In this document: positions 1-64,000 of the stretch, one piece after another
How the letters are laid out: every line of letters starts with the position of its first letter
Numbering within the stretch: position 1 is the first letter of the stretch
NCBI RefSeq assembly: GCF_031085375.1
Contig: NZ_JAVCWF010000001.1
Coordinates: forward strand, 62,001 to 126,000
Origin: Lactiplantibacillus brownii
GTDB lineage: Bacteria > Bacillota > Bacilli > Lactobacillales > Lactobacillaceae
Direction: 5' to 3'
Length of the DNA: 64,000 nt
Notes under the pieces: model-generated
The model's input: the letters and a program-made list of their open reading frames with translations, nothing else
Databases searched by the model: none
What the model was told of the DNA's origin: nothing
Position numbers and translations under genes: made by a program

Positions 1-130
1 CAGCATAGGAAAGTTGTCGAAGTTGGGCAAGGAGCTGCTTGGTCTGGCTGAGGTATTGTGGGAGTGCGTGGTAATTAAAGGTATCCGTATCAACGACCAT
101 TTTTTTAGCGGGAGCGATAATAATTTTCAT
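1..130 (-). CDS. yaaA: Peroxide stress protein YaaA, N-terminal part (cut by window edge)
   Basis: The minus strand from 130 downward reads MKIIIAPAKKM-VVDTDTF, the characteristic N-terminus of the YaaA/UPF0246 family, and stays open to the window edge (about 43 codons). Family members protect against hydrogen peroxide by limiting free iron; that role is family knowledge and cannot be seen here. The start is the ATG at 128-130. The gene is divergent from the aminopeptidase at 235, so the roughly 100 bp between them should hold both promoters. The rest of the gene lies outside the window. Confidence 0.85.
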   Translation of the reverse strand, partial: MKIIIAPAKKMVVDTDTFNYHALPQYLSQTKQLLAQLRQLSYA

Positions 131-234
131 TAGACACAACTTCTTTCGGCTGAAATAATTAAATTTAGCTTAGCATATCTGGCGTAATTGTTATAAGGTA
201 GTTTTTAGACGAGTGGTTGAGGAGGATTGATAGA

Positions 235-1122
235 ATGCAAATTAAAACTGGATACATGCCGTTTCGAGGCTATCAGACTTATTACCGGATTGTTGGCGAC
301 TTAACGAGTGACCAAACGCCGTTATTATTGCTACATGGTGGTCCAGGGTCAACCCATAATTATTTTGAAAGTTTTGATCAGCTCACCACTCAAACTGGGC
401 GCCCAGTGGTGATGTATGACCAGTTAGGTTGTGGTTTATCAAGCATGCCAACGGATTCAAACTTATGGCAAGCATCAACCTGGGTCGCGGAATTAAAAGC
501 GTTGCGGGAGTATTTAGGCTTGTCACGAATCCATTTATTAGGGCAATCTTGGGGCGGCATGTTGGCCATTATTTATCTGTGTGAAGCGCACCCCCAGGGG
601 ATTCAGAGCTTGATTTTGGCGAGCACGTTGTCATCCGCACAGTTATGGGCACAAGAACAACATCGCTTGATTAAACTGATGACACCAGCGGAACAAGCCG
701 CCATTGCGCAAGCTGAAACAACAGGGAATTTTACGACCCCAGATTATTTAGCGGCCAATGACCATTTTATGTTGTTACATGCCGCGGGACCAGTCACTTC
801 GGTTTCACCTGAATTCTTACGTCGACCTAAGAAAACAGGCACCACGGCTTACACGACCGCTTGGGGCCCCAATGAATATTGCCCAACAGGAACCTTGCGT
901 CACTATAACTATACGGAAAAGATGGCCGATATGGTTACACCAACGTTGGTGACCAGCGGGGTGGACGATCTATGTACGCCATTGATCGCGAAAACAATGG
1001 TCGATCAACTACCAAATGGTCACTGGACTTTATTTGCGCATAGCCGTCACATGGCTTTTATAGATGAGCCAGTAGCGTATTTTAAACGGCTAACGACATG
1101 GCTGGCACAACAAGACGAATAA
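235..1122 (+). CDS. Proline iminopeptidase / prolyl aminopeptidase, alpha/beta hydrolase
   Basis: This is a 295-residue cytoplasmic serine peptidase of family S33 that removes N-terminal proline from peptides. The sequence shows the family oxyanion motif HGGPG near residue 35, the nucleophile elbow GQSWGG near residue 106, a late Asp (SGVDDLCTP) and a C-terminal His (HSRHMAF) completing the triad. A TTG at 217 lies further upstream, but the ATG at 235 is chosen because AGGAGG (220-225) sits 9 bases before it. It appears monocistronic. Peptide breakdown of this kind suits a proteolytic lactic acid bacterium, and peptide-uptake genes occur later in the window. Exact substrate preference cannot be told from sequence. 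Confidence 0.85.
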   Translation: MQIKTGYMPFRGYQTYYRIVGDLTSDQTPLLLLHGGPGSTHNYFESFDQLTTQTGRPVVMYDQLGCGLSSMPTDSNLWQASTWVAELKALREYLGLSRIHLLGQSWGGMLAIIYLCEAHPQGIQSLILASTLSSAQLWAQEQHRLIKLMTPAEQAAIAQAETTGNFTTPDYLAANDHFMLLHAAGPVTSVSPEFLRRPKKTGTTAYTTAWGPNEYCPTGTLRHYNYTEKMADMVTPTLVTSGVDDLCTPLIAKTMVDQLPNGHWTLFAHSRHMAFIDEPVAYFKRLTTWLAQQDE

Positions 1123-1194
1123 GGTTGAGATGAGGCTAACAAACTTTATCTGCGTAAGTTAATGAGTGGCAACCTAATTTTGAAAAGTGGCTAT

Positions 1195-1301
1195 AAAAAA
1201 GACCGGCCGACGCAGTTACGTCAGACGGTCTTCTTGATGAGGTGCGGCGACCTTCTGAACGCTTGCGCGCCGATCGCGTACCCCCATCATGGTTTGGCAC
1301 C
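1195..1301 (-). ncRNA. Candidate small RNA, about 105 nt, with own promoter and terminator
   Basis: Between the convergent-side end of the aminopeptidase and the EamA gene, the minus strand carries a near-consensus promoter (TTGACG, 17 bp, GATAAT at 1336-1308). About 105 nt downstream comes a hairpin (GACCG..CTGACG-loop-CGTC..CGGTC) followed by six U. There is no convincing open reading frame with a ribosome binding site. The body is GC-rich and can pair its ends (GGUGC near the 5' end with GCACC before the terminator). This promoter-structured RNA-terminator layout is what a trans-acting or housekeeping small RNA looks like. It lacks the GGAA-loop core of SRP RNA, and I do not recognise a known family. 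Confidence 0.55.
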
Positions 1302-1307
1302 GTGAGT

Positions 1308-1336
1308 ATTATCGCATGGTGGCATAGTCGCGTCAA
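1308..1336 (-). promoter_or_regulatory. Promoter of the candidate small RNA
   Basis: On the minus strand TTGACG (1336-1331) and GATAAT (1313-1308) are separated by exactly 17 bp, close to the sigma-A consensus. It points away from the EamA gene and has no coding sequence behind it. Confidence 0.6.
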
Positions 1337-1385
1337 TTGAAAGTTTTGAATTTCCGATTATTTTTTAGAAAGCAGGTGGACACGT

Positions 1386-2273
1386 TTGAAAAAAGTTGCG
1401 CCATTTTTTGTGGCTCTGGGAGCCATTAGTTATGGCATTCCAGCTTCACTATTTAAGTTGGCTGGTCGTGCCGGCGTGGCTAACGGGCCGTTACTTTTTT
1501 GGTCGTTTTTGGGATCTGCAATTATTTTAACCTTAGTACAATTAGGGCATGGACGACGGCTTCGACAGCAACCAGTGACTCGACGGCAAATTTTGGCCGT
1601 GTTACTGGCTGGCACCGCTTCTGGTTTTACAAATACTTTTTATATTAATGCTTTGAAGTTTATTCCGGTCGCCGCAGCTGCGGTAATGTTGATGCAATCG
1701 GTATGGCTATCCGTTTTGTTAGGCGCGCTGATCCAGCATCGGCGGCCGACACGTTTACAAGTGATCAGTATTGGGCTGGTTTTGGCGGGGACCATTTTAG
1801 CAGCGGGATTATTGCCGATGACACAGTCGTTGTCACTCTGGGGCTTGTGCCTAGGTTTTTTGGCCGCAGTGGCATACGCCTGTACGTTGCAGTTTACGGC
1901 TAGTTTAGGCAATCAGCTCACACCACTAAGCAAAACGTGGCTACTTTGTGTGGGGGCATTTTTGATGATCGTCATCAGTTGGGGACCACAATTAGTGACT
2001 GTCCCAATGACTTTGGCGGCAGTTAAATGGGGCTTGCTCACTGCCTGTTTTTCAATGATACTTCCGCTAGCCTGCTATTCGTTATTTATGCCTAAGTTGG
2101 CTTTGGGAGTGGGGCCGGTGTTGTCTTCTTTAGAATTACCCGCTTCAATCATCACTGCGTTCATTTTATTAAACGAAAAAGTTGATTTTCAGCAAATCTT
2201 TGGTGTCATAATTATTATTGTCGCAGTGATGCTCAGCAATTTAGCTGGTGGTCGAGCGACGACAAAGTCATGA
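1386..2273 (+). CDS. EamA/DMT-family membrane transporter
   Basis: This 295-residue, very hydrophobic protein has about ten membrane segments in two five-helix halves, the typical EamA (drug/metabolite transporter) build. The second repeat contains the family-like stretch PVLSSLELPASI followed by LNEKVDFQQIFG near the C-terminus. The start is a TTG at 1386 behind AGCAGGTGG. Family members move metabolites or amino acids across the cytoplasmic membrane; nothing in the sequence fixes the substrate. It is flanked by its own short intergenic regions and seems monocistronic. Confidence 0.75.
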   Translation: MKKVAPFFVALGAISYGIPASLFKLAGRAGVANGPLLFWSFLGSAIILTLVQLGHGRRLRQQPVTRRQILAVLLAGTASGFTNTFYINALKFIPVAAAAVMLMQSVWLSVLLGALIQHRRPTRLQVISIGLVLAGTILAAGLLPMTQSLSLWGLCLGFLAAVAYACTLQFTASLGNQLTPLSKTWLLCVGAFLMIVISWGPQLVTVPMTLAAVKWGLLTACFSMILPLACYSLFMPKLALGVGPVLSSLELPASIITAFILLNEKVDFQQIFGVIIIIVAVMLSNLAGGRATTKS

Positions 2274-2305
2274 GTGTTGCAACTTATTAGTCGCTTTTTA
2301 ATCGT

Positions 2306-2334
2306 TTGCAACGAACAAAATCCTGACTTATGAT
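2306..2334 (+). promoter_or_regulatory. Promoter of the ABC exporter leader
   Basis: TTGCAA (2306-2311) and TATGAT (2329-2334) are 17 bp apart. Transcription would start near 2341 and give a leader of about 75 nt that runs straight into the hairpin at 2362-2416, just ahead of the original exporter ribosome binding site. Confidence 0.55.
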
Positions 2335-2361
2335 AGAAGTACAAAATTAAAGAATTTAACA

Positions 2362-2416
2362 AGCGCTACGGATCCTTAGTCCTGACTAGGTTTAAGCTAT
2401 CCGTGACGCTTTTTTT
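2362..2416 (+). terminator. Leader hairpin / intrinsic terminator (possible attenuator)
   Basis: AGCGCTACGGAT (2362-2373) pairs with ATCCGTGACGCT (2399-2410), allowing one internal mismatch, and seven T follow. A smaller stem (AGTC..GACT) lies inside. Because a promoter sits about 30 bases upstream and a Shine-Dalgarno sequence (AGGAG) follows at once, this is better read as a transcription attenuator for the ABC exporter than as the end of the EamA gene, though it could serve as both. Confidence 0.55.
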
Positions 2417-2425
2417 AGATAGGAG

Positions 2426-3992
2426 CTAAAGGTTGAAACATAAATTCTTGTTATTAAGCCCGCCTTGGCGGGCTTTTTGAGTCAAAAAATAAACACGAAC
2501 TACTCCTAGCTCGTATAATTGAGTCGACTAAAAAACAATTTACGAGGAGTGTTCGTGCATGAATATTATACATCAATCTGATTCTGATTTAGACCAACTA
2601 GTTCATTCAATCCATGGATTTACAAAATTACTTCGTTTGCCACAACTACTACGGCTTGTTAACTTCCAAAAACATAAAGGGATTCGCTTCCAATCTTTAT
2701 TAGAATGGCTACTAATGGCCATTTTTCAACGCTTTTCACTTTATCGGGCACCTCAAGATCCGGCTTTCACCACCAAGACGGTACGGAATCTAATCAATAA
2801 CGCTAAAACCAATTGGCAGCGCCTGACCACCCTAACCGCACAACGTCTAATACATTGGCTGATGCCACTGATGGATGCTCGGCGCCGCCAGGTATTCATT
2901 ATTGATGATTCTTTATTTCAACGTGATTTTTCTAAGAAAACTGAATTATTGGCGCGGATTTTTGATCATGATCATGGAAAGTACCTGAAAGGATTTCGGG
3001 CACTAACTTTGGGTTGGAGTGATGGGAATACTTTTTTGCCGGTGAATTATGCTCTGATGTCATCTAGAAAACCTAATAATTGTTTGGGCCGCGCGGCTCA
3101 AACAACGGACAAACGAACATTAGTTGGTCAACGACGACTTCAAGCCAAACGGCCAATGAATATTGTCGCAATTGAACTATTGAAACAAGCTCTTAATAAT
3201 GGCATCAAAGCGCACTATGTTCTATTTGATAGTTGGTTTTCCTCACCTAAGGCTTTTGCTGCGGTAAAAGCCCTTGGTTGTGATGGTATTGGCATGTTAA
3301 AGAAAACTAGTAAAGTCGCTTTCCGCTATCGAAAACGGGAAACTAATGTTAAATTGCTCTTTGAACGGTTTAAAAGTGAAAAACGGTCACAACATACTGA
3401 TTACTTGTATAGTCCGATTGTCACCGCACAGTTGAAAGACGGGACAAAAATGGCGCTTAAGCTTGTTTACGTTGTCAACCGAAACAAAAAGAATCAGTAT
3501 TTAGTTCTCGGAACAACCAAAACTGATTTGAGACCGGAACAAATTATTAAACTTTATGCCCGCCGCTGGCAAATTGAAGGCTACTTCAAAATTGCCAAAC
3601 AATATTTACAATTTGATCAAACCCAAATTCAAAACTATGACGGCCTATGTGGACATCTTGCTATCACTGCCATCGCCTATGATTTGTTGGCTTTGCAACA
3701 ACGTGAAAATCATGATGAGAGAACGATTGGCGACTTGTTTTTCATCATGGGTGAGCCTTTACCAGACATTCGTATTGCCCAAGCATTGGATTGGCTAATG
3801 GCCACGTTGACCGCAGTAGGTCAACGTATGGCCCTGTGTAATACTGTATTAAATTCCATTTTTGAACATTTTATGCAAACATTGCCCATCAGCCTGATTC
3901 GACTGCTGGGCAATGCCAAAGTGATTAATTAATCCCAAACCAACCCAGTGATACCAAGGGGTTAGTCTACATTTTCGTCTTTCAACCTTTAG
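2426..3992 (+). mobile_element. IS4-family insertion sequence, complete
   Basis: The element is about 1567 bp and is bounded by inverted ends CTAAAGGTTGAAA (left) and TTTCAACCTTTAG (right). A 7-bp target duplication ATAGGAG flanks it at 2419-2425 and 3993-3999. It carries one intact transposase gene. The duplicated target is the ribosome binding site of the ABC exporter gene, so the copy landed between that gene's leader and its start codon. Intact ends, an intact gene and a perfect duplication point to a recent insertion. Confidence 0.85.
2559..3932 (+). CDS. IS4-family transposase (DDE)
   Basis: The 457-residue transposase shows the IS4-group catalytic core: first Asp in FIIDDSLFQRDF (near residue 117), second Asp in VLFDSWFSS (near residue 224), and the Glu in the YARRWQIEGYFKIAK signature (the Y-2-R-3-E-6-K motif) near residue 335. 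Length matches the family. The start is the ATG at 2559, preceded by ACGAGGAG. It occupies most of the element at 2426-3992 and is in the same orientation as the flanking host genes. All three catalytic residues are present, so it is probably functional. Confidence 0.9.
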   Translation: MNIIHQSDSDLDQLVHSIHGFTKLLRLPQLLRLVNFQKHKGIRFQSLLEWLLMAIFQRFSLYRAPQDPAFTTKTVRNLINNAKTNWQRLTTLTAQRLIHWLMPLMDARRRQVFIIDDSLFQRDFSKKTELLARIFDHDHGKYLKGFRALTLGWSDGNTFLPVNYALMSSRKPNNCLGRAAQTTDKRTLVGQRRLQAKRPMNIVAIELLKQALNNGIKAHYVLFDSWFSSPKAFAAVKALGCDGIGMLKKTSKVAFRYRKRETNVKLLFERFKSEKRSQHTDYLYSPIVTAQLKDGTKMALKLVYVVNRNKKNQYLVLGTTKTDLRPEQIIKLYARRWQIEGYFKIAKQYLQFDQTQIQNYDGLCGHLAITAIAYDLLALQQRENHDERTIGDLFFIMGEPLPDIRIAQALDWLMATLTAVGQRMALCNTVLNSIFEHFMQTLPISLIRLLGNAKVIN

Positions 3993-4007
3993 ATAGGAGT
4001 GGTCGGT

Positions 4008-5736
4008 TTGTTTCATATTGTGATGCAACATATCCATGGTAAGACCCGCTGGTGTTTCTTTTTAGCGCCGTTAATTATGCTAGGCGAAGTTTTTTGCGAT
4101 TTACAACAACCGACGCTAATGGCCAAAATTATTGACAACGGCCTCGCAAAAGGTGATTTTAACTTTGTGATTCGACAGGCCTTGTTAATGGTCATGTTTG
4201 CTTTGCTAGGGGTTGCTTTTGGCGCTAGTGCGGGGACGTTTGGTAGCTTTGCATCATTGAAAATGGGCGAAGCACTTCGCAATCACTTATTGGTAGTCGC
4301 ACTAGAAGATCGGCAGCCAGGTGGGCTTGAGCCGGCAACCTTAATCACGCGGCTCACGAATGATGTGACCCAAATGCAAAATTTAGTGATGATGCTCACG
4401 CGCGGGATGGTTCGTTCGCCGATGTTGCTACTGGGTGGGATTGTGATGTCGATACTGGTTTGTCCAGATTTGGCACCAATCTTACTGATTATTATGCCTT
4501 TGCTAATCATTTTTTTATTGATTGTTGTTCGGCGCAGTATTCCGTTATATACCAAAATGCAACAAGCAGTCGACACTGTTAACCGCATTATGCGGGAAAA
4601 CCTACAAGGTGCTAAAACAATCAAAGCCTATGTTTTAGAGCCCCATCAGTTACACCAATTCAAACGTGAGAATGCCAATTTACAACAAACTAGTCAGGAC
4701 GCGGTTATGGCAACCGTGATCCTATCACCAGTGATTCAACTGATGTTAAATTTAGGCGTGGTTGTGGCATTAGGGTATGGTGGTAGTTTAGCCATTAGCC
4801 AGACGATTAGTGATGGCCAAATCATGGCGTTCGTGAATTATATGATCCAGATTACTTCGGCAATGATTCAAACGGTTAATATTTACAGCCTTTTCACGAG
4901 CCATTACGAGTGCTGCCCGGGTTCAAGCCGTTTTAGCTGAAGAAGTCGCGGCACCGACAACTACGATGACCGCGACAGCTGCGCCTAACGATAATACGAT
5001 TAAGTTTGATAAAGTGACCTTTGGCTATCATCAAAGTGAACCCATTCTTGATCAGGTGAGCTTTGAAGTTCCCGATGGGCAATGGCTGGGAATTATTGGG
5101 GCGACTGGTGCTGGTAAAAGTTCATTGATTAATTTATTAACACGGCGCTTTGATCAATATACTGGCAAGATCACGCTAGGCGGCGTCGATATTAAAACGA
5201 TGTCATTGAAGGCTGTACATACCAAGATTGCGGTCGCACTGCAAGATTCTTTACTTTTTTCAGGAACTGTCCGTAGTAATTTGGCCTATGGTGCGCCTAA
5301 AGCGCCGACAACAGTTTTGGCACAGGCTGCCAAGACTGCGGTGGCCGCCGACTTTATTGACCAGTTACCCGCAACTTATGATGCACCGGTCGAACAGGCT
5401 GGTAAAAACTTTTCAGGTGGTCAACGGCAACGGCTAAATATTTCCCGGGCAATAGTGCCAGATTCCGATATTTTGATCATGGACGATGCAACGAGTGCCG
5501 TTGATCAAACAACGAATGCTGAGATTAAAGCGCACCTCATGCAGGCACGGTCAAAACGAACGACGATCATTATTTCACAGCGCGTGACAAACGTGATGGC
5601 TTGTGATCAGATCATGGTTTTGACGGCTGGTAAGGTCAGTGCAGTTGGGACACATGCTGAGTTGTTGAAACGATCCGAATTTTACCGACAATTAGTTAAA
5701 ACTCAGTTAGGCGGTGGTCGATATGGACATGCATAG
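4008..5736 (+). pseudogene. ABC exporter half-transporter, first subunit, frameshifted
   Basis: This encodes a membrane domain plus ATPase domain of the LmrCD/BmrCD-like heterodimeric multidrug exporters. The original start is TTG 4008 behind AGGAG (3995-3999). The reading frame breaks at a TTTT run (4891-4894): dropping one T joins ..NIYSL to SRAITSAARVQAVL, the normal end of the membrane domain, and continues to the ATPase domain. That domain has Walker A GATGAGKSS, signature FSGGQRQR, and Walker B DILIMDDATSAVD (degenerate catalytic position: Asp instead of Glu, common in one half of heterodimers). It overlaps the second subunit by 14 bp. An IS4 copy sits directly upstream. A homopolymer sequencing error is a real alternative to decay. 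Confidence 0.75.
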
Positions 5737-7519
5737 ACGAGGTCCGCGTCAGTTACATCGAGAAAAAGTTCAACTAGGCGATTGGCGTCAAACGATTGCG
5801 CGTGTTTGGGCCTATTTGGCTAGTCATAAGATCAGCTTATTGATTGTTTTCTTATTAACCGTGGTAACGACCGTTGTGACGATTGTTGGAAACCGAATTA
5901 ACGGTATCGTGATTGATCGTTATGTCAGTAAGCATAAATTGCAGGCGCTTTTAATGGTTTGTGCGGCCATGGTAGTCATGTATTTGATTGCGAGCATTTT
6001 GATGTATTTTCAAAATTCAATCATCATTAAAGTTGCTCAAGCAACCAGTGCCCGCATTCGGCACGACGTGTTTGCTAATCTGCAACGCTTACCAATGCGT
6101 TATTTTGATACACATGATAACGGTGATGTGATGAGCCGGTTGACTAACGATGTAGATAATATTAATACGGCTTTGATGCAGACTTTTGTGCAACTATTTA
6201 CAGGGATTATTAGTGTGATTGGGATGGGTTTAGCCATGTTGATACTGTCGCCATTATTGACCGGGATCACACTGTTGAGCACGTTGGCAACTTATGGTTT
6301 TTCCAAGGGCGTGGCAAAATTAACGCAGAAAGCCTTTATGACCCAGCAAACCGCCCTTGGAAGCTTGAATACCCAGATTGAAGAATCTGTTTCAGGGAAG
6401 CAATTAGTGCAATTGTTTGACCACACAACGACGACGATGGCTGCCTTTAAACAAACTAATCGTCTCTATACGAAAGCGGCATTTCGTGCGCAGGCGTTAT
6501 CTTCAATTATTGGCCCATTTAACAATATGACGAATAATTTAGCCTACGTGTTGATCACTGCAGCTGGCGCAACTTCAATTCTGAGTGGTCGAGGCTCAAT
6601 TACGGTTGGGGTTATTTTTACCTTCTTGATCTATTTACGAAACTTTACGGGGCCAATTAATAATGTGCTGGATTTGATCAATACGCTTCAATTGTCTTTA
6701 GCAAGTGCTGAACGGGTTTTTGACTTGATCGATGAGCCAACTGAGACCGATAACAAGCGCGCCGTAGCGGTTAAAACAACTGCGGGACAAGTGGCATTTG
6801 AACAGGTGTCATTTGCTTATGATCAGCGCCCGATTTTGACTGATATTAATTTAGTGGCTAAGCAGGGTGAAGTCGTGGCTTTGGTTGGGCCAACTGGCGC
6901 TGGTAAAACAACGATTATGAATCTGTTAACGAATTTGTATCCTTTGCAAAAAGGTCGGGTTTTGTTGGATGGCCGTGATGTCACGACCATTAAACGGCAT
7001 GATTTAAGACGGTTGGTGACCGTGGTTGAACAGGAATCATTCTTGTTCACGATGACCATTCGTGAAAATATTCGTTTAGGCCGACCAACCGCTAGCGATC
7101 AAGACGTCGAATTGGCCGCGAAGCAAGCTAATGCCGAGACCTTTATCAAGCAATTACCAGATGGCTATGAGACGATTTTAAGTGAAAATGCCCACAGTTT
7201 GTCTCAGGGACAGTGCCAATTACTAAGCATTGCGCGCGCTTTTATTACTGGAGCGCCCGTATTGGTCTTGGATGAAGCCACGGCGTCGATTGATAGTAAT
7301 ACAGAAGCGGATGTTCAGACCGCCATGACGGCGTTGATGCGGCATAAAACTAGTTTTGTGATTGCACATCGCTTGTCCACGATTCAAGCGGCAGATCAAA
7401 TTTTGGTCATCAATCATGGTCGCATCATTGAGCGTGGTAACCACAAGAGCTTACTAGCCAAGCAAGGGTTTTATGCGGCCTTATATAATAGTCAATTTGA
7501 TCAGTCGGCAACTAACTGA
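5723..7519 (+). CDS. ABC exporter half-transporter, second subunit
   Basis: This 598-residue protein has an N-terminal six-helix exporter domain (about residues 40-320) and a C-terminal ATPase domain with Walker A GPTGAGKTT, Walker B VLVLDEATASID (with the catalytic Glu) and a switch His (FVIAHRLST). It pairs with the broken first subunit immediately upstream; the ATG at 5723 overlaps that gene's end, indicating translational coupling. The signature motif reads LSQGQCQLLS, with Cys where exporters normally have Arg (GQRQ). In LmrCD-type pairs this subunit carries the consensus site. Without a working partner it may be useless. Drug substrates are unknown. Confidence 0.85.
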   Translation: MDMHRRGPRQLHREKVQLGDWRQTIARVWAYLASHKISLLIVFLLTVVTTVVTIVGNRINGIVIDRYVSKHKLQALLMVCAAMVVMYLIASILMYFQNSIIIKVAQATSARIRHDVFANLQRLPMRYFDTHDNGDVMSRLTNDVDNINTALMQTFVQLFTGIISVIGMGLAMLILSPLLTGITLLSTLATYGFSKGVAKLTQKAFMTQQTALGSLNTQIEESVSGKQLVQLFDHTTTTMAAFKQTNRLYTKAAFRAQALSSIIGPFNNMTNNLAYVLITAAGATSILSGRGSITVGVIFTFLIYLRNFTGPINNVLDLINTLQLSLASAERVFDLIDEPTETDNKRAVAVKTTAGQVAFEQVSFAYDQRPILTDINLVAKQGEVVALVGPTGAGKTTIMNLLTNLYPLQKGRVLLDGRDVTTIKRHDLRRLVTVVEQESFLFTMTIRENIRLGRPTASDQDVELAAKQANAETFIKQLPDGYETILSENAHSLSQGQCQLLSIARAFITGAPVLVLDEATASIDSNTEADVQTAMTALMRHKTSFVIAHRLSTIQAADQILVINHGRIIERGNHKSLLAKQGFYAALYNSQFDQSATN

Positions 7520-7831
7520 GGGTTATTGACTTTAAAATGAAATTTTAATCTTTTTTATGAAAGACGTTAGTCGCAATGCTAAAGATTGTCTGAGGAAAGT
7601 GAGTTTGCCGTTGCTGCGATAATATCGTTGGACCTAATTTGTGACTGGTTTTGTCGCTAAACTGACTCATGCTAGTACTGTTAGTGGGTATTTTGGGTGG
7701 TACCAAGGATTAAAATTATTGTTGAAGATGGTCAATATTTTAAAAAATGGTATAGTTAACTGGTATTTAGTCTTTTATAATCGTAAGGTCTAAATTGGAA
7801 AAATATGAAACTATTTAGGGGTGGAACATAA
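7520..7831. other. Intergenic region before the teichoic acid genes
   Basis: This 312-bp gap holds a small terminator for the ABC genes (TTAAAAT, loop GAA, ATTTTAA at 7532-7548, then six T at 7551-7556) and a TATAAT near 7776 that could be the -10 of the first teichoic acid gene. No convincing -35, no reading frame with a ribosome binding site, and no repeat were seen in the middle part. Confidence 0.5.
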
Positions 7832-10534
7832 ATGAGTTTAATTGAACGTGTCACCCGAGTTATGACGCAACGACGGTTGGAACAGTACAAATATACGTAC
7901 TTGAAGTATTATAAGAAACATCGAAAGTATCAAAATACGGTTCTGGTTGAGTCAACTCATGGCGATGGCTTTTATGGCCACATGTTCTATGTCGTTAAGG
8001 AAATACGGGCTAGTTATGCGGAGATGAAGGTCTATGTGGCAGTCAATCCCGAAAAGCTAACTGAAGTAAAAGCGATCCTTCAACGCGAGAATATTGAGGG
8101 TGTTCAATTAGTGCCATATTTGAGTAACCAATATGGTGAACTGTTGGCATGTGCTGAATATCTTTTTAATGATACGTCATTCTATGATTTTTTCATTAAA
8201 CAAGATTTTCAAAAATATTTTAATATTTGGCATGGGACACCACTGAAATGCTTGGGTAAAGACGATGGTGACGTTGCTGGTATGGGAAATGTGCAAAAAA
8301 ATTTCTATGCGGCGGATGCGTTAGTGGTTAGTAATGATTACACGCGCGATAAAATGATTCAATCATTCAATTTGGACCGTGTGATGCGTGGCGATGTGCT
8401 AGTCAGTCCTAGTCCTCGAAATAGTATTTTAGGCGATCAAGCGGCTTGGACGTCGATTCGTAAACAGTATCAACTTGAAAATAAAGAAGCGCTCGTTTAC
8501 ATGCCTACTTGGCGTGGCGACGTGGTGAATGTCAATAGCGACGTTTCTAGTGTGGTTAAATTGTTGACTGCGTTAGATACGGCTTTAGCTGACGACCAAG
8601 TTCTCTTCGTAAAATTACATCCGTTCCAAGCTAAATTAGCCAAGTTGGATTTTAGTCAATATCAACATATTGTGGCCTTTCCAACGGATGTTGAAAGCTA
8701 CATGTTTTTAGCTGGTACGGATGCGCTGATCACGGATTATTCTTCTATTATGTATGACTATATGAATACCCGTAAACCAGTGGCACTTTACGTCTACGAT
8801 AAGAAAAATTATTATGCCTCACGTGGTTGTTATGAAGACATTGATGATTATCCGTTTACACAAGCCCACAATGTACAGGCATTGTGTGACTGGGTTAGTT
8901 CACACCATAAGGCAATTGACTACTCAGATGATTTTGCTAACCGTTATGTTGGCGCTGATAGTGAAACCGGGACTAAGGAATTAGTGGCCTATTTATTTAC
9001 GCACTATGGGAATGGTGAGGCGGTGACCACGTCAAACATTTCAGCACTTTGTCCTTACAATGGCAAAGAAACTGTGGCCATCTATTCAGGGCCATTATGG
9101 AATAATGGGATTACGACGGCATTACTCAATACTTTAAATAATGTGGATGTTGACGCGCGCAACTATGTGGTATTTTTCCAGAAGAGTAGCGTTAATGTTA
9201 AATTCACGCACGTTCTATTTAACTTACCTAAGGGTGTAACCTTCTATCCGGTTCCCGGTGGGGTGCTTGGGGATACCTTTGAACGCTTTGCGGTGCGCCG
9301 ATATATTCGTAGTGAACACTTTAAACTGGCGCCGTTCAGTACGGCGACTGAAAAGGTTTATCGTCGTGAATATCGTCGTATCTTGGGTGGCCTCGACCCT
9401 GACTATTTGATTCATTACACGGGATTTGAGCGTGGTTACTCTGAAATGATTGCCAGTCTTCGCTCTGAACGTGTTAAAACCGCGATTTTTGTGCATACTG
9501 ACATGTTTGAAGAACGCAAATTACGTGGTAAGGGACTTAATTGGAAGATGACGGCTCGTGCTTACAAGTATGCGGATAAAGTTGTCTTAGTCAGTGAAGA
9601 GCTACGGCAAGACTTTGTGGCTGGTTTTCCAGACACGGCTAATAAGATCACGATCGTAGATAATTTTCTTGGTTCGGAAACGGTCCAGCAAGCGGCTGAA
9701 GAAAGTGGTTTAACTGCCATCATCGAAGGACCAGTGACTTATAGCAATAATTCGCGTGCCGAAGAAGCCGTTATTAACAGTCTGGGTGGCAATCACGTCA
9801 ACTTTGCTATGCCAGCGGCTAATGATTTTGTTGGCAAAGTCTTACTAACGCGGTACGCACAACGGCATCAATTCAAACACGTTGAACAGGCCTTGCCCGC
9901 AATACAAGCGGCTATTAATACTAAGATGGCTAATTATGTTCAGCTAAAAGCACCGATTGATTTTTCGACTAATGATTTATATGCGATGTATGGGGTCTCT
10001 AAGCTACGTTTGCTGGATGATTTATTGAATAAGCAAATCAAAGTGTTTATTAATGTGGGTCGAATGGCTGAACAAAAAGGCCACGATCGCTTAATTAATA
10101 GCTTTGTTGAGGTGCATAAACAATATCCGAATACACGGTTGGTCATTGTGGCGCCACATGGTGATTTACGCCGAGAGACGATTCAATGGATTCGTGATTC
10201 TGGCTGCTCAGGGAGCATTTACTTGCTTGGCAGTATGGATAATCCTTATTCATTGATGAAGATGGCGGATGCTTTTGTCTTTACGTCACGCTTTGAGGGG
10301 CTAGGTTTGGTTGTCTTCGAGGCACTAGCCTTGGACATGGATGTGATCACGGTTAATTTACCAGAAACGGTGGCAATGCTTGAACCTGGAAATGCCATGA
10401 TTGCTGAAAATGATGACGCCGCGATTACTAAAACTTGGCTAGCTTATATGCAACATGGTTTTGAACGCAAACCGTTTAACTTCGCGATTCATAACGATTC
10501 GTCAGTCGCACAATTTGAACAGATATTTAAGTAA
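7832..10534 (+). CDS. Bifunctional teichoic acid enzyme: glycerophosphotransferase fused to glycosyltransferase (copy 1)
   Basis: This is a 900-residue fusion. Residues about 35-385 match the CDP-glycerol glycerophosphotransferase family (TagB/TagF): NIWHGTPLKCLGKD, LVVSNDYTRD, VYMPTWRG, and TDYSSIMYDYMN are its hallmark motifs. These enzymes add glycerol-phosphate units to the wall teichoic acid chain at the inner membrane face. Residues about 415-900 look like a GT4-type GT-B glycosyltransferase (FINVGRMAEQKGHDRLI, FTSRFEGLGLVVFEALA), as in TagE, which glucosylates poly(glycerol-phosphate). The start at 7832 follows a GGGGTGG sequence. A close paralogue lies at 11150 and tagD lies between. 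It is inferred that one protein both polymerises or primes and decorates the chain; neither activity is proven by sequence. Confidence 0.8.
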   Translation: MSLIERVTRVMTQRRLEQYKYTYLKYYKKHRKYQNTVLVESTHGDGFYGHMFYVVKEIRASYAEMKVYVAVNPEKLTEVKAILQRENIEGVQLVPYLSNQYGELLACAEYLFNDTSFYDFFIKQDFQKYFNIWHGTPLKCLGKDDGDVAGMGNVQKNFYAADALVVSNDYTRDKMIQSFNLDRVMRGDVLVSPSPRNSILGDQAAWTSIRKQYQLENKEALVYMPTWRGDVVNVNSDVSSVVKLLTALDTALADDQVLFVKLHPFQAKLAKLDFSQYQHIVAFPTDVESYMFLAGTDALITDYSSIMYDYMNTRKPVALYVYDKKNYYASRGCYEDIDDYPFTQAHNVQALCDWVSSHHKAIDYSDDFANRYVGADSETGTKELVAYLFTHYGNGEAVTTSNISALCPYNGKETVAIYSGPLWNNGITTALLNTLNNVDVDARNYVVFFQKSSVNVKFTHVLFNLPKGVTFYPVPGGVLGDTFERFAVRRYIRSEHFKLAPFSTATEKVYRREYRRILGGLDPDYLIHYTGFERGYSEMIASLRSERVKTAIFVHTDMFEERKLRGKGLNWKMTARAYKYADKVVLVSEELRQDFVAGFPDTANKITIVDNFLGSETVQQAAEESGLTAIIEGPVTYSNNSRAEEAVINSLGGNHVNFAMPAANDFVGKVLLTRYAQRHQFKHVEQALPAIQAAINTKMANYVQLKAPIDFSTNDLYAMYGVSKLRLLDDLLNKQIKVFINVGRMAEQKGHDRLINSFVEVHKQYPNTRLVIVAPHGDLRRETIQWIRDSGCSGSIYLLGSMDNPYSLMKMADAFVFTSRFEGLGLVVFEALALDMDVITVNLPETVAMLEPGNAMIAENDDAAITKTWLAYMQHGFERKPFNFAIHNDSSVAQFEQIFK

Positions 10535-10555
10535 GCAGGGGCGAATCGGGCATTT

Positions 10556-10585
10556 TTGGAAAACCCCGTAATGACGTGCTATAAT
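10556..10585 (+). promoter_or_regulatory. Promoter of tagD
   Basis: TTGGAA (10556-10561) and TATAAT (10580-10585) are separated by 18 bp, about 57 bp before the tagD start. The perfect -10 and the position behind the preceding stop codon support an independent promoter. Confidence 0.55.
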
Positions 10586-10641
10586 GGGCTCTATTAATGA
10601 ATACCGCGGATCCAGTACTGGTATACGAGGAGGATATACAC

Positions 10642-11037
10642 ATGAAACGTGTAATCACGTATGGGACATTTGATCTTTTACACTATGGACACATTGAATT
10701 ATTAAGACGGGCCAAGGCTCTCGGGGATTACTTAGTTGTGGCCTTGTCTACCGATGAATTTAATTGGGATAGCAAACAAAAGAAAGCATACTTTCCGTAC
10801 GAAAAGCGTAAGGCGCTTTTAGAAGCGATTCGTTACGTTGATCTGGTCATTCCTGAGGAAGCTTGGGATCAAAAAGTTCGTGATATTAAATTGTACCAAA
10901 TCGATACATTTGTGATGGGTGATGACTGGAAAGGTCAGTTTGACTTTGTCGGTGAGCAAACCGATGCCGAGGTTGTTTATCTCCCACGGACGCCAGAAAT
11001 TTCAACGACGAAGATTAAAAAAGACCTGAAGATGTAG
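10642..11037 (+). CDS. tagD: Glycerol-3-phosphate cytidylyltransferase TagD
   Basis: This 131-residue enzyme makes CDP-glycerol from CTP and glycerol 3-phosphate, the donor used by the two flanking glycerophosphotransferase fusions. The nucleotidyltransferase motifs are clear: GTFDLLHYGHIELL (HxGH) near the N-terminus and RTPEISTTKIK near the C-terminus (the RTxGISTT motif with Glu in place of Gly). Length matches B. subtilis TagD (about 129). The frame is open further upstream to 10597, but the ATG at 10642 is preceded by GAGGAGGA at ideal spacing and begins exactly at the family start (MKRVITYGTFD). A strong terminator follows. Confidence 0.95.
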   Translation: MKRVITYGTFDLLHYGHIELLRRAKALGDYLVVALSTDEFNWDSKQKKAYFPYEKRKALLEAIRYVDLVIPEEAWDQKVRDIKLYQIDTFVMGDDWKGQFDFVGEQTDAEVVYLPRTPEISTTKIKKDLKM

Positions 11038-11062
11038 TTAACGCTAATCCCAGGTATGTTAG

Positions 11063-11104
11063 TGTTGGCTACAATCCAAGCGGTTGTAGCCAACATTTAT
11101 TTTA
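11063..11104 (+). terminator. Intrinsic terminator after tagD
   Basis: TGTTGGCTACAA (11063-11074) pairs perfectly with TTGTAGCCAACA (11084-11095), followed by TTTATTTTA. It separates tagD from the second fusion gene, which must therefore have its own promoter or depend on read-through. Confidence 0.8.
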
Positions 11105-11149
11105 TGAAAAGTTAGCTAAATTTAATTCAGGGGTTAAGGGGTTAGCTCG

Positions 11150-13840
11150 ATGGCAAATTATGTAAAAAAGGCGGTCGCTCTGCTTAAGAAAGCGAAGCGA
11201 ACTTACTATATTACGTGGTACCGCAATGCGTTTTTGCAGCATCACAAGTTAGAAAAAACGGTACTGATCGAGTCAACACATGGCAATGATTTTTATGGCC
11301 ATATGTACTATTTGACGCAATCGTTACGGGCGTTGTACCCAGAAATGAACTTGAATGTTGCGGTAGCCAAAACTAAGCTCACTGCAGTACGACAACAATT
11401 GGACCGCTTAGGTATGCAGGATGTAAAGGTTGTCCAGTTTTTGGGCCACGAGTATTGTACCTTACTAGCTTCAGCTGAATATTTGTTAAATGATACGTCG
11501 TTTTATCCATTTTTTATCAAACAAGACTTTCAACAGTACATCAACATTTGGCATGGGACGCCATTAAAGTGTCTCGGCAAAGATGATGGTGATGTGCCAA
11601 ATATGGGTAATATCCAAAAAAATTTTTATAATGCAGATAAATTAATCGTCAGTAATGACTATACGCGGCAGGCGATGATTGACTCGTTTAACCTCGACGG
11701 TGTCATGAAGGGGGACGTGGTGGTGGCACCAAGTCCTCGTAATAGTGTGCTGTGCAACGATGAACTACGACAAACCGTTCGTGAGCGTTATCAGCTTGAG
11801 AATCAGGAAGTCTTGGTGTACATGCCAACTTGGCGTGGTGGCGTGGCTAAAGTTTTAAATGAGTCGCTTAAAATTACCCCTTATCTCAAACAAATGGACG
11901 CTGCGCTGAACGATGATCAAGTGTTATTCGTCAAGTTGCATCCATTTCAAGCCCAACTTGAAAACATTGATTTTTCGCCATATCGGCATCTCAAGCCGTT
12001 CCCAATGGACATTGAAAGCTATGAATTTTTAGCCGGGACGGATGGCTTGATCACCGATTATTCGTCAATTATGTATGATTATTTAAATACGGGCAAACCC
12101 GTTGTCCTATTTTCGTATGATAAAGATCATTATTATGCGGAACGCGGTTGTTATGAAGATATCGATAATTATCCATTGCCACAGTTTAGAACGATTGAGC
12201 GGCTCTGTGAGTGGCTGAAAAATGGCTCTCGTGAAAAGACCTATGATGAGGCCTTTGCGAAACGGTTTATTAGCTTAGACAATCGTGATGGTGATCGTCA
12301 GCTGGCACGCTATATCATTGAAGGGACGACTGACTTTGGATCGGTTAAAATTGATCCGATGTCGCCTGATAATGGGCGTGAAACGGTCATTATGCATGTT
12401 GGGACGCTGTGGGGCAATGGTATTACGTCAGCGTTATTCAATACATTAACGACGGTTGATGTGACAAAACGTAACTATTTAGTCTTTATCAATAAAAATC
12501 GGTTGACTGCCGATGACCAATGGCGCTTGTTTAATTTGCCAGCGGGTGTACAGTTCTTTCCGGTGCCATTAGGGCCTGCTAATAATTTAGCGGAGCGACT
12601 TGTGGTAATGCTGTTTTTGCGATTTGAAAAATTAAATCACCGTTGGTTCCAGCGGGTTGCTGATCGCTGTTTTCGGCGCGAATATCGGCGGCTATTTGGT
12701 GATCTTAAACCCAGTGCTTTTATTCACTACACTGGCTACGAGCGTAATTATGCTGAAATGATTTCCGCGTTGGCGCCAACTGAGGTCAAAACGTCAATTT
12801 ACATGCATAATGATATGATTGCTGAAAAGCGAAGCAAAGGTAAAGGCATGAATTGGGCCATTCTCACGCGTGCTTATCGCATGGTCGATCACTTGGTGTT
12901 TGTGGATGCAGCACAACGGGATGACTTTTTGAAAGTTTATCCGGCGGTGTCCAAGCAAGCTGTCGTGGTAGACAATTTTATTGGTAGTCAAACGATTCAA
13001 GCTAAATCAAAGGCACCACTGGTTACAACGCTACTTGAAGCCCCTGTTATTGTGAGTCATGCGCCAGCGATTCTACGACGACAGATTCAGGTAAAAACAA
13101 CCTTGAGACTTGAATTGGACCGGCCAGCGAGCCAAGTCGCAGAAACGGCGATGGCCTTTCTCGGCGTTGAAACGGCTCAATTTGATCATTTAGCGGCGCA
13201 TATCGCCGAGTCTACGGCTGGTTTACGACAGGCATTACCAGCCAAGGTACAATTACCAAATGAGTTTGAAATGTCCGCTCGGCGAACCGTTAGTTTACTT
13301 GGCTTAACACGGAGTCAACTATTAGATGATCTCTACAATCCACAATTGAAGGTTTTCGTGAATATTGGCCGGATGGCTGCGGTAAAGAGTCATGAGCGCT
13401 TGATTCATAGTTTTATTGCCGTTCACCGCCAAAATCCTAAAACGCGATTGGTGATTATTGCTTCTTATGGTGATATGCAAGCTGCGATTGAGCAATGGAT
13501 CGCTGATTCTGGTTGCGCCGATGCGATTTATTTCTTAGGTCGGATGAGTAATCCATACGTGGTTTTGCGTTTAGCGGATGCATTTGTCTTCACGTCACTG
13601 TATGAATCGCTGGGACTAGTCGCATTTGAAGCGTTAGCGGTTGGGACAGATGTGGTGACGGTTTCGATTCCCGCCACTAATGCGCGGTTACAACCAGGAA
13701 ATGCCTTGGTTGTCGCTAATGATCAAGCGGAGATTACCAAGAGCTGGTTAGCCTATCTGGCTCACGGTTACGACCGGACCACAATGGATTTTGCTGCGGA
13801 TGATCAACGCTCAATTCATGAATTTGAACAATTATTTTAG
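11150..13840 (+). CDS. Bifunctional teichoic acid enzyme: glycerophosphotransferase fused to glycosyltransferase (copy 2)
   Basis: This 896-residue paralogue of the gene at 7832 has the same domain order. The N-terminal glycerophosphotransferase shows ESTHGNDFYGHMYY, INIWHGTPLKCLGKDDGD, MPTWRGG and TDYSSIMYDYLN; the C-terminal GT-B domain shows VFVNIGRMAAVKSHERLI and FTSLYESLGLVAFEALA. The N-terminal half is clearly more alike between the two copies than the region around residues 600-720, which suggests different acceptors or linkages. Start ATG 11150 follows AAGGGG. Ten bases separate its stop from the next glycosyltransferase gene, so those two are likely co-transcribed. As with copy 1, the precise division of labour (primase, polymerase, decorating enzyme) is inference. 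Confidence 0.8.
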   Translation: MANYVKKAVALLKKAKRTYYITWYRNAFLQHHKLEKTVLIESTHGNDFYGHMYYLTQSLRALYPEMNLNVAVAKTKLTAVRQQLDRLGMQDVKVVQFLGHEYCTLLASAEYLLNDTSFYPFFIKQDFQQYINIWHGTPLKCLGKDDGDVPNMGNIQKNFYNADKLIVSNDYTRQAMIDSFNLDGVMKGDVVVAPSPRNSVLCNDELRQTVRERYQLENQEVLVYMPTWRGGVAKVLNESLKITPYLKQMDAALNDDQVLFVKLHPFQAQLENIDFSPYRHLKPFPMDIESYEFLAGTDGLITDYSSIMYDYLNTGKPVVLFSYDKDHYYAERGCYEDIDNYPLPQFRTIERLCEWLKNGSREKTYDEAFAKRFISLDNRDGDRQLARYIIEGTTDFGSVKIDPMSPDNGRETVIMHVGTLWGNGITSALFNTLTTVDVTKRNYLVFINKNRLTADDQWRLFNLPAGVQFFPVPLGPANNLAERLVVMLFLRFEKLNHRWFQRVADRCFRREYRRLFGDLKPSAFIHYTGYERNYAEMISALAPTEVKTSIYMHNDMIAEKRSKGKGMNWAILTRAYRMVDHLVFVDAAQRDDFLKVYPAVSKQAVVVDNFIGSQTIQAKSKAPLVTTLLEAPVIVSHAPAILRRQIQVKTTLRLELDRPASQVAETAMAFLGVETAQFDHLAAHIAESTAGLRQALPAKVQLPNEFEMSARRTVSLLGLTRSQLLDDLYNPQLKVFVNIGRMAAVKSHERLIHSFIAVHRQNPKTRLVIIASYGDMQAAIEQWIADSGCADAIYFLGRMSNPYVVLRLADAFVFTSLYESLGLVAFEALAVGTDVVTVSIPATNARLQPGNALVVANDQAEITKSWLAYLAHGYDRTTMDFAADDQRSIHEFEQLF

Positions 13841-13850
13841 GGGAGCAGTT

Positions 13851-15002
13851 ATGCGAAAAATTGGGATTATTGATTTTAATATTTTCACATTAGACGGGGT
13901 CACACAAAGTGATATCAACGTGATCCATGAATTTGCGGATGCTGGTTATCAGGTTGATTATTTTAATTATCGGCCCTTTACCAAAAAGCAAATTGACGGC
14001 TTTAAAGCGAGTTCACCGGCAATGCAAAACGTCCATTTTCATCGCGTTCGTGAGTTGCCTGATCACTTAGATTGTGAAGCTTATTTTATTACCCGTGAAA
14101 AACTCCTTAGTTTGGCGCCTTATATTCAAGCACATAGTCAGGCGTTGGTGATTGGTGAGTTGCACGGCCCACTAGATCTGGTTAAGGATGAGTATCTCAA
14201 GCCTTATTTACCATTTTTGACCTGTCTACGGGTGGCGACGCCATCAATCAAGCGCCGAGTGGCAGCTGAATATGGGTTCAAACGGGTCTACGTTCAAAAT
14301 GTTAGTGTTCGCCATTTGGTGGATTCGCCGAGCCACTTTAGTTCGAGCGCAATGACCGAAGATGGGTTGATCAATTTAGTTGTGCGAGCCCGTTTTGCTT
14401 ATCAAAAGGATGTCGGGGCAACAATCAAGCTTTTTAGCTATCTCGTTAACACGATGAAAAAAACGAATTTTAGATTGTATCTAACGGGATATGGCCCAGA
14501 AAAGGCCCAATTAGCCACAATGGTTACTGAAAATGGTTTAGCTCAATACGTGACCTTTACCAAAACCATTCCTGAACGTCATATTTATATTTCGACGGCG
14601 CGATTGGAAACTTTGGGCTATTCAATCTGTGAAGAGTTTGCACAGGGGTATCCAGTCGTGGCTTATCCGGGTGATGATGGTGTAGTTAAAGAGAATTTTG
14701 CGGAATTTCGCGATTGTTTATGGATTACCAAGGATCCAGTTATTGATGGTCCTCGGGTCGTCGAATTTGTCTTACAGACGCGCAAACTAGCCGATTATCA
14801 GTTCAATTTAAAATTGATTGATCACTGGCATCGTGATTACGTGAAACGGTTTGAAATGAACATGCAAGCCTTTGATCAAGTCAAAGTTGATCGACCGACA
14901 GATTGGGATTTTAAGCGTACCACTAGAATCTTACGCAAACAATTTGATGGTGGCTTAAAAGGAATGGTACGCCCGATTGTTTACACGTTGCGTAACTTAT
15001 AA
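13851..15002 (+). CDS. GT4-like glycosyltransferase of the teichoic acid cluster
   Basis: This 383-residue protein has a GT-B fold pattern: a second-domain start NLVVRARFAYQKDVG, a nucleotide-binding loop FRLYLTGYGPEKAQL, and a donor-site-like region ARLETLGYSICEEFAQGYPVVAY where family 4 enzymes carry the ExxxxxE motif. The start is ATG 13851, ten bases after the previous stop and behind GGGGAGCAG; the frame is open upstream but overlaps copy 2. Its position between the fusion gene and the TagHG exporter suggests it adds a sugar to wall teichoic acid or its linkage unit. The sugar cannot be named. Confidence 0.7.
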   Translation: MRKIGIIDFNIFTLDGVTQSDINVIHEFADAGYQVDYFNYRPFTKKQIDGFKASSPAMQNVHFHRVRELPDHLDCEAYFITREKLLSLAPYIQAHSQALVIGELHGPLDLVKDEYLKPYLPFLTCLRVATPSIKRRVAAEYGFKRVYVQNVSVRHLVDSPSHFSSSAMTEDGLINLVVRARFAYQKDVGATIKLFSYLVNTMKKTNFRLYLTGYGPEKAQLATMVTENGLAQYVTFTKTIPERHIYISTARLETLGYSICEEFAQGYPVVAYPGDDGVVKENFAEFRDCLWITKDPVIDGPRVVEFVLQTRKLADYQFNLKLIDHWHRDYVKRFEMNMQAFDQVKVDRPTDWDFKRTTRILRKQFDGGLKGMVRPIVYTLRNL

Positions 15003-15015
15003 TGAATAGTTAACT

Positions 15016-15039
15016 GTTTAACTTATCGTTAAGTTAAAC
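15016..15039. repeat. Perfect inverted repeat before tagH
   Basis: GTTTAACTTA (15016-15025) pairs with TAAGTTAAAC (15030-15039) across a TCGT loop. There is no T-tract, so it may be an operator or a weak terminator. A TATAAT lies about 35 bp downstream (15073-15078), which would suit a promoter for tagHG. Confidence 0.5.
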
Positions 15040-15123
15040 AATTGTTAACAGACAATGCAATTATGAATGAGTATAATGTAAGGGGCTCAATGATGATTAT
15101 ATATGGAAGGAGCTGCTAGCGGA

Positions 15124-16212
15124 TTGGATAAAAAGCTCAAAATTCGTGCTCGTTATTTAACAAAAGAGTACGACATGATGAAAACCAAAAGCGACATGTT
15201 GAAGTCGCTGATGCCGTTTGGCAATACAAGTATAGAAAAATTCTGGGCCTTAAAAGGCGTTAGCTTTGATGTTTATGAAGGTGATAGTGTCGGCATCGTT
15301 GGGTTAAACGGTGGTGGTAAGTCAACTTTACTAAACATTGTTTCACAGATTATTCCACCAACCTCAGGTGAGCTCGAAGTCAACGGTAATACGAATATTA
15401 TTTCAGTTGGTGCAGGGCTCAATGGGAAACTTTCTGGACGCGAAAATATCATCATGAAGTGTGAAATGCTTGGGATGACTAATGATGAAATCAACGCCAA
15501 AATGGATGAAATCATCAACTTTGCGGGTGATCAAGTCATTAAAAAGATTGATCAACCGGTTAAGACATATTCCAGCGGGATGAAAAGTCGGTTAGGCTTT
15601 AGTGTGTTGGTACACCAAGATCCTGATATTTTGATTATTGACGAAGCGTTGAGTGTTGGTGATGCACCATTCTTCGAAAAAGGGGTTGCCCGGATGAAGG
15701 CCTTTAAGGCTGAGGGTAAGACCATCATGTTTGTTAGTCATAGCTTAAGCCAAGTTAAGACACTTTGTGACAAGGTGATCTGGATTGATCATGGTCGCGT
15801 TGTAATGGAAGGTGCGGCTGACGAAGTGCTACCGAAGTTTGAAGAATTTCAACGGACGTATAATAAGAAGACAAAGGCTGAACGAGCTAAAATTACGCGT
15901 GAATCTGGCAAAAACTTCAGTTTGGAAGAATTACACGAAGCACATCCAGAAGATCCAATTAGTTATTTTCAGAAAAAATTATATGACAAGCCATTTAGTT
16001 GGCCAACGCAAGGTGTGCTAGGTTTTCTAACCTTGTTGCTTGTTTTTACGGTGATTGCGACACTCAGAGAAATTCCGCTACGGACGGCAATTTTACATCC
16101 GCTCTATATTCTGCCACTCAAATGGCTGGCTTTGATTGTGGGAATTATTGCAATCATTATTGGCCTCGGAGTTTGGTCTCGTCATCGTAAGGAAAGGCAT
16201 GTACTCGACTAA
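15124..16212 (+). CDS. tagH: Teichoic acid exporter ATP-binding protein TagH
   Basis: This is the ATPase of the ABC-2 exporter that flips finished wall teichoic acid to the outside. It shows Walker A GLNGGGKST, signature YSSGMKSRLGF and Walker B DILIIDEALSVGD, the ALSVGD ending being typical for polysaccharide/teichoic acid ATPases. The start is probably TTG 15124 (MDKKLKIRARYL), 11 bases after AAGGAG; the ATG at 15103 would overlap that ribosome binding site. The C-terminal part (about residues 290-362) adds two predicted membrane helices and a basic tail, an extension also known in some TagH proteins. The stop codon overlaps the tagG start (TAATG). Confidence 0.9.
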   Translation: MDKKLKIRARYLTKEYDMMKTKSDMLKSLMPFGNTSIEKFWALKGVSFDVYEGDSVGIVGLNGGGKSTLLNIVSQIIPPTSGELEVNGNTNIISVGAGLNGKLSGRENIIMKCEMLGMTNDEINAKMDEIINFAGDQVIKKIDQPVKTYSSGMKSRLGFSVLVHQDPDILIIDEALSVGDAPFFEKGVARMKAFKAEGKTIMFVSHSLSQVKTLCDKVIWIDHGRVVMEGAADEVLPKFEEFQRTYNKKTKAERAKITRESGKNFSLEELHEAHPEDPISYFQKKLYDKPFSWPTQGVLGFLTLLLVFTVIATLREIPLRTAILHPLYILPLKWLALIVGIIAIIIGLGVWSRHRKERHVLD

Positions 16213-17030
16213 TGAAAGAAACTTGGTTAGTTTTACTTGAACAATTCAAAAATTTGAATATTATTCATCGTTTAGCTAAGTATGAGGAAAAGTCGACTTT
16301 TCAGGCTCATATTTTAGGTAACGTTTGGCAAATCCTTGATCCAGCCATTAATATTGCTATTTATTGGTTTGTTTTTGGGATTGTGCTTTACGGCAATAAA
16401 CCAATGGACGGCTATTCATATGTTGCTTGGTTATTGCCTGGTTTTATTGCTTGGCAGTTTATGCGGGCCGAGATTTTAGGGGCGAGCCGCAGTATGGTCA
16501 GCCGGGTTCAAATGGTCAGCAAGATGCAGTTTCCGGTATCGACGATTCCAAGTATGACATTGGCTAGTCAGCTGATTAACTATTGGTGGATGCTGGGCAT
16601 TAGTATGGTCATCATGATTGGTTATGGTGTCCGGCCATCGCTTTATTGGCTACAATTTATTTACTATTTTGTTTGTATGATTGCATTTCTATATGCACTT
16701 GGTTTGGTTACTTCGACGATTACGGTCGTTGTTCGTGACTTCCATACGTTGTTAAACAGTGCGATGCAACTGATGTTCTGGGTCAGTGGGACAATTTTTA
16801 ATTTCAATGCTAATGCGACGATTAAGCAACATCCGATGATTATTCACGTTATCCAGATTAATCCGTTTTATTACGTTATTAATGGGATGCGGGAAGCCTT
16901 TTTAGGCACTGGCTGGTTCTATCATGATATTAAAAGTATCATTATTTTCTGGTCAATTACGTTGATGTTGTTAATTCTTGGGAGTCATATTCATCTGAAA
17001 TTCCGTAGTCGTTTTATCGATTATATTTAA
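16212..17030 (+). CDS. tagG: Teichoic acid exporter permease TagG
   Basis: This 272-residue ABC-2 permease has about six membrane segments and the family features HILGNVWQILDPAINIAIYW near the N-terminus and INPFYYVINGMREAF near residue 220. It forms the membrane channel with TagH, whose stop codon overlaps its start by one base, and exports wall teichoic acid built by the upstream enzymes. Length matches TagG of other Firmicutes. A clear terminator follows directly. Confidence 0.93.
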   Translation: MKETWLVLLEQFKNLNIIHRLAKYEEKSTFQAHILGNVWQILDPAINIAIYWFVFGIVLYGNKPMDGYSYVAWLLPGFIAWQFMRAEILGASRSMVSRVQMVSKMQFPVSTIPSMTLASQLINYWWMLGISMVIMIGYGVRPSLYWLQFIYYFVCMIAFLYALGLVTSTITVVVRDFHTLLNSAMQLMFWVSGTIFNFNANATIKQHPMIIHVIQINPFYYVINGMREAFLGTGWFYHDIKSIIIFWSITLMLLILGSHIHLKFRSRFIDYI

Positions 17031-17039
17031 AGTTAAGGG

Positions 17040-17067
17040 CAGTCTTCTTTGGAAGGCTGTTTTTTTG
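17040..17067 (+). terminator. Intrinsic terminator after tagG
   Basis: CAGTCTT pairs with AAGGCTG (one G-U pair) and is followed by eight T (17060-17067). It closes the teichoic acid cluster. Confidence 0.75.
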
Positions 17068-17151
17068 CGGTCAGTTAGGGACGAGGTGCAGTAGACCACT
17101 AGGCAAATTATTCGTATACTTAGAGCTAGCAGAAAAATTTGGAAGGGGGTG

Positions 17152-18657
17152 GTGAACATCGCGGTAAAAATTGGGTCAGCGTTAAAACAATTATTATTAG
17201 CCAGTAATTTAGGCTTAAATAAAAATCACCCGTTGGCGGGTTGGCAAATCTTGACGATTCTGTATCATGATGGTGCTGGCAGTACGCCGATGACGTTGGA
17301 AACGTTGGCGACTAAGTATAATGTCGATTATTTGGATGTTGAAACTCAAGAGGCCCCCATCTCGAATCCGGTTTTAAAAGGGGTATTGGACGTGCTAGAA
17401 GCACAAGCTCATTTAATTGAAGTATCTTCTCGTAAAGTGCGGATGCCGATGAAAAATGGTGTTTATCACAATCAACAATCGTATGTTTATAAGATTACGA
17501 GCTCCGGTATTGAATATTTAACCATGATGCAGCGCGTGGTGGATGCCGAAAATACCGTCACAGCCAATATTAATCGGATTGATGAATATTGTCAGTTAGT
17601 TGACGCATTATCTGCACCAAACTTAACGACTGATAGCACGCAACTTTACAATGATTTTGCCAAGATGTTGACGGCTTACACGGATGTCATGAAAGGGATG
17701 CACAAAGTTGATGATGATTTGAGTGAACTAGCTCATGACTTGGCTTTTAATCATGGTAGTGCGGCCGCAGAGCATCTGCAAACGATGTTGACGGGCAAAG
17801 CAATCCCTGCCTTTAAACAGTTGCTCGGTCAAGCCGGATTAGTCCAAGCGTTGGCCGATAGTGAGGAATTTAGCGCTCAAGTTGCTCGCAGTCAACAGGG
17901 GCGCGACGATTTAGATGCGGCGCACGCGGCCGGAGATGCTGGCAAAATGGTGTTACGATCGCAACGAACTCAGGCCTATGTGCAACGACAATTGCACCAG
18001 TTGGCCTTAAGTTTTAATGCGAGTTCTAGTGCTATTGATAGTAGTTTGGACTCAGTTTTTATGTTATTTCAAACGATTTTAGAGGTCGTTCGATTATTGA
18101 GCCAAGAATATGACCATGTTCAAAGCCAGACGGTGGATGTCAAAGTTTTAAAGGCTAGCCTAGATGATTTGTTGACGAACTACGAGTCATTACGTATTCC
18201 AGCAGCGATCCCACGGCATTTAGCACAAGACCGAATCGTCACGGATGCCAGTGATTTATTACAGGCTACGACGATGGGACCGGTGACTTATGCTTTGAGC
18301 ACCCGCGTCGCAACGGTTGCGACAGCCGCGGATAACCCAACCATTGCGGCCGATGATAAAACGACTGCGCAAACGCTAAAAGCTGGTTTGGTTGAGTTTC
18401 AAAGGTTAGTAATGCGCCAAGCTAACACCGCTATTATTGATCATGATCTGACTTTTACAACGGTTTTGGCACGTGACGAAGTGGCACGGTTATATAGTGC
18501 GACAGGCTATGATCATTATGACAGCTTTGCACCGTTTGGACGTGCGGTTAAAGAGGTTCAAACGTTGCCAAAATCAGCAGCAGTACGGTTACACTGTGCT
18601 GGTGAGCAATATTCAGTTTGGCTACCAAGCGGTTTTAAAGTTGAGTTCGTGGATTAG
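17152..18657 (+). CDS. jetA: Wadjet system protein JetA (kleisin-like)
   Basis: This 501-residue protein has an N-terminal winged-helix-like region (LAGWQILTILYHDG; YVYKITSSGIEYLTMM near residue 120) and a long helical middle, the look of MukF/MksF-type kleisins. It is named JetA from its place ahead of an SMC-like ATPase (JetC) and a toprim-type nuclease (JetD). In Wadjet, JetA bridges the JetC ATPases while the complex extrudes and cleaves closed-circular plasmid DNA. The start is GTG 17152 or 17149 after GGAAGGGGG; spacing favours 17152. It stands 125 bp before jetB, a gap that contains an SOS box, so jetA may be transcribed separately from jetBCD. Confidence 0.75.
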   Translation: MNIAVKIGSALKQLLLASNLGLNKNHPLAGWQILTILYHDGAGSTPMTLETLATKYNVDYLDVETQEAPISNPVLKGVLDVLEAQAHLIEVSSRKVRMPMKNGVYHNQQSYVYKITSSGIEYLTMMQRVVDAENTVTANINRIDEYCQLVDALSAPNLTTDSTQLYNDFAKMLTAYTDVMKGMHKVDDDLSELAHDLAFNHGSAAAEHLQTMLTGKAIPAFKQLLGQAGLVQALADSEEFSAQVARSQQGRDDLDAAHAAGDAGKMVLRSQRTQAYVQRQLHQLALSFNASSSAIDSSLDSVFMLFQTILEVVRLLSQEYDHVQSQTVDVKVLKASLDDLLTNYESLRIPAAIPRHLAQDRIVTDASDLLQATTMGPVTYALSTRVATVATAADNPTIAADDKTTAQTLKAGLVEFQRLVMRQANTAIIDHDLTFTTVLARDEVARLYSATGYDHYDSFAPFGRAVKEVQTLPKSAAVRLHCAGEQYSVWLPSGFKVEFVD

Positions 18658-18679
18658 TTTGTATTATTTGTGTAAATTA

Positions 18680-18693
18680 GGAACATACGTTCG
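18680..18693. promoter_or_regulatory. LexA/DinR-type SOS box before jetB
   Basis: GGAACATACGTTCG matches 13 of 14 positions of the Gram-positive SOS box (CGAACATACGTTCG form of CGAAC-N4-GTTYG), including the full GAAC-N4-GTTC core. It lies in the 125-bp gap between jetA and jetB, about 90 bp before the jetB start and next to a TATATT (18705-18710) that may be the -10. This predicts that jetBCD is repressed by LexA and induced by DNA damage. Confidence 0.65.
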
Positions 18694-18782
18694 ATAAAGT
18701 GTGCTATATTCTAGTTAAGCCAAGCCATGGCGCACAGAAGTCGGTACTAGCTTAAGTCAGTCACTAATTAGCAGGGGGATCA

Positions 18783-19792
18783 ATGAGTAAATTACGACAT
18801 TCTGATCAAGTTATTTTTAATGATTTGATTGATCATCAGGTTTTCACGAGTACTGTCACGACACAAACTTCGCAGAAAACAGCGACCGCCATCGAAACCT
18901 TGAAGCGTCCTGGAACTCTGCAGCGCATCAATCATTTTTTGACGGCGCTAATTGGTCAGCAACCGGAAAATTATCAAGAAAATCTGGTGCTGTTCGTCGG
19001 GACACAGGCTTTGCCGGCTGAAACGGTGCACATTTTATTAGCCACGTTAAAGGCCATTATTAACCTGCCGGAATTACAAAATATGCGCGCCGATCGGGTC
19101 GTATTGGCAGCAACTGTCGTTCGACAAGTTCATAGTGAAGTGACCGCTTGTGATGAGCGGATGATTTTACGTCAAATCAACGCGTTATTTGTCGATCAAT
19201 TGGGATTGCTGACTTTAGATCAACCAGCGACACCCCCACGTGATCAGGCCGGTGAAGTGCAGGATTACTGGGATGTTAGCCCAGATTTTACCTTTGTAAC
19301 GCAGTGTATCGTCGATCAGTTAATGACGAATGCCACCAAGCCAGAACGAACCCCAATTCAGCAGCTTAATTTGCAATTATTGACGCAACGGTTAGTCGTA
19401 AGACTTCATCAGAGTTATGGCAAACTTTGGTTCAGAACCGAACAGAAATTGCTGAACAATGGGCACAATTGGGTCGTTTTGATTTAGAACTTGGCGACGA
19501 CTACGCGCTATTATTGGATACGCAACGGACGCCGAGTGAAGCGAAACCATTCATCATTGCCATTGTGGTTGCCCATGCTCTGGGAAATGCCGGTATCAGG
19601 GAAGCGGAACTGACAGCATTAATCAAGAAAATGATGGCAGGGATGCCGGCCGTGTCAAATGTGACAACGACACAAGTCAAACAAGCATTAGCTGACTATG
19701 ATTTGGTGACCAAAGCAGACGGTTTTATTAGCCCGACCCCGTTGGTTGCGCGTTTTCAAGTTAAGCCTGAGGAGGAAATTTTAAATGACTAG
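18783..19792 (+). pseudogene. jetB: Wadjet system protein JetB (MukE-like), frameshifted
   Basis: The gene starts with ATG 18783 behind GCAGGGGG. Its frame runs 235 codons to a stop at 19487, while the continuation is open in another frame from before 19427 to 19792. Joining them near 19409-19412 with one added base gives ..VVRLHQ followed by ELWQTLVQNRTEIAEQW, a smooth helical sequence of about 336 residues. JetB/MksE proteins are winged-helix partners of the kleisin. The last 8 bp overlap jetC, whose ribosome binding site (GAGGAGGA) lies inside this gene. Either the Wadjet complex lacks an intact JetB in this strain, or the missing base is a sequencing error. The family assignment rests mainly on position. 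Confidence 0.7.
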
Positions 19793-22700
19793 ACAGCAGC
19801 AATTAGTACCAGTAAGCTTTCATCTGCGTAATTTTAATAAGTATACGCAGCTAGACTTGAATGCCTCAGAACGTGGTAATTTAACCTTAATTGGTGAAAA
19901 CGCTGCTGGGAAAACGACCCTGGCAAACTGTTTCTTTCCAATGCTGATTGATGGGTCGATTGCCACACCATCATTTAATCCTGCTAAAGGCACCGATCGT
20001 ATTGATAATCACGGCAAGCCACGCAATAGTGCGCGTGATACGCGAACTTTTGATAGCATGTTTCTTGGTTGGGGGGCCGGAGCCATGAAGGTTCGGACAG
20101 GCTATACATATATGCAGTTGGCCTCGGAACAACGACAAGTTATTTTGGGGATTGGGGCTCACCGCACAGTTGGTGAAAAACGAAAGCCGACTTGGTGGTT
20201 TGTCGTAATTAGTCAGCAAAGTGAGCCATTGACTTTGACAACGACTGATTCAGATGGTAATGGTCTGGCCAAAGACGCCTTCATAGCGGCTAATACAGAC
20301 TTAGGGTCAGATTTAGTGGTGTTTGATCAAGTTGCAGCTTATCAGGAGTATGTGACGAGTAAAGTCTATGGTTTTGATAGTGTCGAAATTTTAGAAAAAT
20401 TGGCGAATGTGTATCGGTTACTGGCTTCACCAATTCTGACCGCGGGTAATGCCCGTTTTACACCAATTCGTGAAGCTTTAAAGAATGCGCAAGCGGGTAT
20501 TGATTCACAAGTGATTGAAGAAGTTGCGGCAAGTCAGCGAGATGTTAATCGGATGAATGGTGTTTTGCAGCGGATCGTCCGAGTTCGAGACCGATTGGCG
20601 CGGATGAAAAAAGAAGTCTTTTGGCGAAACCTAAATCGACTAGATGACAATCAGTTACGAGACTATAACCGGGCTCATCAAAATCTTGAACGTAAGCAGA
20701 CAGCCAAAGCTCATTTTGAAAAGCAAATTAGCACCTTTGTGGAACAGCTTGAATTGCTAGCTGCTAATTTAAAAGCCGCCGAAACCCAACTGGCTGATTT
20801 ACGGCGTGAACAAGCCAAGCAGGATGAGATCAAGGGTCGTCGTAAACAATACGATGATCAAATTAAGACGTTAAAACAACAATTGAAGAGTTTTAAAGCC
20901 CAGCAGCAAAATTTAGCAGAACAACAAGCGAAATTAGTCGCAGCTGAGCAGGAGCAGGCTGGTCTTGAGGCGGATCAGGCACATCTGATCAATCATGATT
21001 TGCGGCCACTGCAAGCTGAGTTAAGTGCTAAAACCGCAGCGCTACCTGCATTAAAAGATGCGTTGGCAGAAGTGGATTTAGCAAAAGTCGTCCAACAATT
21101 AGCGCACTATGTTCAAGAGAATCAGGTGAATCTGAGTAAGTATCAAGCCAATCAAAATGAACAAGCACATTTAAGCCAAGATGTTGAGATTGTTCATGGG
21201 ATTCGGGTTGACTTGGATAGTCGTATTGAGCAACGGGTACAAGGTCCAATGACCAGTCGTTTCAAGACGGGACTTTTAGCTGATAATTTAGATGCCCATA
21301 ATACTGGGGCCGAGAAAATGAACCAGAATTTAGCACCATTATTAATGGAAGCGAAGCGACTCTTAAACGACAATCCTGACTTGCCGGTCCTACTGGATCA
21401 ACCAGAACTATTGGACTGGCTTAAGCAACGGCACAAAGCGTTATCTGTTGTTATGTCTAAGCAAAACAGGCTAGTAAATGCGCTTGATAAATTAAATGAT
21501 CGTGAATTAACGTTGGATGATCAGATCAAGAAACTGCAACAAACGATGCCGAAAAATTATGATGTTGAAACGGAAGTCCAACGAATTGCGACTTTAGTGA
21601 CTCAGCGGGACGCGCTTAAAGTTGATGAAAAAATCAAGCAGCGGGTTCAGCAGGCCGAACAAAACTATCGTCAGCTCACTGACAAGCGTGATGATTTAAA
21701 TAGTCAACGTGCAGCGCTACAAGGCAAAGTGACCAGCGCTGAAGCAGATATTGTTGGCTACCAGGCGGAACTTAAAGCATTGGCTGAGAAGCTAACTTTA
21801 GCGTTAAGAACATTGGCGCCATATTTTCCGGATGAGTTGGATATCGCTAATGTGGCTGAATTAATTAGCTATACACAGCAACATCGTGTAGAAGTTCGAA
21901 ATGCACCTTATGGGGATCTTACCAGCAAAATTAGCAAATTGATTCATCGCAATGATGAAAATGGCATTGACCGTTATGCGATCGATGATTTATTTGAAGC
22001 ACGCAATCACATCAGTGAAGCGAGTGCGATTCATCAACAACGATCTGTTGAAGAGAATGGCATCAAATTTGTCGCTTTTGATATTAATCATGCCCAAGCG
22101 TTAATGGCGGCAGATCAAACTGCGGTGACCAAGGCACTTGAACAATTGAAAGTGGGGAACGATGTGGCCCAAGTTGCTTATCTAGGGGCAGCCACTAATT
22201 TAATTACAACTCAGTATCATTTGATCAATGATTATAATCAAATGCTGTCAGCAGGGGTTAATCGAGAACAAAGTATCAAACTAAAAATTACTTTAACCCC
22301 TTCTGAAGTTGATCCTAAAGTAATTGAAGAGGCTCGCAATCCACGTTTACATGAACGGCCATTACTACTAGCAGAAGTGCAAAAGCGGCTTATGCGATTA
22401 GCTAATGATACAACATTGACTGATGATAACGACTTCATGACTGCTGCTAAAGAATTACTAGATACTCGTCAATGGTCAGCGTTTCAAGTATTGATTAAGC
22501 GTCGACAAAATGGCGAAGATGATTATGAAATCGTGGATGATAAGTTTGTTCAGTCTGGTGGCTCTGGTGCTGAAAAGGCCCAGGCCATGGTATTGCCGCT
22601 ATTGTTGGTTCCTAAAATGTTATTGCAACGAGCGACGGCTAGTGATGCACCTTATTGGGTCATGTTTGATGAATTTGCCGATAAGCTAGATCCAGAAACG

Positions 22701-22916
22701 GCCAAGTTATTTGCTAAGACAATTGCCCGCTTTGGGTTTAATTTTATTGCGACGATGCCAGGTGGGGCACAGAATAAGATCTTAGCAGATGGTGTCGATA
22801 ATATTGCTTATGATGTGATTGCCCCTAAGAATCAAGCAGATGGTCAATTTCATAGAAATATTGTGCGCCAAGCATTGATTTGGCAATTGGAGCGAGCAAA
22901 TGAATCCTTATCGTAA
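19785..22916 (+). CDS. jetC: Wadjet system SMC-like ATPase JetC
   Basis: This 1043-residue ATPase has SMC/MukB architecture: Walker A GENAAGKT at residues 37-44, long coiled coils on both sides of a central hinge-like region (heptad- and Gln/Lys/Ala-rich, about residues 270-420 and 540-690), an ABC signature SGGSGAEKAQA near residue 925, and Walker B YWVMFDEFADKLD near residue 960. In Wadjet, JetC dimers form the DNA loop-extruding motor. The ATG at 19785 overlaps the end of jetB by 8 bp and jetD overlaps its end by 17 bp, so the three are translationally coupled. All ATPase motifs are intact. Confidence 0.88.
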   Translation: MTRQQQLVPVSFHLRNFNKYTQLDLNASERGNLTLIGENAAGKTTLANCFFPMLIDGSIATPSFNPAKGTDRIDNHGKPRNSARDTRTFDSMFLGWGAGAMKVRTGYTYMQLASEQRQVILGIGAHRTVGEKRKPTWWFVVISQQSEPLTLTTTDSDGNGLAKDAFIAANTDLGSDLVVFDQVAAYQEYVTSKVYGFDSVEILEKLANVYRLLASPILTAGNARFTPIREALKNAQAGIDSQVIEEVAASQRDVNRMNGVLQRIVRVRDRLARMKKEVFWRNLNRLDDNQLRDYNRAHQNLERKQTAKAHFEKQISTFVEQLELLAANLKAAETQLADLRREQAKQDEIKGRRKQYDDQIKTLKQQLKSFKAQQQNLAEQQAKLVAAEQEQAGLEADQAHLINHDLRPLQAELSAKTAALPALKDALAEVDLAKVVQQLAHYVQENQVNLSKYQANQNEQAHLSQDVEIVHGIRVDLDSRIEQRVQGPMTSRFKTGLLADNLDAHNTGAEKMNQNLAPLLMEAKRLLNDNPDLPVLLDQPELLDWLKQRHKALSVVMSKQNRLVNALDKLNDRELTLDDQIKKLQQTMPKNYDVETEVQRIATLVTQRDALKVDEKIKQRVQQAEQNYRQLTDKRDDLNSQRAALQGKVTSAEADIVGYQAELKALAEKLTLALRTLAPYFPDELDIANVAELISYTQQHRVEVRNAPYGDLTSKISKLIHRNDENGIDRYAIDDLFEARNHISEASAIHQQRSVEENGIKFVAFDINHAQALMAADQTAVTKALEQLKVGNDVAQVAYLGAATNLITTQYHLINDYNQMLSAGVNREQSIKLKITLTPSEVDPKVIEEARNPRLHERPLLLAEVQKRLMRLANDTTLTDDNDFMTAAKELLDTRQWSAFQVLIKRRQNGEDDYEIVDDKFVQSGGSGAEKAQAMVLPLLLVPKMLLQRATASDAPYWVMFDEFADKLDPETAKLFAKTIARFGFNFIATMPGGAQNKILADGVDNIAYDVIAPKNQADGQFHRNIVRQALIWQLERANESLS

Positions 22917-23709
22917 ACAATACGAGGCACAAACGGGTAAGGTTGTTTCTAAACATGCCCAGCGGCTGGAACCACTATTCACAAAAATTTCGACTGGTGC
23001 CACATTACCCCCACGTGGGCAACAAGCCGTTGATCTGGGCTTTACAGCGCATAGCTTAAATGATCCACGTGAAGATCCAGAAGTTTATCAATACTATCAA
23101 TGGGTATTAGCTAATTTTTTTGAAGATCAAGTAGTCCATGAGTTATCTGCAAAATTGATAGGGGCAACATTTACCGCGGCTAATATTTTTAAGACTGATT
23201 TACCACAACCGATAACGCTTAACCCGTGGCAAATTGAGAAAATGATGGCCTTTCCGTTGGCAACAAAACGTGCGATCATTGTTGAAAATAACGGTGTCTT
23301 TATTTGGTTGTTACATCGTCACCCAGATTGGCCAATGATCAATCAAGCAGGCAATGATTTTAATCAGGCTTATTTAGAAGTGGTCCAGTCACTCGAACAA
23401 CGTCAAGTGGCTTTAACTTATATTGGCGATATTGATAGTCGTGGGATTCAAATGGCGGACTACTTATTTGGTCAGCTTTCAGCGACTACGATTGAAACTT
23501 TTACGGCAATTCAGTCACCAACGACTGTTTTTCAGTGGTTAACGACATTTGGCAAACCCAATGTCAAACGTAGTCGAGATTTGCGAGTGATACAGCCAAC
23601 ATTTCGAAAGGAATTAGATTCCATTAATGTTTTAAAGTGTTTCGTGGAACAGGAGCAATTGATATCGACCTATGAGGCCTTGATTCCAGCTTGGCTCCAG
23701 TCATGTTAA
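22900..23709 (+). CDS. jetD: Wadjet system nuclease subunit JetD (toprim-like)
   Basis: This 269-residue protein shows the toprim pattern used for plasmid cleavage in Wadjet: a catalytic Glu in AIIVENNGVF (about residue 128) and the DxD in YIGDIDSRGIQMADYL (about residue 185). It is shorter than many JetD proteins (about 400), mainly at the N-terminus, so the DNA-binding arm may be reduced. It overlaps jetC by 17 bp. A perfect parS site begins three bases after its stop codon. Its arrangement after a 1043-residue JetC fits one of the less studied Wadjet types; I do not assign the type firmly. Confidence 0.8.
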   Translation: MNPYRKQYEAQTGKVVSKHAQRLEPLFTKISTGATLPPRGQQAVDLGFTAHSLNDPREDPEVYQYYQWVLANFFEDQVVHELSAKLIGATFTAANIFKTDLPQPITLNPWQIEKMMAFPLATKRAIIVENNGVFIWLLHRHPDWPMINQAGNDFNQAYLEVVQSLEQRQVALTYIGDIDSRGIQMADYLFGQLSATTIETFTAIQSPTTVFQWLTTFGKPNVKRSRDLRVIQPTFRKELDSINVLKCFVEQEQLISTYEALIPAWLQSC

Positions 23710-23711
23710 AT

Positions 23712-23727
23712 TGTTTCACGTGAAACA
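23712..23727. other. parS site (ParB/Spo0J binding)
   Basis: TGTTTCACGTGAAACA is the exact 16-bp parS palindrome. It starts three bases after the jetD stop. parS sites cluster around the replication origin, and ParB loaded there helps condense and segregate the chromosome. Confidence 0.92.
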
Positions 23728-23750
23728 ATTGTTACTTAAAAGTGCCATTA

Positions 23751-23798
23751 AATAAGTCATCAAGGAAAATCACTTCCGATTTTCCTTGATGACTTATT
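23751..23798. terminator. Long perfect hairpin, probable bidirectional terminator
   Basis: A 21-bp arm (23751-23771, AATAAGTC...AAAATC) is perfectly complementary to 23778-23798 across a 6-base loop. It follows the Wadjet operon and is flanked by T-rich sequence on the downstream side (ATTTTGATT), so it most likely ends jetBCD transcription. Confidence 0.65.
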
Positions 23799-24000
23799 TT
23801 GATTGTTGTGAAAATTATTAGCTGTTGCTGTTTCAACGCGTATCCAGTAACTCATTTATCGGAAATAGCCCCAATATCATTGAATTGAAACCGGTTAAGC
23901 GAATTTGATGTAATTCATTTAAGATTACGGTATTATAGGCTAACTAAATAGATTGTGTGCGAGTGATAATGACCGCAGAATTGGGAAGGGGGTTAGTAGA

Positions 24001-24897
24001 TTGGATTTCAAACAATTGCAGTATTATTTGATGATTGCAGATTTAAAGAACATGACACAGGCAGCTGCAAAATTACATGTTGCTCAGCCTTATTTAAGCC
24101 GCCAATTAAAACAGTTAGAGCAAGAATTAGGGGTAACGTTACTCAACCGAACGACTCGTGAAATGCAACTAACTTCGGCTGGACGGGTATTGCAGCAACG
24201 GGCCCGAGAGTTATTAGCCTTGCGTCAACAATCCATCCATGAAATTACCTCAGTTCGTGATGGTCAGACGGGAACGGTGAAAATTGGGGTGGTTGCCTCC
24301 ATTAATAATGGTATTATTCCAGCTTGGTTGGCCCAGTATCATCGCCATTATCCAGGGGTACAATTCTTAATTGAGGAACGTCCAAGTAGTGAAATTGTTA
24401 AAATGTTGCGAGAGCAGCGCATTGAGCTGGGAATTATGCGAACGGCTAAACCGTTGTCCGGTTTTCAACAATTAGAATTGCCTACAGTGCCAATTGTGAT
24501 GGTTGGGCGGCAATTGATTGCGTCAGAAAAACTGGCACATACGGGCATTCAGATTCTAAAGAACCAACCCCTGTTAGTGCATCGTTATCATGTCGACTTA
24601 ATTACTAAACTCTGTCATCAAGCTGGCTTCGAACCGATTTTTCTGGCGCAAGTCGACAATTCATTAACCTTATTACGGCTTGCAAATCAAGGCATCGGTG
24701 TTGCACTGATTCCACAGGATTGGTTAGATCTGGTACGAATGAGTCATTTACAGGCGCAAACCCTTGCCATTCCAGAATTGACCAGACCCACAACGGTTAT
24801 TTGGCAAACGTCACGATTATCATTAGTTGGGCGGCGCTTTGTCGAGTTAATCGACTCGCAGCGAATAAAAATCAATTCGAACATACGTTTGCCATGA
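24001..24897 (+). CDS. LysR-family transcriptional regulator
   Basis: This 298-residue regulator has an N-terminal winged helix-turn-helix (residues about 1-60: MTQAAAKLHVAQPYLSRQLKQLE) and a C-terminal periplasmic-binding-like effector domain (from about residue 90, TVKIGVVASINN). The start is TTG 24001, preceded by GGGAAGGGGG; the frame is open upstream to 23953 but without a matching ribosome binding site. LysR proteins usually regulate a neighbouring gene, and the flavin-oxidase-like gene at 24954 is the obvious candidate. Its last codons contain an SOS box and the -35 of that gene. The effector ligand is unknown. Confidence 0.88.
   Translation: MDFKQLQYYLMIADLKNMTQAAAKLHVAQPYLSRQLKQLEQELGVTLLNRTTREMQLTSAGRVLQQRARELLALRQQSIHEITSVRDGQTGTVKIGVVASINNGIIPAWLAQYHRHYPGVQFLIEERPSSEIVKMLREQRIELGIMRTAKPLSGFQQLELPTVPIVMVGRQLIASEKLAHTGIQILKNQPLLVHRYHVDLITKLCHQAGFEPIFLAQVDNSLTLLRLANQGIGVALIPQDWLDLVRMSHLQAQTLAIPELTRPTTVIWQTSRLSLVGRRFVELIDSQRIKINSNIRLP
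24878..24891. promoter_or_regulatory. LexA/DinR-type SOS box over the promoter of the gene at 24954
   Basis: CGAACATACGTTTG fits the Gram-positive SOS consensus (CGAAC-N4-GTTYG) at every fixed position. Its last three bases overlap the -35 hexamer (TTGCCA, 24889-24894) of the promoter for the downstream gene, an ideal place for a repressor. It lies within the final codons of the LysR gene. Confidence 0.7.
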
Positions 24898-24916
24898 ACG
24901 TAAACTAGCGTATAAT
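24889..24916 (+). promoter_or_regulatory. Promoter of the pyridoxamine-oxidase-like gene
   Basis: TTGCCA (24889-24894), 16 bp, TATAAT (24911-24916). The start codon is at 24954 with GGAAGG and GAGGA in front. The -35 overlaps an SOS box. Confidence 0.65.
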
Positions 24917-24953
24917 AGATAGTAACAATTAGTTAAAGGGAAGGTGTAGAGGA

Positions 24954-25385
24954 ATGGATCTGACAACTTTACAACATGTCGTGACGATGACCAATAAAAT
25001 TGCGTTAAGTACGGCTCTGGACAATCAGGCGGACGTCAAAATTGTTAATTTCGTCTGGTATCCAGCACAGCCAGCGACGCTATATTTTTCATCGGTCAAG
25101 GATAGTGCGGCTTTGACTACTTATGCGCAAAATCCAGATGTGGCGTTTATTTCGGTGCCAAATGATACCGCTGTAGGAAATCCATATATCCGGGCACAAC
25201 ACGTGAAATTAGAACGTTCTGAAAAGACGATGGCAGAGCTATTGCCACGGTATTTAGAAACGGTGCCTAATTATCAAAAAGTTTGGGATCTTATTGGTCC
25301 AAAACTGGTGGTCTTTGAACTTAAACTCAAAGACTTGTACGTTGATCCGGGCCTGGGTCAAAATAAAGGAACCATGCATTTTTAA
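24954..25385 (+). CDS. Pyridoxamine 5'-phosphate oxidase family protein
   Basis: This 143-residue protein matches the split-barrel flavin-binding family: ALSTALDNQADVKIVNFVW and PATLYFSSVKDS in the first half are the usual beta strands, and GNPYIRAQ fits the phosphate-binding region. Members reduce or bind flavin-linked substrates such as F420/FMN-dependent oxidoreductions; the true pyridoxamine oxidase is longer, so that reaction is unlikely. It sits after a LysR gene in the same direction and its promoter carries an SOS box, which suggests DNA-damage induction. It ends at a strong terminator shared with the convergent peptide-binding gene. Confidence 0.7.
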   Translation: MDLTTLQHVVTMTNKIALSTALDNQADVKIVNFVWYPAQPATLYFSSVKDSAALTTYAQNPDVAFISVPNDTAVGNPYIRAQHVKLERSEKTMAELLPRYLETVPNYQKVWDLIGPKLVVFELKLKDLYVDPGLGQNKGTMHF

Positions 25386-25411
25386 AATAAGCTTTAACAA
25401 ACGAATTGGCT

Positions 25412-25467
25412 AAAAAGCACAATCGGTACCAGCGGGTTAAAACCGTTGGTATCGATTGTGCTTTTTT
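25412..25467. terminator. Bidirectional terminator between convergent genes
   Basis: AAAAAGCACAATCG..CCA at 25413 onward pairs with TGG..CGATTGTGCTTTTTTT up to 25468. A- and T-runs on the two sides let it stop transcription both from the flavin-oxidase-like gene and from the peptide-binding gene, whose stop codon it touches. Confidence 0.8.
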
Positions 25468-27110
25468 TAGTTGATATAGGCGGTGCGGTAGTTCATGGCA
25501 CCACTGAACTTATTGATAACGACACCTTTTAAGTGTGGCTTGATGAGAACATTTGAGCCACCTTCATATAATGGCGTCACCGCTTGATCCTGCATGGCTG
25601 TTTTGGCAGCTTGAACAAGATCTTGGTAACGCGCTGGTGCGTTTAAGGCGTCTTTTCCGTCGGCATCAGTCATTGCTTGATCATAGGCTGAATTGTGATA
25701 GTGTCCCATATTGGAATTACTTTTTGACGTTAAAATCGTTAGGGCTTGCGACGGATCAGCGAAATCCATACTCCAACTCGTCAAATTCAACTGAAAATCA
25801 CCTTGCGAAACTTTTGTGAGCATCGCATTGAAAGGCATTGCACGGACAGTTACTTTGAGACCTTTCAAATGACTGGTCAGTTGGCCTTGAATAAATTCAG
25901 CGGCCTGATGGGTGGTGTCATCGTCACCGCAAGTAATCGTTAATGAAAGCTGCTTTTGATGTAGCTGTTGTTTAGCCGTTTTGAATCGCTTAGTTGCCTG
26001 AGTTAAATCGAGTGTGGCGGTATCTTTAACCGTGGCATCGCTGACAAAATCATGTCCAGTTTGCGGGTTCTTTAACATATTCGTCACGGCAAATGTTTTG
26101 GCAGGGACTGAGCCATTTTCTAAAACCGTTTTGGTCAATTGCTGCCGGTTAATTGCCAGTGAAATAGCTGCTCGTAAGTTTTGATTAGCCGCAGTTTTAT
26201 CTTTTTGATTGTACTGGATAAACCCAATTTGGCCTGCTGAAAGTGTTTTGAGGTCAGCGTTATGTTTATTTTGAACATTTTGTTCGCCAGTTAATGTGAC
26301 CATGTCCAACTTATTAGCTTGATAAAGGTTGTAGGCCGTTGTGCTGGATTTAACGACCTGATAAGAGATATGGTTCAATTTAACGGCCTTTTTATCTTGA
26401 TAGTGTGGATTCTTGGTTAATGTCCAGTGATCATTAGTCCCCGTCCAGCCACTAAGCGTGAAGGCACCATTATAAACAGTTTTACCGGCAGTGGTACCAT
26501 AGTTCTGTCCATATTTCTGAACAGCATGTTGATTAATTGGGTAAAAAGTTACGCCAGCTAAGACTTGTTTGAAGTAGGCGGCCGGTTTACTCAAGGTAAT
26601 CTTTAACTGATAGTTGTTGGTTGCTTTGGCACCTAAAGTATTGGGCGCCAGCTTGCCAGCAGCAATCGCATCGGCATTTTTGATGTTCGTGAAGAGGTAG
26701 GTGAACTCCGACTTAGTTTTCGGATTCAAGGCCCGTTCCCAAGAGTAAACAAAATCCTGCGCCGTTACTGGATCGCCATTACTCCAATGTCCGTTATGCC
26801 GCAAATCAATGGTATAAGTTTTACCATCTTTGGAAACAGTCGTTTTGGTTGCCAAAGCGTTTACGGGCTGACTATTCTGATTTAAACGGTAGAGCCCTTC
26901 ATCTACTTCGCTCAGAACTGAGTTGGAAACACTGTCAGTGATTTTTGACGCATCAAGACTGGTTAGGGTTGTTTTTTCATATAGATTAATGCTTTGACTG
27001 GTAGGATGAGTAGCCGGTTGTGCATTAGCATGGACGGTAAAGGCAATTCCGCCGATTAAAATGAGACTGCCGCCGAGTAGTAAAGATTTTTTGTGATTCA
27101 AAAAGCTCAT
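25467..27110 (-). CDS. Oligopeptide-binding protein (OppA/SBP_bac_5 family) without lipobox
   Basis: This 547-residue extracellular solute-binding protein resembles OppA, which captures peptides for an Opp ABC importer. The family motif is seen as LRHNGHWSNGDPVTAQDFVYSWER near residue 105. The N-terminus has a positively charged start, a hydrophobic stretch (LLLGGSLILIGGIAF) and an ANA-Q-like cleavage site, but no cysteine lipobox, unlike the relative at 34659. It may therefore be released or stay anchored by an uncleaved helix. The start is ATG 27110 behind GGAGGAATT. It is monocistronic, with no permease or ATPase genes nearby, and lies under a T-box leader, so its expression should answer to one uncharged tRNA. 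Confidence 0.85.
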   Translation of the reverse strand: MSFLNHKKSLLLGGSLILIGGIAFTVHANAQPATHPTSQSINLYEKTTLTSLDASKITDSVSNSVLSEVDEGLYRLNQNSQPVNALATKTTVSKDGKTYTIDLRHNGHWSNGDPVTAQDFVYSWERALNPKTKSEFTYLFTNIKNADAIAAGKLAPNTLGAKATNNYQLKITLSKPAAYFKQVLAGVTFYPINQHAVQKYGQNYGTTAGKTVYNGAFTLSGWTGTNDHWTLTKNPHYQDKKAVKLNHISYQVVKSSTTAYNLYQANKLDMVTLTGEQNVQNKHNADLKTLSAGQIGFIQYNQKDKTAANQNLRAAISLAINRQQLTKTVLENGSVPAKTFAVTNMLKNPQTGHDFVSDATVKDTATLDLTQATKRFKTAKQQLHQKQLSLTITCGDDDTTHQAAEFIQGQLTSHLKGLKVTVRAMPFNAMLTKVSQGDFQLNLTSWSMDFADPSQALTILTSKSNSNMGHYHNSAYDQAMTDADGKDALNAPARYQDLVQAAKTAMQDQAVTPLYEGGSNVLIKPHLKGVVINKFSGAMNYRTAYIN

Positions 27111-27207
27111 GATCAATTCCTCCAAAATTAGTAATGTACTTGGTTAGAAAAATCATTGAGCGTTGCCATCGTAACTGGATCATCATGATTCACCCCGTTT
27201 TAAAGTC

Positions 27208-27513
27208 AAAAAAAACGTCCTTATATTACAGCCAATGCTGCGATAAGGACGGTCTATAACCGCGGTGCCACCTTAATTGAGCCCACTCAAGTCGTTTTGA
27301 CTTAATATGCGCTCCAACTCCATAGAGAACAACCATTCTCCTGACAACTGACGTATGTCGCACGTCTTTTCGTACTTTCGAAATTTCGGAAAAGCCCTCG
27401 GTGGTCCATTTAATTATCTGCGTTCGGCCATACTCTCAGCAACGATGACTCTCTGTGCGGGCACGATAATCTTGATCTCCACCTCATTGGTTTATAAGGA
27501 CGATATTTAAGTT
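27208..27513 (-). promoter_or_regulatory. T-box leader riboswitch of the peptide-binding gene
   Basis: Read on the minus strand from about 27513, the leader contains the T-box antiterminator core GGTGGCACCGCGG (27272-27260), the usual stem I region with AGAGAGTC and GAGAGTATGG, and an intrinsic terminator (CGTCCTTAT pairing with ATAAGGACG, then eight T at 27215-27208). T-boxes read the charging of a specific tRNA. I could not assign the specifier codon with confidence. The leader ends about 100 bp before the start at 27110. Confidence 0.88.
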
Positions 27514-27519
27514 GAATTC

Positions 27520-27549
27520 AGTGTACAGCGGGGTGTTTTAGTTTGTCAA
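27520..27549 (-). promoter_or_regulatory. Promoter of the T-box leader
   Basis: On the minus strand TTGACA (27549-27544) is followed after 18 bp by TACACT (27525-27520), giving a transcription start near 27513 just ahead of the T-box. Confidence 0.65.
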
Positions 27550-27595
27550 CCCATTCATTTAAATCAGTTTTCTGAACAACCAAATAATTACTGAT

Positions 27596-27611
27596 TGTTT
27601 CACGTGAAACA
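27596..27611. other. parS site (ParB/Spo0J binding)
   Basis: An exact copy of TGTTTCACGTGAAACA in the divergent region between the T-box promoter and the primase-helicase gene. Confidence 0.92.
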
Positions 27612-27718
27612 TCAATGGCTTTCTTATTGTACATGCCAAGCTAAAAATGGCGATCGCCAGTAGTTTGATGGTTGAACTCCGGTATAATGGACTGGAGTTT
27701 AAAATTGGAGGAAACGGT

Positions 27719-30500
27719 ATGGGTAATTCATGGCATGGTCCGCATAGTCGTGATATTTTGAAAGCAATTGCGACTGACGCTGAATCGGGTGAGCGACAGG
27801 CGGTATATTTTGATCAGGTTCGCCAGCAACTGATGATTGAGCCACTGGCAAAATTTCAACAGCGGACTTTAACAAATCATCGGCCAAAAATCCAGTTAAC
27901 GACGGCAGAAAAATTGGCGCTTTATCGGCGCCGCTTTACTGGAAGACAAGATGTCTATGCAAAACGCTATTTTAATAAGCAAGCTCAACGCGATGTTTAT
28001 AGCCCCGTTACTAGTTTTATCAACGGCCGCCCTAATAAAGACGATCCGCAACCACTGACGGATGCGGTTATTAAAGCTCATTTGAAGGGCCAGATTTTCA
28101 TTGGCATTTACCCACTATTGAAAAATGAAACAACTAATTTTTTAGTCATTGATGTTGACAAGCATAATTGGCAAGAAATCATGACATCGTTAGTGCAGGT
28201 CTGCAAACAACTAAAACTACCAACGGCAGTTGAAAAATCTCAATCTGGCCATGGGGGTCATCTGTGGTTCTTTTTTGAACAGGCCATCACTGCAACCGTG
28301 GCACGACGATTAGGACAAGCAGTTTTAAAACGAGCCATGGCTATTAATCCGGATATTTCATTTAAAGCGTTTGACCGACTATTTCCAAATCAAGATACGC
28401 TGCCGGCAGGTGGGTACGGTAATTTAATTGCTGCCCCACTACAATACGAGCGGATGCAACTTTGGACGGAGTTTATTTGTAAACGACCAATTCGAGCCAT
28501 ATGCGGATCAATGGCAGTTCTTGCAGGCAATTGGCACACTGACATTGGCACAAGTTCAAACCGTTATCAGCAAACTCGCTATGACTGACAACTTTCAATT
28601 GTTTGAATCGCCAGCACAACAGGATAGTAATTTGTTGGATGATGAACTACTAAGTCTCACTCAAAAAATAACCATTATTCGTCGGAACCAACTATATTTG
28701 CTTAAATCGCCGTTAACTACCGCTCAAATTAATGCCTTACGATGGGCGGCAACTTTTGCTAATCCGACGTTCAGCCAACGTCAAAAACAACGATTTAGTA
28801 CTTGGAATACGCCAAGATATATTTCGTTGGCTGAACAAAATGAAAAATATTTAATTTTACCGTGAGGAATAGAATCGTTCTTAAAACAACGGCTTCCGAA
28901 GTTAGTCGTTCAAGACAAAACTGAGAGTGGTCGTCCACTACATGTCAATTTTAAAGGGAAGCTGCGTCCCGAACAACAACAGGCGCAACAAGCGTTACTA
29001 AAAAAGGCGATGGGCGTGTTAGCTGCTCGAACTGGATTTGGTAAAACGGTCGTGGCGGCTAGTCTGATTGCGCAAAGAAAGTGTAGTACTTTAGTAATCG
29101 TCAACAATCGGGCGTTAGCACAACAATGGCAAGCCCAGCTAGCTAAATTTTTAACGATTGCTGATGAGCCATTAGTCGAGTACACGAGAACTGGACGAAA
29201 AAGGAAGAAAAATGTTATTGGTTCATACTATGGTAATCAAAAGCGATTGAGCCAATTAGTGGATGTTGCGACCATTCAAACTTTGAGTCGACTTAAAAAT
29301 GTGGCTGAGTTTACGCAAGCCTATGGCATGGTTATCGTGGATGAAGTTCACCATCTGGCTGCCGTGACTTTCGATGAGGTTGTTAAGCAGATTGCTGCCA
29401 AGTTTATTTATGTCCTTTCAGCAACACCTTACCGTCGTGATGGCTGGGATCCCATCATTTTCATGCGTGCTGGTCAAATTGTTTATAAAACGGCTAAAAT
29501 TGATGAGCAACAAGTATTGACGACGAAACGGTCATTGATATTACGATTGACTAATTGGGGAATGCTAAATAGTGACCAGTTTAAAGACCAGACAATCCAT
29601 GAAAATTATGAAGCTATTTTAGCGGACCGCGATCGTAACCAATTAATTGCTGCAGATATTGTCGCTAACTTTAAAGCCGGTCGTCATCAATTGGTTCTGA
29701 CGAGGCGGTTGGCACAAATTGAGTTATTAAGACAGTGTTTACCCAAAACTTTAGCAGCTAAAATATTTGAGTTGTCTGGGCATCAAAAAGCTACTCAAAA
29801 TCGTGAAACTATTCAAAAAATTACTGACAGTACCGCGCCATATATCATTTTTGCGACAAGTAATTATGTTGGTGAGGGTGTTGATATCCAATCGATTGAT
29901 ACGTTGTTACTAGCGATGCCAGTTTCTTGGAAGGGGAACGTTGAGCAATACTTAGGACGTCTAAATCGAAATTTGGCTCATAAGACTGACTTGCGAGTTT
30001 ATGACTATGTTGATTTGTTTGTACCTATGTTGGCGCGAATGTATCAGAAACGATTACGAACTTATCGAGAATTAGATTATCAACTAGTAGTGGATAATCC
30101 CCAACAAGTTGTCGCAATCTATCGTGGTCAGAACGGTTATCAACAGTTAGTGCAGGCAATTAAGGCTGCAAAGGGGCAGTCAATGATTGGCGTAGTGTCT
30201 TTAACACAACCAATTTTAAAATTTATACAGCAACTTAATCCGGCGACAATCACGGTGGTCATCACCGCTAACCTTCAAGCGGCCATGCCGTTGCGTTATC
30301 AGCAATTGGTAAAGACAGGTGTCAGAGTCCAAGTGGGGGCGACGGTTTTAAACACAATTATTATTGATGAACAAACCGTTTGGTATGATTACGAGGAATT
30401 GCTTGGAAAGGCACATCAAGGCTATGCTTTAAAGTTTGGGAGTGCGGCATTAGCAGCTCATTTCAAAAAATTGTTTGATCCAGAAGCAAAATTATTTTAA
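27719..30500 (+). pseudogene. Archaeo-eukaryotic primase-helicase (TOTE-type), broken by a frameshift and a stop
   Basis: Restored, this is one protein of about 927 residues. The N-terminal half carries a primase-like domain as in TOTE conflict systems: FLVIDVDKHNW (catalytic DxD) and SGHGGHLWFFF. The C-terminal half is a superfamily 2 helicase: ARTGFGKTVVA (Walker A), IVDEVHHL (DEVH), LSATPYRRDG, NYVGEGVDI and QYLGRLNR. The frame shifts at a TTT run (28461-28463; removing one T joins ERMQL to GRSLFVND), and an in-frame TGA at 28863 interrupts ..ILP-GIESFL. The start is ATG 27719 behind GGAGG. Two independent lesions make true decay likely. These proteins are thought to act in conflict with mobile DNA; it stands alone here. 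Confidence 0.8.
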
Positions 30501-30506
30501 TAAACG

Positions 30507-30539
30507 AAATCCAGCCGAGTGATTAGACTCAGCTGGACC
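30507..30539. terminator. Hairpin between convergent genes
   Basis: ATCCAGCCGAG (from 30508) pairs with CTCAGCTGGAC (to 30538) with one mismatch. It lies between the primase-helicase end and the convergent small gene and probably terminates one or both. Confidence 0.5.
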
Positions 30540-30549
30540 TTATGAAATG

Positions 30550-30783
30550 TTAAAGACGGCTGTTATAAATTAAAAAGCTAATATAACAGTTGTCGCCATC
30601 GGGTAAATCATAACCCGTGTTTTGATTAGAACCATCGTTTTCATGTAAAACGACAAATTCACCAGAACCGTAATCTTGATCATTTAAATAAGTGACGAGG
30701 CGTTCGTCGCATTCGGCTAAAGTTTTACCTGTAACGACCCGGCGATTCCAGCCACGATGAATGGCACCATTTGGATTAATCAA
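30550..30783 (-). CDS. Small conserved-looking hypothetical protein (77 aa)
   Basis: The protein has no recognised domain. It is soluble and polar, begins INPNGAIHRGWNRR and ends SFLIYNSRL, with several Asp/Asn-Gly turns (ENDGSNQN, LPDGDN). The start is TTG 30783 behind GAGGAGTGGG, a good ribosome binding site that argues for a real gene despite its size. It is convergent with the primase-helicase gene and divergent from the thiamine operon. No signal peptide or membrane segment is visible. Confidence 0.55.
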   Translation of the reverse strand: MINPNGAIHRGWNRRVVTGKTLAECDERLVTYLNDQDYGSGEFVVLHENDGSNQNTGYDLPDGDNCYISFLIYNSRL

Positions 30784-31017
30784 ATTCTCCCACTCCTCAT
30801 TTTGAAGTCATCAATTGCATCATCTAGGATAATGTCACCTTGATGGACAGTGTTAGTTAATTCTAATAATAATGTTTTTAGAATTAACTGAATGTTATTA
30901 CGACTTAATCATAGCAAAGTTTGACTAGGTTAATCAATGGCAAGACCTGCTATTTTAGTCCAGTTGAGTAGTTGACGGTAGCGGTTACAACTATTACACT
31001 AACAGTAACTTAAATAA
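30784..31017. other. Divergent intergenic region before the TPP riboswitch
   Basis: It contains the ribosome binding site of the small minus-strand gene and, near its right end, a promoter for the thiamine operon: TTGACG (30972-30977), 17 bp, TACACT (30995-31000). An AT-rich inverted repeat (AGTTAATTCTAA...TTAGAATTAACT, about 30854-30887) lies in the middle and could be an operator or terminator. Confidence 0.5.
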
Positions 31018-31108
31018 ACACTAGGGGTGTCCACGAATGGGCTGAGATGGCAATGAACTTGCTGATCCCTTTGAACCTGTGAGTCCAGACTTGCGTAGGG
31101 AAAGTGTC
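31018..31108 (+). promoter_or_regulatory. TPP riboswitch (THI element)
   Basis: The conserved THI-box blocks are all present in order: CTAGGGGTG, GGCTGAGATGG, CCCTTTGAACCTG and TTGCGTAGGGAAAGTG. It binds thiamine pyrophosphate and turns off the thiMDE operon when the cofactor is plentiful. The terminator directly after it indicates control by premature termination. Confidence 0.95.
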
Positions 31109-31124
31109 GATGCTAAGCAATTTG

Positions 31125-31166
31125 GCAACCACCGGTTCAATAAAAGTTGAATTGGTGGCTTTTTTT
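31125..31166 (+). terminator. Riboswitch expression-platform terminator
   Basis: CCACCGGTTCAA (31129-31140) pairs with TTGAATTGGTGG (31147-31158), with G-U pairs, and is followed by seven T. It ends 16 bases before the thiM start. Confidence 0.85.
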
Positions 31167-31181
31167 ATGGAGGAGAGAAAA

Positions 31182-31973
31182 TTGAATTTAGACTTATTAA
31201 CGACCTTACGTGAACAAAACCCGATTGTTTTCAATATTGCTAATTTTGTGACAGTTCAAGATGTTGCCAACGGTTTGAATGCCATTGGGGCTTCTCCAAT
31301 CATGTCGGCAGAACCGATCGAGGCGCCAGACATGGTCAAAATTGCGGGTGCAATCTGTCTTAATTTGGGGACTTTGACTCAGCGACAAGTCGAACAGATG
31401 AAGGTTGTGGGTCAATTGGCAAATCAGCAGCAAAAGCCAATCGTTCTAGATCCAGTGGCAGTTGGAGCCAGTACCTATCGCCATGATGTCGCTCAAAGGT
31501 TGCTTGAAACGTTTAAAGTTGCAGTAATTCGTGGCAATGCGGGGGAGATTGCCACGTTAGCTGGAATTGACTGGCAGGCTAAGGGGATTGATGCTGGGAG
31601 TGGGGACGGTGATTTGATTAAAATTGCCCAAACTTGTGCGCTGAAATACCATTGTGTCGTTGTCCTTTCTGGCCCGACCGATGTTGTAACCGATGGAAAA
31701 CGAGTGATCCAAGTTCATAACGGGACACCGTTATTTCAATTGCACGTGGGTTCTGGTGATCTACTTTCTAGTTTAGTTGCGGCATTTACAGCAGTCAGTG
31801 GTGATGATTATTTTGAAGCTGCTCAAACTGCCTGCCTAGTGTTGGCAGTGACAGGTCAATTGGTGGTCAAACAAATGACCGCCGATCGACCAGGGACTTT
31901 TGCATTTGAGTTATTGGATAAATTGCATTTAATTACGATTGAGGAAGTTAAACGGCTCGCTTCAATCAGTTAG
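31182..31973 (+). CDS. thiM: Hydroxyethylthiazole kinase ThiM
   Basis: This 263-residue kinase phosphorylates 4-methyl-5-(2-hydroxyethyl)thiazole in thiamine salvage. Family motifs are clear: NFVTVQDVANGLNAIGASPIM near the N-terminus, LDPVAVGAS, VIRGNAGEI, and the C-terminal GSGDLLSSLVAAF (the usual GTGCxLSA region, here with Asp instead of Cys). The start is TTG 31182, six bases after GGAGGAGAG. It is the first gene of a riboswitch-controlled operon; thiD begins 17 bp after its stop. With ThiD and ThiE it rebuilds thiamine phosphate from scavenged thiazole and pyrimidine. No thiazole or pyrimidine synthesis genes are present. Confidence 0.93.
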   Translation: MNLDLLTTLREQNPIVFNIANFVTVQDVANGLNAIGASPIMSAEPIEAPDMVKIAGAICLNLGTLTQRQVEQMKVVGQLANQQQKPIVLDPVAVGASTYRHDVAQRLLETFKVAVIRGNAGEIATLAGIDWQAKGIDAGSGDGDLIKIAQTCALKYHCVVVLSGPTDVVTDGKRVIQVHNGTPLFQLHVGSGDLLSSLVAAFTAVSGDDYFEAAQTACLVLAVTGQLVVKQMTADRPGTFAFELLDKLHLITIEEVKRLASIS

Positions 31974-31990
31974 CGAAGAAGGTTGAAATA

Positions 31991-32815
31991 ATGAATGAAT
32001 TTCCAGAAGTATTGACGATTGCCGGCACGGACAGCGGTGGTGGTGCGGGTATCATGGCTGATTTAAAAACAATGCAAGCCCGACACGTTTTTGGGACCGC
32101 CGTGGTAGTTGCGGTTACGGCGCAAAACACGTTAGGTGTCCAAGACTTTATGGCGTTGCCAGCAAAACTGATTAATGAACAATTCGCGTCGTTGGCGGCT
32201 GATTTTAAAATTCGGGCTTGTAAAACAGGAATGCTAGCGGATGCGACACATGTCAAATTAGTTGCTAGGGCATTACAGCAATATGATTTTGGCCCACTGA
32301 TTGTTGATCCAGTGATGATTGCTAAGGGTGGTGCTGCCTTGTTAGCGGATGATGCAATCGAAACTGTACGCACAGACCTATTACCCTTAGCAACGGTTGT
32401 TACCCCCAATTTGCCCGAAGCTGAACGTTTAACGGGACTGGTCATCCATGATGCGGCAGGGATGGTTGTCGCTGGTCACGCCTTGCAACAACTCGGTGCT
32501 AAAAATGTCATTATCAAGGGCGGCCATGAGTCTAATGCCAGCACGGCAGCTGATTTTGTTTGCTTGGCGGATGGCCAAGCGTTTTGGCTGGCGGCTCCGC
32601 GGGTTGACACGGTTCGGACCCATGGGACGGGAGACACATTATCAGCTTGCTTAACGGCTGAACTTGCTAAAGGGGTTCCGATGGCAACTGCCATTCACAC
32701 GGCTAAAGCTTATGTGACCGCGGCAATAAAACAAACGATTCAAGTTGGTCATGGTCACGGTCCGTTAAATCATTGGGTGGCACCAAGTGATGAGGTTCAA
32801 CAATATGACAATTGA
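31991..32815 (+). CDS. thiD: Hydroxymethylpyrimidine kinase / phosphomethylpyrimidine kinase ThiD
   Basis: This 274-residue ribokinase-fold enzyme performs both phosphorylations of hydroxymethylpyrimidine. It shows TIAGTDSGGGAGIMADLKTM at the start, KTGMLAD, DPVMIAKGG, TPNLPEAERL, and the anion-hole motif THGTGDTLSACLTA near residue 215. Length is normal. It lies between thiM and thiE; its last 11 bp overlap thiE. It acts in the cytoplasm in thiamine salvage and is controlled by the upstream TPP riboswitch. Confidence 0.95.
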   Translation: MNEFPEVLTIAGTDSGGGAGIMADLKTMQARHVFGTAVVVAVTAQNTLGVQDFMALPAKLINEQFASLAADFKIRACKTGMLADATHVKLVARALQQYDFGPLIVDPVMIAKGGAALLADDAIETVRTDLLPLATVVTPNLPEAERLTGLVIHDAAGMVVAGHALQQLGAKNVIIKGGHESNASTAADFVCLADGQAFWLAAPRVDTVRTHGTGDTLSACLTAELAKGVPMATAIHTAKAYVTAAIKQTIQVGHGHGPLNHWVAPSDEVQQYDN

Positions 32816-33452
32816 ATTTTCGGCGGAACAGTTACGGGCATACTTTGTTTGTGGCTCCCAAGATGTGGGAAATCGTGGCTTAGTAGAAATTCTTGAGGCT
32901 GGATTACGAGCGGGAATTACAGCTTTTCAATTTCGCGACAAGGGAATCAGTCGGTTAACGGCTACGGAACGCTTACAATTGGGGCAACAATTGCACCGAC
33001 TTTGTGCCACGTACCAGGTGCCGTTCATTGTGGATGATGATGTCGAGTTAGCGCTGGCTTTGAAAGCGGATGGGATTCATGTTGGACAGCGCGATCAGCA
33101 AATTCGGCAAGTCTTGGCCCAAGTTGCAGGTAAGATGTTTGTCGGCCTATCTTGTTCGACCCCTGCAGAAGTTTTGGCAGCCAATCAGTTGTCTGGTTTG
33201 GCTTACTTAGGGAGTGGGCCGGTATTTCCAACAACTTCAAAAGCAGATGCTGATCCGGTGATTGGCTTGCCGGGATTGACCAATTTGGTTCAACTTGCGC
33301 AGACACCAATTGTGGCTATCGGTGGCATTACTGAATCGCAACTGGGAAAGATTGCGGAAACGGGTGCGAGTGGGGCAGCGGTCATCTCACTATTAACACA
33401 AAGCCCAGACATGACCGCAACCGTTCAAAAAATGTTACAAGCGTGGGTGTGA
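32805..33452 (+). CDS. thiE: Thiamine-phosphate synthase ThiE
   Basis: This 215-residue TIM-barrel enzyme joins the products of ThiD and ThiM to form thiamine phosphate. Motifs: AFQFRDKG near residue 44, PFIVDDDVELALALKADGIH, VGQRD, SCSTPAEV and GSGPVFPTTSKADADP, and VAIGGI near residue 173. The ATG at 32805 is chosen over GTG 32787 because GAGG lies about nine bases before it. It overlaps thiD by 11 bp. A perfect palindrome directly follows the stop codon. Confidence 0.95.
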   Translation: MTIEFSAEQLRAYFVCGSQDVGNRGLVEILEAGLRAGITAFQFRDKGISRLTATERLQLGQQLHRLCATYQVPFIVDDDVELALALKADGIHVGQRDQQIRQVLAQVAGKMFVGLSCSTPAEVLAANQLSGLAYLGSGPVFPTTSKADADPVIGLPGLTNLVQLAQTPIVAIGGITESQLGKIAETGASGAAVISLLTQSPDMTATVQKMLQAWV

Positions 33453-33480
33453 TTTAAATATTTCCCGGGAAATATTTAAA
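33453..33480. repeat. Perfect 28-bp palindrome after thiE
   Basis: TTTAAATATTTCCC followed by GGGAAATATTTAAA reads identically on both strands without a loop and begins one base after the thiE stop. It lacks a downstream T-tract. It may be a weak terminator or a protein-binding operator. Confidence 0.7.
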
Positions 33481-33624
33481 AACTATTTGTGAGTAGGTAT
33501 GAATAGTTAACGACTATCATGGAGCTGCTAACAAATCAGAATCAACTTATCAGTTGACTTTCACACCAATTAAACTTAATCTTTAATTAATCAAATAGCC
33601 ATTTTGTTTTAATTCAATAAATTA

Positions 33625-33873
33625 TATGTTGAAGAGCAGAGTAGGTTGAAGGATGAAGATTAGCGACTACCGACAGTGTGAGGGTAGCTTCCTAATTCGA
33701 CTGAAGATGGGCTTGGAGTAGTTGATTAGTCGTGTGAGCGGCTAACGCGTGTGGATTCGTTATCATCCAGACACTGATTAGTGTCATTGAGGTGGCTATT
33801 AAGCCACAAACTCAGGGTGGTACCACGAAACCAATCGTCCCTGTATGTAGTGATTACATGCAGGTTTTTTTTA
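33625..33873 (+). promoter_or_regulatory. T-box leader riboswitch of the peptidase / peptide-binding operon
   Basis: The leader includes a stem I region (GAAGAGCAGAGTAG, then GACTGAAGATGGGC), the antiterminator core AGGGTGGTACCACG (33814-33827), and a terminator (CCTGTATGTA at 33840-33849 pairing with TACATGCAGG at 33855-33864, then eight T). It ends about 30 bp before the gene at 33903. It senses charging of one tRNA; the specifier codon was not assigned. It covers most of the otherwise empty stretch between thiE and the peptidase gene; the AT-rich part before it (33481-33624) shows nothing else clear. Confidence 0.88.
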
Positions 33874-33902
33874 TGGGATAAAAAAGAAAGAGGTTGTTAT
33901 TA

Positions 33903-34646
33903 ATGACAAAGCCAATTATTGGGGTAGCGCCAGGAACATTAGCAGTAGATAGTGAAATGTTTCCTGGGCGTCAACGGGATTATGTCAATCAGGTCTATTT
34001 ACGATCAATTACGGATAACGGTGGGATGCCGTTAATCTTGCCGGTCACGCAGGATAAAGAAACTATCGAACGGTATGTTGGTCTAATTGATGGGCTGTTG
34101 CTTTGCGGTGGTCAAGATGTTGATCCATTGACTTATGGGGAAGAACCATTGGAAAAGTTAGGTGGTATCGATCCTAAACGCGATGCTTATGAAATTGCGT
34201 TGATCAAGGCAGTACATGCGGCCCACAAGCCGATTTTGGGAATCTGCCGGGGCATTCAAATTTTGAACGCTTGCTACGGTGGGACCATTTACCAGGATCT
34301 GTCTTATATGCCAGCGGGGCAAGGGACAATCAAACATTTACAAGCACAATTACCAGCTTATGGGATGCACCATGTAACGGTTACGGCTGAGTCAAAATTA
34401 GCACATTTCTTAGGTCAAACAAAATTGGCAGTAAATTCTTTCCATCACCAAGCGTTACACAAAATTGCCCCTGGTTTTCGAGTTGTGGCGACTGCGCCAG
34501 ACGACGTGGTCGAAGCAATCGAAGCGGATGCAGGTGGATTACGACTGGCCGTGCAATGGCATCCAGAAGAAATGCAGCAAGTTACACCAGTTATGGCGCG
34601 CTTGTTTGCCAAATTTATTGCGGAAACTAATCAGATTAAGGATTGA
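33903..34646 (+). CDS. Gamma-glutamyl-gamma-aminobutyrate hydrolase family peptidase (C26)
   Basis: This 247-residue class I glutamine amidotransferase-like hydrolase shows the nucleophile in ILGICRGIQILNACYGG (Cys near residue 113) and the His/Glu pair in QWHPEEMQ near residue 224, with LLLCGGQDVDPLTY as the oxyanion region. Family C26 enzymes cleave gamma-glutamyl amides or related isopeptides in the cytoplasm. The ATG at 33903 follows AGAGG. It is co-transcribed with the peptide-binding lipoprotein 12 bp downstream, under a T-box, which hints at recovering an amino acid from imported gamma-glutamyl compounds. The exact substrate is unknown. Confidence 0.85.
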   Translation: MTKPIIGVAPGTLAVDSEMFPGRQRDYVNQVYLRSITDNGGMPLILPVTQDKETIERYVGLIDGLLLCGGQDVDPLTYGEEPLEKLGGIDPKRDAYEIALIKAVHAAHKPILGICRGIQILNACYGGTIYQDLSYMPAGQGTIKHLQAQLPAYGMHHVTVTAESKLAHFLGQTKLAVNSFHHQALHKIAPGFRVVATAPDDVVEAIEADAGGLRLAVQWHPEEMQQVTPVMARLFAKFIAETNQIKD

Positions 34647-34658
34647 CGGGGATAGTGA

Positions 34659-36284
34659 ATGAAAACAACCAAAAAATGGCTCAGTGGGTTAGGCTTGATT
34701 ACTTTAGGCTTAATGTTAGCAAGCTGTGGGAATCAGACCGGGTCGCAAGCTAAGAATAAAACATTAACGGTGACGGCATCACAAGCGATTGCGACGGCTA
34801 ATCCTAATAAAGCTGACGATATTGCCAGTCAGGCGGCTATTGCCCAGTTTATGGAAGGACTCTACACAACGACTCAAAAGGGTAAAGTTGTGCCTGCGAT
34901 TGCCACAAAAATTGTGAAGCCGACGAACGGTGGTAAGACTTATACTTTTACCCTCCGGCACAATGCGAAGTGGTCCAATGGTCAAAAAGTCACCGCAGCT
35001 GACTTTGTTTATTCATTACGACGGCAGGTTGATCCTAAGACCAAGTCGCAAGAAGTGGGACATGTGGCCGAAATCCAAAATGCAACAGCAATTACAGCGG
35101 GTAAAAAATCAGTTAAAACGTTGGGTGCTAAGGCTTTAGGTAAGTATAAATTGCAATTAACCTTGACTCAAAAGGTCCCTTATTTCAATTACCGTTTAGC
35201 CACCGAAATTTATCCTTTAAGTCAAAGCTTTACCGAAAAATATGGGAATAAATATGGTACTTCAGCCGCCAAGACATTGTCGAATGGCCCGTATGTTTTG
35301 AAGGGTTGGGATGGTACCGGCGATACTTGGAAGTATGTCAAGAATCCCTATTATTATGATCATGCCGATGTTGCCATCAAAAATGTGAAAGTTGAAACGG
35401 TTAAAACAAATAGTACCGCCCAGAACTTATTTGAAAGTAATGCCGTTCAAGTCACACAAATTACTGGGACTCAAGTTGCGAGTGCCAAACGAGGTGCCTT
35501 GAAGCACGATTTAACGATTACTAAGCTCAATCAGCTCTACTTTATGCCTTGGAATAATAAACGCACCGCAACTAAGAATGCTGATCTACGGCGAGCGGTC
35601 AGCTATGCTTTGAACCGTAACTCACTTGTGAAAGATGTTTTGAAAGATGGCTCAACGCCAGCGACGTCATTAGTGCCAACGGGAAATACTAAGAATCCAA
35701 GTACTGGTCAAGATTTCAATACCGATACCGGCAATTTATATTCTTATAGTCCAACCAAAGCCAAACAATACTGGCAAAAGGCGCAGGCCAGTCTAGGCAA
35801 GCACAAGCTGACGTTACAATTATTAACGAATGATAATGATGTGAATAAGTCTGTTGCCGAGTTTATTCAGGCGGCAATTGAAAAGAACCTCACCGGTGTC
35901 AAGGTTAATGTAAAGTCGGTGCCATTGACTAATGAAATCTCAACGTTAAGCAAAGGTAATTTTGATTTTGCAACCTTGGCTTGGTCAAGTGATTTCCAAG
36001 ATCCAATTGATTTCTTAAATAAAGCTTCAATCACAAATTCAGTTGATTTTGGCAAGTTTCAAGATGCTGATTATGAAAAGCTCATTACCACGATTACGGC
36101 TGGAACACAGTCCAAAACAACGCGATATCAGAGTATGCAACAAGCAGCTAAATTGGTTGCTGAAAAGCAGGGGGTCACGCCTTTATATCAAACCGCTGCG
36201 GCTCATTTGATCAGTAGTAAGGTCGGCGGCGTTCATTTTACCTTGTTACGGGACGCCTTGTATCGTTATGCGTATTGGAAATAA
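34659..36284 (+). CDS. Oligopeptide-binding lipoprotein (OppA family)
   Basis: This 541-residue protein begins with a signal peptide ending in the lipobox LASC (Cys near residue 23), so it is lipid-anchored outside the membrane. The SBP_bac_5 family motif is seen as HNAKWSNGQKVTAADFVYSLRR near residue 105. It should deliver peptides to an Opp-type importer encoded elsewhere. Twelve bases separate it from the C26 peptidase gene, so both depend on the T-box leader at 33625. It resembles the gene at 25467 along its full length, but that paralogue lacks the lipobox. A terminator follows. Confidence 0.93.
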   Translation: MKTTKKWLSGLGLITLGLMLASCGNQTGSQAKNKTLTVTASQAIATANPNKADDIASQAAIAQFMEGLYTTTQKGKVVPAIATKIVKPTNGGKTYTFTLRHNAKWSNGQKVTAADFVYSLRRQVDPKTKSQEVGHVAEIQNATAITAGKKSVKTLGAKALGKYKLQLTLTQKVPYFNYRLATEIYPLSQSFTEKYGNKYGTSAAKTLSNGPYVLKGWDGTGDTWKYVKNPYYYDHADVAIKNVKVETVKTNSTAQNLFESNAVQVTQITGTQVASAKRGALKHDLTITKLNQLYFMPWNNKRTATKNADLRRAVSYALNRNSLVKDVLKDGSTPATSLVPTGNTKNPSTGQDFNTDTGNLYSYSPTKAKQYWQKAQASLGKHKLTLQLLTNDNDVNKSVAEFIQAAIEKNLTGVKVNVKSVPLTNEISTLSKGNFDFATLAWSSDFQDPIDFLNKASITNSVDFGKFQDADYEKLITTITAGTQSKTTRYQSMQQAAKLVAEKQGVTPLYQTAAAHLISSKVGGVHFTLLRDALYRYAYWK

Positions 36285-36296
36285 TCAAGTTGTTCA

Positions 36297-36329
36297 AAAC
36301 GACTCTGACTACTAGCCAGAGTCGTTTTT
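36297..36329 (+). terminator. Intrinsic terminator after the peptide-binding gene
   Basis: AAAACGACTCTG (36297-36308) pairs with CAGAGTCGTTTTT (36317-36329). Confidence 0.85.
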
Positions 36330-36383
36330 GAGTTTAGGGTGTTTATTTTGATTCTAAACCAGTAGAATAAGACTTAACAAAAA

Positions 36384-36399
36384 TGTTTCACGTGAAACA
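36384..36399. other. parS site (ParB/Spo0J binding)
   Basis: An exact copy of TGTTTCACGTGAAACA, 45 bp before the flavoprotein start. Confidence 0.92.
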
Positions 36400-36443
36400 T
36401 CTGGATAACTTGATCGGATTTAGTGAAGAAATGGGGAGAAAAC

Positions 36444-37841
36444 ATGGCTAAGTTTCAATTTGAAGCAACCGCACCAACGGCTTTGAAGGATCAATATGAC
36501 GTGATCATTATCGGTTCTGGTAGTTCTGGATTAGTGAGTGCAATTCAAGCCCATGAGTTAGGCTTGAAACCACTTATTTTAGAAAAAATGCCCAAGATTG
36601 GCGGCAATACGACTCGCGCTTCATCGGGGATGAACGCGGCAGAAACATTCGTACAGCTTAAACACCACGTGGTCGATAGTTACGCTGACTTTTATCATGA
36701 AACATTCGTGGGCGGCGGTGAAAAAAACGATCCTGCGATGTTGGATTATTTTACCTCACACGGAGCCTTGGCAATTGATTGGTTAGCGGCTCATGGTATC
36801 GAATTGGACGACTTGACGATTACTGGTGGGATGCGGGTCAAGCGGACTCATCGACCAAGTAGTCTTGCGCCAATTGGGAGCTTTTTAGTCACAGAATTGT
36901 TGAAACTAGTGGCCGCGGACCAATTGCCATTGGTCACTAATGCGACCGTCACGCGACTGTTACAAACGGCTGGCAAAGTGACCGGCCTGACCGTTGAATT
37001 AGCCGATGGTCATCAGCGGCAAATAAGCGCACCGGCAGTCATTTTAGCGACCGGTGGTTTTGGCGCTAATCCTGAATTGATTGCTAAATATCGACCAGAC
37101 TTGAAGGGTTATCGAACCACCAATCAACCGGGTGCGACGGGTGATGGCATTAATTTGTCGACTCAAGTAGGGGCTGCTTTGGTTGACATGACTCAAATTC
37201 AAGTCCACCCAACGGTACAACAAGATACGGCGCATGCTTTTTTGATTGGTGAAGCTGTGCGTGGTGAAGGTGCTATTTTGGTTAATGCCATGGGTCAACG
37301 ATTTGTTAATGAATTGACAACGCGTAAAGCCGTTACTGCGGCTATTGATCAACTCCCAACGAAACACGCTTATTTGATCTTAGATCAAGCGGTTCGTGAC
37401 CGGGTCCCCGCCATCAACTTCTATGACTCAGTTGGCTTAGTGGTTACGGGGTCGAGTTTGGCTGAACTAGCTGAAAAAATTGATATGCCAAGTTCACAGC
37501 TGACTACAACGGTCGCCAAATGGAATCAAGCCGTTACGGCACAAGCTGATACTGAATTCGGTCGGACGACTGGGATGGCCCATGGCTTAGCCAAGGGACC
37601 ATTTTATGCCATTCATATTGCCCCCGCGGTCCATTACACGATGGGTGGTGTCAAAGTTAAGCCCACGACGCAAGTGGTTTCCACAACAGATCAGGTTATT
37701 CCTGGGCTATATGCCGCTGGTGAAATTGCTGGTGGGCTACATGGTAATAACCGAATCGGGGGTAATTCCATTGCTGAGACGGTTGTCTTCGGACGTCAAG
37801 CTGGGCAACAAGTTTATCGTTATTTATCGACATTAAAATAG
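36444..37841 (+). CDS. Fumarate reductase / flavocytochrome c-like FAD-binding protein
   Basis: This 465-residue flavoprotein has the dinucleotide-binding start YDVIIIGSGSSGLVSAIQA, the succinate dehydrogenase/fumarate reductase-type core with QVHPT, VRGEGAILVNAMGQRFVNE, and a C-terminal GLYAAGEIAGGLHGNNRIGGNS. It lacks the N-terminal FMN-binding or heme domain found in longer relatives. Such enzymes reduce fumarate or related 2-enoates, using electrons from a separate flavin donor, and serve as an electron sink in fermenting lactobacilli. The ATG at 36444 follows GGGGAG. It is monocistronic with a terminator after it. The substrate is inferred from family only. Confidence 0.87.
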   Translation: MAKFQFEATAPTALKDQYDVIIIGSGSSGLVSAIQAHELGLKPLILEKMPKIGGNTTRASSGMNAAETFVQLKHHVVDSYADFYHETFVGGGEKNDPAMLDYFTSHGALAIDWLAAHGIELDDLTITGGMRVKRTHRPSSLAPIGSFLVTELLKLVAADQLPLVTNATVTRLLQTAGKVTGLTVELADGHQRQISAPAVILATGGFGANPELIAKYRPDLKGYRTTNQPGATGDGINLSTQVGAALVDMTQIQVHPTVQQDTAHAFLIGEAVRGEGAILVNAMGQRFVNELTTRKAVTAAIDQLPTKHAYLILDQAVRDRVPAINFYDSVGLVVTGSSLAELAEKIDMPSSQLTTTVAKWNQAVTAQADTEFGRTTGMAHGLAKGPFYAIHIAPAVHYTMGGVKVKPTTQVVSTTDQVIPGLYAAGEIAGGLHGNNRIGGNSIAETVVFGRQAGQQVYRYLSTLK

Positions 37842-37880
37842 TGTCAACTAAAGTTAAAAATTCTGAATAAAATCAAGAAA

Positions 37881-37911
37881 AAATCCGACAAGGCAATCTG
37901 TCGGATTTTTT
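37881..37911 (+). terminator. Intrinsic terminator after the flavoprotein gene
   Basis: AAATCCGACA (37881-37890) pairs with TGTCGGATTT (37899-37908), with a T-run to 37911. Confidence 0.88.
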
Positions 37912-37943
37912 AGCCTCGTTTTTTTATGATACCTGAGAAGGCT

Positions 37944-37972
37944 TTCATTATCTGACAAAAGTAGGCTATAAT
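37944..37972 (+). promoter_or_regulatory. Promoter of the HIRAN gene
   Basis: TTCATT (37944-37949), 17 bp, TATAAT (37967-37972); the gene starts 30 bp downstream behind AAGGGGGTGG. Confidence 0.5.
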
Positions 37973-38002
37973 TAACCATAAATACAAGGGGGTGGGGCGG
38001 TC

Positions 38003-39598
38003 ATGAAATTAACCATCGGGTCGCAGGTTTTACTACAATCGGGAGTCCGATATCAAGTTTTGGCGATCATTGATCAAGGACAACACTGTTTAGCCAAACA
38101 ATTACAAACGGATGCTTTAGTGGAAGTTATTGAAACAGCTGAAATTGTTCAGATAGCTGAACTTGAGCCAACTAACTCACCGGCGATTACTGATCAAGTA
38201 TTGGCGACGGTGACGGTTGTGGGTGAACACTATGTATCTGATATTCAAGCCACCCTGGCCGACTTAGCGGACGGGATGACCGTTTTATTGCAACGGGAGG
38301 CTAATAACCAATATGATGAGCAGGCGATCTCCGTTTGGACACTTGGACATGCTCGATTAGGTTATCTGTCACGTCACCAGAACACTCCTTACGCACAACT
38401 CTTAGATCAAGGCGCCTACTTGTACGGTAAGGTTAGTCAGTTAGATCAGGATGAGCAAAAATTAAAAGTATGCTTATTTCGGGTGATGGGAGTTGCTGAG
38501 ACGCCTGCGCTACAGATTCAGCAACGACTAGCACAGGTTAGGACTACCAGTCCAGCGGCGTTACCTAAGCAGTTATTGATGACACCACTGGGTAATTTAA
38601 TCGTTAAGAGTAACGGTCGACCACTTAATTACCAGCTCACCCCACTCACCCCGTGGCTAACGCCAGATGATCAATTGACGGTCACCCAACGCTATTTGGT
38701 CACGCCAGAATGGTCGGAAGTAACAGATCAAAGCTTAGTTACCTGTGAATTGAGTGCAGAAACCAGCGTCATCGAAACTTGGCAGAATGCTACGGAGCAA
38801 GCGGTGGTGTTGGCAAACTCGGATAGTTTTTATGTGGTTGGCCTGAGTGCGAAAACCTATTTGGCTGCCAATGATAACTTTATTGCGGATACCACGCAAC
38901 CAAGAGCTTTTTATCGTGTCAATCAGGTGGCGGCCCATCAAACGGCTAGCTTTGTCGTTAGTTGGTTATCATTTGGGGCTGTACAAGTCAAAGCAGCGAT
39001 GCAGCAGGCACTACATTACCCGAGTGCCAATGTTTGGTTGCCATACACCGCGCAAGCGGCTAATCAACAGCAGCTCAGTTTAACGCGAGAGGAACTGGCG
39101 ACATTAGTCGTTTCGCCGTTGCCTAATTACCCGGGTGGACGGGAATTAGCCCCAAGTATTAGTGATTTAACCCTCGCGAAAATACGAGCCGTTTTGGGTG
39201 ACCGAGCTTATCATGCTTTGGCAAGTTATCGGGAGCGGGTACAATTAGTTGCCGGCAGTCTCGATGATGTGGCTCCCAACTTACTACAAACGATTATTCA
39301 TGCGACAATATATCATGAAATTAGTACCTTGCGTTATTTTTCACCCGACCAAGGCATCATCAGTTTGCCAGTCTATCCTTGTCAGCTGTTCAGTGAGCCA
39401 TTAGGGCAACACGAGACCAAGCAAATTGGTTGGCTAGCTTTCTATAATTTTGACAGTTTTGGGCTACAACAAGTTCCCTTGACCGCAATTTCGAGTTTGG
39501 CGATTATTGATAATCCAGAACATCCGCAGCGTCTGCAACCAGACGATGAACTGGATTGGTTAAGCCTATTCCTAAATAGTTGGAATGATGTAGACTAA
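38003..39598 (+). CDS. HIRAN-domain protein of unknown function
   Basis: In this 531-residue protein, residues about 70-155 fit a HIRAN domain: VVGEHYVSDIQATLADLADG, VLLQREANNQYDEQAISVW, GHARLGYLSRHQN. HIRAN domains bind DNA ends or damaged DNA, often attached to helicases or nucleases. Here no helicase or nuclease motif is visible; the remaining 370 residues are unfamiliar, rich in Gln and Leu, with no membrane segment. The gene is monocistronic with its own promoter and a terminator shared with the convergent Nudix gene. The HIRAN call comes from pattern recognition and should be checked by a profile search. Confidence 0.65.
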   Translation: MKLTIGSQVLLQSGVRYQVLAIIDQGQHCLAKQLQTDALVEVIETAEIVQIAELEPTNSPAITDQVLATVTVVGEHYVSDIQATLADLADGMTVLLQREANNQYDEQAISVWTLGHARLGYLSRHQNTPYAQLLDQGAYLYGKVSQLDQDEQKLKVCLFRVMGVAETPALQIQQRLAQVRTTSPAALPKQLLMTPLGNLIVKSNGRPLNYQLTPLTPWLTPDDQLTVTQRYLVTPEWSEVTDQSLVTCELSAETSVIETWQNATEQAVVLANSDSFYVVGLSAKTYLAANDNFIADTTQPRAFYRVNQVAAHQTASFVVSWLSFGAVQVKAAMQQALHYPSANVWLPYTAQAANQQQLSLTREELATLVVSPLPNYPGGRELAPSISDLTLAKIRAVLGDRAYHALASYRERVQLVAGSLDDVAPNLLQTIIHATIYHEISTLRYFSPDQGIISLPVYPCQLFSEPLGQHETKQIGWLAFYNFDSFGLQQVPLTAISSLAIIDNPEHPQRLQPDDELDWLSLFLNSWNDVD

Positions 39599-39609
39599 TT
39601 GGTCAAAAT

Positions 39610-39643
39610 AAAAAGGTGGTGACCATCGTGGACACTACCTTTT
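39610..39643. terminator. Bidirectional terminator between HIRAN and Nudix genes
   Basis: AAAAAGGTGGTG..CCA (from 39609) pairs with TGG..CACTACCTTTTTT (to 39644), with A- and T-runs on either side. Confidence 0.75.
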
Positions 39644-39650
39644 TTCATTT

Positions 39651-40106
39651 TTAGCGATTAAGAAATGCTTTTGCCGCAACGAGGGTGTCGGCAGTTTGTT
39701 GGTTGAGTAAAGGTGGCAAGTGGTCAAAATCAAAGTAGTCTAATCGGATGGTTTCATCCGTTGCTTGGGCTAATTGATGACCGCCCACGGCTTCAACTAA
39801 GAAGAGCTCTGTAATGGTCTGAACCACATCACCGTTAGGGTAGGTCGTCTCACCCTGATCAAAAATACCGATGGGGGCGACAATTTTAACGTCGATGCCG
39901 CTGTCTTCTTTGTATTCACGAATACAAGCAGTCGCATAGGTTTCGCCATATTCCAAGTAGCCACCCGGTAAACTCCAGTTATGCGTGTCCGTTCTGAGAT
40001 TCAGCAAAACTTGCTGTTGATCGTTGACTAAAATACCGGCCGCCGTATTTAAAATCAACGGTTTGTGACCAACTAACGCGCGTAGTTCTTTAATATAATT
40101 TGCCAT
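39651..40106 (-). CDS. Nudix hydrolase
   Basis: This 151-residue hydrolase has a near-complete Nudix box, GGYLEYGETYATACIREYKEDSGI (split here as GGYLEYGETYATAC then IREYKEDSGI), in which the usual REhxEE reads REYKED. It hydrolyses nucleoside diphosphates linked to another moiety, possibly as housekeeping of oxidised nucleotides or sugar nucleotides. The ATG at 40106 (MANYIKEL) is preferred over an upstream start because GAGG precedes it. It is divergent from the amino acid permease at 40335. Confidence 0.85.
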   Translation of the reverse strand: MANYIKELRALVGHKPLILNTAAGILVNDQQQVLLNLRTDTHNWSLPGGYLEYGETYATACIREYKEDSGIDVKIVAPIGIFDQGETTYPNGDVVQTITELFLVEAVGGHQLAQATDETIRLDYFDFDHLPPLLNQQTADTLVAAKAFLNR

Positions 40107-40334
40107 TGAACGTAACCTCACTTCTTTTATTTTCTATAGTATAACGGTTACTTTAGTGTAAAGATATGTTGACGAACTTCTACTCATAGCCGTGTAACGC
40201 CGGTGAGTCCTGACTTTAACTGGGTTTATTAGAAAATTATCATTTGCACCACAGTGAAATTTTAGCTAAGATGAAAGTTATAACTTGCGAGTGGTTGCAA
40301 GTCGTTCTTTGAATTAATGAAAAGAGAGAAAGTT

Positions 40335-41696
40335 ATGCAGAGAAAATTAAGTACGGGCCAAATGCAGATGATTGCATTGGGTGGCACAATTGGGGTGGGC
40401 CTATTTATGGGGTCTAGCTCGACCATCAAGTGGACCGGACCGTCAGTTTTGATTGCGTACATCGTTTCGGGGGCATTTTTATACTTGATCATGCGAGCTT
40501 TGGGTGAAATGTTATATGTTGATCCCAATACCGGCTCGTTTGCAAAGTTTGCTTCAGAATATATTCACCCAGTGTTTGGCTATTTAACGGCGTGGAGTAA
40601 TATTTTCCAATTTGTCGTTGTCGGGATGAGTGAAATGATTGCGCTGGGCGGCTATTGCCGTTACTGGTGGCCAAATTTGCCAGACTGGATTCCGGGACTG
40701 ATTGCGATCGTCTTCTTAGCGGTGGCTAATCTTATTTCCGTGAAAATGTTTGGGACGCTAGAGACCTGGTTTTCGCTGATCAAAGTTGTCACGATTATCT
40801 TAATGATCATTGCTGGTCTAGGGTTGATCCTGTTTGGTTTTGGTAATCACGGTCAGCCGATTGGGATCAGTAATTTATGGTCGCATGGCGGCTTCTTTAC
40901 GGGTGGTGTGAAAGGATTTGTGTTTGCACTAGCAATTGTGTTGGCTTCCTATCAAGGCATTGAGTTAATTGGTGTGACGGCAGGAGAAGCCGAGAACCCG
41001 CAGAGTACGTTGGTCAAAGCGATTCGATCGACGGTTGCGCGTATCCTGATTTTTTATGTTGGGGCAATTTTTGTGATTGTGAGCATTTACCCCTGGGATA
41101 AGCTCAGTCAGATTGGCTCGCCATTCGTGCAGACGTTTGCGAAGATTGGGATTACCGCGGCAGCGTCTATTATTAATTTCGTCGTGATCACAGCGTCGCT
41201 ATCAGGGACCAATTCTGGTATTTATAGTGCGAGTCGGATGACGTATACCTTAGCTGAAAATAAGCAGTTACCACACCGAATGACGTTGTTAAATCGGCAT
41301 GGCGTGCCCTTTTATGCGGTGATCGCAATTTCAACTGGAATTTTGATTGGGGTCGTTTTGAACGTTATTTTACCAATTTTCTTTAAGGATGCCAGTGAGA
41401 TTTTCGTGATGGTTTACAGTTCCAGCGTGCTACCAGGGATGGTGCCGTGGGTTGTAATTTTGATCAGTCAAATTGAGTTCCGTAAGCAAAATGTGGCTAA
41501 AATGGCAGATCATCCCTTTAAAATGCCGCTATCACCTTATTCGAACTATTTGACCTTAGCCTTTTTGGCCTTGACATTAGTTTTTATGTTCGTTAATCCA
41601 GAAACACGCTATTCAATTTTAGTTGGCGTGGTCTTCTTAGCGGTGATGACGGTCATTTATTTCCACAAATATCGCCAACCTAAAACCAATGATTAG
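40335..41696 (+). CDS. Amino acid permease (APC superfamily)
   Basis: This 453-residue, 12-helix transporter starts with the amino acid transporter signature RKLSTGQMQMIALGGTIGVGLFMGS and continues with SFAKFASEYIHPVFGYLTAW and the GTNSGIYSASRMTYTLAENKQLP block near residue 290, typical of the AAT family (proline, GABA, aromatic or histidine permeases). It works as a proton symporter in the cytoplasmic membrane. The ATG at 40335 follows AGAGAAAG. It is monocistronic. The particular amino acid cannot be deduced. Confidence 0.9.
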   Translation: MQRKLSTGQMQMIALGGTIGVGLFMGSSSTIKWTGPSVLIAYIVSGAFLYLIMRALGEMLYVDPNTGSFAKFASEYIHPVFGYLTAWSNIFQFVVVGMSEMIALGGYCRYWWPNLPDWIPGLIAIVFLAVANLISVKMFGTLETWFSLIKVVTIILMIIAGLGLILFGFGNHGQPIGISNLWSHGGFFTGGVKGFVFALAIVLASYQGIELIGVTAGEAENPQSTLVKAIRSTVARILIFYVGAIFVIVSIYPWDKLSQIGSPFVQTFAKIGITAAASIINFVVITASLSGTNSGIYSASRMTYTLAENKQLPHRMTLLNRHGVPFYAVIAISTGILIGVVLNVILPIFFKDASEIFVMVYSSSVLPGMVPWVVILISQIEFRKQNVAKMADHPFKMPLSPYSNYLTLAFLALTLVFMFVNPETRYSILVGVVFLAVMTVIYFHKYRQPKTND

Positions 41697-41714
41697 TTAA
41701 TGGTTGGCAAACTG

Positions 41715-41748
41715 AAAAGTTTGGACGCTCGTTGTCCAAGCTTTTTCT
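41715..41748 (+). terminator. Intrinsic terminator after the permease
   Basis: TTGGAC pairs with GTCCAA across GCTCGTT, extended by flanking AGT/GC bases and followed by TTTTTCTTT. Confidence 0.65.
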
Positions 41749-41803
41749 TTCGAGAAAATTTGCGTTAAAATGGGTTATTACTTCTATTCGGAGGACAGCT
41801 AAA

Positions 41804-42478
41804 ATGGTTAAACAAGGGCATTATGCCAAATCAAGCCGGCGTCAGCGGGTGAAACGACTACGGCAACATCACCAAGCGCAAGCCGATCATGTCATTGATC
41901 CGAAGACTGTCACCACATTCTTACTAGTGCGCTACCAATTAACACAAGGGAAACAGCAACGACCGGTCGTACGGAAGACCATGCAACACTTTTTAACACA
42001 ATGGTTAGCGGTCGCGACGACGCAAGTGGACAATCGTTGGGCATTAATGACGGTGACTCAGCAGACCTTACAACAATTTAATTTACAATTACCTTGGCAA
42101 GGCTATGCGATTATTGATCAAAATTGGGACGAGTTCCAGCACTTTTTGGTAAAAGAAGTTCCAGCTGTGCCATTACAATCCCGTCTACAGGTTACTAATC
42201 AAATCACTGCGTCGCGATGGCGAGAACGGTTAAGCCAGCAATTAGCGGTCAATAGTTTGTTAGGATTGTTCGGGCAGAATCAGCAGCAGCTGGCGCAGAT
42301 CACAACGGCTCAGGTTGCTGATTTGCAGGCGAGCTTGGTAACGGCGCAAAAGATTGATTGGGGAAAAGTTGCTCAATTATTGACGCCATTTGCTGACAAA
42401 GCGCTAGCCACTACGGATGCGGCAGCGACAACTTGGCTAACACAATTAACTAAAATGGTACCAACTGATTTTGACTAA
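41804..42478 (+). CDS. Hypothetical protein (224 aa), very basic N-terminus
   Basis: I do not recognise this protein. It begins MVKQGHYAKSSRRQRVKRLRQHHQ, a strongly basic, possibly nucleic-acid-binding tail, followed by a Gln-rich, Trp-containing helical body (LQLPWQGYAIIDQNWDEFQHF) and no membrane segment. The ATG at 41804 is preceded by GGAGGACA, which decides the start. It lies 32 bp before an alpha/beta hydrolase gene in the same direction and may be co-transcribed with it. Confidence 0.6.
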   Translation: MVKQGHYAKSSRRQRVKRLRQHHQAQADHVIDPKTVTTFLLVRYQLTQGKQQRPVVRKTMQHFLTQWLAVATTQVDNRWALMTVTQQTLQQFNLQLPWQGYAIIDQNWDEFQHFLVKEVPAVPLQSRLQVTNQITASRWRERLSQQLAVNSLLGLFGQNQQQLAQITTAQVADLQASLVTAQKIDWGKVAQLLTPFADKALATTDAAATTWLTQLTKMVPTDFD

Positions 42479-42510
42479 TTAGTCAATTCACGAAAGGAAC
42501 GTGTCCGCTC

Positions 42511-43296
42511 ATGCGATTCATCACTTCAGACCGGGTGACTTTGGTGTACTCGGATCACGGCCAAGGACCAGCTGTGGTGCTATTAGCTGGTTTCGGTTTG
42601 GCGAAAGAAATTTGGCGTGCCCAAATCCCGGTACTAGTCGCGGCAGGTTATCGCGTGATTAATCTTGATAGTCGTGGTCAAGGCCAGTCACAACGGACGC
42701 AGACCGGGCAATCGTTGAAGCGCCGAGCCCGAGACGCACATGAACTGATGACGTTTTTAGGGCTTCAACGTCCCGTTCTAGTGGGTCATTCACTCGGTGC
42801 GGCAACTTGGTTTGCATTTATTGCCGAATTTGGTGATCAAGAGGTGCGGGCCATCGTGGATGTTGATCAACCGCCAAGATTATTACCAGCACCAGGTTGG
42901 TCAACGGGACTTAAACCACTCGTTTGGTCAAAATTACCTCGCTATTGGCAGCGGCCGCTGGGCTATGCCGCTTTTAAGGCTATTGATGACGATACCGCTG
43001 CCTTAATTGACGCAACCGAAATAGTCGCGCCATTTTCTTCGCTATCGTTGTTACCACTTTTAATTGATCATTTAGACCATGACTGGCGCCAAGTCGTGCG
43101 TCAATTACAGGTGCCACTCTTGATTATTGCAGGTGCTGAATCCCCATTATTCAAGCCTGAGTTTGCAGCGATCACGGCGCAAATGACTGCGGCGGGGACT
43201 AGTGTTGTGATTCCACAAGCTGGTCATTTAGTGATGGCTGAACAAGCGACCGAATTTAACCGCATATTGCTCACATTTTTAACCAATTTATTGTAA
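42511..43296 (+). CDS. Alpha/beta hydrolase
   Basis: This 261-residue hydrolase has LLAGFGLAKEIWR as the oxyanion region, the nucleophile elbow VGHSLGAATW (Ser near residue 94), an Asp-equivalent region IIAGAESPLFKPE, and a C-terminal His in PQAGHLVMAEQ. It is cytoplasmic (no signal peptide). It could be an esterase, lactonase or haloperoxidase-like enzyme; the sequence does not decide. It follows the hypothetical gene by 32 bp and ends at a terminator-like hairpin (CTGGGTCAT/ATGATTCAG plus T-run at 43303-43328). Confidence 0.82.
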   Translation: MRFITSDRVTLVYSDHGQGPAVVLLAGFGLAKEIWRAQIPVLVAAGYRVINLDSRGQGQSQRTQTGQSLKRRARDAHELMTFLGLQRPVLVGHSLGAATWFAFIAEFGDQEVRAIVDVDQPPRLLPAPGWSTGLKPLVWSKLPRYWQRPLGYAAFKAIDDDTAALIDATEIVAPFSSLSLLPLLIDHLDHDWRQVVRQLQVPLLIIAGAESPLFKPEFAAITAQMTAAGTSVVIPQAGHLVMAEQATEFNRILLTFLTNLL

Positions 43297-43302
43297 ATTA
43301 GC

Positions 43303-43328
43303 TGGGTCATTAAATGATTCAGTTTTTT
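43303..43328 (+). terminator. Intrinsic terminator after the alpha/beta hydrolase
   Basis: CTGGGTCAT pairs with ATGATTCAG (one G-U) across TAA, followed by seven T. Confidence 0.75.
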
Positions 43329-43430
43329 TATTGGCGTTTAGTTGTATTTGTTAACTAAATATGTAATAATTTATTCGAATATATTTTAATAATTAGTTAG
43401 GCAAAAATGAGTTCTAAATGGGGGCAGCTT

Positions 43431-44225
43431 ATGTCGATTCATAGTAATAATTTTTATTCCAATACATTGCGACGTTCAGTAACGGTACAAGTGATTTTAC
43501 CGGAGCCGCTTGATCCAGCCGGCAAGGTGGCCGCTGATTTCTGTAGTGGTCACCAACCATTACCAGTAATCTGGTTGTTACATGGCTTGGGGGGCGATGC
43601 AACGACTTGGATTCGGCAAACGGCGATTGAAACGCTCGCGACACAATATCGCGTGGCGGTCGTGATGCCACAAACAGAGCGTGGCTTTTATAATGATGTG
43701 CCACAAGGGCCGGCCTATTGGACGTTTATGACGGAAGAATTGCCGACGCGGATGCGGTTTATGTTTCCATTAAGCGCTGAACGCAATCAAAATTTTGTGG
43801 TAGGTAATTCAATGGGTGGCTATGGCGCGCTACGGTGGGCTTTGGCGATGCCAGATAAATTTGCGGCTGTGGCGGCCTTGTCACCGGTCACTGACTTGGC
43901 AAGTTTTCGTGTTAACCAAGCGGCGATCATGCCAGACTTTGATGGTGTGTTTGACAGTCAACATCTACATGATTCACCGGTCAGCTTGGACTACTTATTA
44001 GCTCGCTTACCAGATGCTGGGGCTGAGTTACGGGTATTGATGACGACGGGCAGTGAGGACATGCTACGACCTATGGATGTCGCTTTTAAGCCTAAATTAG
44101 CCGAACAATTTGGTGACCGATTCACCTGGAAAGAGTTACCTGGCCGGCATGATTGGCCATTATGGAATCAACAATTACCAATGGTGATGCATTGGCTGAG
44201 ACAGGGAAGTTTTAAAACGATTTAA
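43431..44225 (+). CDS. Putative esterase (EstA / esterase D family)
   Basis: This 264-residue alpha/beta hydrolase belongs to the putative esterase family that includes lactic acid bacterial tributyrin esterase EstA and S-formylglutathione hydrolases. It shows VIWLLHGLGGDATTWIR, the nucleophile elbow VVGNSMGGYGALRWAL, a late Asp in TTGSEDMLRPMD, and a His in LPGRHDWPLWNQQ. It hydrolyses short-chain esters in the cytoplasm. The ATG at 43431 follows GGGGGCAG; the frame is open to 43407. A terminator and a parS site follow directly. Confidence 0.85.
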   Translation: MSIHSNNFYSNTLRRSVTVQVILPEPLDPAGKVAADFCSGHQPLPVIWLLHGLGGDATTWIRQTAIETLATQYRVAVVMPQTERGFYNDVPQGPAYWTFMTEELPTRMRFMFPLSAERNQNFVVGNSMGGYGALRWALAMPDKFAAVAALSPVTDLASFRVNQAAIMPDFDGVFDSQHLHDSPVSLDYLLARLPDAGAELRVLMTTGSEDMLRPMDVAFKPKLAEQFGDRFTWKELPGRHDWPLWNQQLPMVMHWLRQGSFKTI

Positions 44226-44230
44226 GTGTA

Positions 44231-44268
44231 AGCAGGTAATCCCATTTGAGGGGATTGCCTGTTTTTTT
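44231..44268 (+). terminator. Intrinsic terminator after the esterase
   Basis: GCAGGTAATCCC pairs with GGGATTGCCTG (one bulge/mismatch) across ATTTGAG, followed by seven T. Confidence 0.85.
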
Positions 44269-44283
44269 GTTTCACGTGAAACA
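44268..44283. other. parS site (ParB/Spo0J binding)
   Basis: An exact copy of TGTTTCACGTGAAACA touching the T-run of the esterase terminator, upstream of cas9. Confidence 0.92.
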
Positions 44284-44375
44284 ATTATAGGAAGGATTGG
44301 CTGGTCACTGGATCGCGATGACTAATACAAAATACAGGCAACGCTTACAACGCCGTGAATTCAATGATTTTAGTG

Positions 44376-44405
44376 TTGCAAGTTGCAAGTGATATGCGGG
44401 ATAAT
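44376..44405 (+). promoter_or_regulatory. cas9: Promoter of cas9
   Basis: TTGCAA (44376-44381), 18 bp, GATAAT (44400-44405), 35 bp before the cas9 start. A second TTGCAA (44384) lies between the two hexamers. Confidence 0.55.
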
Positions 44406-44440
44406 AGGGAGCGTATTAACAATCTAAAGGGGGACTTTAA

Positions 44441-47400
44441 TTGACTGAAAAATATGGTGTTGGTTTAGATATTGGGAGTAATTCGATTGGTTGGACCGTA
44501 GTGGATGGCAATGGCCGGTTGAAGCGTGTTAAAGGTAAGGTAGCTATTGGTGCCCGATTATTCAAAGAAGGCCAAGCTGCGGCTGATCGTCGTGGGTATC
44601 GAACGACTCGTCGTCGGTTAAGTCGAGTCAAGTGGCGGTTACGATTACTTCGGGAAATATTTGATGAACCTATCAGTAAAATAGATCCTAATTTTTTTGC
44701 ACGGCGCAAATATTCGGCAATTTCACCACGAGATTCTCAGTATGATGGTCTAGCTAAAACACTATTTAATAATCAGACGGACAAGGAATTTTATGATACA
44801 TATCCAACAATTTATCATTTGCGCCAGGCACTAATGTCTGAAAAACGGCAATTTGATATTCGTGAAATCTATTTGGCTATTCATCATATTGTTAAACATC
44901 GGGGAAATTTCTTGCGTACAGGAAATGCGACTAATTATCAGACGGTTCCGCTAGACTTAGTCACCGCGTTTGCAAAAATCACCGATTTAATAGCCAGAAT
45001 TAATCCTGAACTTGATTTAACGTTGACTAGTAACGTGATCCAAGCTGATCAGATCAAGGCAATTCTGTTGCGAAATGATTTGTCGCGGAGTGATCGGCAA
45101 AAACAAATTGTACCACTCATGTATCTGGCTACTGGCATGACCACCGATCAGAAAAAGCAGCAAAAGTCAGTTGTGAACGAATTAGCTAAAGCGCTGGCTG
45201 GGAATAAAGCAAATGTTGCAACGTTCACTATGACTGAAATCGATGTTGCTGAGAAAAAAGATTGGTCATTTGAAATGGGAAATCTGCAAGATGCATTACC
45301 AGTAATTGAATCTAAGCTGGAACCTTCAGCAATGGACTTACTAGAAACGGTGTCAGAGTTGTATTCAGCGATTAATTTGGCGCAATTAATTCCAGAAGGG
45401 TTAACCTTCTCACAGAGAATGATGGAAAAATATAACCAACATGCTAATGATTTGGTGTTACTGAAAGATTATGTGAAGAGTCAAGCAGATCGTGCGCGTG
45501 GACGTGAAATTCGTGCGACATATGATCAATATATAGCCGGTGAGAAAAGCAAAGCGATTACCCAAGACGAATTTTATCATCGATTGGGGAAATTTGTTAA
45601 GCAAGATTTGTTAACCAATACATTTGCAGCAAAGATTGATGCAGCGATGGCGAAAGAAGACTATTTACCCAAATTAAGAACTAAACAGAATGGGTCAATT
45701 CCTTATCAAGTTCAACAAAATGAACTTGACCAAATTATTGACAATCAAAAGCAGTATTATCCTTGGTTGGCAGAGAAGAATCCTGTAAAAAAACGCCAAG
45801 GTAAGTTTCCATATAAGTTGGACGAATTAGTTGGTTTTCGGATTCCTTACTATGTAGGCCCTCTGATTACGGCGGATGAGCAAGAAGCGAGCGCCAATGC
45901 TAAATTTGCTTGGATGGTCCGCAAAGAAGGTGGGTTAATTACGCCATGGAATTTTGATAAAAAGGTAGATCGTGAGGCGTCTGCTACCAGATTTATTCAA
46001 CGGATGCAAACGACCGATACTTATTTAATTGGTGAAGAGGTCTTACCACAACAGAGTTTGATTTATCAGCGCTTTACCGTGTTGAACGAATTGAATAAGA
46101 TTAAGATTGATGACTGGCCAATTACGCTAAAGCAGAAGCAGCGGTTGTATGAGCAAGTCTTTAAGAAGAAAAAAACTGTTAGTGTGAAAGATATTCAGCA
46201 TAATTTGGTATCTGCTGGTGAATACCCGACGGCACCAAGTATCACTGGTTTGTCAGATCCTAAACGATTCAACAGTTCTTTATCAACTTATATTGATTAT
46301 CAAAAAATCATGCCAACGGCCTTACTAGACTTAACTAAGCGTGCTGATATTGAAAAGATTATTTTATGGTCCACAATTTTTGAAGATACTGGTATTTTTA
46401 TTACTAAGCTAGCTAGAATTACTTGGCTAACGGCTGATCAACGTAAGCAACTTAGCCATATTCGTTATCGAGGTTGGGGACAACTGTCGAAGAAACTTTT
46501 AACTGGGTTTGAGGATGATAATGGGCGAACGATTATTGAAGGACTATGGGAAACCAACCATAATTTCATGGAACTACGTAGTCAAGCGGAAGTTGCTAGC
46601 CAAATTACAGCTGCTAACAAACAAGATTTAGATGACGCTGATTTGAAAGATGCCATTAATGACTTATATACTTCGCCACAAAATAAGAAAGCCATTCGAG
46701 AGGTCATGCTAGTTTTGGCGGATATTAAACGAGCGATGCATGGTCAAGCACCTAGTTGGGTCTTCATTGAAGCAGCGCGTGGTGGCGGTCAAAAAGGTCG
46801 GCGAACGCAATCACGGGCGAGCCAAATACAGGCCGTGTATCAAGATTCTGCCAAGGAAATTGTGGATTCACAAGTCCAACAAGAGTTGAAGACAAAGATT
46901 AAAGATAAAGCCGAATTTAATGATCGTTTAGTTCTATACTTTATGCAAAATGGGCGTGATATTTATACTGGAAAATCAATTAATATTGACCGCTTATCAG
47001 AATATGACATCGATCATATATTGCCACAAGCACTAATTAAAGATGATTCACTTGATAATCGCGTGTTGACGGATGCTACGGGTAATCGTGAAAAGAATGA
47101 TAGTTTTGCAATGGAAAGATTCGGCGATAAGATGGCTTGGCAGTGGCGCGAATGGCATAAAATGGGCCTGATTTCTAGCCGAAAATTGCGCCACTTAACC
47201 ATGCGATCAACTGATATTGATAAATATGCTGTTGGCTTTGTTAATCGCCAATTAGTTGAAACTCGCCAAATTATCAAGTTGGTTACTAGTTTAATTGATA
47301 CAACGTATCCAGAGACAACCATTGTTTCAGTTAAGGCTAATTTGACACATCAATTCCGCGTTGCGTTTGATTTCCCAAAATTACGGGAAGTAAATAATTA

Positions 47401-48493
47401 TCATCATGCGTTTGACGCCTATTTAACAGCTTTCTTGGGGACTTATTTATTGAAACGTTATCCAAAGCTGGAACGGTTCTTTGTCTATGGAAAGTTTGCT
47501 AAGTTACCAATTAATATGAAGCACTTCAATATCATTCGATCGTTGGAAAAGGCCCAGGAGCCAATTGTTGTTCCGGAAACGGGTGAAGTAATTTGGAATA
47601 AGACTAGTGATCTAGCGATGTTTGAAAAAATCTACAATTTTAAACGAATCCTAGTTAATCGAGAAATCTTTGAAAACCGTGGGGCCATGTTTAACCAAAC
47701 ACTCTATAAAGCAAGTGATAATAATTCTAAGAAACTAATCCCAAAGAAGGATGGTTTTGATACGGCTATATATGGTGGGTATTCTGGTGGTACACCAGCG
47801 TATTTAGCGATTGTTAAGGTCACAAAGAAGAATAGTGTTGAATACAGGATAATTGGCGTACCAACGTTGATGATTGTTAAGATAAATAGATTAAAAAGTA
47901 GAGGCTTCTCCGAAAAACATGCTTTAACGGAACTACTAGAATCTAAATTTCAAAAGGTAAATAAGAGGACGGGTAATGTTCAAACCAGTGACTATGAAGT
48001 TGTATTACCACATGTAAAATTTGAACAGGTAATACGAGATGACGTTAAAGGTGCAACTCATAGATTCTCACTTGGAACTAGTACAGATTATCATAATATA
48101 CAAGAGTTAATTTTACCATTGAAGTTTCAGCGGAAATTGAATAAAAATACTAAGTCAGCAGCAGATTTAGATGACGTTTTTGATAGAATCATTAATCAAG
48201 TGCAAGATTATTTCCAACTTTTTGAGAATCGGAGTTTTAGAGAAAAATTGTTGTCTAGCAATACTAAATTTAAAAAACTCGTTAATATCAGCGATAAATT
48301 CAGTGTGTTAAATGAAATATGTAAGACATTGCATGCTAATGCTTCAAACGGTGATTTGAGTTTGTTAGGGTTGGGCACTGGTTTTGGAAGAACGATGCTA
48401 TCGGGTGGTATAAAACTTTCAGCAGATGCAGAAATTATTTATCAGTCACCAACTGGGCTATTTGAACGAAAAGTAGCACTGAAGGATTTGTAG
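44441..48493 (+). CDS. cas9: CRISPR-associated endonuclease Cas9, type II-A
   Basis: This 1350-residue RNA-guided nuclease is intact. RuvC-I reads GVGLDIGSNSIGWTVVD with catalytic Asp10; the arginine-rich bridge helix follows (RRGYRTTRRRLSRVKWRLR, about residues 50-70). Further motifs are the HNH domain (EYDIDHILPQALIKDD, His near residue 865) and RuvC-III (NNYHHAFDAYLTAFLG, near residue 987). The C-terminal PAM-interacting part starts at about residue 1120. The start is TTG 44441 after AAAGGGGG. It is the first gene of a cas9-cas1-cas2-csn2 locus, which defines subtype II-A, and a tracrRNA runs antisense just after its stop codon. The PAM cannot be read from the sequence. Confidence 0.97.
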   Translation: MTEKYGVGLDIGSNSIGWTVVDGNGRLKRVKGKVAIGARLFKEGQAAADRRGYRTTRRRLSRVKWRLRLLREIFDEPISKIDPNFFARRKYSAISPRDSQYDGLAKTLFNNQTDKEFYDTYPTIYHLRQALMSEKRQFDIREIYLAIHHIVKHRGNFLRTGNATNYQTVPLDLVTAFAKITDLIARINPELDLTLTSNVIQADQIKAILLRNDLSRSDRQKQIVPLMYLATGMTTDQKKQQKSVVNELAKALAGNKANVATFTMTEIDVAEKKDWSFEMGNLQDALPVIESKLEPSAMDLLETVSELYSAINLAQLIPEGLTFSQRMMEKYNQHANDLVLLKDYVKSQADRARGREIRATYDQYIAGEKSKAITQDEFYHRLGKFVKQDLLTNTFAAKIDAAMAKEDYLPKLRTKQNGSIPYQVQQNELDQIIDNQKQYYPWLAEKNPVKKRQGKFPYKLDELVGFRIPYYVGPLITADEQEASANAKFAWMVRKEGGLITPWNFDKKVDREASATRFIQRMQTTDTYLIGEEVLPQQSLIYQRFTVLNELNKIKIDDWPITLKQKQRLYEQVFKKKKTVSVKDIQHNLVSAGEYPTAPSITGLSDPKRFNSSLSTYIDYQKIMPTALLDLTKRADIEKIILWSTIFEDTGIFITKLARITWLTADQRKQLSHIRYRGWGQLSKKLLTGFEDDNGRTIIEGLWETNHNFMELRSQAEVASQITAANKQDLDDADLKDAINDLYTSPQNKKAIREVMLVLADIKRAMHGQAPSWVFIEAARGGGQKGRRTQSRASQIQAVYQDSAKEIVDSQVQQELKTKIKDKAEFNDRLVLYFMQNGRDIYTGKSINIDRLSEYDIDHILPQALIKDDSLDNRVLTDATGNREKNDSFAMERFGDKMAWQWREWHKMGLISSRKLRHLTMRSTDIDKYAVGFVNRQLVETRQIIKLVTSLIDTTYPETTIVSVKANLTHQFRVAFDFPKLREVNNYHHAFDAYLTAFLGTYLLKRYPKLERFFVYGKFAKLPINMKHFNIIRSLEKAQEPIVVPETGEVIWNKTSDLAMFEKIYNFKRILVNREIFENRGAMFNQTLYKASDNNSKKLIPKKDGFDTAIYGGYSGGTPAYLAIVKVTKKNSVEYRIIGVPTLMIVKINRLKSRGFSEKHALTELLESKFQKVNKRTGNVQTSDYEVVLPHVKFEQVIRDDVKGATHRFSLGTSTDYHNIQELILPLKFQRKLNKNTKSAADLDDVFDRIINQVQDYFQLFENRSFREKLLSSNTKFKKLVNISDKFSVLNEICKTLHANASNGDLSLLGLGTGFGRTMLSGGIKLSADAEIIYQSPTGLFERKVALKDL

Positions 48494-48636
48494 AAAAAAA
48501 GATGCCACCGTAAAAACGGTGACATCGCAATACATATGTAGTGGGTCGAATACGACCTCAAAAGGTGAAACTTGGCATGAATGCCTTGTTTGATCTTGAC
48601 GCTAGTAGTCATATCAATAAGGTTAAAAATTGATAC
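48494..48636 (-). ncRNA. tracrRNA, antisense between cas9 and cas1
   Basis: On the minus strand an antirepeat complementary to 24 consecutive bases of the CRISPR repeat (48603-48626) is followed by AGCG (bulge), UCAAGAU (pairs with the first 7 repeat bases), a nexus hairpin GGCAUUCAUGCC, a further hairpin GGUCGUAUUCGACC, and a terminator (GAUGUCACCGU pairing with ACGGUGGCAUC, then seven U ending at 48494). This order (lower stem, bulge, upper stem, nexus, terminal hairpins) is diagnostic for a type II-A tracrRNA. The promoter at 48643-48671 sets the 5' end near 48636, giving about 143 nt. It is convergent with cas9. Confidence 0.93.
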
Positions 48637-48642
48637 AAGTGC

Positions 48643-48671
48643 AGTTTAGCATGGAAGTTTAGAAAGTGCAA
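48643..48671 (-). promoter_or_regulatory. Promoter of the tracrRNA
   Basis: On the minus strand TTGCAC (48671-48666), 17 bp, TAAACT (48648-48643). It overlaps the ribosome binding region of cas1 (AAGGGGG), so tracrRNA and cas1 signals share the same bases. Confidence 0.7.
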
Positions 48672-48684
48672 GGGGGTTTTAATT

Positions 48685-49590
48685 ATGGGATGGCGAAACA
48701 TTGTGATTACGCAACATGCTAAAGTCATGTATTCGATGAATCGTTTGATCATTCAAACGGATCAGGATAAGTATACTGTACCGGTTGGAGATATTCAGTT
48801 GCTAATGCTGGAAACGACACAGGCAGTTATTACAACTGGGGCTGTTTGTGCATTGGCGGAAGAGCACGCTAAAGTAATTTTTACGGACCATCAAGGAAAT
48901 CCAGTGTCTGAAACAACGGATTATTACCCAACTCGTCGAACTGCGGATCTGATTCGACGTCAAGTTGCTTGGCCAGAGCGTCGAATTGCGAATCTTTGGA
49001 CTAAAAATATTGGCAGCAAGATTCAAAATCAAATCCAAGTTGTTGATTTCAACAAGCTTGAGTCACAATCGTTAGTTGATGAGTTGGATAAGTTGGAACT
49101 CAATGATATTACTAATCGAGAGGCGGTGGTCGCAAATAAATATTTCACTATACTATTTGGTTCTGAGTTTTATCGGCGTGATTTTAATCCAGTCAATGCG
49201 GCGCTCAATTATGGCTATGCCATCTTATTATCGCTGGTGAACCGCGCTGTGGTTGCAAATGGATATTTAACTTGTATTGGAATTCATCATGTAAATAATG
49301 AAAACGAGTTTAACCTTGGATCAGATTTAATGGAACCGTTCCGGCCAATTATTGATCAATGGGTAAGCCAGCAACATTTTGATGAATTTACCCAAAATAT
49401 TAAGATTGGTTTGGTTTCATTGCTAAGTGTTCAACTAGTTTTTAATGGTCGTGAACAAATCCTGAGTAACGCAATTAAGGAACATGTTGCTAACTGTTTG
49501 CACTTTTTAAGTGGCGAAACGGATGAAATTCAGATTGAGGTGATAATTCCTAATGAGGTATCGAGTCATGCGATTAATGGTCATGTTTGA
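48685..49590 (+). CDS. cas1: CRISPR adaptation integrase Cas1, type II-A
   Basis: This 301-residue Cas1 begins MGWRNIVITQHAKVMYSMNRLIIQ, typical of subtype II, and carries the conserved catalytic region (HVNNENEFNLGSDLMEPFRPIID with the His and Asp/Glu metal ligands near residues 205-225). With Cas2 it integrates new spacers at the leader end of the array; in subtype II-A, Cas9 and Csn2 are also needed. The ATG at 48685 follows AAGGGGG. It overlaps cas2 by 38 bp. Confidence 0.96.
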   Translation: MGWRNIVITQHAKVMYSMNRLIIQTDQDKYTVPVGDIQLLMLETTQAVITTGAVCALAEEHAKVIFTDHQGNPVSETTDYYPTRRTADLIRRQVAWPERRIANLWTKNIGSKIQNQIQVVDFNKLESQSLVDELDKLELNDITNREAVVANKYFTILFGSEFYRRDFNPVNAALNYGYAILLSLVNRAVVANGYLTCIGIHHVNNENEFNLGSDLMEPFRPIIDQWVSQQHFDEFTQNIKIGLVSLLSVQLVFNGREQILSNAIKEHVANCLHFLSGETDEIQIEVIIPNEVSSHAINGHV

Positions 49591-49873
49591 TCTTCCTGTT
49601 GAAACGTCTGAAGAACGACGATCTTATCGAAGGTTTAGAAAAGCATTGATTAAAGAAGGCTTTTTGATGATGCAATATTCGGTGTATGTTCGAATCTGTC
49701 CCAATAAGAAGACGGCGGGTTTCATTGAAAAACGCATTACACCGTTAGCGCCGCCTGGTGGTAAGGTCCAGACGATGACGGTTACGGAAAAACAGTATCA
49801 AGCAATGCATTACATTGTCGGTGAGCCTAGTGGTGATATTTTAAATTCGGCGGAAAGGACGATTATCATATGA
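49553..49873 (+). CDS. cas2: CRISPR adaptation protein Cas2
   Basis: This 106-residue protein opens MRYRVMRLMVMFDLPVET, the normal Cas2 first strand with its Asp, and ends in the usual beta region. Homologues also start with a tyrosine-arginine stretch before MRLM, so ATG 49553 is preferred over 49568; GAGGTG lies about 10 bases upstream. It forms the central dimer of the Cas1-Cas2 integrase. It overlaps cas1 by 38 bp and csn2 by 4 bp (ATGA). Confidence 0.95.
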   Translation: MRYRVMRLMVMFDLPVETSEERRSYRRFRKALIKEGFLMMQYSVYVRICPNKKTAGFIEKRITPLAPPGGKVQTMTVTEKQYQAMHYIVGEPSGDILNSAERTIII

Positions 49874-50547
49874 ATCTTACATACTATCCTTTTGAGCCAT
49901 TTAAGATAGTGCCCAACAAGGTTAATATTCTTGATGTTGGTAATAGTAAAATGTATTTTGATATTTGTCGTGGCTTTTCAGATTCGGCAGATACGATTAA
50001 AATTAGTAATGATGATTTAGAAATACAAGATTGTGGAAAACAATGTAGCTGGTATGGTGACTTAATGTTCTCAGTTGATTTAAACAAGTTATTTATGCGC
50101 AAGATTCAACAACGTTTGATGGCATTGATGACTGATGAACAACAAGTAGCGCTGTTAGATCGGGGTCGTGAAGTCATATCTGGTGTAACGGATATTAGTT
50201 TTCTAATGGATTTACCTTTGGAAGTCAGTTCATTACCAGATATTGAAAAAATCATGAAGTTTGTGGGCCTTAGTTTTCCAGCCGAATTGACAGGTAATCC
50301 GTATGCTATACTGGAGACGCTAATTCAGACACATGTGGAACTTGGAATCAAAAAACAACTAGTTTTAACGAATATTAGTCACTATATTAGTAAAAAGCAG
50401 TTTTCCGATTTAAGTCAGTTAGTCAGTGATTTAAATGTAACAATTATTAACATTGAATTCTCAGAAATCAACAGAGTAGAAAAGTTCGTGGATGCTCACT
50501 ATTACTACGTTGATGAGGATTTTATGGATTGGCGTAGCAAGGGTTAA
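49870..50547 (+). CDS. csn2: CRISPR adaptation protein Csn2, type II-A
   Basis: This 225-residue protein fits the Csn2 family in length and position: the last cas gene, directly before the array. It begins MNLTYYPFEPFKIVPNKVNI and ends DAHYYYVDEDFMDWRS. Csn2 forms a tetrameric ring that binds double-stranded DNA ends during spacer acquisition. The ATG overlaps the cas2 stop codon. Only 24 bp separate its stop from the first repeat, so promoter and leader signals of the array must lie partly inside this gene. Confidence 0.9.
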   Translation: MNLTYYPFEPFKIVPNKVNILDVGNSKMYFDICRGFSDSADTIKISNDDLEIQDCGKQCSWYGDLMFSVDLNKLFMRKIQQRLMALMTDEQQVALLDRGREVISGVTDISFLMDLPLEVSSLPDIEKIMKFVGLSFPAELTGNPYAILETLIQTHVELGIKKQLVLTNISHYISKKQFSDLSQLVSDLNVTIINIEFSEINRVEKFVDAHYYYVDEDFMDWRSKG

Positions 50548-50571
50548 TTAGATCCTTATGTGAAAATGACG

Positions 50572-53500
50572 GTCTTGAATAGTAGTCATATCAATAAGGT
50601 TAAGAACCGGTGCTTGAGAATTGCCAAGCGCCGTCATGTCTTGAATAGTAGTCATATCAATAAGGTTAAGAACAACACTTGAATCAGTTTATAATATTGT
50701 TTAGTCTTGAATAGTAGTCATATCAATAAGGTTAAGAACCACCAACCACGTGAGAAGAGTTAATCTGTTGTCTTGAATAGTAGTCATATCAATAAGGTTA
50801 AGAACTGCGCTATCTGCATGAGAATTTGCTTGATTGTCTTGAATAGTAGTCATATCAATAAGGTTAAGAACACCATCGTTCTCACTGCGGTCAATAATAT
50901 TGTCTTGAATAGTAGTCATATCAATAAGGTTAAGAACTTGTTCAAATGATTATCGTATTAATTGGGGGTCTTGAATAGTAGTCATATCAATAAGGTTAAG
51001 AACAAATACCCATGACCGGCTGCAACCAGTCACGTCTTGAATAGTAGTCATATCAATAAGGTTAAGAACTTAAGTAAATGTTAATAATGTATAAATTATG
51101 TCTTGAATAGTAGTCATATCAATAAGGTTAAGAACATGCTTAACCAGCGGAATACCGCAATTCAGGTCTTGAATAGTAGTCATATCAATAAGGTTAAGAA
51201 CGTTTCTCCTCCCACTCATCAAATGGGTATCGTCTTGAATAGTAGTCATATCAATAAGGTTAAGAACTTATTGTGCATGAAATTAATGGAGGTAAGTGTC
51301 TTGAATAGTAGTCATATCAATAAGGTTAAGAACCCAGCAGCCATTTGATTCACCCTCCTAAGTGTCTTGAATAGTAGTCATATCAATAAGGTTAAGAACT
51401 TAGATTCAATTTCAGCCATGCGCTCATTGGTCTTGAATAGTAGTCATATCAATAAGGTTAAGAACATACGGCATCGTCTTCCGTTGCATATTCGCGTCTT
51501 GAATAGTAGTCATATCAATAAGGTTAAGAACGAGTGATAATGGCAACGATGATTGCGGAACGTCTTGAATAGTAGTCATATCAATAAGGTTAAGAACGAA
51601 TTTATTACCAAGCAATCTGGTTCGGTTGTCTTGAATAGTAGTCATATCAATAAGGTTAAGAACCATTACCACCTGTGTAACTACTCTTGATTAGTCTTGA
51701 ATAGTAGTCATATCAATAAGGTTAAGAACATCTTCGGTCTTCACTTGATAGAATCCATCGTCTTGAATAGTAGTCATATCAATAAGGTTAAGAACTGGGG
51801 TACTGAAATAGGTTATGAAAATCCAGTCTTGAATAGTAGTCATATCAATAAGGTTAAGAACCAGACTTGGTAATCATCATGGCATTAGACTGTCTTGAAT
51901 AGTAGTCATATCAATAAGGTTAAGAACAAAAGAGGTTGTTTAAATGAAGAAGCTTATGTCTTGAATAGTAGTCATATCAATAAGGTTAAGAACAAATAAT
52001 TAGAGACTTCATCCAAATCACCAGTCTTGAATAGTAGTCATATCAATAAGGTTAAGAACTAGACTAATTAAAAAACTGAGGTAGTTACTGTCTTGAATAG
52101 TAGTCATATCAATAAGGTTAAGAACCGACGGGAACAGTGCCATGGGAACCCGACCGTCTTGAATAGTAGTCATATCAATAAGGTTAAGAACCAATCTGAC
52201 GTTGAATTGGAACTAATCCACGTCTTGAATAGTAGTCATATCAATAAGGTTAAGAACACGGAAAGAAATATGTTGCTAAGGGTAAGAGTCTTGAATAGTA
52301 GTCATATCAATAAGGTTAAGAACTCGGGCGACAGCTTATGGGCAATTGCTCAAGTCTTGAATAGTAGTCATATCAATAAGGTTAAGAACGGTCATTTTCC
52401 GGTAAAACTGTTCAAGATGCGTCTTGAATAGTAGTCATATCAATAAGGTTAAGAACCGTTCAAGCCGTCGCTGAGTCTGCTCTAGCGTCTTGAATAGTAG
52501 TCATATCAATAAGGTTAAGAACCCGGTAATACGTCAATAACATCTTTAGGACGTCTTGAATAGTAGTCATATCAATAAGGTTAAGAACACATATTATAGG
52601 TATGTTGTAAGTTTAGTAGTCTTGAATAGTAGTCATATCAATAAGGTTAAGAACAATTGCATTTTGATACTTATGAATATTTATGTCTTGAATAGTAGTC
52701 ATATCAATAAGGTTAAGAACTACAATGTCAATCACCTTATAACGACATACGTCTTGAATAGTAGTCATATCAATAAGGTTAAGAACAACGGTGTTGATTG
52801 GTTGGTCCCCATTAGGGTCTTGAATAGTAGTCATATCAATAAGGTTAAGAACCTGTTTGATTTAACAAGTTTTGCATTTGGAAGTCTTGAATAGTAGTCA
52901 TATCAATAAGGTTAAGAACCATCTTCGGACAGTATGCGTGGCTTAGTAAGTCTTGAATAGTAGTCATATCAATAAGGTTAAGAACCCCCGGTCCCCGACC
53001 TCGCAGCGTCGCTGGGTCTTGAATAGTAGTCATATCAATAAGGTTAAGAACGCTTAGATGGTGGCCGCGGCCGCGGGTCAAGTCTTGAATAGTAGTCATA
53101 TCAATAAGGTTAAGAACTTAATTTGTTCAACATTAAAAGAAGGCATTGTCTTGAATAATAGTCATATCAATAAGGTTAAGAACTGACCATATACGAATGC
53201 TGATGGTAAAACCGTCTTGAATAGTAGTCATATCAATAAGGTTAAGAACTCAGCGTCTAAGTAAAGCGCATAATAAGTAGTCTTGAATAGTAGTCATATC
53301 AATAAGGTTAAGAACATCAAGATGAAGGATAACGAAATGGCCGCCGTCTTGAATAGTAGTCATATCAATAAGGTTAAGAACCAGTCTGTAACATTAGCGA
53401 TAGTACGTCTTGTCTTGAATAGTAGTCATATCAATAAGGTTAAGAACTAATTTCAGTTGGTAAATCTTTAGGCATGTGTCTTGAATAGTAGTCATATCAA

Positions 53501-53652
53501 TAAGGTTAAGAACGATTTTTTGGTTGCTCTATAAGCAAAGCCGGTCTTGAATATTAGTTATATTAATAAGATTAAGAATCGAACTTCCTCATACTAATGG
53601 TGGGGTACAGTCTTGAATAGTAGTCATAAGCGTATCAATAAGACAGCACTTA
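50572..53652 (+). CRISPR. Type II-A CRISPR array, about 47 repeats and 46 spacers
   Basis: The 36-bp repeat begins GTCTTGAATAGT and ends AAGGTTAAGAAC. By position I count repeats every 66 bp from 50572, with 30-nt spacers except two of 31 nt (ending at 52420 and 52883). The repeat at 53148 has one changed base, the one at 53544 is degenerate, and a broken remnant lies at 53610-53652. Degeneration at the right end marks it as the old, leader-distal end, so transcription runs rightward from csn2, in agreement with the antisense tracrRNA. The repeat resembles the L. plantarum type but differs in the second half. Several spacers are GC-rich, such as the one before 53082. Reading frames through the array are artefacts of the 66-bp period. 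Confidence 0.98.
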
Positions 53653-53694
53653 TCTTACAGGTGCCGTTTTCTGAATAGCAATCCAATGTAAACG

Positions 53695-53739
53695 AAAACC
53701 CGCTAAAACTCAGTCTATTCACTGAGCCCAGCGGGTTTT
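53695..53739. terminator. Terminator of the P-type ATPase gene
   Basis: AAAACCCGCT (53695-53704) pairs with AGCGGGTTTT (53730-53739), with an inner ACTCAG/CTGAG stem. It lies just past the ATPase stop on the minus strand and also closes the CRISPR side. Confidence 0.7.
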
Positions 53740-53751
53740 AGCTTGCGTCTG

Positions 53752-56490
53752 TTAGCCTAAAGCTTCATCACGATCAATAAATCTGAATCGGATAAATTTT
53801 CCAATTTCAGTCACAATTAGCACAATAATTCCGGCGATGATTGGGATTCCCCAACCGTACCAAAAGTTGATGCTAGTCGTGTGGAAGACGGATTGCATGA
53901 ATGGTAGGTAAATAATCCCCAACTGCAATACAATCAGAATTCCAATGATATAAAACGCCATCTTATTTTGGAAGAAGTACTTGGAAATGACTGGATGGTC
54001 GTTTCGCAAGTTGAAAAGATAGAAAATTTTCCCAAAAATGATGATGTTCAAGGACATCGTACTACCAACGACGTTTGGCAATCCAATGGCGGTCAGGTAG
54101 TCGTAAGCGAAGATACCTAAGCCTGAAATTAACAGGGAGACATAGACGATTTCGAAGGAGTCTAATTTGGACAATAAGCCAGCTTTAACGTTTCGTGGGC
54201 CACGCGCCATGATACCGGCCTCGGGTGGTTCGAAGATAAACGCAAACTGGATGGTTAACGCGGAAACCATGTTAATCCAGAGCAATTGTGTTGGGTAGAG
54301 TGGTAACTCATGTCCCATCAAAATACTGATGATGACCACTAAGCCTTCAGCAAAACTGGTTGGTAGCAAGAACCGAATCGTTTTCCGAATATTATCGAAA
54401 ACGTGGCGGCCTTCGCGTACCGCTGCGACGATGTCCGCAAAGTCATCGTCGGCAAGCACCATATCAGCCGATTCTTTGGCAACTTCGGTTCCTTTAATCC
54501 CCATGGCGACCCCAATATCAGCTTGTTTTAAAGCGGGCGCATCGTTGACACCATCACCTGTCATCGAAACAACATGATCATTAGCCTGTTGTGCACGGAC
54601 AATCCGCAATTTATTAGCAGGAGTTGCACGGGCAAAGACGTTATAGTCGTCGATTTGAGCTTTCAATTGGTCGTCATCTAGGGCATCAATTTCTGGGCCA
54701 GAGATGGCTTTAACATGAGGCGCCAGATTTAACTTGTTCGCAATGGCCATCGCCGTATCTGGATGGTCACCGGTAATCATCTTAACCTCAACACCAGCTT
54801 TACGAAGCTCAGCAATGGCTGTCGCCGCTTCTTCACGCGGCGGGTCAATGATACCGACCATCCCAGCTAACTCTAGGCCACCGATTTGCTTGGCATCAAT
54901 CGTGTCAACACTGTTATCGACGACCTGATAGGCGAGGGCCACCACGCGCAAGCCTTCTGCGGTTAAATCGCTCATAGCCTGTTCCCAGTAGTCGGGATCA
55001 TGTGCTTGGTCGGTCAAACGTAGCACGGTCGCGGGCGAACCTTTGACCATTAGCAAACGTTGACCGTCCATGTCAGCGAGTCGTGCAGAAAAACGGAAGG
55101 CTGAATCAAATGGCAATGAATCAATTTCCGCGACTTCCGGATCGTGACCGGTCATTTTACGATAGAGGGTGGTTAAAGCGCCATCCGTTGGTTCACCGGT
55201 CAATTCCCAGCGATTATTTTCAAAATGAAGTTCCGCATCGGTAGTTTGACCAGCGATGTTAACTAGCCAGGCCATACTCTTATCTTGATGCCAGTCAACT
55301 GTTTTACCGTTGAGCTTTAAGGCACCTTCGAAGTTGACGCCACCATTATCATCGTAGCCAACGCCCGTCACATCAAAGAAATGGTGCGGTGTCACGACTT
55401 TGGTCACTGTCATTTCATTTTTCGTTAAGGTCCCAGTTTTATCGGTATTAACGATATCGACGGCGCCCAACGTTTCGACGGCTGGTAGTGACTTCACGAT
55501 GACATTTTTCTTAGTCATTTGTCGTGTCCCCATCGCCAAGACGACTGAGGTACTAGCTGGCAGACCTTCAGGCATTGAACCAACGACCATTGTAATGACG
55601 GCAATCAACAAGGTTGGCAAGCTATAGGTATCCATAAACATACCGAGAATGAATAGCAACACGGCGGCGACCACGATGGCGATTGACAACCCAAACCCTA
55701 AGGAGTTCAAGTTACGCATTAGTGGCGTTGGTTTATTTTTAACTTCACCCACGGATTGTTGAATGTGGCCAATTTCCGTTTCCTCGGCGGTCGCGGTGAC
55801 AATGCCATAGCCAGAGCCGCTCGTTACCGCGGTTGAAGCGTAGACCATGTTTAAACGATCCGCTAAAGCCAGTTTGGTTGCCGGCATCGGTTCTTCGATC
55901 TTTTCCACGGCATTGGTTTCACCGGTTAGGACGGATTCTTGCACGCTCAAGTTATCAGCGGCAATTAAGCGCATATCGGCGGGGACCGCGTCTCCAGCTT
56001 CTAAATTAACTAAGTCTCCAACGACTAAATCGCGGGCATCGACTTCGAGCTTTTTCCCATCACGGATAACGAAATTTTTTGAGATCAGCATTTCGCGAAT
56101 CCGCTCCAAAGCATTGCCAGCTTGACGTTCTTGCACATAGCCAATAATGGCGTTTGCAATGATGACCAAGCCAATAACGATGGAATCGGAATACCGCTGC
56201 ATGAAAAAGGTCATAATGGCAGCGGCCGCTAAAATATAAATAATACTGTTATTAAACTGCTTGATGAACTGAATGAAGCGTGAAACCCGCTTGGTCTCAA
56301 GTTCATTCCGACCGTCTTGTTGTAAACGGTGCTCAGCTTCAGCTGCAGATAGCCCGTTTTCCGGGTCGGTCTGGTACTTAGTTGCTAAAGCTGGTTCATC
56401 AAGCTGCCACAAATTAGGGTCATCGGGGGGCATGGCGTCTTGTTCGGCTGTTTCATTTTGAGCCGACTGCTGGGTGTTATCATCTATCAT
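53752..56490 (-). CDS. Cation-transporting P-type ATPase (P2 type)
   Basis: This 912-residue membrane pump has the N-terminal cation ATPase domain (ENGLSAAEAEHRL), the actuator motif LTGETNAVEK, the M4 motif MPEGLPAS, the phosphorylation site NTDKTGTLTKNE, the hinge GDGVNDAPALKQAD, and about ten membrane helices. This layout is that of P2A/P2B pumps for calcium or manganese; the M4 sequence PEGLP fits a divalent or monovalent cation but does not settle which. The start is ATG 56490 behind AGGAGT. It is monocistronic and divergent from the acetyltransferase gene. Confidence 0.9.
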   Translation of the reverse strand: MIDDNTQQSAQNETAEQDAMPPDDPNLWQLDEPALATKYQTDPENGLSAAEAEHRLQQDGRNELETKRVSRFIQFIKQFNNSIIYILAAAAIMTFFMQRYSDSIVIGLVIIANAIIGYVQERQAGNALERIREMLISKNFVIRDGKKLEVDARDLVVGDLVNLEAGDAVPADMRLIAADNLSVQESVLTGETNAVEKIEEPMPATKLALADRLNMVYASTAVTSGSGYGIVTATAEETEIGHIQQSVGEVKNKPTPLMRNLNSLGFGLSIAIVVAAVLLFILGMFMDTYSLPTLLIAVITMVVGSMPEGLPASTSVVLAMGTRQMTKKNVIVKSLPAVETLGAVDIVNTDKTGTLTKNEMTVTKVVTPHHFFDVTGVGYDDNGGVNFEGALKLNGKTVDWHQDKSMAWLVNIAGQTTDAELHFENNRWELTGEPTDGALTTLYRKMTGHDPEVAEIDSLPFDSAFRFSARLADMDGQRLLMVKGSPATVLRLTDQAHDPDYWEQAMSDLTAEGLRVVALAYQVVDNSVDTIDAKQIGGLELAGMVGIIDPPREEAATAIAELRKAGVEVKMITGDHPDTAMAIANKLNLAPHVKAISGPEIDALDDDQLKAQIDDYNVFARATPANKLRIVRAQQANDHVVSMTGDGVNDAPALKQADIGVAMGIKGTEVAKESADMVLADDDFADIVAAVREGRHVFDNIRKTIRFLLPTSFAEGLVVIISILMGHELPLYPTQLLWINMVSALTIQFAFIFEPPEAGIMARGPRNVKAGLLSKLDSFEIVYVSLLISGLGIFAYDYLTAIGLPNVVGSTMSLNIIIFGKIFYLFNLRNDHPVISKYFFQNKMAFYIIGILIVLQLGIIYLPFMQSVFHTTSINFWYGWGIPIIAGIIVLIVTEIGKFIRFRFIDRDEALG

Positions 56491-56775
56491 TAAAAAAATC
56501 ACTCCTGTTTATCATTATTAGTTTCTAACGGTTTGGTTCGGTAAAATCTCGGCGTTTATTCCGAATTAAAGAGGCCAATTTCGCCACATCCCTTCCAGGT
56601 TCTTTTATTGTTAATTATTATTATAAACGAATATTATTAACTCATGTTATAAAAATGTTTGACATTTTTATTACGGATTATTACTTTGGTTGCAATAGCA
56701 TATCAGATTTCCAACCGGAAGTCGCTGTTAGCGATTGATGAAAACGTTTAACTTAATTAAATTGGAGGCACCATA
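56491..56775. other. Divergent intergenic region, ATPase / acetyltransferase
   Basis: This is an AT-rich region of 285 bp. On the minus strand a TATAAT near 56628-56623 could be the ATPase -10. The leader that follows contains AAAGA..CTCTTT-type pairing around a GC-rich block (56550-56606) and might fold. I could not match it to a known metal riboswitch. Confidence 0.35.
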
Positions 56776-57261
56776 TTGACTAAAATTGAGATACGATATT
56801 CGACAAAAGCCGATTTGCCAGGATTATTTGCAATTGATCAGCGGATTTGGACGACAGAAAATAGTCCGGGTCCCATCTTGGCACGGACTTTAAGTGATTA
56901 TGCAAGCAATTATCCGGTCGGTAGTCAGCTGGTAGCGGTCGCTGATCAACAAGTACTCGGCATGATTTCGTGGAATCCATTACCACCGTTTACTTCTGCT
57001 CGATATACTTGGGATATTGGGATTGGTGTTTCGCCGGATGCTCAGCATCAGGGTGTTGGACACCGCTTAATGACTGAATTAAAGTCGGAAGCTAAACGGC
57101 ATGGTATTCACCGGATTGAATTGCGGGTGCTATCAACGAATACTGTTGCACGTCAGTTTTATGCGCAACAAGGATTCCAAGTGGAGGGGGTTAACCGTGA
57201 TGCCTTCTTCTTGGCTGGAAAATTTGTGGATGATTATGGCTTGGCTTATTTAATGGCTTAA
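56776..57261 (+). CDS. GNAT-family N-acetyltransferase
   Basis: This 161-residue GNAT protein has the acetyl-CoA-binding motif A reading IGIGVSPDAQHQGVGHRLMTEL (Q-x-x-G-V-G form, near residue 90) and the typical C-terminal NTVARQFYAQQGFQVEGV. It transfers an acetyl group to an amine on a small molecule or protein; the acceptor is unknown. The start is TTG 56776 after GGAGGC. It is monocistronic, ending at a strong hairpin terminator. Confidence 0.88.
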   Translation: MTKIEIRYSTKADLPGLFAIDQRIWTTENSPGPILARTLSDYASNYPVGSQLVAVADQQVLGMISWNPLPPFTSARYTWDIGIGVSPDAQHQGVGHRLMTELKSEAKRHGIHRIELRVLSTNTVARQFYAQQGFQVEGVNRDAFFLAGKFVDDYGLAYLMA

Positions 57262-57283
57262 TGAGTTTTGAAAAACAGTTTAA

Positions 57284-57332
57284 AAAGTGGCTCGCTTCAC
57301 GACTGACGTCTCATCGTGTTGCGAGCCACTTT
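57284..57332 (+). terminator. Intrinsic terminator after the acetyltransferase
   Basis: AAAGTGGCTCGC pairs with GCGAGCCACTTTT, with an inner ACGA/TCGT stem. The parS site starts in the T-run. Confidence 0.85.
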
Positions 57333-57348
57333 TGTTTCACGTGAAACA
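57333..57348. other. parS site (ParB/Spo0J binding)
   Basis: An exact copy of TGTTTCACGTGAAACA immediately after the acetyltransferase terminator. Confidence 0.92.
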
Positions 57349-57478
57349 GCGACATAACCAATCATGAAATGAGGAACACTTAGTAATGGCATTCCTTTAA
57401 AAAATTCATTTCCCGAATTGCCAAATCAAGTGCAATGCTTAGCTGAGATGAGCCAACCAAGGAGTTATACTTTTTAGT

Positions 57479-58302
57479 TTAATTCAAATGGTATGGTGAG
57501 AAGAGTTCAAAGATTTCACTGGCTCTTAGATAATTCAAGAATTTTCTAAGCTTGTGATTGAGAGCCTCTTAGACCTTAGCAATATAGTCATCGTCAAAGG
57601 CTCTCATGAAATTGTCTTTGGACATGAACGCACGAATAAGGCCATTCTGGTTCTCATTAATACCTCGTTCCCAAGGTGAGTATGGGTGAGCAAAGTAGAT
57701 TTGAGTATCCTTGACTTAGTTCAATAAGGCAAACTTATTGCCATTGTCAAAAGTGATGGAATGAAATTTGTCAATGATGGTTTGAAGCGTTTTACGACAG
57801 GTCTCAGCGTGATAATCAGGAATTTTTACAATGATATCATAACGGGTCAAACGATCAGTTAAAGTCATAATGGCAGGTTCACTGGCGATTCACTTACCTT
57901 TGACTAGGTCGTCCTCCCAATCACCAATCGTCGTTCGTTCGTCAATAGAAGTGCCCGAGGCCTTCTTATTCAGATATTGGTGAGCTTTTGGTAAACCGTA
58001 AAGTAAAAGTAGTCCTTAGTCGATGTACAGTGGATGTTGAAGGACAAGACTTGTCGAAATATTGATGTTGAGAGCGATGAATAAAAATATCGATACTATC
58101 TGAACAGATCTGTACCTTAAGAGACTTACAAAGCATTGTGAAGAAGAGCTGACAACGATTCAACAAACCGTTGGTATGGCAGTTTGACCGATTCTTTTTA
58201 CGAATTATTTGACCGAAGTCAGCGTAGAGCCTGAATCTGGCCTCTTTCTTCAGCTGAGAGTTGTTGGTAGTGGCAAGTAGTGATAAGATTTGATTGGGTC
58301 AT
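57479..58302 (-). pseudogene. Decayed IS30-family transposase
   Basis: On the minus strand, pieces of an IS30-type transposase appear in several frames: the start MTQSNLITTCHYQQLSAEER, a middle TTIGDWEDDLVKG, the region FASEPAIMTLT.., DNGNKFALLN, and the IS30 signature FAHPYSPWERGINENQNG followed by an ending SPYHLN. Stops and frameshifts separate them, so the gene is dead. The length of 824 bp is shorter than a full IS30 transposase gene (about 1 kb), indicating internal deletion near the helix-turn-helix part. It lies directly upstream of the agr-like locus. Confidence 0.8.
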
Positions 58303-58519
58303 GGAGAATCCTCTTTCTTTATTCGGCGATGTTTAAAGTATAGGTCTCCGTGACCTTTTTGTGTAATCATACCAGGTTGTTGTGCTTTAATTTTAAATCC
58401 GAGACTTAGAATTGAGATAATTAAGTGAAGAATAACCATGAAAGGAGTGGATAAAATGCTTAGCTTAGCTGTTTGTGACGATAATGAAAATGATCTAGAG
58501 TTTATAAAAACTAATATTA

Positions 58520-59572
58520 ACGCGTAGTGCTAGTTCCGTAATATTTCTAGTGAAGCACTAATTTATGCTAAGTCCGCTTTTACCTTGAGCTAGATTGCTA
58601 TGAACCTTGATAATGTTCCATAAAAATAGTGCCGCTAATCGGCTACCTAGGCCGATTAGCGTTCGGGTTCCAGGATGTTCAAAATGGCCAACGATATTCA
58701 AATTATTAAAACCTGTTTCAATATATCGTCGTTGATTTTTTAGAAATGAGGAATTTATATGATCTGTTTTCCTCATGTTCTTTCGCAGTGGAAACCAGAA
58801 GTTGATTCCTTGTGATTTTAATCGTTCTTGAAGCTTCCGGCTCAAGTATCCGCCGTCTGCTAAGACTTGATGAGCCGGTGCTTCTCGTAAAAGCTCTTCA
58901 ACTGGTTTTCTATCATCAACGTTTGCTGGTGTCAGTTCCCAGTTCACAAAATAACCGTCATTATCCATCACCGCATGTAGCTTGAAGCCATAATAATATA
59001 GTTGCTTGGTTGCGTTATAGCCTTTATGAGCTACACCTCGTAAGACTTTTGCTTGATTACTTCGTCTTGCTGAGACCAAAGTGATTGGGGCACTATCAAT
59101 GATTTCATAAGTGCTGCCATGCCGATATCGCTTCAATAGATACTGACGGATCAACTTCATTATTTGAAGAAGGTCGCGACACCGACGATTGTAACGACTT
59201 CGTTCTGGAACAACCACTCCGGAAGCCGCCAAAGTTTGATGGAAGTGGGTTTCTGAAGGGTCACGTAACGCTATTCGCGCAAGCATACAAGCGATAATCG
59301 TGACGTCATTAACTTTTAGTTGACGATAATTTTGACGAAAACGAAATCTTTTTGGCAATAGTTGGTAAATTGGTGTAATTATTTTGATGAATTCTTGGAC
59401 GGTTGCTTGAATTAAATTGAATTTTGGGATAGCTTTAAGGAGGCCTTGCATTTACGGTTCTTCTTTCTGGGTTTAGTCACCTTAGAAGCTACCGCAAATG
59501 CGGGCTTTTTGCATATAATTTGATTTAATCAATGAACTATCCGACAAATGTTACAAGACTAGCACTACGCGT
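58520..59572 (-). mobile_element. IS982-family insertion sequence inside the response regulator
   Basis: The element is about 1053 bp. The ends share the inverted repeat ACGCGTAGTGCTAGT (perfect over 15 bases, then imperfect to about 27) and an 8-bp duplication TAATATTA flanks it (58512-58519 and 59573-59580; the copies can be extended by one base). A complete transposase gene lies inside on the minus strand. Perfect duplications and an intact transposase indicate a recent hop. It carries an outward-facing TATAAT (59514-59519) near its right end that might influence the downstream genes. Confidence 0.88.
58558..59451 (-). CDS. IS982-family transposase (DDE)
   Basis: This 297-residue transposase fits the IS982 family in size. 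It shows the DDE residues in TYEIIDSAPITL (first Asp), VLADGGYLSRKL (second Asp) and YIETGFNNLNIV (Glu), and family-like text RGVAHKGYNATKQLYYYGFKLH. It starts at ATG 59451 near one end of the element. All catalytic residues are present, so it is likely active. Confidence 0.88.
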   Translation of the reverse strand: MQGLLKAIPKFNLIQATVQEFIKIITPIYQLLPKRFRFRQNYRQLKVNDVTIIACMLARIALRDPSETHFHQTLAASGVVVPERSRYNRRCRDLLQIMKLIRQYLLKRYRHGSTYEIIDSAPITLVSARRSNQAKVLRGVAHKGYNATKQLYYYGFKLHAVMDNDGYFVNWELTPANVDDRKPVEELLREAPAHQVLADGGYLSRKLQERLKSQGINFWFPLRKNMRKTDHINSSFLKNQRRYIETGFNNLNIVGHFEHPGTRTLIGLGSRLAALFLWNIIKVHSNLAQGKSGLSIN

Positions 59573-60273
59573 TAATATTAATAAATTCTCTATTGAAAAC
59601 AACATTGATTTTAAAACTAATTACTTTAAAAGTATTAATTCTTTCAATTCATTTTTAAATAATACAGAGCTATTGGGAATAATTCTAATTTTTGATGTTC
59701 AACTTGGTTCTAGAAATGGCATTAATGAAGCTACTAGATTAAGGGAAAAATACGGTGCAAAAATCCAGAGTGTAATTTTTGTATCTAGTTATCCGGATTT
59801 TGTGTTTTCTTCATTTCAAGCACACCCGGATGCTTATTTATGTAAACCCATTGAATATAGCAATTTTAACAAGACATTATTAAAAATAATGAAAAATGTA
59901 ACCTCTGGAATATCTGAACAAAAAAACATTCTAATCAAAGATGCCTTAAATGGTGATACTAAAATAATTCCGGAAAATCAGATAATTTCCATACAGGTAG
60001 CCGATTCGTATGATAGGTCAGTTAATATTTACACTGCCAGTAAGATTGTAATTACACACGATCGATTAAATAACTTATACCAAAAGTTAGATAGGAAATA
60101 CTTTTTCCAACTTTCTAGGTCAATAATAATTAATTTAAAATGGATTAGTTCAGTTAATAAAAATTACGTAAAAATGAATGGGAATAATGAATGCGCTTTA
60201 CCTATACCAAGATTTAAAAAGAAGCCTTTATTAGAAAAACTAGATAATCTTGTTTTAGTAAGGATGAATGAAA

Positions 60274-61539
60274 ATGACTAAAATTATGTATTTAATACTT
60301 ATGATTTCATCCATTGCTCAAGTAATAGTATTAATTAATTTTTTAGATGCTGTATTTCTTCGTAAAAAATTTCCCATAATTGTTTATCTATCATTTGTTA
60401 TGACAAACGTCTTAATAGCTTTTTCTTCAACTATTTTTTTTATCAGGCCTCTAATAGCTGGTATTGGTACCATTGCAGGTTGGGCCGGATTATCTTATTT
60501 GTACAAAGGCTCATTAAAATCGAAGTTTCTGTATATATTGACCTTTTTTGTAATGAGTGCAATTTTAGAATCAATTAGTTTATATATTTTGGGAATTGGT
60601 AACGCCAATTTTATTAGCAAACTTGATAGAGTGCGTGCTTTTAGCATCACCACTATATTGTATGTTTGTGCCCTAATGATTTTTAAATACGTATTGCGCT
60701 GGGGCAACTCAAAAATGAAATTCAGGTCGAGCTGGTCGATATATTTGTTGCCAGTTTTTGGCTTGTGTTTTGATAGTATCGTATTCTACAGAAAAGATAT
60801 TTACACGACATCTTTACAAGCAGTAGTTATAATAGGCTCTTTGTTGCTGTCCCTAGACGCCATTTTCTTAGTTAATAAGTTTGATAAAAAGTATTTTGAA
60901 CTGCAAAAATATGCAACCTTAAACAAGCTATTTAAAATGCAGCAAAAAAAATTACGTGTGCTAACTAAGTACGAAGAAGCACTTTCAATTGAAGTTCACA
61001 AAAGTGATGAAATGCTGCTTAAATTATATTCAGCTATTAATGTAAACAACAACTCACTTGCTTTGGATTTAATTGAAGAAAGATTATTAGAGCTGAATAC
61101 TAACTTGGTGAAAGTTAGCAATCCACAAAGGCAGATAACTAAAGATTTACTTATTGACCATATATATGAGATATGTGCTAAAAATAAAATTGATTTTATC
61201 AATGATACTCAACTTAAACATACCCTTAAAAAAATTAGTATAAAGGATCAAGTAGCATTAATAAGCGTTATTTTTTCATATGCTCTAGAAGAGATACTAA
61301 ATTCAACAGAAACAAATAAATATTTTAAGTTAAAAATCCATCAAAAAACAGAAATAACATTTATATTTGTTTCTTTTTCTATGAACGTTACGGATAAACA
61401 AATAAATAAAGCAAGATACATTGATTTCTCTCGTAAAAGCTATGCACTTCAGTATGTTGATGTAATGGTAAAAAAGCATTCAGGGCATATTAAATTAAAA
61501 TTATCGAAAGAGTCATTTGGGATGTTAATAACATTATAA
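60274..61539 (+). CDS. AgrC/LamC-like sensor protein with degenerate kinase domain
   Basis: This protein of about 421 residues has six membrane helices in the first 205 residues, as in AgrC-type peptide sensors, then a helical dimerisation region with a candidate phosphoacceptor His242 (SIEVHKSDEMLLKL). The catalytic domain keeps the overall length, but the N-box Asn is not visible (IFSYALEEIL replaces the usual LLDNAIEA) and no glycine-rich G-box is found near the end (SRKSYALQYVDVMVKKHSG). It may be a sensor without kinase activity. ATG 60274 fits AAGG spacing better than 60268; either overlaps the regulator gene. The receptor would be expected to bind the peptide made by the gene at 62211. 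Confidence 0.75.
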   Translation: MTKIMYLILMISSIAQVIVLINFLDAVFLRKKFPIIVYLSFVMTNVLIAFSSTIFFIRPLIAGIGTIAGWAGLSYLYKGSLKSKFLYILTFFVMSAILESISLYILGIGNANFISKLDRVRAFSITTILYVCALMIFKYVLRWGNSKMKFRSSWSIYLLPVFGLCFDSIVFYRKDIYTTSLQAVVIIGSLLLSLDAIFLVNKFDKKYFELQKYATLNKLFKMQQKKLRVLTKYEEALSIEVHKSDEMLLKLYSAINVNNNSLALDLIEERLLELNTNLVKVSNPQRQITKDLLIDHIYEICAKNKIDFINDTQLKHTLKKISIKDQVALISVIFSYALEEILNSTETNKYFKLKIHQKTEITFIFVSFSMNVTDKQINKARYIDFSRKSYALQYVDVMVKKHSGHIKLKLSKESFGMLITL

Positions 61540-61581
61540 TTATTTCACTACATGTTATGCATTCATATGAAAGGAAAATCT

Positions 61582-62130
61582 ATGAGATACTTATCCATTG
61601 TTTTAGTTGACTTACTAATCAAGAATAGTCCTAGCTGGTGGGGAAAAAGAGGACTATTAGTTTATTCTTTTGAATTACTCTTAGATAGAATAACCATGTT
61701 TGGTTGTATAATTGTCTTTTCTATTTTAACTAATACAGTACTCGATGGAATGGTCGTATTTATTTCAATGACAATTTTTAGAAATCTTTTCCCGGGATTT
61801 CACTTCAAACATTTTTTTACTTGCATAATTTTTTCACTGTCCTTATTCTATCTAGCTGTGGGAATGGTAGTCTTTGCACCAGATATTCTTTTGATGAAAC
61901 TACTATATGTATTGTTTGTTTTTGACATTGGTGTATTACTCTTTATAAAGATAAAACAAAACTACGTTAAAGTTATTTCATTTTGTATTCTATTCCTGAT
62001 GATATCTATCGCATATTTATATTATTCACTTGTGCCTTATTTATTTTTGATTAGTTTATCACTATGTTACTCACTACTGATGTTTTTGTTTAACATCAGT
62101 ATGGTGAAACGCAGTTCAGAACAAAAGTAG
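61582..62130 (+). CDS. AgrB/LamB-like peptide-processing membrane protease
   Basis: This 182-residue, mostly hydrophobic protein has four to six membrane helices. The catalytic pair of the AgrB cysteine protease family is kept: His and Cys seven residues apart in FPGFHFKHFFTCIIF (near residues 74 and 81). AgrB cuts the C-terminal tail from the AgrD precursor and closes the thiolactone ring. The ATG at 61582 is chosen because AAAGGAAA precedes it; the frame is open to 61552. Its stop codon lies within a terminator hairpin that separates it from the precursor gene. Confidence 0.85.
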   Translation: MRYLSIVLVDLLIKNSPSWWGKRGLLVYSFELLLDRITMFGCIIVFSILTNTVLDGMVVFISMTIFRNLFPGFHFKHFFTCIIFSLSLFYLAVGMVVFAPDILLMKLLYVLFVFDIGVLLFIKIKQNYVKVISFCILFLMISIAYLYYSLVPYLFLISLSLCYSLLMFLFNISMVKRSSEQK

Positions 62131-62156
62131 TGCTGTTGACAGCACTACTTTTTTTT
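62126..62156 (+). terminator. Terminator between the AgrB- and AgrD-like genes
   Basis: AGTAGTGCTG (62126-62135) pairs perfectly with CAGCACTACT (62140-62149) across a TTGA loop, followed by eight T. It includes the stop codon of the AgrB-like gene. A TTGTCA and TATAAG just downstream may form a separate promoter for the peptide gene. Confidence 0.8.
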
Positions 62157-62210
62157 GTCATAAAAATTCATTTACTATAAGGTTATAAAGTTTGAAGGAA
62201 GGTGATATTA

Positions 62211-62354
62211 ATGTTAGGAAAATTAAAACATAATGTACTTCAATTATCGCTAAGACTTGCAGCAAATTCATTGTGTGTATGGTTTGCCTACACACCCCAA
62301 AAGCCTGATGAGCTTAAAAAATATAACATTTGGAACAAGCAAGGTCATAAATAA
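62211..62354 (+). CDS. AgrD/LamD-like autoinducing peptide precursor (47 aa)
   Basis: This short gene begins ATG 62211 behind GAAGGAAGGTG. The precursor has an amphipathic N-terminal leader (MLGKLKHNVLQLSLRLAANS), a signal core LCVWFA, and an acidic-type tail YTPQKPDELKK. In AgrD proteins the tail's PxEL lies six residues after the mature C-terminus (as in S. aureus and in LamD, whose product is CVGIW); counting back from PDEL here ends the peptide at Ala, giving Cys-Val-Trp-Phe-Ala as a five-membered thiolactone ring. The ring size and any N-terminal extension are inferred. It is not in the standard B-D order with a continuous operon; a terminator separates it from the AgrB-like gene. Confidence 0.85.
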   Translation: MLGKLKHNVLQLSLRLAANSLCVWFAYTPQKPDELKKYNIWNKQGHK

Positions 62355-62372
62355 GACAAGGCGGTGGATGAA

Positions 62373-63818
62373 ATGTATAGGTTTTATCCATTATGGAAAT
62401 TAACCACACTTAGAACGTATCGTATTAATGTCCATAGAAAAAAACTATCGCTAAATAATAGTTTTCCCTATTTACCCGATAATGTAATTGCATTTATTAG
62501 TATTTTATTAAGTAGTACAAATCTGGTTACTTCGATTTTGTTTCTTCCTGTCATGTTACTTATCATTTTAAAATACAATTACTTTGCGGTTGCAGTACCT
62601 ATTTACTTAAGAATATGGACATTGATTCAAACAAAAAAAGTGTTTGAAAACACTACTGGACAGAATGCAACTAATAATAGTTTTTTTAATACGTCTAGGG
62701 AAAAATTTCTTCTACAAATTTTGAAATATATAGATGTTCAAACATTGACTATTTTATGTATTTTAGTCGTTTCATTTGGTGTGAAAGCGCTAATGTTAAA
62801 AAACATATATAGCTTGTTAGGTTTAGTATTTATCACATATTTACTCATAGTATTATTTTCAAAAGATGATTTTGCCTTAGTTCTAATTCCAATCACATTG
62901 AATTTTGTCCTTCTGATTTCCTTAAATAATCTTTTTTCGGAAATCATTTGGAATAATATATTAGATTTTAAAATATTTATGCAGCAAAATAGCGATCTGA
63001 AATTAAACTATTCTGAATTGTTTCAGATCTTTGTCTTATCAACAATTGCTATAGACTGTATCGTACACGTAATTATTGTTCTATATAAGCAACTAATAAA
63101 GAATCATTTGAATAAGATACCTAGGATTAAAAACAAAAAAATAAAAATACTCAGCGAAAGCGTTATTCAATATCGTAACTTTTTAAATACGTTATCTATT
63201 TCTGAATATTTTTCTAACTTTATTCCTATTCCCTCGCTCTTGGTTATAACATTAGCTTTCGTCGCTGAGTATCCACAAAAGCAAGTTTTATTTCCACTAT
63301 TTCTTGGAGTAATAGGTTGTGCTACTAATGCACGAATAATTTTTAGAAACCCATATTTTTTTCAATACTTTAAAAGTAAAAAGGAACGGCAATTAAACAC
63401 AAATAGTTTTTTCAGAATATATTTGGAAAAATTAGCTTTATTACTTTACAAGAACCAATTCTTTATTGTATATGGCACGGTTTTGTGTGCTCTAGCTTCT
63501 CATGGAAACATACATTTAAAAAATATTGCCATACTAATACTAGTATTGTTGGCTTCCATGATATTACCACTTTCAGAAAAAAGCATAATTATATATAACT
63601 ATGCAGACATTAAAGATGATTATGCTGAATTAACCGGTGGCATTACAATATTGGCTTTTATTTTCGGCCTATTAACACTATGTTTTGTCATAATTGGAGT
63701 TTCACTTACGAATGCTACCTTTAAAACAAATACCCTAGTGTTAAATTACTTGATTATTTTCCTACTATTTGGCGGGCTACGAACATATTTAAATAATAAA
63801 TTTCAGGTGGTGATCTAA
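62373..63818 (+). CDS. Unrecognised polytopic membrane protein downstream of the peptide gene
   Basis: This protein of about 481 residues has around ten to twelve membrane segments and a long soluble stretch at the start (YRFYPLWKLTTLRTYRINVHRKK). It resembles the permease part of ABC-2 type exporters in length and helix spacing, but no signature confirms this. The ATG at 62373 follows AAGGCGGTGG, 18 bases after the peptide precursor stop, suggesting co-expression with it. The region is AT-rich, like the whole 58.4-64 kb segment, which fits acquisition from elsewhere. The next gene, starting one base after its stop, is another membrane protein. Confidence 0.65.
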   Translation: MYRFYPLWKLTTLRTYRINVHRKKLSLNNSFPYLPDNVIAFISILLSSTNLVTSILFLPVMLLIILKYNYFAVAVPIYLRIWTLIQTKKVFENTTGQNATNNSFFNTSREKFLLQILKYIDVQTLTILCILVVSFGVKALMLKNIYSLLGLVFITYLLIVLFSKDDFALVLIPITLNFVLLISLNNLFSEIIWNNILDFKIFMQQNSDLKLNYSELFQIFVLSTIAIDCIVHVIIVLYKQLIKNHLNKIPRIKNKKIKILSESVIQYRNFLNTLSISEYFSNFIPIPSLLVITLAFVAEYPQKQVLFPLFLGVIGCATNARIIFRNPYFFQYFKSKKERQLNTNSFFRIYLEKLALLLYKNQFFIVYGTVLCALASHGNIHLKNIAILILVLLASMILPLSEKSIIIYNYADIKDDYAELTGGITILAFIFGLLTLCFVIIGVSLTNATFKTNTLVLNYLIIFLLFGGLRTYLNNKFQVVI

Positions 63819-64000
63819 TTGAAAGCTTTTTATTATCTTTTTGTATTATTCTTGTTTGTTTTTCAAACTCACCTCATTTATAAAAACTATTTTTTATATC
63901 GATCAAAAAAAGGCAAGAAATATAAACTTTCATTGATTGTTTATGTGATCTCGTTAACCTGCACGGTTCTTGCAGGACTCGCGCTAGTGTTAAACATTTG
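63819..64000 (+). CDS. Membrane protein, N-terminal part (cut by window edge)
   Basis: The frame starts at TTG 63819 directly after the previous stop, behind CAGGTGGTG, and runs open to the window end (about 60 codons). The visible part has a hydrophobic helix (AFYYLFVLFLFVFQTHL), a basic loop (YRSKKGKKYKLS) and a second helix. Tight coupling suggests it works with the membrane protein before it. No family can be named from this fragment. Confidence 0.6.
   Translation, partial: MKAFYYLFVLFLFVFQTHLIYKNYFLYRSKKGKKYKLSLIVYVISLTCTVLAGLALVLNI

Follow-up and report, generated by a model that had tools for sequence, protein, structure and literature searches.

Repression by LexA, relieved through RecA-driven cleavage, is the established logic of the SOS response, and RecN is placed under its control. 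MukBEF has no known nuclease. The anti-plasmid system Wadjet has been described in a type II form, JetABCD, in Neobacillus vireti (9qe0 and 9qe1). The literature searched contained no report of LexA or SOS control of Wadjet and nothing on how Wadjet gets switched on, an absence that reaches as far as those searches. The available main text of PMC9122601 mentioned Wadjet once and LexA never, while in the accessible portions of the review PMC10586767 and of PMC12287153 the term 'SOS' occurred 0 times, as did 'regulat' in the latter. The initial annotation, made from the DNA letters, knew of no established link between Wadjet and LexA, and none was encountered in these searches.

Considered here is a 14-mer between the first two genes of a Wadjet operon that is type II-like but divergent. 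We hold it probable, at roughly 0.78, that this 14-mer is an operator of the chromosomal LexA on an internal jetBCD promoter and that plasmid destruction by the system would be SOS-induced.

Genes of the jet operon

The operon occupied positions 17149-23709 of the window (the whole 64-kb stretch of DNA analysed); its four products measure 502, about 340 (split), 1043 and 269 aa. Its features are listed below.

17092..17120, plus strand: proposed jetA promoter, TAGACC-17-TATACT, found by scan (9/12 positions), without box in the window
17149..18657, plus strand: jetA-like gene, 502 aa, kleisin-like
18680..18693, no strand assigned: GGAACATACGTTCG, putative LexA (SOS) operator between jetA and jetB, from the sequence, with a like element in the gaps of loci L059, L085 and L090
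18702..18710, plus strand: extended -10 TGC-TATATT (TGCTATATT) of a proposed internal jetB promoter, from sequence and alignment
18783..19487, plus strand: jetB-like piece 1, 234 aa, shortened by a frameshift, 78 % identity to residues 1-214 of P0103 (336 aa)
19427..19792, plus strand: jetB-like piece 2, an ORF of 121 aa in another frame, 72 % identity to the C-terminal 117 residues of P0103
19785..22916, plus strand: jetC-like gene for an SMC ATPase, 1043 aa (PADLOC JetC2, 9qe0_A, Walker motifs)
22900..23709, plus strand: jetD-like gene for a predicted TOPRIM nuclease, 269 aa

The operon proteins are a Wadjet-like set, in agreement with the initial annotation, which had named the genes as Wadjet. 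JetC matched the PADLOC model JetC2 at 4.4e-24 and, by profile, the solved JetC 9qe0_A at 2.8e-17; positions of the Walker A, signature and Walker B motifs were nearly invariant, as predicted for the SMC-type ATPase of a Wadjet system. JetD, the predicted nuclease of the set, displayed a JetD_C domain with its TOPRIM residues kept and, in its model, a JetD/MksG-like fold, the best structural match being the Corynebacterium glutamicum nuclease 8b7f, presumably MksG. The JetA model (pLDDT 76) resembled MukF and aligned best with Wadjet-II JetA, at an rmsd above 20 to the latter; the kleisin identity suggested by this predicted fold is the weakest among those of JetA, JetC and JetD. JetA and both JetB pieces were without match in Pfam, PADLOC or NCBIfam. 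Profile searches of solved structures returned none for JetD and, for JetB (expected to be KITE/MukE-like, and with its gene broken here), a single unconvincing one at E 1.8; one JetB relative carries the source name DUF4194. Identities to relatives amounted to 77-79 % for JetB (P0103-P0105) and 81-87 % for JetC (P0001-P0003).

The order jetA-jetB-jetC-jetD was general, all four genes being detected by tblastn in 41 of 43 loci. The two exceptions were L081, which ends at a contig edge, and L087, which lost jetA. Curated type II cut-offs were not reached (70 bits against 462.85 for TIGR02680 and 32 against 196 for TIGR02679), which is why the operon is treated as a divergent relative and not filed as type II. 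In L087 (Levilactobacillus hammesii), the place of jetA and of the start of jetB was occupied by a gene resembling transposases (8134-9999; HTH_38, weak rve). In L088 (Lapidilactobacillus luobeiensis), jetC matches at 10001-13133 fell into two pieces in different frames, and this gene may be frameshifted.

The box in the jetA-jetB gap and the SOS operators of the host

Positions 18680-18693, read directly from the window sequence, are GGAACATACGTTCG, and 18681-18692 form an exact GAAC-N4-GTTC core, the sole exact copy within the 64-kb window. The gap extended over 125 nt from the jetA stop (18657) to the jetB start (18783) and was the only sizeable one of the operon, the B/C and C/D genes overlapping. 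A TATATT hexamer stood at 18705-18710 with TGC directly before it; 11 nt separated it from the 14-mer (12 nt counted from the core), as in L059, L085 and L090, and 90 nt lay between the core and the jetB start. This proposed promoter was missed by the consensus promoter scan because it displays no good -35. The box is thereby placed at the predicted promoter of the gene proposed as controlled. On all three points the initial annotation held up: it had noted a full LexA-type core, its location in the only sizeable gap and an adjacent possible -10, to which the poor -35 can be added.

Loose matches to the core were uninformative, since the number of one-mismatch cores in the whole window was at chance level (19 against 21.0 expected). 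The minus-strand form of the box, CGAACGTATGTTC, matched with zero mismatches CGAACRNRYGTTY, an SOS-box consensus. Among the matches listed for the 3.35-Mb genome, 13 were zero-mismatch copies of this consensus, the gap box being one of them; with one mismatch allowed, the consensus did not exceed its reversed control in number (87+77 against 87+95). Neither was the exact core over-represented genome-wide: it occurred 24 times, the reversed control 71 times. According to ORF calls, 13 of these 24 cores were intergenic and 11 coding, and the N4 started with a purine in all 13 intergenic cores and in three of the 11 coding ones (hand count). The gap box is considered above chance because of its promoter position, its N4 and the comparative data given below. 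Rfam returned no match at gathering score between 15000 and 26000, plasmid records gave no DNA match to 18500-20200, and none of the 21 stretches of viral contigs that matched a pattern encoded a JetC relative.

An upstream lexA operator of the GAAC-N4-GTTY kind was present in 39 out of 39 genomes examined (9 + 30, that is, this genome and those of 38 of the 43 loci, L081, L087, L099, L100 and L101 being left out). Thirty-one of these operators read [CG]GAAC-N4-GTTT and the other eight were the same element on the opposite strand (CAAAC-N4-GTTC). The operator of this genome, CGAACATTTGTTTG, is of the GTTT form, one letter off the exact core, and a GTTT-form box was also found upstream of dinB. 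Exact intergenic cores preceded jetB, recA, addB (match cut by the locus end), sbcD, tag and plsY (with parE on the other side), as well as a Pol IV/UmuC-type gene whose best profile match remained below cut-off. Profile matching of the 13 intergenic-core genes left out L027 and L053 and gave no match for the genes behind four cores (L003, L009, L011 and L026); by eye, the cores L026 and L027 adjoined UmuC-like ORFs. The palindromic core of the jetB box is thus of the kind displayed by the LexA operator of the host, and the predicted SOS box at 18680-18693 is supported as a LexA site at the level of sequence.

Two further genes behind a box were noticed. At L003 (1501-1782), a 73-aa gene without Pfam or NCBIfam match displayed a promoter resembling that of jetB, its box and the bases behind it including GTTCTAAAAGTGTGCTATGATT. 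A second SOS box free of mismatches, CGAACATACGTTT, was found at 24878-24890 within the final codons of a LysR gene, where by eye it overlaps the -35 of a TTGCCA/TATAAT-like promoter; the pyridoxamine-oxidase-like gene that follows (24954-25385) is possibly another SOS gene next to the jet operon.

Boxes in related jet loci

A profile scan yielded 43 loci, to which 14 loci differing from those 43 over a 500-nt probe were added; L081 and L087 being excluded, 56 jet loci including the window were assessable. The scan of related lactobacilli that the initial annotation had proposed showed seven of the 55 non-window loci to carry an exact box, either within the jetA-jetB gap or in the promoter of jetA, against a mean of 0.18 and a maximum of 3 in 300 shuffles; three of the seven were at the same place and spacing as in the window. 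With one half-site T allowed, the excess was smaller (nine of 55, L166 and L181 being the two added, against a shuffled mean of 1.0 and a maximum of 5). The exact box was missing in 48 of the 55 (47 when the asymmetric box of L166 is counted). Within the 43 loci, the 13.9 kb of jet regulatory DNA held seven exact cores, compared with three in the 111 kb of remaining intergenic DNA and three in the 796 kb of coding sequence. The boxed relatives are not independent, and the seven reduce to about three placements, window apart; for at least three placements with 0.18 expected, the Poisson chance is near 0.0008.

Gaps of only 11-40 nt, none with an exact box, were displayed by 36 of the 41 loci having both jetA and jetB. 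A gap of 217-228 nt with the box AGAAC[GA]TTTGTTCG was found in three species, all Levilactobacillus: L. andaensis (L059), L. fujinensis (L085) and L. koreensis (L090). Their flanks were similar and a like -10 followed at equal distance. Alignment with the window gave a common TATT-TTT-TGTAAA upstream, then the box and an equally spaced GCTATA, the window having one extra base between TATT-TTT-TGTAAA and the box. Long gaps of 165-172 nt in L088 and L092 were without box, and in the genus of the window, L073 (Lactiplantibacillus plantarum EGD-AQ4, with a JetB identical to that of genome G016) and L164 displayed a gap of 16 nt and no exact box.

The other four exact boxes were upstream of jetA, at two further positions. 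Among the species with a box at jetA is L. parabrevis ATCC 53295. By eye, the box filled the 17-nt spacer of a TTGACA/TATAGT promoter in L060 and L093 and abutted the -35 of the jetA promoter in L063 and L067. A like -35 was abutted in L166 by GAACATCTGTTT, a sequence identical to the core of the most frequent lexA operator in the set of 30 genomes; L063, L067 and L166 kept half-sites and flanks (with one half-site T in L166) while their N4 changed. The jetA promoter of the window resembles that of these three loci. A one-T variant upstream of jetA in L181, GAACAAAAGTTT, is probably due to chance and was not retained.

Some neighbouring genes are recorded here as well. The three exact cores in other intergenic DNA were 69-99 nt upstream of one neighbouring gene, similar by eye in the three loci and located on the opposite strand downstream of jetD (L063 13966-14865, L087 14031-14930, L061 14740-15609). 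Its product of 289-299 aa (no Pfam match for the L063 copy) makes it an SOS-gene candidate. In L090 (L. koreensis), a small gene and a zeta-toxin-like gene were found upstream of the jet operon (5043-5890).

The JetC tree comprised 44 rows, L166 being absent. The window grouped with 11 Levilactobacillus-type rows at a support of 91/93, below the starred level, and all eight exact-boxed loci (window included) were inside this group of 12. Its four members without box were L061, L062, L065 and L087, the latter with jetA gone. None of the 31 assessable rows outside the group (L081 excluded) displayed an exact box. Judged from sequence comparison, the box appears kept in orthologous promoters of this one tree group, and SOS control looks like a trait of one clade and not of Wadjet in general. 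Gap position and upstream position each require at least two changes on the tree. The gap-promoter flanks, being shared, suit one old gap promoter that was lost in some lineages while the box was re-placed upstream of jetA in others; separate gain or transfer of the box is conceivable as well.

Outside the family, type I JetA (PF11855) matched in three of 398 genomes, none above cut-off, and type II JetA (PF09660) elsewhere in the class matched in 65 of 398. Sixty upstream stretches of type II jetA genes were examined (fragments omitted, three shortened by contig ends). Two displayed an exact core (L207 and L232) and a third, L236, the one-T variant. The core of L207 is inside the jetA coding region and was rejected as jetA operator. 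In L232, which belongs to another family, the core (GGAACATACGTTCT, position 311) precedes a type II jetA by about 250 nt.

Alternative readings, proposed control and known systems

The jetB gene was broken in this genome by a frame change at 19390-19436, which left pieces of 234 and 121 aa. The JetB search found 47 proteins; the 234-aa form was the shortest, and the other 46 measured 270-348 aa. The short form is unlikely to be one assembly's error, since two member sequences in the protein database place it on four contigs, the longest of other size (3,044,547 bases, against 3,009,648 here). The Wadjet system may thus be dead or idle in this strain, and the operator may outlive a working system in this genome. 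That the operator is real and idle, selection having gone with the frameshift, we rate as fairly probable and as compatible with the LexA operator proposed above; nothing but jetA remnants with internal stops is left in two genomes of the genus (G012:C1:116655-117135 and G007:C8:41302-41676). Even so, jetA, jetC and jetD are open and of full length, the box is still perfect, and idleness leaves unexplained the boxes of relatives with an open jetB, such as the gap box of L. koreensis JCM 16448. The tie between Wadjet and SOS that the initial annotation had drawn was therefore upheld in part: boxes in orthologues and a lexA operator in every genome examined speak for it, the frameshift and the many loci without exact box against it.

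A real LexA operator could also serve a complex that acts, like RecN and SbcCD, in chromosome repair or segregation during SOS. Presence of sbcD and addB behind the same core in this genome fits this, as does the resemblance of JetA, JetC and JetD to MukF, SMC/Rad50 and TOPRIM proteins. JetD nevertheless keeps the TOPRIM residues together with the JetD/MksG fold. The operon, moreover, has a patchy distribution, JetA matches (fragments among them) being present in 55 of the 397 family genomes, and it has decayed in two members of the genus; we infer that this pattern fits defence better than a core repair gene, and the repair function is judged unlikely. Far less credit is given to a chance palindrome in an AT-rich gap. 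The scarcity of the core relative to the reversed control, the coding location of 11 of the 24 sites and the chance-level number of one-mismatch cores would allow it; recurrence in orthologues far above the shuffled mean, with equal spacing and similar flanks in three species, makes it most improbable. Equally little weight falls on another palindrome-binding regulator with the same half-sites: some species encode additional weaker LexA-model matches, but the LexA model has a single match in this genome, and the boxes agree with the operators upstream of lexA in the same genomes or in related ones.

With a LexA operator preferred, the operon is probably, from its sequence, a defence operon switched on upon DNA damage or entry of foreign DNA. 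Bound to the box, LexA would overlie the upstream half of an internal promoter from which jetB, jetC and jetD are transcribed. In undisturbed cells it would block this promoter, jetA being read from its own box-less promoter, from which some readthrough may reach jetBCD. As jetA of the window has its own promoter-like sequence, SOS would govern how much JetB, JetC and JetD is available. RecA filaments on single-stranded DNA would provoke LexA self-cleavage and open the jetBCD promoter; JetB, JetC and JetD would then join JetA, and the complex would extrude loops, locate small circular DNA and cut it. Conjugating plasmids enter single-stranded and can trigger SOS, as reported for E. coli and V. 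cholerae; plasmid entry would for this reason be the inducer of plasmid destruction, a step for which we join SOS logic to conjugation-triggered SOS by inference. A broader reading, to which we give somewhat less than even odds, would place Wadjet in the SOS regulon of Levilactobacillus and of a Lactiplantibacillus, with destruction induced by single-stranded plasmid DNA via RecA and LexA as its purpose. The operator would there have been kept, lost and re-placed at three sites (in the jetA-jetB gap, abutting the jetA -35, or in a promoter well ahead of jetA).

Predicted LexA operators recurring at varied sites of one operon offer a testable link between DNA damage and anti-plasmid immunity. 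Such control would explain how a DNA-cutting complex is held low until needed, and it predicts that conjugative plasmids entering such hosts benefit from anti-SOS factors.

As regards known systems, MukBEF and MksBEFG are approached here by a JetA resembling MukF and by 8b7f as top match of the JetD model; in the portions of the literature available, no LexA control of these systems was seen. RecN and SbcCD are SMC-type proteins tied to DNA damage, with sbcD behind the same core in this genome, but they are repair proteins, whereas the JetD of this locus belongs with Topo VI A-like TOPRIM proteins and its JetC is related to JetC. The Gram-positive LexA regulon has in common with the locus GAAC-N4-GTTY at promoters, here those of recA, lexA, addB, dinB and tag, and differs by the plasmid-defence operon as a candidate member. 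Wadjet type II is resembled in the order A-B-C-D, in JetC, in the JetA model and in JetD; in contrast to it, JetC measures 1043 aa instead of 1371 aa, JetD is 269 aa long against profiles of 382-430 positions, and a putative SOS operator is located within the operon.
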